A stretch of 23,009 bases of DNA from a virus. The DNA is taken from positions 1-23,009 of the IMG/VR virus record IMGVR_UViG_3300030012_002579. The stretch is one strand, 5' to 3'. A model generated the notes under the pieces. The model was given only the letters and a program-made list of their open reading frames with translations, was not told the origin of the DNA and did no database searches. The translations under genes were made by a program, and so were the position numbers. This document shows positions 1 to 23,009 of this stretch, one piece after another. Within the stretch, counting starts at the first letter, position 1; every line of letters begins with the position of its first letter.

Positions 1-78
1 ACTCATAATTAAGTCAGTGGTCATAACTGAGAGTATGGAGAATGATAGTATTGCTAGTAATAATGTCATGTACTTCAT
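1..78 (-). CDS. Partial hypothetical protein with hydrophobic N-terminus (runs off left edge)
   Basis: On the minus strand an ATG at 78-76 opens a frame with no stop up to the window edge (26 codons). The start is well supported: the complement of 84-89 is a perfect GGAGGT five bases upstream, and the ATG overlaps the TGA of the preceding gene as ATGA, so the two are probably co-transcribed and translationally coupled. The visible peptide begins MKYMTLLLAILSFSILSVM, a short basic N-terminus followed by a hydrophobic stretch, which looks like a signal peptide or signal anchor. Phage lysis proteins (holin, spanin, SAR endolysin) can begin this way, but so can many small membrane proteins. Nothing here decides among them, so no function is assigned. 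Confidence 0.6.
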   Translation of the reverse strand, partial: MKYMTLLLAILSFSILSVMTTDLIMS

Positions 79-320
79 TTGTTACCTCCGAAGTCGAACT
101 CACCTTGAGTAGGTTTGTTCTGTTCTTTTCTGAGAAGCTCGTCGGTAAATTCACCGAGTTCAGAGATTATCTTCTGGTCTTCTTCGTAGTCTACCTTAGC
201 TATCTCGTAGCCGGCCTTAGTATCTGACCATGCTTGCTTAGGATGTTTGATGATAGTAGATGTTAGCTTTTGTGTTTGGAAAGCCAATGAACCAATTTTA
301 TAGAATAGTTTATTATACAT
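75..320 (-). CDS. Hypothetical protein, 81 aa
   Basis: This minus-strand gene starts at ATG 320-318 and stops at TGA 77-75. A TTG at 359 would add 13 residues, but ATG 320 is preferred: it has an AGAGA-like ribosome site just upstream, and the longer form would place a perfect inverted repeat (343-358) inside coding sequence. The product starts MYNKLFYKIG. It has a charged central part (AKVDYEEDQKIISELGEFTDELLRKEQ) predicted to be helical and a short GEFDFGGNK tail. I do not recognise the family and see no signal peptide or catalytic motif. Its stop overlaps the start of the next minus-strand gene, so the pair forms an operon divergent from the structural genes. Confidence 0.55.
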   Translation of the reverse strand: MYNKLFYKIGSLAFQTQKLTSTIIKHPKQAWSDTKAGYEIAKVDYEEDQKIISELGEFTDELLRKEQNKPTQGEFDFGGNK

Positions 321-342
321 GTCTCTATTATTTATTGATGTC

Positions 343-358
343 TGTATCACCCGATACA
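343..358. promoter_or_regulatory. Perfect 6-4-6 inverted repeat (possible operator)
   Basis: TGTATC (343-348) and GATACA (353-358) are exact reverse complements around ACCC. The element lies 23 bases upstream of ATG 320 of the minus-strand gene, in the leader or promoter zone, where a repressor site would be expected. It could also fold as a hairpin in the minus-strand transcript. No second copy was noticed elsewhere in the window. Confidence 0.4.
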
Positions 359-378
359 AACTTACTACGGATTAACTT

Positions 379-406
379 ACAACGGACACCGCTAGGTGAG
401 CGTTGT
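379..406. other. Two-part inverted repeat / hairpin in divergent region
   Basis: ACAACG (379-384) pairs with CGTTGT (401-406), and inside it CACC (387-390) pairs with GGTG (395-398) around a GCTA loop. Between the stems is a symmetric two-base mismatch (GA/AG). There is no T-tract on either side, so it is not a standard intrinsic terminator. It may be a protein-binding site or an RNA hairpin. A packaging signal is possible because the terminase genes are adjacent, but nothing shows this. Confidence 0.35.
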
Positions 407-422
407 TAACGATAGGGGTCCC

Positions 423-518
423 ATGGACAAGGTTCCAAGAGTCAAAAAAGTAAAACAAGGTTCCAAATGGAAAAACGGGAGACGGGGTCTGCTGAGAGCG
501 AGGGGGGAGAAGAAGTGA
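423..518 (+). CDS. Possible small, very basic peptide, 31 aa
   Basis: ATG 423 opens a 31-codon frame ending at TGA 516-518. The peptide begins MDKVPRVKKVKQGSKWKNGR and is dominated by Lys and Arg (14 of 31). A weak AGGGG lies a few bases upstream. Against it: the region is purine-rich, so Lys, Arg, Gly and Glu codons are expected by chance. A repeated 12-mer falls in different frames in its two copies, which argues for function at the DNA level. It sits just before the -10 element driving the terminase genes. Confidence 0.2.
   Translation: MDKVPRVKKVKQGSKWKNGRRGLLRARGEKK
427..466. repeat. Direct repeat of a 12-mer, 28 bases apart
   Basis: ACAAGGTTCCAA occurs at 427-438 and again at 455-466. 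The 28-base period is not a multiple of three, so the repeat is not kept for protein sequence. It is close to, but not exactly, three helical turns. It lies upstream of the terminase promoter and could be a pair of binding sites for a regulator or for the small terminase. Confidence 0.4.
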
Positions 519-521
519 GCC

Positions 522-530
522 TGATATACT
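522..530 (+). promoter_or_regulatory. Candidate extended -10 promoter for the structural operon
   Basis: TGATATACT is an extended -10 element (TG, one base, then TATACT, five of six matches to consensus). It is 36 bases upstream of the first plus-strand gene. No good -35 hexamer is found at 16-18 bases, where the sequence is a purine run, as is often true of extended -10 promoters. Transcription would start near 537 and give a U-rich leader of about 30 nt. Confidence 0.4.
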
Positions 531-566
531 GTACTTTTTTCAAATTTTTTTGCAAAATGGCATCTC

Positions 567-1085
567 ATGTCGATCCTTAGAGAAAAAGACGAAGCTCATA
601 TTGTGACTGAGTCCGATCGAGCTGAGCTTCAATCCCATTTTCCATACGCTGGAATACACTTAAACGAGCTTTCGTTACAGGAAGAAAGACTCTTATTATT
701 TCACTTACGTGGTATGAGTAAGGCAGCCGCCGGCCGTGCTGCGGGGTACTCTGACCTAGATCGAGTGTACTCTATTTTCAAACAACAAAAATTTCAGAAT
801 GCGTTGCAGTACCTTCGTAATGAGATGCGAGAAGAAATAAAGTTTGATAGAGACACAGCTACCTCTATGTACTTAGAAGCGCATAGAAAAGCAGCTACCT
901 CTACTGAAGAAAAAAATGTTGTCGATTCTCTGTGCAAGCTTCACGGTCTATTTGTGCCGGACAATGCTACTCAGATAAATATCAACGTAGATAAAGTACA
1001 ACAACTCGAAAAGTTATCGGATGCTGAATTATTAAAACTTGCAGGAGAAGACCAAAACTATTTGGAGCCTGGCGATGCAGATTGA
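567..1085 (+). CDS. terS: Terminase small subunit
   Basis: This 172-residue protein would recognise phage DNA and bring it to the large terminase. Residues about 40-75 contain a helix-turn-helix-like stretch (FHLRGMSKAAAGRAAGY), the pattern of phage small terminases with a DNA-binding N-terminal domain. The C-terminal half (about 90-170) is charged and helical, suitable for oligomerisation and for contact with the large subunit. The assignment also rests on position: it is first in the operon and overlaps the large terminase gene by 11 bases. No Shine-Dalgarno sequence precedes ATG 567; the upstream sequence is U-rich, so initiation may depend on the unstructured leader. ATG 557 is in another frame and stops at once. 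No better start was found. Confidence 0.75.
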   Translation: MSILREKDEAHIVTESDRAELQSHFPYAGIHLNELSLQEERLLLFHLRGMSKAAAGRAAGYSDLDRVYSIFKQQKFQNALQYLRNEMREEIKFDRDTATSMYLEAHRKAATSTEEKNVVDSLCKLHGLFVPDNATQININVDKVQQLEKLSDAELLKLAGEDQNYLEPGDAD

Positions 1086-2718
1086 TAAGCAAGAGTGTTC
1101 TAAATGTAAGGGGCTATTTCCCGATACACTTATACCGACGGACGGGATCTGTGTGTATTGCAAAGCGGATGCCGCAGAACAAGTCGTAGTTCCGAAAGAA
1201 CCTGTAAGTCCGAAAGTTAGAAAACAACAATCTGCTCAGAAGCGAGCGGAGAAAGAACTCGCGCTCCGTATATTGTCCCGAAAGCGGCTGTTGCCTTTTG
1301 TAGAAAAATTTAATCCTGACTACCATGCAGGGTGGGTACATAAAGATATATGTAAACGTTTAGAAAAATTTAGCGAACAAGTTGAGAACAAAGAGTCCCC
1401 CAGGTTGATGTTGTTTATGCCACCTCGACATGGCAAGTCTACTTTGGCTAGTATCGCGTTCCCTGCTTGGCACTTAGGTAGGCATCCTAATCATGAATTT
1501 ATTAGTTGTTCATACTCAGGATCCTTGGCCATGAACTTCTCGAGAAAGGTGCGTCATCTATTAAGAGAACATGTTTATAAAAAAATTTTTGAAAATACGA
1601 AACTTGATAAAGATTCCCAGAGCGTTGAATCATGGAACACAACCACGGGCGGCGGTTACGTAGCGGCGGGAGTTGGTGGTGGTATCACGGGTAAAGGTGC
1701 AAACATTCTACTCATCGATGACCCTGTAAAGAACCGTGAGGATGCAGAGTCCGATAACAATCGCGATGCGATCTGGGATTGGTACACAAGTACGGCGTAT
1801 ACCCGTTTGTCACCAGGTGGCGGCATACTTGTAATCCTTACGAGGTGGCACGATGACGATCTTGCAGGTAGGCTGTTGCGTGTAGCAGAAGACGGCGCGG
1901 ACGAATGGGAAGTGGTCAAATATCCAGCAATCGCTGAAATAGATGAAGAGTTCCGCGAAACTGGAGAAGCGCTTCATAGAGAACGTTATAGTGAAGATGC
2001 ACTAGATCAAATACGTAAAGCCATTGGTCCTAGAGACTGGTCGGCGCTGTATCAACAAAACCCGGTGTCCGATGAAGGCGATTACTTTTCTAGGGATATG
2101 GTGCGGTATTACGACTCCGAAGACATAGAATTTGATAAATTAAAATATTATTGTGCGTGGGACTTGGCGATAGGACAACGCGACAGGAACGATTACTCCG
2201 TCGGAGTGGTAGTTGGTGTAAGTGAATATGATGAAATTTTTGTGGTAGATGTCATCAGAGGCAAGTATGATGGATTCGAGCTTGTAGAAAAAATACTAGA
2301 TGTATACGAGCAGTGGAGACCTGGCATTGTAGGTATAGAGAAAGGGCACATAGAAATGGCGCTCGGTCCGTTCCTAGAAAAGAGGGTTAGAGAACGTAGG
2401 CTGTATGAGGCTTACTTTAAAGATCTCAAAGTGGGGAGACGTGATAAAGAAGCAAGAGCAAGAGCTATTCAAGGTAGAATGCAACAAGGCATGGTATACT
2501 TTCCGAAGGATGCGGTTTGGACTGGCCCCTTGGTTGCGGAGTTATTGCGTTTTCCTAATGGGGTGCATGACGACCAAGTTGATGCGCTTGCGTGGATTGG
2601 TCTGATGATGACAGAGTTCTCTACGTATTTTGAACAAGAAGAGCATATCCCTTCATGGAGAGATAGACTAAAATATATAGCGAAACCAATAAGGCGTAAA
2701 TCGTCAATGAGTGCATAA
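1075..2718 (+). CDS. terL: Terminase large subunit (ATPase-nuclease) with N-terminal zinc ribbon
   Basis: This 547-residue protein is the packaging motor. Visible motifs, numbered from ATG 1075: Walker A PPRHGKST near 115-123; Walker B LLIDDP near 211-216; a coupling-type motif LTRWHDDD near 262; and the RNase H-like nuclease acidic residues in AWDLAIG (D363), IGIEKG, and HDDQVDA (498-504). The protein resembles the psiM2/T7-like terminase group. ATG 1075 is chosen because a GGAG lies seven bases before it; an in-frame ATG at 1039 would overlap the small subunit more and lacks a ribosome site. Unusually, residues 8-29 contain two CxxC knuckles (C8, C11, C26, C29), as in a zinc ribbon, before a Lys-rich linker and the ATPase. 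The gene ends in a TAATG overlap with the portal gene. Confidence 0.95.
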   Translation: MQIDKQECSKCKGLFPDTLIPTDGICVYCKADAAEQVVVPKEPVSPKVRKQQSAQKRAEKELALRILSRKRLLPFVEKFNPDYHAGWVHKDICKRLEKFSEQVENKESPRLMLFMPPRHGKSTLASIAFPAWHLGRHPNHEFISCSYSGSLAMNFSRKVRHLLREHVYKKIFENTKLDKDSQSVESWNTTTGGGYVAAGVGGGITGKGANILLIDDPVKNREDAESDNNRDAIWDWYTSTAYTRLSPGGGILVILTRWHDDDLAGRLLRVAEDGADEWEVVKYPAIAEIDEEFRETGEALHRERYSEDALDQIRKAIGPRDWSALYQQNPVSDEGDYFSRDMVRYYDSEDIEFDKLKYYCAWDLAIGQRDRNDYSVGVVVGVSEYDEIFVVDVIRGKYDGFELVEKILDVYEQWRPGIVGIEKGHIEMALGPFLEKRVRERRLYEAYFKDLKVGRRDKEARARAIQGRMQQGMVYFPKDAVWTGPLVAELLRFPNGVHDDQVDALAWIGLMMTEFSTYFEQEEHIPSWRDRLKYIAKPIRRKSSMSA

Positions 2719-4823
2719 TGGCATACGGAAAACCGAAGAAAGCATTAAGTAAAGCAGAAGAGGAGAATCTAGCTAGAAATAATTGGGAGAGGTACACCCG
2801 AGCGCGAGACGCGGGTCATGATGATTACATGGAGATCGCGCAGCAGTGTGACCAGTATTACAGAGGGCAACAGTGGGACGCGGCCGATGTAGCAACGTTA
2901 GATGACCAAGGTCGACCAGCTCTTACAATCAATACAATCTTACCTACAATCAATACAGTTCTAGGAGAACAAAGTACACGTAGGGCTGATATCAAGTTCA
3001 AGCCCCGTGGTAGCGGTATGCAAGATATTGCTGATGTACTTACAAAAGTTTACATGCAGGTGGCTGACAATAACAAACTAGATTGGACGGAAGCGCAAGT
3101 GTTCGCAGATGGTCTGATCCAGGATCGCGGTTGGTTCGATGTACGTATAGATTTTTCTGACAATTTCAAAGGCGAGGTAAGGATCACAGCTAAAGATCCG
3201 TTGGATATCATTATTGATCCAGATGCAAAGGACTACGACCCACGTCATTGGAATGAAATTTTTGAAACTAAGTGGATGAGTTTAGATGAGATAGAAGAAC
3301 AGTATAGTCAAAAAGCTGCAGATAAATTAAGAATGATATCGGAGATGGGCACTTCTTATGGTGGAGATTCTATGGAGTACCAAGAGCAGAGGTACGGCGA
3401 TACTGAAGAACATGAGTATTCTAGTAATTACGCATACAACCCAGAAGAGGCTAGGATTGTAAGATCAATCAGAGTTATAGAGCGTCAATACTACCAGTTA
3501 AAAGATTGTATGTACTATGTCGATCCAGTTACGGGGGACGAGCGTCAGATACCATATGACTGGGGTAAGAAAAAAAGAGAACAATTTGCAGATGATTTTG
3601 GATTACACATAGTTTCAAAAAAAGTCCGGAAGGTTCGTTGGACAGTAACAGCAGACAGAGTAGTACTCTTTGATGACTGGTCTCCATATTCACATTTTAC
3701 TTTAGTACCTTACTTCCCATACTTTAGAAGAGGAAGGCCGTTTGGCATGGTAAGAAATTTAATTTCACCACAAGAACAGTTAAACAAAATCAGTTCCCAG
3801 GAGCTGCATATTGTAAACACAACTGCTAATAGTGGTTGGGTAGTTGAGTCAGGATCATTGACGGGCATGACTGCAGATGATTTAGAAGAGCATGGTGCGG
3901 AGACTGGTTTGGTTCTCGAGTATAATAGGGGTTCTAGCCCCCCAGCTAAAATCCCACCAAACCAGATTCCCACTGGGTTAGATAGGTTGGGGCAAAAAGC
4001 TGCTGCTAATATAAAACAGATTAGTGGCGTATCAGACTCTATGTTGGGTACAGATGGCCCAGAAGTTTCTGGTGTAGCTATACAACAAAAACAAAATAGA
4101 GGAATCTTGATGATCCAAGTTCCTTTGGATAATCTTACAAAGACAAGGCAGTTTTTAGCAGAAAAAATCCTCCAGCTTATTCAACAGTACTATACGGAAG
4201 AAAGATTAATTCAGATTACAGATGAATCCGATCCGTTTAAACCTAGTATACCTGTACCCATAAATGCCATGACCCCAGAAGGTACAATAGTAAATGATCT
4301 TACTTTAGGTGAGTACGATGTTGTAGTAGATACTATGCCTGCTAGAGATACCTTTGATGAAGTGCAGTTTGCAGAAGCTATACAGCTAAGACAAGCAGGA
4401 GTGCCTATACCAGATGATATGATTGTGGAATATTCTCACTTATCACAAAAAGCGCAGATTGCAGATCGTATTAGAAGGCAGCAAGGCACAGCTGAACCTA
4501 CAGAACAACAATTACAATTACAACAGTTCCAACTAGAGTCTCAAATCAGAAGCACGCAGCTTGAGATTGCTAAGATGGAAGCAGAAGTACAAAATCTACA
4601 ATCACAAGCGCAGCTTAATATAGCTAAAGCGCAATCAGCTGAAGCAGATCCTCAGTTGAAGATTGCAGAACTACAGAGTAAAATCCAAACAAAACGTGAG
4701 GAGTTAGATTTACGTGAGCGGTTATCCTCAATGACTAATGAAATGAGGAAGAACCAAAGTGATACATCAGCAGCGGCAAGGTTAGCCACTGCTGCTATGA
4801 AGCCAACTAATAATAGGAGTTAA
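2718..4823 (+). CDS. Portal protein (P22 gp1-like)
   Basis: This 701-residue portal would form the dodecameric ring at the head vertex through which DNA is pumped. The N-terminus has the typical P22-type opening (helical segment, then YYRGQQWD, then a QGRPALTINTILPTINTVLGEQ-type stretch around residues 60-90), followed by DPLDIIIDPDA near 155-165, common in this portal family. The region around 330-450 (HFTLVPYFPYFRRG, ISPQEQLNKI, SGVSDSMLG) matches the portal core. From about 595 to 675 the sequence is rich in Gln, Leu, Glu and Lys with heptad-like spacing, a long helix or coiled coil comparable to the P22 portal barrel. Translation is probably coupled to the terminase gene by the one-base TAATG overlap. 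Confidence 0.9.
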   Translation: MAYGKPKKALSKAEEENLARNNWERYTRARDAGHDDYMEIAQQCDQYYRGQQWDAADVATLDDQGRPALTINTILPTINTVLGEQSTRRADIKFKPRGSGMQDIADVLTKVYMQVADNNKLDWTEAQVFADGLIQDRGWFDVRIDFSDNFKGEVRITAKDPLDIIIDPDAKDYDPRHWNEIFETKWMSLDEIEEQYSQKAADKLRMISEMGTSYGGDSMEYQEQRYGDTEEHEYSSNYAYNPEEARIVRSIRVIERQYYQLKDCMYYVDPVTGDERQIPYDWGKKKREQFADDFGLHIVSKKVRKVRWTVTADRVVLFDDWSPYSHFTLVPYFPYFRRGRPFGMVRNLISPQEQLNKISSQELHIVNTTANSGWVVESGSLTGMTADDLEEHGAETGLVLEYNRGSSPPAKIPPNQIPTGLDRLGQKAAANIKQISGVSDSMLGTDGPEVSGVAIQQKQNRGILMIQVPLDNLTKTRQFLAEKILQLIQQYYTEERLIQITDESDPFKPSIPVPINAMTPEGTIVNDLTLGEYDVVVDTMPARDTFDEVQFAEAIQLRQAGVPIPDDMIVEYSHLSQKAQIADRIRRQQGTAEPTEQQLQLQQFQLESQIRSTQLEIAKMEAEVQNLQSQAQLNIAKAQSAEADPQLKIAELQSKIQTKREELDLRERLSSMTNEMRKNQSDTSAAARLATAAMKPTNNRS

Positions 4824-4825
4824 AT

Positions 4826-5899
4826 ATGGCAAAAGAAACCACAACAGAAGATACTATAGTTTTTGATTCTATGCCTGGGGGTGACAAGAAAAATATCCAA
4901 GGTACAGAGTCATTTAGTGTTGATCTAGATTTTTCAGAAGACACAACAACCGAGGATACAGATCCCGTTGCTACGGAGGAGCAAGAAGTTGAAGAAGAAA
5001 CCACAGAAGAGCCAGAAACAGAGGTCGAAGAAGCTGAACCAGAGGCGGCTGAAGACGAAACAGAAACAGAAGCAGTTGACGAAGGAGAAGAAACAGCAGA
5101 AACAACAACAGAAACAACAGACGAGGGAGTTGTACAAGAAGATGTACAACAAGTTGCAGAGGAACCTGTTGAAGTAGAAGAGAAAAAAGCACCAATGGTG
5201 CCAAAATCTAGGCTAGATGAGGTATTAGCTAAACAAAAAGCTTTGCAAAAACAGCTAGATGACTTGCAAACTGCTAAAGTAGAGGCTGTAACTGAAGCTC
5301 CTGAGTATGATTTTGCGGCAAAAGAGGCTGAGTACCAACAGTTTGTGTTAGATGGCGAGTCAGAAAAAGCTATTGCCTTAAGAACCGAGATAAGAAATGC
5401 TGAAAAACAACAAATTATGTTCGAAGTACAGCAAACTACTACTCAAAACATCCAACAATCTACTGAAGCGCAGTCCTTACAAGCTAAAGCTACTGAATTA
5501 GAGGCTCAATATCCTGTTTTTGATGTAAACAGTGCAGAACATGACCCTGATTTGTTAAAAGAAGCCCTAGAATTACGAGATGCGTTTATGATTCAAGGGT
5601 ATGATGGCGCTTTTGCTTTAGAAAAAGCTGTAAATACTACTCTGACGTTGCAAAAACCAGAATTATTAGAAACAAAAGCTCCTAAAGTTGACCCAAAAGT
5701 AGCAGAGATTAATAAAAAGAAACAAACCGCTAAAGTCAGCGCTAAAATAGAGGCTTCGCAGCAACAACCTCCAGCTATGAAAGGAGAAGGGGCTGCTCAA
5801 CGTGGAGATAAACCAATAGATCTTAATAAATTATCTGAAAAAGAGTTTAGTGCGCTCCCAGAAGAAACGCTTAAAAGGTTGCGTGGGGATTTTGGGTAA
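4826..5899 (+). CDS. Capsid scaffolding protein
   Basis: This 357-residue protein lies between portal and capsid genes, the usual scaffold position. Residues about 35-120 are an extremely acidic, Glu/Thr-rich low-complexity segment. About 125-230 is charged and helical with coiled-coil character (LDEVLAKQKALQKQLDDL). The C-terminus (about 290-357) is basic to mixed (KKKQTAKVSAKIEAS, then KEFSALPEETLKRLRG), resembling the coat-binding end of phage scaffolds. An AGGAG six bases before ATG 4826 fixes the start. The sequence is poorly conserved as a class, so the call rests on composition and position. Directly after its TAA the same frame stays open for 76 more codons (see findings). Confidence 0.8.
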   Translation: MAKETTTEDTIVFDSMPGGDKKNIQGTESFSVDLDFSEDTTTEDTDPVATEEQEVEEETTEEPETEVEEAEPEAAEDETETEAVDEGEETAETTTETTDEGVVQEDVQQVAEEPVEVEEKKAPMVPKSRLDEVLAKQKALQKQLDDLQTAKVEAVTEAPEYDFAAKEAEYQQFVLDGESEKAIALRTEIRNAEKQQIMFEVQQTTTQNIQQSTEAQSLQAKATELEAQYPVFDVNSAEHDPDLLKEALELRDAFMIQGYDGAFALEKAVNTTLTLQKPELLETKAPKVDPKVAEINKKKQTAKVSAKIEASQQQPPAMKGEGAAQRGDKPIDLNKLSEKEFSALPEETLKRLRGDFG

Positions 5900-6102
5900 G
5901 CTAAGATAGAAGTTCGTTCGCTAAGACGATACTTAGCCCTCATCGTAGAGGTAAAACACGTTATTCGTCAATCAAGACGTAAAACATGGTCGAGCTCGTG
6001 TTCGTTACAATCACGTAGACGTTTCCCAACGATAAAGGGTAGACGGGTAAAAGTCGCCCCAGAATATAGCGACTGGTTAACTTTAATTATAAAGGTATAT
6101 AA
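5900..6102 (+). promoter_or_regulatory. Structured 203-base leader upstream of the capsid gene
   Basis: No ATG-initiated gene is evident on the plus strand here. Several perfect stems are visible: 5920-5925 with 5932-5937 (GCTAAG/CTTAGC); 5955-5960 with 5997-6002 (AACACG/CGTGTT), enclosing 5966-5969 with 5976-5979; 6020-6023 with 6028-6031; and 6052-6057 with 6069-6074 (AGTCGC/GCGACT, 11-base loop). The loop of the first hairpin, ACGAT (5926-5930), is complementary to ATCGT (5942-5946), so a compact pseudoknot is possible. AAAGG at 6091-6095 is the ribosome site of the capsid gene. The section is richer in CG dinucleotides than neighbouring genes. It may be a regulatory RNA, an RNA-processing site or a stabilising leader. 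A promoter within it is possible (TATAAA at 6088) but has no -35. Confidence 0.5.
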
Positions 6103-7245
6103 ATGGCTAATACTAACTTTAGCGCGTTGACCAGTGAACAGCTCACCATCTGGTCTCGTGATTTTTGGCGTGTTGCTAGGAATATGTCCTTCATTAATCA
6201 ATTCGCAGGTAGCGGACCCAACGCAATGGTTCAGGAAATTTCTGAACTTACCCAATCCGAGAAAGGAGCAAGAGCAGTTTTAACTCTTCTTGCAGATATG
6301 ACCGGTGATGGTATTGTTGGAGACAACACCTTAGAAGGAAATGAAGAGGCGTTAAGATCCTTCGACATCGTCGTACAGCTTGATCAATTAAGATTTGCTA
6401 ATAGGCTTTCGGGCAGATTGGCTGATCAAAAATCAGTTGTAAATTTCCGTGAGCATTCTAGAGATGCACTTGCTTATGCAATGGCTGATAGAATAGACCA
6501 ACTAGCGTTCTTATCGTTAGCTGGCATTGCATACACTAATAAAAACAACGGAGCTTTGAGGCCTGTTCTTACATCAGGACAGAACCTTGGGGACCTTACG
6601 TTTAATAGTGATGTAACTGCACCAACAAGTAATAGACACAAAAGAATCAATGGTAATGACCTTGCCGCTGGTTCCGTTACATCTATTACTGCTTCTGATA
6701 CTTTGAAGTACAGGCATATTGTCGATCTAAAAGCTTTCGCTAAAGATCAGTACATCAGAGGTATGAGAGGCGCTGGTAACGAAGAGATGTATCATCTGTT
6801 TGTTTCCCCGCAGGTAATGGCTGACCTTAAACTCGATTCAGACTTCTTAGCGAATGTAAGAAGCGCTGGCATCAGAGGACCAAATAACGAACTATTCGCT
6901 GGATCTTCTAGCTTAATGGTTGACGGTATTATGGTTCATGAGTTTAGGCATGTCTTCAATACTTCAGGAGCTCTTAGTGGTTCTTCAAGTAATGCTGGTT
7001 CTGCTGGATATAAAGGCGGAGCTAATGCTGATGTTGACTATGCTTCATGTCTATTCTGCGGTGCGCAATCACTTGCAATGGCTGATATTGGTCTTCCAGA
7101 AATAGTTGAAGATACTTTCGACTACGGAAACCAAAACGGTATTTCAATTGGTAAGATTTTTGGTCTTAAGAAGCCAAAGTACAATTCTGACATAACAGGT
7201 CAGTCTGAGGACTTTGGTGTCATAAGATTAGATGTCGCATTCTAA
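6103..7245 (+). CDS. Major capsid protein (N4-gp56 / DUF4043 family)
   Basis: This 380-residue protein forms the head shell and is expected to have the HK97 fold. Recognised features are the segment near residues 67-85 (GDGIVGDNTLEGNEEAL), followed by a stretch with VQLDQLRFANRLSGRLADQ and then FREHSRDALAYAMADRIDQL, all characteristic of the N4-gp56 major capsid family. A later LFVSPQVMADLK and the C-terminal SIGKIFGLKKPKY with a final GVIRLDVAF fit the same family. The Ser/Gly-rich stretch around 285-305 is probably a surface loop. ATG 6103 has AAAGG seven bases upstream. The gene is bracketed by a structured leader and an intrinsic terminator, which fits a need for very high, separately controlled expression. 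Confidence 0.9.
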   Translation: MANTNFSALTSEQLTIWSRDFWRVARNMSFINQFAGSGPNAMVQEISELTQSEKGARAVLTLLADMTGDGIVGDNTLEGNEEALRSFDIVVQLDQLRFANRLSGRLADQKSVVNFREHSRDALAYAMADRIDQLAFLSLAGIAYTNKNNGALRPVLTSGQNLGDLTFNSDVTAPTSNRHKRINGNDLAAGSVTSITASDTLKYRHIVDLKAFAKDQYIRGMRGAGNEEMYHLFVSPQVMADLKLDSDFLANVRSAGIRGPNNELFAGSSSLMVDGIMVHEFRHVFNTSGALSGSSSNAGSAGYKGGANADVDYASCLFCGAQSLAMADIGLPEIVEDTFDYGNQNGISIGKIFGLKKPKYNSDITGQSEDFGVIRLDVAF

Positions 7246-7260
7246 TTGTGATAACATTTT

Positions 7261-7299
7261 ACAGGTGGCTAGCGTTACGTTAGTCACCTGTATTTTTTT
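7261..7299 (+). terminator. Intrinsic terminator after the capsid gene
   Basis: ACAGGTG (7261-7267) pairs with CACCTGT (7285-7291). The stem continues inward through GCTAGC (7268-7273) and GTTAGT (7279-7284) with two G-U pairs, giving about 13 base pairs around a five-base loop. TATTTTTTT follows. This is a textbook rho-independent terminator on the plus strand. It lies 16 bases after the capsid stop and may be partial, because the downstream genes seem to have no strong promoter of their own. Confidence 0.9.
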
Positions 7300-7311
7300 A
7301 GGGAGTAATTT

Positions 7312-7629
7312 ATGAAAGTAGTATTTGATCAAGACACATACGTGGCCTCTACTTGGGGGCACGCAGATTCTTTTGAAGCCGGTGTGCCTAAAGCTGTAGG
7401 AAAAGATTTTGGAGTCCTATGTTTACAACAAGGGGCTAGAGAAGTAGATGGCGAAGAAGAAGTAGCTGCTCCTGTTGTAGAAGAAACTGCAACAGAAGAA
7501 ACTTCAGTAGACTTAGAAAGCATGACTAAAGTAGAGCTAGAAGAGTATGGTCGCACTATAGGTATAGAACTAGATAGGCGTAAGACTAAAGCGGCTTTAA
7601 TAGAGGAACTAAAAGCTACAATCAATTAA
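7312..7629 (+). CDS. Small head-region protein with SAP/HeH-like C-terminus
   Basis: This 105-residue acidic protein directly follows the capsid terminator. GGGAG at 7301-7305 is its ribosome site. Residues 1-45 are unrecognised; about 46-68 is a Glu/Ala/Val-rich linker. Residues 71-104 (MTKVELEEYGRTIGIELDRRKTKAALIEEL) look like a SAP or HeH/LEM-type helix-extension-helix motif, seen in nucleic-acid-binding proteins and in small phage proteins encoded beside capsid genes. It could be a minor head or decoration protein, or could contact packaged DNA. The domain call is by pattern only. Confidence 0.6.
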   Translation: MKVVFDQDTYVASTWGHADSFEAGVPKAVGKDFGVLCLQQGAREVDGEEEVAAPVVEETATEETSVDLESMTKVELEEYGRTIGIELDRRKTKAALIEELKATIN

Positions 7630-7635
7630 TAAACC

Positions 7636-8343
7636 ATGGGAACACTTACGGGGGCAAATTTAATAACTAGAGTTCAAGACACCTTACAAGACACTACTAG
7701 TGTTAGGTGGTCTGAAGCTGAACTTCTTAGGTATCTAAACGATGCGCAACGTGAGGTTGTTAACTTAAGGCCAGATGCTTCTGCGCTTACATCTAATGTA
7801 CAGTTAAGTACGGGGACTTTACAAAGTATTCCTACTAATGGATTACGCTTACTAAAGATAACTAGGAATATGTCTGGCACTGGCGGCAGTGCAACTGGAG
7901 GTAGGGCTATTCGTATAGTTGACTTTGACATACTTAATACCCAGGAGCCAAACTGGAATGACCCCACTGTAACGGGAGATGCCGCTCATGGTACCATTGT
8001 AAAACACTATGCTTTCGATCAAGATGATCCTAGGAAGTATTACGTATATCCTGGTGTGGCTGGTAACGCGTATGTAGAAATTGTTTATTCTAAAACGCCT
8101 GATGACTTTAGTTCTACTTCATCTACTCTTGATATAGATGACATATTTGCAAACGCCGTGGTAGATTTTGTTTTGTATAAAGCATATTTAAAAGATGCGG
8201 AATACGCTGGTAATGCAGTTCGATCTAATCAACATTACGCTCTTTTTAACAATAGCTTAGGACAATCAACAGCTGCTTCAAATATTAGTAACCCTAATCT
8301 GGATTATGTTTCTAATAATATGGGTGCTGGGGTAGGAGGATGA
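7636..8343 (+). CDS. Head-tail connector / adaptor-like protein
   Basis: This 235-residue protein opens with a helical segment ending SEAELLRYLNDAQREVVNLRPDA (about residues 26-48), the hallmark of a widespread phage adaptor family (DUF6682-like). The middle is beta-rich and includes HYAFDQDDPRKYYVYPGV, and a late helix contains ANAVVDFVLYKAYLKDAEYAGN. Adaptors of this kind bind under the portal and extend the channel. The position after portal and capsid fits. There is no Shine-Dalgarno sequence before ATG 7636, so translation probably depends on ribosomes finishing the preceding gene six bases upstream. A tail-tube-A-like role is an alternative name for the same position. Confidence 0.7.
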   Translation: MGTLTGANLITRVQDTLQDTTSVRWSEAELLRYLNDAQREVVNLRPDASALTSNVQLSTGTLQSIPTNGLRLLKITRNMSGTGGSATGGRAIRIVDFDILNTQEPNWNDPTVTGDAAHGTIVKHYAFDQDDPRKYYVYPGVAGNAYVEIVYSKTPDDFSSTSSTLDIDDIFANAVVDFVLYKAYLKDAEYAGNAVRSNQHYALFNNSLGQSTAASNISNPNLDYVSNNMGAGVGG

Positions 8344-8344
8344 T

Positions 8345-9028
8345 ATGGCTACATTTGACTCTCTTATAAAGGAAGTATTACCTTATGTTCCTGGGTGTCC
8401 TGATACATTAGTAGAGACAAACTTACGTTCATCTACTATTGAGCTATGCGAAAAATCTAAAGCTTACAAGGTTGAGTTAGATGTAATTACTAGCATAAGC
8501 GGGGTGTTTGAGTACGAGTTTGACCAACCCACTGGCACTGATGTTCATCAAATTCTTTGGATGACTTATGACGGGGAAGATATGGACCCCACTAGCCCGC
8601 GTAGTCTAGAACTTAATTACCCTGATTGGAGAGATAGAACAGGCACGCCAGAGGTTTTTTTACAGATATCTCCAGATTTATTTTATGTAGCTCCTGTGCC
8701 GAGCTCTACAAAAACAAACGGGTTTAGAGTTAGTGTAGCTCTTAAGCCCTCTAGATCCTCTAATAATATAGATACAGATTTTTCTACCGATTACAGAGAC
8801 GGAATTATATTCGGCGCTTTGTGGAGACTTTTACGTATACCCGCTAGGGAGTGGAGTGATCCAAGAGCAGCTGCGGATTACAGAAATTTATTTGACGAGC
8901 AGGTTAGAGAAGCTGAAGCTAGATCAAGAGCGGGAGACCTTGGTGTTAGAAGGCTTGTTAAGTATAAAGGGGTTGGATTAAATCCAAGGAAGAGGTATAG
9001 AAGGTATGGTAAGGAGATAGATTATTAG
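8345..9028 (+). CDS. Second head-tail connector / tail-tube-like structural protein
   Basis: This 227-residue protein starts at ATG 8345 with AGGAGG a few bases before it, next to the TGA of the previous gene. It begins with a helix (DSLIKEVLPYVPGCPDTLVETNLRSSTIELCEKSKAY), then beta-rich sequence with YEFDQPTGTDVHQILWM and PEVFLQISPDLFYVAPVP. Around residues 155-195 is a helix with YRDGIIFGALWRLLRIPAREWSDP and YRNLFDEQVREAEAR. This is the pattern of phage connector or gatekeeper proteins found next to the adaptor. The very basic end (LNPRKRYRRYGKE) could contact DNA. Its 3' end contains the AAGGAG that appears to serve the next gene. The exact structural role is not certain. Confidence 0.6.
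   Translation: MATFDSLIKEVLPYVPGCPDTLVETNLRSSTIELCEKSKAYKVELDVITSISGVFEYEFDQPTGTDVHQILWMTYDGEDMDPTSPRSLELNYPDWRDRTGTPEVFLQISPDLFYVAPVPSSTKTNGFRVSVALKPSRSSNNIDTDFSTDYRDGIIFGALWRLLRIPAREWSDPRAAADYRNLFDEQVREAEARSRAGDLGVRRLVKYKGVGLNPRKRYRRYGKEIDY
9011..9016 (+). promoter_or_regulatory. Ribosome binding site that decides an ATT start
   Basis: AAGGAG lies inside the end of the preceding gene. It is seven bases before ATT 9024 and four before ATT 9021, which are the first two codons after an in-frame TAG (9018-9020). No ATG, GTG or TTG occurs in that frame until TTG 9252, so this site implies initiation at ATT, most probably 9024. Confidence 0.6.
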
Positions 9029-9449
9029 TGAAGATGACTTTATTTTACCGCAGCTTGCGGATATTAGACAGTGCTGGAATCAGGTAAAAATAGGAATCGA
9101 GTCAATAATAGCAGATGACCCTAATCTTACTTTTAGACCAGAAGATGTATATAGTGAATGCGTCAATGGTAGAGCAGAACTTTTTACATCCCCGATAGGA
9201 TTCTTAGTCCTTAGCACAGAGATTGATCCGTTTACAGACAATCGAACTCTGTTGATTTGGATAGCGTATGTGTACGAAACTGGTAAACATAACTGGATGA
9301 AACATGTACAATGGTTTGAAGAGCTTGCCCGTAATGCAGGCTGTAAATATATAGAGGCTAGATCCTCTGTTTCGCAAATGGAAGAGTATGCGTTAAAACA
9401 AGGGTTTAGTTTAAATACAAGAGTTTATACAAAAAAAGTAGATGAGTAA
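9024..9449 (+). CDS. GNAT-like acetyltransferase-fold protein, apparent ATT start
   Basis: The frame is open from 9021 and encodes about 141 residues from ATT 9024. The sequence reads as a small GNAT fold: an N-terminal helix (LADIRQCWNQVKIGIESII), then beta strands (RAELFTSPIGFLVLSTEI, LLIWIAYVYE), a long helix (WFEELARNAGC), strand YIEARSS, then QMEEYALKQGFSLNTRVYTKKV, the usual GNAT ending. The acetyl-CoA loop (normally Q/RxxGxG/A) is not obvious; ETGKHNW lies there, so the enzyme may be degenerate or structural. TTG 9252 would delete half the fold and has no ribosome site. Similar small GNAT-like genes occur among virion genes of some phages, as far as I recall. The gene overlaps the next by eight bases. 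Confidence 0.6.
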   Translation: MSEDDFILPQLADIRQCWNQVKIGIESIIADDPNLTFRPEDVYSECVNGRAELFTSPIGFLVLSTEIDPFTDNRTLLIWIAYVYETGKHNWMKHVQWFEELARNAGCKYIEARSSVSQMEEYALKQGFSLNTRVYTKKVDE

Positions 9450-10137
9450 CAAACCTAAAAAACAAGACTATAAACCTAGCGAAGCTGAAAAAACTCAAGC
9501 GTCCGTAGCAAAAGCAGAAAAAGACTATTTTAATGAAAGGTATGGTCCACTGTTACGTGAGATGCGTGACCTTGCCGCTAGTGAAGACTTTGCACCTACA
9601 GCCAAAGGTAGAGCTCAAGCAGACACTATGCAAGCTCTTACTTCTAGCCCTAGTTTAAGAGCTGCTCAATCAGTAGATGCAGCAGCAGATTTAGCATCAG
9701 CTGCCGGTTCACAACAAGCCCAAGCAGAGTTTCAAGCATTACAAGCGAAGAGACAACGTCAAGTTGGCGTATTAGGCACTGCAAGAGGCCAAGCTGCAGA
9801 TGCTACAACTGGGTTATCTAGAGCGGCTAATATACAATCAACAAGTGATTTAGAAGAAGCTAGACGGAAACAAAGTATGGCAGATGCTAGATTTGCGGCT
9901 GGATTAAAAGTTGGAGGTACGTTGCTTGGTCAAGGTTTAGAAAATAGACGAGGAGGCGGTACGTTTTTTAGTCCTAAAGGATTAGAAACAGCTGGAGGAG
10001 GTTTAAGGGGTAGGCTTAGGGTAGGAGAATATGGAAACTATGACCCGGTAACTGGAAAGGCTTATGGGGAACAAGCTGATGAACAGATTCGAGAACAAAA
10101 AGGCCTAACTTCACCGTTTCTTGGAGGCATGATTTAA
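9442..10137 (+). CDS. Probable internal virion (ejection) protein, T7 gp14-like position
   Basis: This 231-residue protein is Ala/Gln-rich and largely helical: a charged N-terminus, then DYFNERYGPLLREMRDLAAS, a long Ala/Gln helix (about residues 60-135), and a Gly-rich end (GLKVGGTLLGQGLENRRGGG, FLGGMI). Small helical proteins with a Gly-rich, membrane-seeking C-terminal part are typical of the first ejection protein of T7-type phages. No catalytic motif is visible. ATG 9442 overlaps the preceding gene by eight bases, with only a weak A-rich upstream sequence, so coupled translation is likely. The stop forms TAATG with the next gene. The name rests on position and composition. Confidence 0.6.
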   Translation: MSNKPKKQDYKPSEAEKTQASVAKAEKDYFNERYGPLLREMRDLAASEDFAPTAKGRAQADTMQALTSSPSLRAAQSVDAAADLASAAGSQQAQAEFQALQAKRQRQVGVLGTARGQAADATTGLSRAANIQSTSDLEEARRKQSMADARFAAGLKVGGTLLGQGLENRRGGGTFFSPKGLETAGGGLRGRLRVGEYGNYDPVTGKAYGEQADEQIREQKGLTSPFLGGMI

Positions 10138-10724
10138 TGGCAGAACTAACAAGACAAATGGTGGGCAATATTAGTAATGAAACTACTGATTTTTCAACGG
10201 CTAATCTCCCAGAGGTTACTGATCCAGAAAAAACCTACGCAGATATTACTCGTCAAGATTACGAAAACTATGTTAGAGACTTTAGGCAGTTTGAAGAAAG
10301 CTTGATTGATGCTAGAGACGATACAAGTCTTGTAGACCAAGCATCCGTAGATGCTGCTAATCAATCTCGAATAGCTAGAGAGATACAACAAAGAAACATT
10401 GAAAGGTACGGTGGGGCTGGTTTAACGGCAGTGCAAAGGCAAGAACAAGCTAAAGCATTAAATTTAGGCGCAGCTACTAACCTTACTGGGTTACTAAATA
10501 ATGCTAGGATTGGACAACGTGAAGTAAATCAAGCTACTTTAGCTGATCTTATAAATATTGGTCAGGGTGTAAATAGAAGTGCAGTGTCTGGATTAGGAGA
10601 TGCTTCTGCTATGGCAGCTAATAAACGAAACGCTTATAAAAACGCAAAAGCTGCTCATAGAAATCAAATGACTTCTTTAGCAGGGTCTTTAGGTACTGCA
10701 GCTGTATTAGCATTCGCAATTTAG
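10137..10724 (+). CDS. Probable internal virion (ejection) protein
   Basis: This 195-residue helical protein is similar in style to its upstream neighbour. It has an acidic N-terminal half with YADITRQDYENYVRDFRQFEESL, a Gln/Ala-rich middle (REIQQRNIERYGGAGLTAVQRQEQ) and a C-terminal hydrophobic stretch (MTSLAGSLGTAAVLAFAI) that could insert into a membrane. GGAGG at 10123-10127 precedes ATG 10137. It is flanked by ejection-type proteins on both sides, so a role in the injected protein channel is inferred. It may be an old duplicate of the gene before it or a separate gp14-like component; the two share layout but no clear sequence identity by eye. Confidence 0.55.
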   Translation: MAELTRQMVGNISNETTDFSTANLPEVTDPEKTYADITRQDYENYVRDFRQFEESLIDARDDTSLVDQASVDAANQSRIAREIQQRNIERYGGAGLTAVQRQEQAKALNLGAATNLTGLLNNARIGQREVNQATLADLINIGQGVNRSAVSGLGDASAMAANKRNAYKNAKAAHRNQMTSLAGSLGTAAVLAFAI

Positions 10725-10733
10725 GATATAACT

Positions 10734-12890
10734 ATGGCAGTAGATATAGGACAAATAATATCAAGCGCTCTAGGAGGAGCAGAAAGTTCTTTTGCTCGTA
10801 AGGAACAACGTTTGAATCTGGCTGAAGCAAGAAGACGTAATACTAGAAAAGAACTAAACAATAGAGCTATAAATTCTGGTTTGTATACTTTAGATGACAC
10901 AGGTAATTTTCACGTAGATATAAAAAAAGCTTATGAGAGCCCTGAATCTAGAGCATTACTTTTAGATATCATAAATACTTCTGGTAGTGGGGCTGCTAAT
11001 TATAAAGACCTAAATAACCAAATAAAAAATGGTAAGTTCGCAGATCTGCCCAAAGTAGTAGATGCTGGGGATGGCACTGCTAATTTTATTGGGGAAATAG
11101 AAAAAGAAGACGGTAGCATTCAGCCTTTGACGGAAAATAGAACTTCAAGCCCAAATGACAACCCTGCTCTTATAGATGCTGCCTCTTTGGAATTGTTGGC
11201 AGAGTCAGCAATGCTTAATAGTATGGGCGAGTTTGGGATAGATGGCACAGCTGTAGCTGTTTTAGAAAATTTAAACTTTAATAGCCCTACAGTTAAAGGT
11301 CAAGTAGCTGCAGTAAATGCTCTAAGAGAAGAAAAAGATCCTGCTGCTTTGACTAATTTAATCGCTCAACTTGGACCTACTATAAAACAAACAGACCCAA
11401 ATAGAGGAAACGTTACGGTTGATGATTTAGGGGGCAAAGCGGCTACGCTAAATCAAACAGCTACTTCTGAGCCTATAAAAGGAAGACCTACTGGGTTTGC
11501 CGTATTAGATACAAGCCAAAAAGAAGTTCAAGATGCTTTGCCTTTTATAAACAACATAAAAGCGGGACAAAGTTATTCAGAAGAAGAAATAGATCAACTT
11601 TCAAAAGGTTTAAGCCCCGGGTTTAGAGCTGCATTTAAGAAAAAATTTAGTTTCAACAGTAATTTATTAGAAAAAAATGCAAATGAAATTTCTGAACTAG
11701 AAGCTATAGAGGACAAATCTCCAAAACAAGAAAGAGATTTAGCTAAGTTAAAGAGGAGGAGAGAAAGCTATCTTATACCTCAACAACAAAAACAGATTGA
11801 TAGAGTCAGACAAAATGTAGCAGATGATACGAAAGCCCAACAGGACGCAGATATTAAAGCAACTGAAAGCGCACGAAAACAGTTAGAAGCTAAACAAAAA
11901 CTTTTAGACAACCCAAATATTAGCGAGGGTAGAAGAAAAGAATTAGAAGCTGAAATAAATCAATTAGGGGGTGTAGGAGCCGATGATTTCAATTTAGGCT
12001 TTGATGTTTCAGAAATACCAACAGATATAGAAGGAGCCACTGCATGGTTCAGCAATAAAGCTAATACAGACGCAATTGAACAACTTGATCCAGACAAGGT
12101 CGCTAAAGTTAGGGAGTTTTTAGAAGATAAAAACATTAACAGCAAAAAAGAATTGGTTGATGCTGTCAAACAAGGTGAAGTTTCATTTAATCAAGCTAGG
12201 AATATAGCTAGAATAACTGCTTGGTCTGTTGTTGATAAAAATGGGCAAAAAGATGCGCAGCTTTCAGCTAATATCTATTCTGGGTTTATTAATGAAATGC
12301 AAACAGGCAACCCAGTTGTAACTCCCACACAGATGGCTAACGCTCAAACCTCTAGGAACAACGCAGATTTAGCAAAAGCTAGATACTTAGATGACTTGAG
12401 ACAAGCTGGGTTCTCTGACATAGAGGAAGCTTACAAAAGTTTAGGTGAAACAGGAACGCCTCTTACTGATGACTTTACACAGAAAATGAAAGTGCTTGAG
12501 CTTAAATTATTCCCAGAAGGAAGTAAGAGTCTTCAAAATCTAACAGACCAGCAAAAGCAGGGTATAGATGGTCTTCTTTCTCAGTTCTTTATTAAAAAAT
12601 CTGAAGAAGTAGGGCCAGAAAATTTATCAGATGCTATAGGGGACTTTTTCTTAAGAAGTCCAGCAGATATTACTTTAGGCAATCTTATGGACAATTTAGT
12701 CTTAATACGAGATAAGCCGAGAGAAGAAGGAGGCAAACCTATAAGAATTGTGTTTACTCATAACATAGGCGGCAAAAGAGCATTTGCGGATCAAAGTCTA
12801 GATTGGAATGAGGTTACCAAATCTTTACCTGGAGCGATGGCCAACGTTTTCGAAAGTAGACTACAAGAGGGAACACAAAAGAGGGACTAA
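10734..12890 (+). CDS. Internal virion protein, T7 gp15-like
   Basis: This 718-residue protein is the middle-sized member of the ejection set. AGGA at 10723-10726 sets ATG 10734. It begins with IISSALGGAESSFARKEQRLNLAEARRRN, a short amphipathic then charged helix common at the start of such proteins. Residues about 310-413 are strongly charged with heptad character (ISELEAIEDKS, LAKLKRRRESY, ARKQLEAKQKLLDNP), indicating coiled coil. The C-terminal third is mixed alpha-helical. No enzymatic motif was seen. T7 gp15 forms part of the periplasmic channel during genome entry; the same role is inferred here from order (small, medium, very large) rather than from sequence. Confidence 0.6.
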   Translation: MAVDIGQIISSALGGAESSFARKEQRLNLAEARRRNTRKELNNRAINSGLYTLDDTGNFHVDIKKAYESPESRALLLDIINTSGSGAANYKDLNNQIKNGKFADLPKVVDAGDGTANFIGEIEKEDGSIQPLTENRTSSPNDNPALIDAASLELLAESAMLNSMGEFGIDGTAVAVLENLNFNSPTVKGQVAAVNALREEKDPAALTNLIAQLGPTIKQTDPNRGNVTVDDLGGKAATLNQTATSEPIKGRPTGFAVLDTSQKEVQDALPFINNIKAGQSYSEEEIDQLSKGLSPGFRAAFKKKFSFNSNLLEKNANEISELEAIEDKSPKQERDLAKLKRRRESYLIPQQQKQIDRVRQNVADDTKAQQDADIKATESARKQLEAKQKLLDNPNISEGRRKELEAEINQLGGVGADDFNLGFDVSEIPTDIEGATAWFSNKANTDAIEQLDPDKVAKVREFLEDKNINSKKELVDAVKQGEVSFNQARNIARITAWSVVDKNGQKDAQLSANIYSGFINEMQTGNPVVTPTQMANAQTSRNNADLAKARYLDDLRQAGFSDIEEAYKSLGETGTPLTDDFTQKMKVLELKLFPEGSKSLQNLTDQQKQGIDGLLSQFFIKKSEEVGPENLSDAIGDFFLRSPADITLGNLMDNLVLIRDKPREEGGKPIRIVFTHNIGGKRAFADQSLDWNEVTKSLPGAMANVFESRLQEGTQKRD

Positions 12891-12891
12891 T

Positions 12892-15800
12892 GTGGCAGTT
12901 CAAAAAGATACTTTTTTTAGCGAAATGGGAAAAACTGCTATCCCAAAAGATACTTTTCAATCTGAACAAGCTTCCTCTAGAGCAGAACTAACTGACCCAA
13001 TTCAAGTTTTTAAACAAGGTGTTGTTTCTGGTGGCTACAACTTAGCTGCTAATCTTGAGTATTTTAAAGGCATTGGTAACTCTATCATGGAGGACCAAGA
13101 TGCCTTAGAAAAAAACCTCTACGCAGCCGAAAGATTAGAACAACAGGCTGGCATAGCTATGGCAGACGTACAGCAGTTTGACGATTTTCTAGAAAATCCA
13201 ACTGCTTTAGGTTTTATAAATCAAGTATCAAGTGCAACAGGACAGTTTGCACCTTCTGCTATTGCTAGTGTGGCTTCAGCCGTATCTGGAGCTGGAGCGG
13301 GAGTCGCTGTTGCTGGTCTTACAGGCGTTACAAAAGGGTTAGTTCAAAACGTAGCAAAAAAAGAAATACAGAAAGCTTATAAAAAGAAAATGAAGAAGCA
13401 GCCTTTGACTAAGGATGAGGAAGATCTTTTAGCTGGAGCTTATGATTCTTATAAAAAACTTAGGCTTGGCCCTGCTGCTAAAGGCGGCGCTGTGGCAGGT
13501 GCAGTAGCTCAAGAGTATCCACAAGGTGCAGGTATAGCGTTTGCTAATTTTGCTGAAGAAGATATGACTGATCCAATTCGAGCGTTTCAATCTTTAGGGA
13601 TTGGTGTTCCGTTTGCTGCAGTTGGCGTGGGGGCAGAAGCGTTAGTATTTAAAGGATTGACAGGCATTCTTAAGAAACAAGGATCGGGGCCCATTCATAA
13701 ACGTATTTTAGGAGCAATAGGACAAAGTGCTGGTAGGACGGGAGCTGTAGAAGGCATCACAGAAGGTATACAAGAAGAACTTTCTGTTCAACAAAAGTTT
13801 GCTATTGATGATGATTACACTCAAGCTCAAGCAAGACTAGATAGAGCGCAAGCCGTATTTGCTGGTTTCTTTGGTGGTGTAGGTATAGGTGCGGCTGGTG
13901 GGACAGTAGCTGGTACTTTAAATGCCGCAACAGGTGATAGGCTTGTAGACCGAGCTAGAGAGAACGTGACAGCTGGGTATAAAAAAGAACAATACAACGC
14001 CTTCTTAGAAGAAAGGTACGGAATAGATCCAGAAGATGGACTGGGTCAGGTAGCTACAGAACCTAAAGCGTGGATAAAAGCTCAAATAGAAGCTATGTTA
14101 GACCCAAACACTGGCAAAGACTCAGTGTTCATAGACAGGGCTAGCATAGGTATTTTTAACGAAGTTAGACGAGAAAATCCAGAGTTAGCAGCCCGATTAG
14201 ATCAAATACCTAACCATTCTGCAGCAGATACAGGCGAACTGTCTGCAGGACTTCTATTCAGTACCGATGGCACAAAAGTAAACAAGTTTAAAGAAGTTAC
14301 AGATGAGTTTTTGTACGACGGCACTAAACAAGACGAAGTCCTTGTAGACATTCTAGGATATGAGCACGGTAGGTTACCTGATGCTGATAGAGTAGTAGAA
14401 GTAAGGGACGCTGCTAATAACGTAGTGTGGTATCAATCTACAACCCTTGAAAAAGAAGCAGACGTAAAAGCAAAAGCAAAAGAGCTATTCCCGGAGTCCA
14501 ACATAGTCAGCACTGATATAGACGATCACCTTTCTAGACGAAATCAAGCACCTCAAGCTAGGGGGTCTGGACCATTTGAGCTAGATGATGAAGGTGAGAT
14601 AGTACAAGATGATGATATAACTGAAGAAGAAGAGCAAGAAGCCTTAGCTGCATTTCGATTTGAGACTCCAGGTGTTTCAGAAGAGCCAGGTATTAGGTCG
14701 GCTAATCAAAATGCTAGATTAGCAGTTGAAGGTATTCAAAAAGGTGAAGGTTGGTCTAGAGGAGCATCAAGAGATACCCAGTTGCAAACAGATGCCGCAG
14801 CTTATTTTCCTGCTTTTCCTCAGTATGCGGACAGGATGAACAGTGAGTTAAATCGTGGGTTTTACTCAGATGCTTTATTAAGAACCTATTTAAGAGTTTC
14901 AGAGAGCGCGCCTAATAATATTTATGTTATACAAGCCATAGATCCAGAAGCTGACAATGTAAGGTACGAAATTAAAAGACTAAACACTACAGATGGGCAA
15001 GTAGATATTGGACTAGGGATACCTACTGCTGTAACTGAAGCTATAGAAACAGAAAAAGATAGAGTTTTTAAGGGTGGTAAACCTACTGGGTGGAAGATAC
15101 AGCCCCCAGGTATTAATCCTCAGACTAAACAACCATATAAAATGGTGCCAGTATATATGCCTGCCTTGACTATTTTAGGTAGGAGAATAAACACTAGATT
15201 GGGACTTGCTTCGCCCGAATCAACTGAACTGCAAGGCGCTTTAGAGGGGTTTAATACAATATTTGTAGAGTTAGGAAAACAGAAGTATAAGCTGGATTAT
15301 CCTGGTAAAGAAGGTGTTGGCCCTAACAGAACTCCACTGCCCTTTGAGAGATCAAATGCTACTGTGTACCGTTCTAGAGGTAGAGACTTCTCTTACAAAC
15401 AACTACAACCAGGTGATAGGTCTGTAACACCAGAAGCCAGAAGAGGTGACGTAGGTGGCACGGATCAAACACAAAATATTAGAAACTTACGAAATTTAAT
15501 TAACGGTGTTATAGGAGAGTTAGTTCAGGGAAATAGAAGAGGAGGCGTAACAAGTGAACGACCTTTAAGCGTAGAGCTACAAGAAAAGGTTAATGAAATT
15601 GATACCCTAGAGGAGTTAGAGACTTTAGTTGAAGAAGAAATAAACCCTAATATACCTGATCCTCAACAAAGGATTATGACTTCTACTATGTTTGAAGGAG
15701 CAGAGTTTTCTGAGTTTGAACAAAGCACTGGTGATTTTGTAGAAGCTACACCAGAACAACAAGCTAACGAAGAATACAAAGCTGCTACGTTTGATGAGTT

Positions 15801-18588
15801 AGGTAGTACTACAAGACGAACAGATCCTGGTAAGTTTGTAGATGTATTCCCATCTTTAGCACAAAGGCTAGGAGACCCCCAGTTTGTCAGTAAGTTGTCT
15901 TTTATAGCTAAGGATAGATTTAAACTCAAGAAAAGAACTAGGATATTTACATCAGACGTTAACTTTGACGAGGTACTTCCTTTAACAAAAAGTACTTTAC
16001 CCAATATAAACTATATAAAAGCTCAACAAAATATTCTGAATGATTCTACAGACCGAGCTAGGTTTATATCATTAGGCAAAGAAAACATAATTCTAGTTAA
16101 AATAGGTGCTAATCCTGGTTCTGCTGAACAGGGAGCAGCGATGATAAGCATTGCTCATGAATTTGGTCACGCTGTATTTGATCAAGAGGTAACTAATACT
16201 TTAGAAACAGAAATTGGTAAGAAAGTATATGCAGCATTTGAAGCTGAAAGAGATGCCCCTAACGCTCCTGAAACGTATCAAGAAGGTAATCCTCATGCGT
16301 ATGAAGAATGGTATGCCGATAAAGTAGGGGGATTTTTATTAGCAGAGCTTAGGAATGAAAAAGTCAAAGCAAAGAACGGGGTTGAGTCTTATTTTAAACG
16401 TATTGCTAAACAGATAGCAGATGCCTTTAGAAGTCTTAGTTCTGAAATAAGTAAAAGATTTTCAGTTAACCCTGATTTTACAGATTATGCTCAAAATGTA
16501 GTTAGAGTATATAAAGATGGGTTCGTAGACTTTACCCGTAACAAAGGCTCATATCAGCAACGACGTTACTCAAGGGCTATGGTGGATAATTTTGTCCCTA
16601 AAACTTTCGAAAGTGCAGGTCAAAGGAGCTTATTTAGATCTCTTAAAAAGGCCGCTATAGAGATATTGGAAGACCCTTCAACTATGGCTCCTCTTTACCT
16701 AAAAAAAGTATTCTATCCAGCTGAAAACTTTTTAAAATCTTTAGGTAAAGGTGTAAAGACAGTCGAAGATATAGGTAAAGCGCTGGCTGCAATGTTTTAC
16801 ACTGCTAGTCAATCAGAAGGAGGCACAGGTCTTTTAACAGCTAACATCGTAAAAGCTAATGCAGAAGTTAATAAACTCAGCGCTATATTAGAGCTAGATG
16901 ATGTATCTCAAATAACTCCTGAAGCTGAAGCTATTTTGCTCGAAGCTGAAAACGATAAGATTCCTACCGAACAGCTAGGCGAAAAAGCTAAACAAGTAAG
17001 AGAGTGGCTTTCTGATTTTTATGATAGAGAAAATTTAGGTGCTATTTTTAATAATAAAAAAATAGAGAACTATTTCCCTAGAATGATAGCTATTGCTGAA
17101 ATTACTGAAAACTCCGCTCTACAGGACTCGTTAGTTAATTTAATTGTCCAAAACAACCCTAATACTACAGAGCAAGTAGCTAGAGAAGTGGTACAAGGGC
17201 TAATAGCAGAGCCAGCAAATGCTTTACTAGAGGGTAACGAAACTGACGGCGAAGGTAGATTTAATTTAGGGTTGGCTAAAGAAAGAGCAGAGTTGTTTAA
17301 AAACATAGATACGAAAGATTTAAGGGATGCACAGCTATTAGAAGAACCAGCAGTAGCGGTTCGTAAGTATCTAGCTAACAGTATAAAACGTTCAGAGTTC
17401 AACAAACGTGGCGGGGCTAAAAGAGTACAAGAGCTTGTAGACCAGCTACCAGAAAACGAACAAGGACATGCAGTTGATGCTATAGATGCCATAATGGGTA
17501 GGGTCAATCCAAACATGGGTGCTACTTTTAGGTTTATTAATAGTTGGGGATTAGTTGCAAACATTACAACGCTTCTGGCATTCGCTGTGTTTGCTTCTTT
17601 ACCTGACTTTGCAGGGCCTATTCTTAGATCAAAAGAGTTTAGTGCGTTTGGTAATTTTGGTAGAGAACTGCAATCTTATTTCCAAAATAGTGAAGAAGCT
17701 TCTAGGTTCGCAAAAGATATAGGCGTGGTATCTACAGACGCTATAAACACTATGTATATCAATGCTGGTGAGCTAGATTTTATGAGTAAGAACGCTAAAA
17801 ATGTGTCTGAAAAGTTTTTTAAGTACACAGGCTTAGAGTGGTATACAAGGTTTACAAGAATATTTGCTGCAGGTATGGGACGTAGATTTTTAATGGAACA
17901 TCAAATGAGAGCAGACCAAGGTGATGTAAGGTCGCAACGTTTCTTAAGAGAGCTCAATGTTACACCAGCGCAGATAAAAGCTTGGAACAACTCACAGAAT
18001 GTAGAAGCACATCCTGAAGTTAAGTTAGCTTTAGCTCAGTTTGTAGACGAGTCTATCGTTAGACCAAATGCTGCTGAAAGACCAGTATGGGCTTCTGATC
18101 CTAGGCTAGCTTTAGTTTGGCAGCTTAAGTCTTTCTTTTACGCATACGGTAAAAACATAGTTGGTGGTGTAATGCGAGAGTCTAGCAGTAGGGTAAAAGA
18201 AGGTGCAGGCATGAACTCTGCGACTCTACCGCTGTTACTAGCCGCTAGTACATTACTGCCATTAAGTATGTTAGGACTAGACCTTAGAGAAAGGTTTAAG
18301 GTAGGATTAGCATGGGCGCTACCGGGTGTAAGCCCAGAAGATAAGAACTACAGAAAGTCTCTAGATATGGAGTGGGATAAGTATAGTTTTGAGATCATAG
18401 ATAGGTCAGGAGTGCTTGGCCCGTGGGCTTTAGCAGCTCCATTATTTATGGAAAGTAAACGATATGGAGACCCTTTTTGGGTTAGTCCACTTGGGCCTTC
18501 AGTTGAAAAAGGATATGATTTATTAACAGGCGATTTAGATTTCGGTGATATAACTCCTATATACAATCAAATAGGAGGATTTGATTAA
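12892..18588 (+). CDS. Very large internal virion protein with HEXXH zinc-peptidase domain
   Basis: This 1898-residue protein starts at GTG 12892, chosen because GAGGG (12881-12885) lies six bases upstream and it clears the previous stop. ATG 12808 in the same frame would overlap the upstream gene by 83 bases. A KDTFxSE motif appears twice near the N-terminus (residues 5-11 and 19-25). Gly/Ala-rich hydrophobic segments at about 108-152, 232-257 and 321-346 look membrane-active. HEFGH at 1089-1093 with EEWYAD at 1138-1143 has the zincin pattern (two His plus a downstream Glu). Further hydrophobic stretches lie near 1550-1578 and 1776-1800. Size and position match T7 gp16, but no lytic transglycosylase domain was recognised, so the peptidase may take its place in crossing the envelope. 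A polyvalent-protein relationship is possible. Confidence 0.75.
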   Translation: MAVQKDTFFSEMGKTAIPKDTFQSEQASSRAELTDPIQVFKQGVVSGGYNLAANLEYFKGIGNSIMEDQDALEKNLYAAERLEQQAGIAMADVQQFDDFLENPTALGFINQVSSATGQFAPSAIASVASAVSGAGAGVAVAGLTGVTKGLVQNVAKKEIQKAYKKKMKKQPLTKDEEDLLAGAYDSYKKLRLGPAAKGGAVAGAVAQEYPQGAGIAFANFAEEDMTDPIRAFQSLGIGVPFAAVGVGAEALVFKGLTGILKKQGSGPIHKRILGAIGQSAGRTGAVEGITEGIQEELSVQQKFAIDDDYTQAQARLDRAQAVFAGFFGGVGIGAAGGTVAGTLNAATGDRLVDRARENVTAGYKKEQYNAFLEERYGIDPEDGLGQVATEPKAWIKAQIEAMLDPNTGKDSVFIDRASIGIFNEVRRENPELAARLDQIPNHSAADTGELSAGLLFSTDGTKVNKFKEVTDEFLYDGTKQDEVLVDILGYEHGRLPDADRVVEVRDAANNVVWYQSTTLEKEADVKAKAKELFPESNIVSTDIDDHLSRRNQAPQARGSGPFELDDEGEIVQDDDITEEEEQEALAAFRFETPGVSEEPGIRSANQNARLAVEGIQKGEGWSRGASRDTQLQTDAAAYFPAFPQYADRMNSELNRGFYSDALLRTYLRVSESAPNNIYVIQAIDPEADNVRYEIKRLNTTDGQVDIGLGIPTAVTEAIETEKDRVFKGGKPTGWKIQPPGINPQTKQPYKMVPVYMPALTILGRRINTRLGLASPESTELQGALEGFNTIFVELGKQKYKLDYPGKEGVGPNRTPLPFERSNATVYRSRGRDFSYKQLQPGDRSVTPEARRGDVGGTDQTQNIRNLRNLINGVIGELVQGNRRGGVTSERPLSVELQEKVNEIDTLEELETLVEEEINPNIPDPQQRIMTSTMFEGAEFSEFEQSTGDFVEATPEQQANEEYKAATFDELGSTTRRTDPGKFVDVFPSLAQRLGDPQFVSKLSFIAKDRFKLKKRTRIFTSDVNFDEVLPLTKSTLPNINYIKAQQNILNDSTDRARFISLGKENIILVKIGANPGSAEQGAAMISIAHEFGHAVFDQEVTNTLETEIGKKVYAAFEAERDAPNAPETYQEGNPHAYEEWYADKVGGFLLAELRNEKVKAKNGVESYFKRIAKQIADAFRSLSSEISKRFSVNPDFTDYAQNVVRVYKDGFVDFTRNKGSYQQRRYSRAMVDNFVPKTFESAGQRSLFRSLKKAAIEILEDPSTMAPLYLKKVFYPAENFLKSLGKGVKTVEDIGKALAAMFYTASQSEGGTGLLTANIVKANAEVNKLSAILELDDVSQITPEAEAILLEAENDKIPTEQLGEKAKQVREWLSDFYDRENLGAIFNNKKIENYFPRMIAIAEITENSALQDSLVNLIVQNNPNTTEQVAREVVQGLIAEPANALLEGNETDGEGRFNLGLAKERAELFKNIDTKDLRDAQLLEEPAVAVRKYLANSIKRSEFNKRGGAKRVQELVDQLPENEQGHAVDAIDAIMGRVNPNMGATFRFINSWGLVANITTLLAFAVFASLPDFAGPILRSKEFSAFGNFGRELQSYFQNSEEASRFAKDIGVVSTDAINTMYINAGELDFMSKNAKNVSEKFFKYTGLEWYTRFTRIFAAGMGRRFLMEHQMRADQGDVRSQRFLRELNVTPAQIKAWNNSQNVEAHPEVKLALAQFVDESIVRPNAAERPVWASDPRLALVWQLKSFFYAYGKNIVGGVMRESSSRVKEGAGMNSATLPLLLAASTLLPLSMLGLDLRERFKVGLAWALPGVSPEDKNYRKSLDMEWDKYSFEIIDRSGVLGPWALAAPLFMESKRYGDPFWVSPLGPSVEKGYDLLTGDLDFGDITPIYNQIGGFD
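18554..18577 (+). other. Hairpin covering a Shine-Dalgarno-like sequence
   Basis: CTCCTAT (18554-18560) and ATAGGAG (18571-18577) are exact complements around a ten-base loop, inside the last codons of the 1898-residue gene. The 3' arm contains AGGAGG, but no plausible gene starts at the right distance from it; the next ATG is 30 bases away. No T-tract follows, so it is not a normal terminator. It may have no function. Confidence 0.3.
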
Positions 18589-18608
18589 ATTTAAGGTATA
18601 ATTTTGAA

Positions 18609-18983
18609 ATGGCATATTCAAGCACAATTAAGTTAGTAGTGGGTGATACTTTACCTGAGCTAAACTTTACCTTGAAAGACAGCAATACTGCGGCTTCAGG
18701 TAAAACTTTAGACGAAGAAGATAACACTACTTGGGCTCCTGTTAATTTATCAGGTGGTTCTGTAAAACTACGTATTAGAGAGGTAGGTCAAACTACTGTT
18801 CTTTCTACTATAACAGCTACTTTATCTAGCCCTTCTACTGGCGAGTGCAGTTTAATATTTCCCTCTGGGACTTGGACTTCTGCGGGTACTTACGAAGGTG
18901 AGATAGAGTTTACTAAGTCAGACGGTAATATACAAACAGTTCAAGACTTTATTAAGTTTAAAGTAAGAGACGATTTTGATTAA
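18609..18983 (+). CDS. Small beta-rich appendage protein, BppU-N-like
   Basis: This 124-residue protein is almost entirely beta: GDTLPELNFTLKDS near the N-terminus, then APVNLSGGSVKLRIREVGQTTVL, and a GTYEGEIEFTKSDGNIQTVQDFIKFKVRDDFD ending. This layout (a GD-x-L-P-type opening, V-L-S-G-x-V-K-L-R strand, final A-G-x-Y-E-G-E-hydrophobic-F strand pair) matches the N-terminal domain of phage baseplate upper proteins (BppU, DUF2479-like), which attaches fibres to the virion. It begins the appendage block. Only an AAGG about 12 bases upstream of ATG 18609 could act as ribosome site. The family call is by pattern. Confidence 0.65.
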   Translation: MAYSSTIKLVVGDTLPELNFTLKDSNTAASGKTLDEEDNTTWAPVNLSGGSVKLRIREVGQTTVLSTITATLSSPSTGECSLIFPSGTWTSAGTYEGEIEFTKSDGNIQTVQDFIKFKVRDDFD

Positions 18984-19273
18984 TGGCGGCTAAGAGAAAA
19001 AGGGCTAAAATGCCCGCTAGAAACAAGAAGAACTTTCGTTCTACGAAGTCTGGCGCGGGTATGACAAAAGCTGGAGTCAAAGCATATAGAAGATTAAATC
19101 CAGGTTCTAAACTAAAAACAGCTGTAACAGGCAAAGTAAAGAAAGGCAGTAAAGCAGCTAAAAGGCGTAAGTCTTTTTGTGCTAGATCTGCGGGACAAAT
19201 GAAAAAGTTCCCTAAAGCCGCAAAGAATCCTAATTCAAGACTGAGACAAGCTAGAAGACGTTGGAGGTGTTAG
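18983..19273 (+). CDS. Small very basic protein, DUF6321-like
   Basis: This 96-residue protein is dominated by Lys and Arg. It has the conserved block seen in many marine phage genomes: FRSTKSGAGMTKAGVKAYRR, NPGSKLKTAVTGKVKKGSKA, then RRKSFCARSAGQMKKF, NPNSR and a final ARRRWRC. I recognise this as the DUF6321 family, whose function I do not know; its charge suggests nucleic-acid binding, and its place among appendage genes suggests it may be packaged. Two Cys (in SFCARS and at the C-terminal residue) and the Trp near the end belong to the conserved pattern. It starts in a TAATG overlap with the upstream gene and has no Shine-Dalgarno sequence. The last codon is next to the following ATG. Confidence 0.75.
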   Translation: MAAKRKRAKMPARNKKNFRSTKSGAGMTKAGVKAYRRLNPGSKLKTAVTGKVKKGSKAAKRRKSFCARSAGQMKKFPKAAKNPNSRLRQARRRWRC

Positions 19274-21349
19274 ATGGCCTTCAAAGTCATTGTTGACTCC
19301 AACAATCTACGTGTAGTTATAGAAACGGACTCATTGAGTCCTATCTCTACTTTTCAAAATTTTAAATCTGTTCTTACGTTTACCGATTTAAAAGGTGTAT
19401 TACAATTCACAGATCTGCAAGCTGCAAATGTATTCGTAGATGCAGATACCAAAAATCTCTATTTCTCAGCTCAATATAATTCACCAAACGCAGAAAGCTT
19501 TTCGTTTACTGACTCAGAGGTTCTATCTGTTGGTTTAGCTAAGACAGATACTCCAACTGTAACCGAAGAGTTGGCTAAAGCTGTGGGGTTAAGTGTATCT
19601 GATACCCCTACTATATCTGAAGAACTTAGCAAAGCTGTAGATTTTGTTAGGACACTTGCTGACACTCCTTCGGTGTCAGATGCAGTAGCCTCTGTAGATA
19701 GTGGATTAGGAAAAACAGACTCTACGACTGTAACTGAGGAAGTTGCAAAGTTATTTGCTAGACCAGCCTCTGATACTTTATCTGTATCAGAAGCTTTAAC
19801 TCAAAGTGTAGGCTTAGGTAAAAGTGACACAGCTTCTTTAGCGGATGCTCCAGCGTTATCCACAGGTTTATCCAAAGAAGATACTTCTACAGTAACGGAA
19901 CAGATAGCTAAACTAGTAAGTTTTCCACAATCTGATACTACAAGCATCTCTGAGTCTGATGCTAAAAACGTAGGTAAAGCCGTTGATGATTCTTCTGGTG
20001 TACCTACAACTAAAACCTACACAGTTACTGTGGCTACCGGAACTAATGTTTACGGATCGGGTAATAAGTTTTATATAGATGGTTTACCTAGTCCTGGATT
20101 GATTCTAAATGAAAGTATTACATACACTTTTGACCAGTCAGATTCAAGTAACTCAGGCCACCCTTTTAGGTTTTCTACTACAGCAAACGGCACTCACAAC
20201 TCAGGTAGTGCATACACTACAGATGTAACTGTAAATGGTACGCCTGGATCTGCAGGGGCTTATACTAGAATTGTAATAAGTTCTTCTACTCCTGACTTAC
20301 ATTACTACTGTGCTATACATAGTGGCATGGGGGCTGAAACCTCTATGCAAGATACTGGAGACACTACGTTTGCAGTAACTGTAGCGACTGGTGTAAACAA
20401 CCATGGCTCTGGCAATAAATACTATATAGATGGAGTAATTACTCCTATAGTGCACCTGTTAGCAGGTAATACATATACTTTTGATCAGTCAGATTCTAGT
20501 AACTCAAACCATCCTTTTAGGTTTAGTGAAACCTCAAATGGTAGCCATGCTGGTGGTAGTCAATATACTACTGGTGTAACTACAAACGGTACTCCTGGGT
20601 CTTCAGGTGCGTTTACTAGCCTACAAGTTACTAATGCTACTGCTACTACATTGTTCTACTACTGTACTAATCACAGTGGCATGGGTGGAGAAGTAAACTC
20701 ATCTCTTGCAGGTACTGGAGACCTTAGTGTAACAGAGTCATTAGCTAGAGTAGTAAGCTTTGTTAGGGCTTTCTCTGACGCAGCAGCTTTAGACGATACA
20801 GCTAGCGCTAGTGATGATTTAGCTACACAGTCAGATTTAGTAAAAAACAATGTCCTAACCGTAAGCGAATCACAAGCTTTTTCAGTATCTAAACCTGGTA
20901 TAGCAGATACTTCTAGTATTTCTGAAGCAATCGCTCTTTTGTTAGCTTCAGCTCCTAGTGACAGCCTTTCTATGTCAGACGGTGTACCTGTTTTTAATGT
21001 TTCTAAAGCACTTACTGACTCTGTATCCATAGCAGAATCAATTAATGTAGCTGGGCAAAATATTTTCTCAGATACTGTAAGTATTACTGAATCGACTAAT
21101 CTTAATTCAGCGGATGGGGTACAAGACTCTACTTCTATAGCTGATACACTTGTTCATAGTTTTGTAATTACTATACCACGAGATGCAACAGCCGTTGAAG
21201 CTGTAAGCATTGCAGAAAGTTTGGTAGATAGTTTTGGCAAATCCCTCACGGATAGTGCTACAATATCTGAATCAGTAAGTATTCTGTTTGTACCCGGTGG
21301 GGGAAGTATACTGAATACTGCTGCTTTAAATACATTTGTATTAAATTAG
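19274..21349 (+). CDS. Repetitive appendage protein with two cupredoxin-like domains
   Basis: This 691-residue protein is probably a fibre or surface appendage. GGAGGT (19262-19267) precedes ATG 19274. Residues 1-75 are a beta-rich N-terminus that may attach to the virion. Residues about 76-235 and 480-680 are irregular repeats of roughly 23-30 residues built on DT-x-[ST]-[VI]-[ST]-E or SVSE patterns. Between them are two tandem cupredoxin-like domains (about 249-357 and 366-475), each with a conserved HPFRF strand and YYC-x2-H-SGMG loop. Their ligand sets are H296, C346, H349, M352 and H413, C464, H467, M470, the type-1 copper pattern with amicyanin-like C-x2-H-x2-M spacing. Similar domains occur in marine phage and bacterial proteins, to my knowledge. 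No signal peptide is present, as expected for a virion protein. Confidence 0.7.
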   Translation: MAFKVIVDSNNLRVVIETDSLSPISTFQNFKSVLTFTDLKGVLQFTDLQAANVFVDADTKNLYFSAQYNSPNAESFSFTDSEVLSVGLAKTDTPTVTEELAKAVGLSVSDTPTISEELSKAVDFVRTLADTPSVSDAVASVDSGLGKTDSTTVTEEVAKLFARPASDTLSVSEALTQSVGLGKSDTASLADAPALSTGLSKEDTSTVTEQIAKLVSFPQSDTTSISESDAKNVGKAVDDSSGVPTTKTYTVTVATGTNVYGSGNKFYIDGLPSPGLILNESITYTFDQSDSSNSGHPFRFSTTANGTHNSGSAYTTDVTVNGTPGSAGAYTRIVISSSTPDLHYYCAIHSGMGAETSMQDTGDTTFAVTVATGVNNHGSGNKYYIDGVITPIVHLLAGNTYTFDQSDSSNSNHPFRFSETSNGSHAGGSQYTTGVTTNGTPGSSGAFTSLQVTNATATTLFYYCTNHSGMGGEVNSSLAGTGDLSVTESLARVVSFVRAFSDAAALDDTASASDDLATQSDLVKNNVLTVSESQAFSVSKPGIADTSSISEAIALLLASAPSDSLSMSDGVPVFNVSKALTDSVSIAESINVAGQNIFSDTVSITESTNLNSADGVQDSTSIADTLVHSFVITIPRDATAVEAVSIAESLVDSFGKSLTDSATISESVSILFVPGGGSILNTAALNTFVLN
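20018..20690 (+). repeat. Tandem duplication encoding the two cupredoxin-like domains
   Basis: Two copies about 351-354 bases apart share long near-identical stretches at DNA level, for example around 20120-20170 and 20471-20521, where differences are few and mainly third-position. The copies differ by one codon in spacing between the first His and the Cys. This points to an intragenic duplication, or to recombination between related fibre genes, that kept the metal-ligand residues. Confidence 0.7.
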
Positions 21350-21357
21350 GAGCTCAA

Positions 21358-21783
21358 ATGATAAATGATGACTTAAAGTTAAAAGGTAAATTAGCAATTG
21401 CAATAAATGGAGAGGTTGTTCAAGAAGTTGATAACTTAGTAGTTACCGCAGGTAAAGGCTATGTTGCTTCTAGAATAAAAGATGCTTCTGCCACAGCTAT
21501 GTCTCACATGGCTATAGGTAGTGGTTCTACGGCTGCAGCGGCTTCTGATACTGCTCTTGGAAGCGAACTTGGAAGAGTTTCTCTTACAAGTACAAGCGTT
21601 TCTGGCGCTGTTGTGACTTATGTTGCAACTTTTGCAGCAGGGACAGGCACAGGCGCTGTTACTGAAGCGGCCTTGTTAAATGCTTCTTCAAGCGGAACTA
21701 TGCTTTGTAGAACAGTATTTTCAGTTGTTAACAAAGGGTCAGCTGACTCAATGACAATTACCTGGACAGTAACAGTTAGCTAA
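21358..21783 (+). CDS. Probable tail appendage / virion protein
   Basis: This 141-residue protein starts at ATG 21358 with AGGAG overlapping the stop of the upstream gene. It begins with strand-rich LKGKLAIAINGEVVQEVDNLVVTAGKGYVASRI, then SHMAIGSGSTAAAASDTALGSELGR, a pattern I associate with small structural proteins found beside fibres in many marine phages. Its C-terminal half is beta-rich (VVTYVATFAAGTGTGAVTEAALLN, TMTITWTVTV-like ending). The protein may cap or link the fibre. No enzyme motif is present. The specific role is unknown. Confidence 0.55.
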   Translation: MINDDLKLKGKLAIAINGEVVQEVDNLVVTAGKGYVASRIKDASATAMSHMAIGSGSTAAAASDTALGSELGRVSLTSTSVSGAVVTYVATFAAGTGTGAVTEAALLNASSSGTMLCRTVFSVVNKGSADSMTITWTVTVS

Positions 21784-21801
21784 AAATAGGAGGCTTTTAC
21801 T

Positions 21802-23009
21802 GTGGGAATTGTTTTTAAGAACAATGCCAAGACAACACTTGCATCCAGTCTTAGCAGCTCTGCTACGAGCGCTACAGTAACTGACGGCAGCGTATTTCCA
21901 AGCTTAAGTGCTGGCGAATTCTTTTTAATCACTTTTGATGATGGCTCAAACAACGAAATATGCAAATGTACTGCTAGGTCTAGCAATACTTTAACTATCG
22001 TTCGTGCTCAAGAGAGCACTACGGCAAGAGCATTCTCATCTGGAGATGCTGCTGAAGGTAGGGTCACTGCTGGAGTTCTTGAACAAATTCAAGAGAATAT
22101 AGCTTCAAAGTCTGCTAATCAGACTGTATTTAATACAACTACATCTGGTGGAGCAACAACTTACAATATAGGAACAAATCCAGGCGTTGAAGCTAACGCT
22201 ATGGTGTTCTTAAATGGTGTATTACAGCACCATGATACTTTATCGTTTTCAGGCACAAACTTAACTTTTGATGCAGCTCCTCCAAACGGGATGGCTCTTG
22301 AAGTTATCATTGATAACTTAATTAATTTACAAAGTTCTAATCTTACAGTTGATACTTTTACCGCAACAGATGTAACTGGTAATAATACTCAAACAGCATT
22401 TACTCTTTCAGATGACCCAGCTGCAGAAACTAATTTAATAGTTTTTGTGGATGGTGTTTTTCAAGATCAAGACTCGTACACAATATCTTCAAATACTCTA
22501 ACAATCACGGACGGCGTGATAGCTGGTAGGGGAGTTACAGTTTATATCATTAACCCAGTTAATATTGGAACTCCGAGCGATAGCACAGTTACTAGTTCCA
22601 AGCTATCTGGTGACATTACTATGCCAGGTGGTTTAATCGTAGGATCTAATGATGTTGCTTTTGACTCTCCTACTTTTGTTGTAGATCACGCTAACTCAAG
22701 GGTTGGGTTAGGTATTGCCTCACCAACTGTCCCCGTAGATATTGTGGGGGATGTGAAGATGTCGGCAAATCTAACTGTCGACACAACAACCTTAGTTGTT
22801 GACTCTTCTAATAATAGAGTTGGCATAGGGATTGATAATCCTGCTACTACTTTAGACATAAGAACTTCTAATGGCTCAGATGCAAAATTAAGACTAGGCT
22901 CGTCAAGTTCTATTGGCTTAGATGTTTTAGGAACTATTGAATTTTTCTCTGCCGATCCAGATGACTCTGGTATTAAGTCATCAATACATAATTTATCAAC
23001 AGGAAATCA
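21802..23009 (+). CDS. Tail fibre protein, N-terminal part (runs off right edge)
   Basis: GTG 21802, with AGGAGG (21788-21793) eight bases upstream, opens a frame of 402 codons that is still open at the window end. The N-terminus (SLSSSATSATVTDGSVFPSL, then FFLITFDDGSNNEICKCTARSSNTLTIVRAQE, ending AGVLEQI) is a small beta domain typical of phage fibre heads. Two repeats of a fibre module follow (VFLNGVLQHHDTLSFSG near residue 133 and VFVDGVFQDQDSYTISSNTL near 215). Then two copies of VVD-x2-NSRVGLGI or NNRVGIGI (294 and 332) lead into a beta-helix-like shaft. Such shafts often end in an S74 self-cleaving chaperone, which would be outside the window. Receptor binding is inferred. Confidence 0.8.
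   Translation, partial: MGIVFKNNAKTTLASSLSSSATSATVTDGSVFPSLSAGEFFLITFDDGSNNEICKCTARSSNTLTIVRAQESTTARAFSSGDAAEGRVTAGVLEQIQENIASKSANQTVFNTTTSGGATTYNIGTNPGVEANAMVFLNGVLQHHDTLSFSGTNLTFDAAPPNGMALEVIIDNLINLQSSNLTVDTFTATDVTGNNTQTAFTLSDDPAAETNLIVFVDGVFQDQDSYTISSNTLTITDGVIAGRGVTVYIINPVNIGTPSDSTVTSSKLSGDITMPGGLIVGSNDVAFDSPTFVVDHANSRVGLGIASPTVPVDIVGDVKMSANLTVDTTTLVVDSSNNRVGIGIDNPATTLDIRTSNGSDAKLRLGSSSSIGLDVLGTIEFFSADPDDSGIKSSIHNLSTGN

Follow-up and report, generated by a model that had tools for sequence, protein, structure and literature searches.

The fibre gene and its two domains

This locus raises the question of whether a phage adhesion protein can carry a copper site. Within the window (the whole stretch of DNA analysed here, 23,009 bases from an IMG/VR virus record), a tail-fibre-like gene encodes two adjacent domains, D1 and D2, which a first-pass annotation had likened to copper proteins. 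The genes run in the order terminase, portal, major capsid, structural proteins, a 1926-aa internal virion-like protein and a fibre cluster. The major capsid protein matches PF13252 (1.8e-41) and is nearest to its counterparts in the Pseudomonas phages KPP25 and phiR18 (55%); the source DNA is a fragment of a KPP25-like podovirus. The fibre gene gives PHROGs tail fibre matches to phrog_30742 (5e-42) and phrog_693 (4e-23), and its neighbours encode BppU_N-like, DUF6321 and tail-fibre products. The domains themselves match phrog_30742, phrog_693 and phrog_27200, two of the three being tail fibre families, and a copper function is not noted in the PHROGs descriptions of these three.

Low-complexity repeats of the SDTxSxSE type, about 18-24 aa long, flank the pair of domains on both sides, and the repeat number varies among close relatives (L001-L003). 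Elsewhere in the window we observed a HEFGH (HExxH) metalloprotease-like motif within the internal virion-like protein (16156-16170) and a small endonuclease VII-like gene (7312-7629; phrog_3281, 4.6e-8) with the capsid gene on one side and the next structural gene on the other.

Table 1. Coordinates of the fibre gene, its two domains and their putative copper ligands within the window.
Feature	Position	Strand	Basis
Tail-fibre-like virion protein, 691 aa, containing both domains	19274..21349	+	PHROGs tail fibre families
Cupredoxin-like domain D1 (aa 247-356)	20012..20341	+	AF2 pLDDT 94.4, pTM 0.88
Cupredoxin-like domain D2 (aa 365-473)	20366..20692	+	Tandem AF2 model pLDDT 88.5, pTM 0.84
D1 putative ligand His296	20159..20161	+	Two residues ahead of central strand (DSSP), as in cupredoxins
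D1 putative ligand loop Cys346-x2-His349-x2-Met352	20309..20329	+	Cys346 (20309-20311) ends penultimate strand (DSSP)
D2 putative ligand His413	20510..20512	+	Sequence; DSSP of tandem model
D2 putative ligand loop Cys464-x2-His467-x2-Met470	20663..20683	+	Sequence; DSSP of tandem model

As had been annotated, each domain holds a His followed by Cys-x2-His-x2-Met with the spacing of amicyanin (Table 1), and both contain the motifs (G/N)HPFRF and YYCxxHSGMG. The two ligand cysteines are the only ones in the fibre protein. When this protein was shuffled, one C..H..M arrangement arose in 0.02% of the shuffles and two arose in 0 of 200,000. Its histidines lie at positions 296, 308, 343, 349, 377, 394, 413, 425, 467 and 628, and no His-x-His pair of the kind that marks HxH iron-binding tail fibres is present in the 691 residues.

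The first-pass annotation had further reasoned that duplicated domains acting only as scaffolds would be expected to lose their ligands. Both copies do keep all four, but D1 and D2 are 62% identical, and four given residues would all be common to both by chance in about 15% of cases. Retention in two copies is therefore a weak argument when taken alone, and we rejected it as a proof of function by itself; the real test has to come from the family.

Fold and relationship to copper proteins

The AF2 model of D1, built with 70 relatives, is a confident beta-sandwich of about nine strands, and the D1-D2 tandem was modelled as well (scores in Table 1). In both domains the first His is predicted two residues before a central strand, the Cys ends the penultimate strand, and the second His and the Met lie in the loop preceding the last strand. 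Cupredoxins are laid out in this manner, with a His before a central strand, a Cys closing the penultimate strand and a His and a Met in the final loop. Foldseek placed CuNIR, McoA and rusticyanin at the top for single D1 (best E 1.7e-3; TM-scores 0.4-0.56), and for the tandem 50/50 among the PDB matches listed were multicopper oxidases or CuNIR (best E 3.4e-5; TM about 0.3). The moderate scores indicate that the domain is a divergent branch of the cupredoxin fold. One match to the tandem, 2vmj, is a nitrite reductase into which the loop CTPHPFM has been engineered, with the spacing Cys-x2-His-x2-Met. An Ig-like identity was rejected, antibody matches being weak and ranking below copper proteins. 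The eight-stranded Greek-key beta-sandwich of the cupredoxin superfamily is thus found by AF2 and by PDB neighbours that are mostly cupredoxins, at moderate TM-scores, and His, Cys and His (plus an axial Met, Gln or other residue) occupy the canonical order and topological places. The copper-protein-like fold proposed at first is borne out by the models and their structural neighbours alike.

In Pfam searches no copper family reached its cut-off for the domain and D1 had no PF00127 match at all; PF00127 (Copper-bind) was nevertheless the family that matched most often among the 70 relatives, below threshold in 7 of them (best E 0.016). NCBIfam searches gave nothing useful for the domain, with no model reaching its cut-off, and PDB sequence searches with D1 or with the family profile returned chance matches only, mostly antibodies. 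Homology emerged from profile-profile comparison, in which the ligand columns aligned: with HHalign the domain family scored 90.7% against plastocyanin-type proteins and 96.5% against a set of small PF00127-type proteins that carry an HPF motif and come from Prochlorococcus, Bacteroidetes and marine archaeal genomes. This HPF-type set itself matches solved plastocyanin (1.4e-6) and amicyanin (7e-4), and D1 alone scored 81.8% against it. Two neighbouring proteins of the window, used as controls, scored 3.4% and 0.9%. The signal is concentrated in the ligand loop, such that the truncated family profile falls to 54.6% and the truncated single sequence of D1 gives no signal against the HPF-type set (3.6%). 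With ligands aligned and controls low, the comparison supports homology to the plastocyanin family.

D1 and D2 resemble the plastocyanin/azurin family PF00127 (amicyanin in the case of the loop) in the Greek-key beta-sandwich, in the ligand order His...Cys-x2-His-x2-Met and in its amicyanin spacing, but differ in lying below the Pfam cut-off, in a longer conserved segment between the first His and the Cys, and in forming part of a virion protein. Their first His is followed by Pro, whereas plastocyanins and amicyanin usually have His-Asn; this His-Pro resembles the HPxHxH motif of oxidases. The type-1 domains of multicopper oxidases and copper nitrite reductases (CuNIR) are the best fold matches, but D1 and D2 are without the type-2/type-3 histidines, the TM-scores are low and the tandem domains are arranged differently. 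Within the cupredoxin superfamily, the D1/D2 family forms a divergent branch that has no name so far and serves as a virion module.

Our search of the literature on copper or cupredoxin domains in virions, tails, cyanophages and pelagiphages, with most subscription journals outside its coverage, returned no description of such a virion domain. The closest published idea is that of iron in HxH tail fibres, as in T4 gp37 and Alteromonas phage R22Y, for which a Trojan-horse role has been put forward (PMC11705849). These fibres likewise carry a metal site, but they bind iron via paired histidines, whereas D1 and D2 have a predicted Cys-containing site inside one beta-sandwich (PMC11705849 for the former). 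Metal in phage tails has so far been discussed for iron, and the site predicted here is a different one with a textbook ligand set.

Spread of the domain and fate of its ligands

Relatives were found in 142 phage records, almost all of them linked to marine picocyanobacteria, SAR11 or OM43 or to marine samples, and IMG/VR gave at least 600 matches in several scans. Annotated carriers include pelagiphage tail fibres, cyanophage virion proteins and the T4-like gp7 and gp9 baseplate proteins of S-CAM22, so that the domain occurs in annotated virion proteins of cultured phages. The annotated presence of this domain type in other marine phage proteins proved correct, for many virion proteins and hundreds of marine phage sequences. 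On bacterial chromosomes the domain lies inside giant surface-type proteins, for example in Photobacterium and Arcticimaribacter; part of the MAG contigs could be of phage origin.

We located the domain with a model that ends before the Cys loop, so the ligands were not used as bait (sampling took the best 80 per scan, which leans to relatives of the query, and some loci were fetched by loop-containing patterns). Of 419 unique copies found in this ligand-blind search, 416 keep H+C+H: 409 are HCHM, four are HCH with a Met and a loop longer by one residue, two are HCHH and one is HCHQ. The remaining three are without the Cys and second His. The axial Met is the only ligand that varies singly, to Gln or His. 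The change to His (CxxHxxH) was seen in two related viral copies (L208, L226) and that to Gln in L104. Cys is nearly confined to the ligand position, with 421 Cys across the 419 domain spans. The three exceptional copies, L016 (NSNL), L126 (NSAM) and L147 (HNNY), each lose three or four ligands jointly and retain the structural residues; those of L016 and L126 each adjoin an intact copy within the same protein.

A larger loss is found in the T4-GC345 structural protein of Kyanoviridae (cyanomyoviruses), which has the same domain without the site in 11/11 sampled sequences (L499, L506-L515; 215 records by similarity). Here the structural columns G10, Y24, F26, D30, G51, T55, G62 and G65 are all at 100%, while Cys, His and Met of the loop are at 0% and the distant His at 27%, replaced by Leu, Arg or Glu. 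In the same 11 sequences Val58 has become Lys, and the GTH histidine Trp, Tyr or Phe. The tree is poorly resolved; in it the ligandless T4-GC345 copies form one clade with support of 100, and five changes are needed overall. One copy of gp7 and one of an S-RIM44 protein have lost ligands as well. D1 and D2 fall into different clades, each common to three relatives, which means that their duplication predates the split of these relatives and that both copies have kept the site since.

With relatedness ignored, the Cys and second-His loss sets would be identical by chance with a probability of 8e-8, and the losses of the far His would fall inside that set with a probability of 3e-5. Because ligands are lost jointly while structural columns stay, the aligned copies show that the four ligands, where kept, are selected as one unit. 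Frequent loss in homologues had been named at the outset as grounds for abandoning the copper idea. Such loss does occur, throughout the sampled members of the distant T4-GC345 clade and in single copies; in window-type homologues the four ligands are near-invariant. The T4-GC345 proteins indicate that the fold can do without the site and that metal stabilisation is not essential everywhere; at the same time, the joint loss of several ligands from a fold that is kept strengthens the metal-site reading for copies with the full set.

Readings of the predicted site

Judging from the ligand pattern and the models, copper binding by the domains is likely. We favour, at a probability of about 0.5, the reading that D1 and D2 are virion cupredoxin modules with predicted type-1 copper sites, probably loaded outside the host and acting as metal-stapled fibre modules. 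Each domain would form a type-1 (blue) copper site with His, Cys and His in plane, an axial Met and a short amicyanin-type loop. Copper would be taken up after lysis, probably once the protein has left the reducing cytoplasm of the host. The site may then act like a staple of metal and make an exposed adhesion or stalk module stiffer, a task closed to a disulphide when the protein folds in the cytoplasm. Since the fold persists where the site has been lost, the site must contribute something (seawater stability or binding) for which only some virion proteins have a need.

It is conceivable, if unlikely, that the site instead works in host contact: its copper, or else the exposed loop surrounding the second His, would bind a host surface protein or compete for a copper-uptake receptor. 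The domains sit in fibre genes and occur also in bacterial surface-type proteins, and there is precedent in the Trojan-horse proposal for HxH iron sites in fibres (PMC11705849). However, two baseplate wedge proteins, gp7 and gp9, also contain the module, and neither is a receptor-binding tip. To our knowledge, a type-1 site with its four ligands leaves no open coordination position that a receptor ligand could occupy, and this too argues against host contact.

We consider it improbable that the four residues coordinate zinc or some other soft metal in place of type-1 copper. Cupredoxin sites do accept Zn, Co, Hg and Ag in vitro, but D1 and D2 agree with type-1 copper in their ligands, spacing and fold, and the axial changes that we found go to Gln or His, of which Gln is known to serve as an axial ligand in blue copper proteins. 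A passive beta-sandwich spacer, with the ligand residues conserved for packing only, would account for the persistence of the ligandless sister clade and for G62, G65 and Y24 columns conserved as strongly as the ligands; we give this reading little credence since the ligands are lost jointly while those three columns stay and Cys is otherwise nearly absent from the domain. Least likely is a redox-active or electron-transfer fibre domain, for instance a sensor of host surface redox state, because, although type-1 sites are electron-transfer sites in well-studied cupredoxins, their geometry changes little on reduction, no recognisable redox partner is visible in the 23,009-nt window, and redox or sensing roles of D1 and D2 find no support.

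Other marine phage fibres, baseplate proteins and giant bacterial surface proteins make use of the same module. More broadly, we find it fairly probable that type-1 copper centres sit on the tail fibres and baseplates of a very common class of marine phage virions, making the particles extracellular copper ligands, and that a sister clade shed the site and kept the module. Phages of Prochlorococcus, Synechococcus, SAR11 and OM43 share the predicted site, and if copper is bound the virion would act as a carrier of copper in an environment both poor in the metal and sensitive to it. Clades with and without the site make a natural test pair for the contribution of a metal site to a virion protein, and since cultured carriers exist, among them pelagiphage HTVC028P and Synechococcus phage S-TIM5, the copper question is directly testable.

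Several carriers differ in how the domain is set. In marine Bacteroidetes and Photobacterium a single domain lies between repeats of giant surface-type proteins with open frames of more than 2,700 aa (L093, L096, L145, L152). The C-terminal domain of the T4-like baseplate protein gp9 of S-CAM22 (L496 1629-2846) keeps HPF...CxxHxxM, and gp7 of the same phage (L496 2855-6979) has one intact and one ligandless copy adjoining a YHYH domain. A protein of Prochlorococcus phage MED4-213 (L500 5606-5908) combines a window-type copy with a second cupredoxin-like stretch, IHPFYI...CGVHGGM, that lies just below the PF00127 cut-off.
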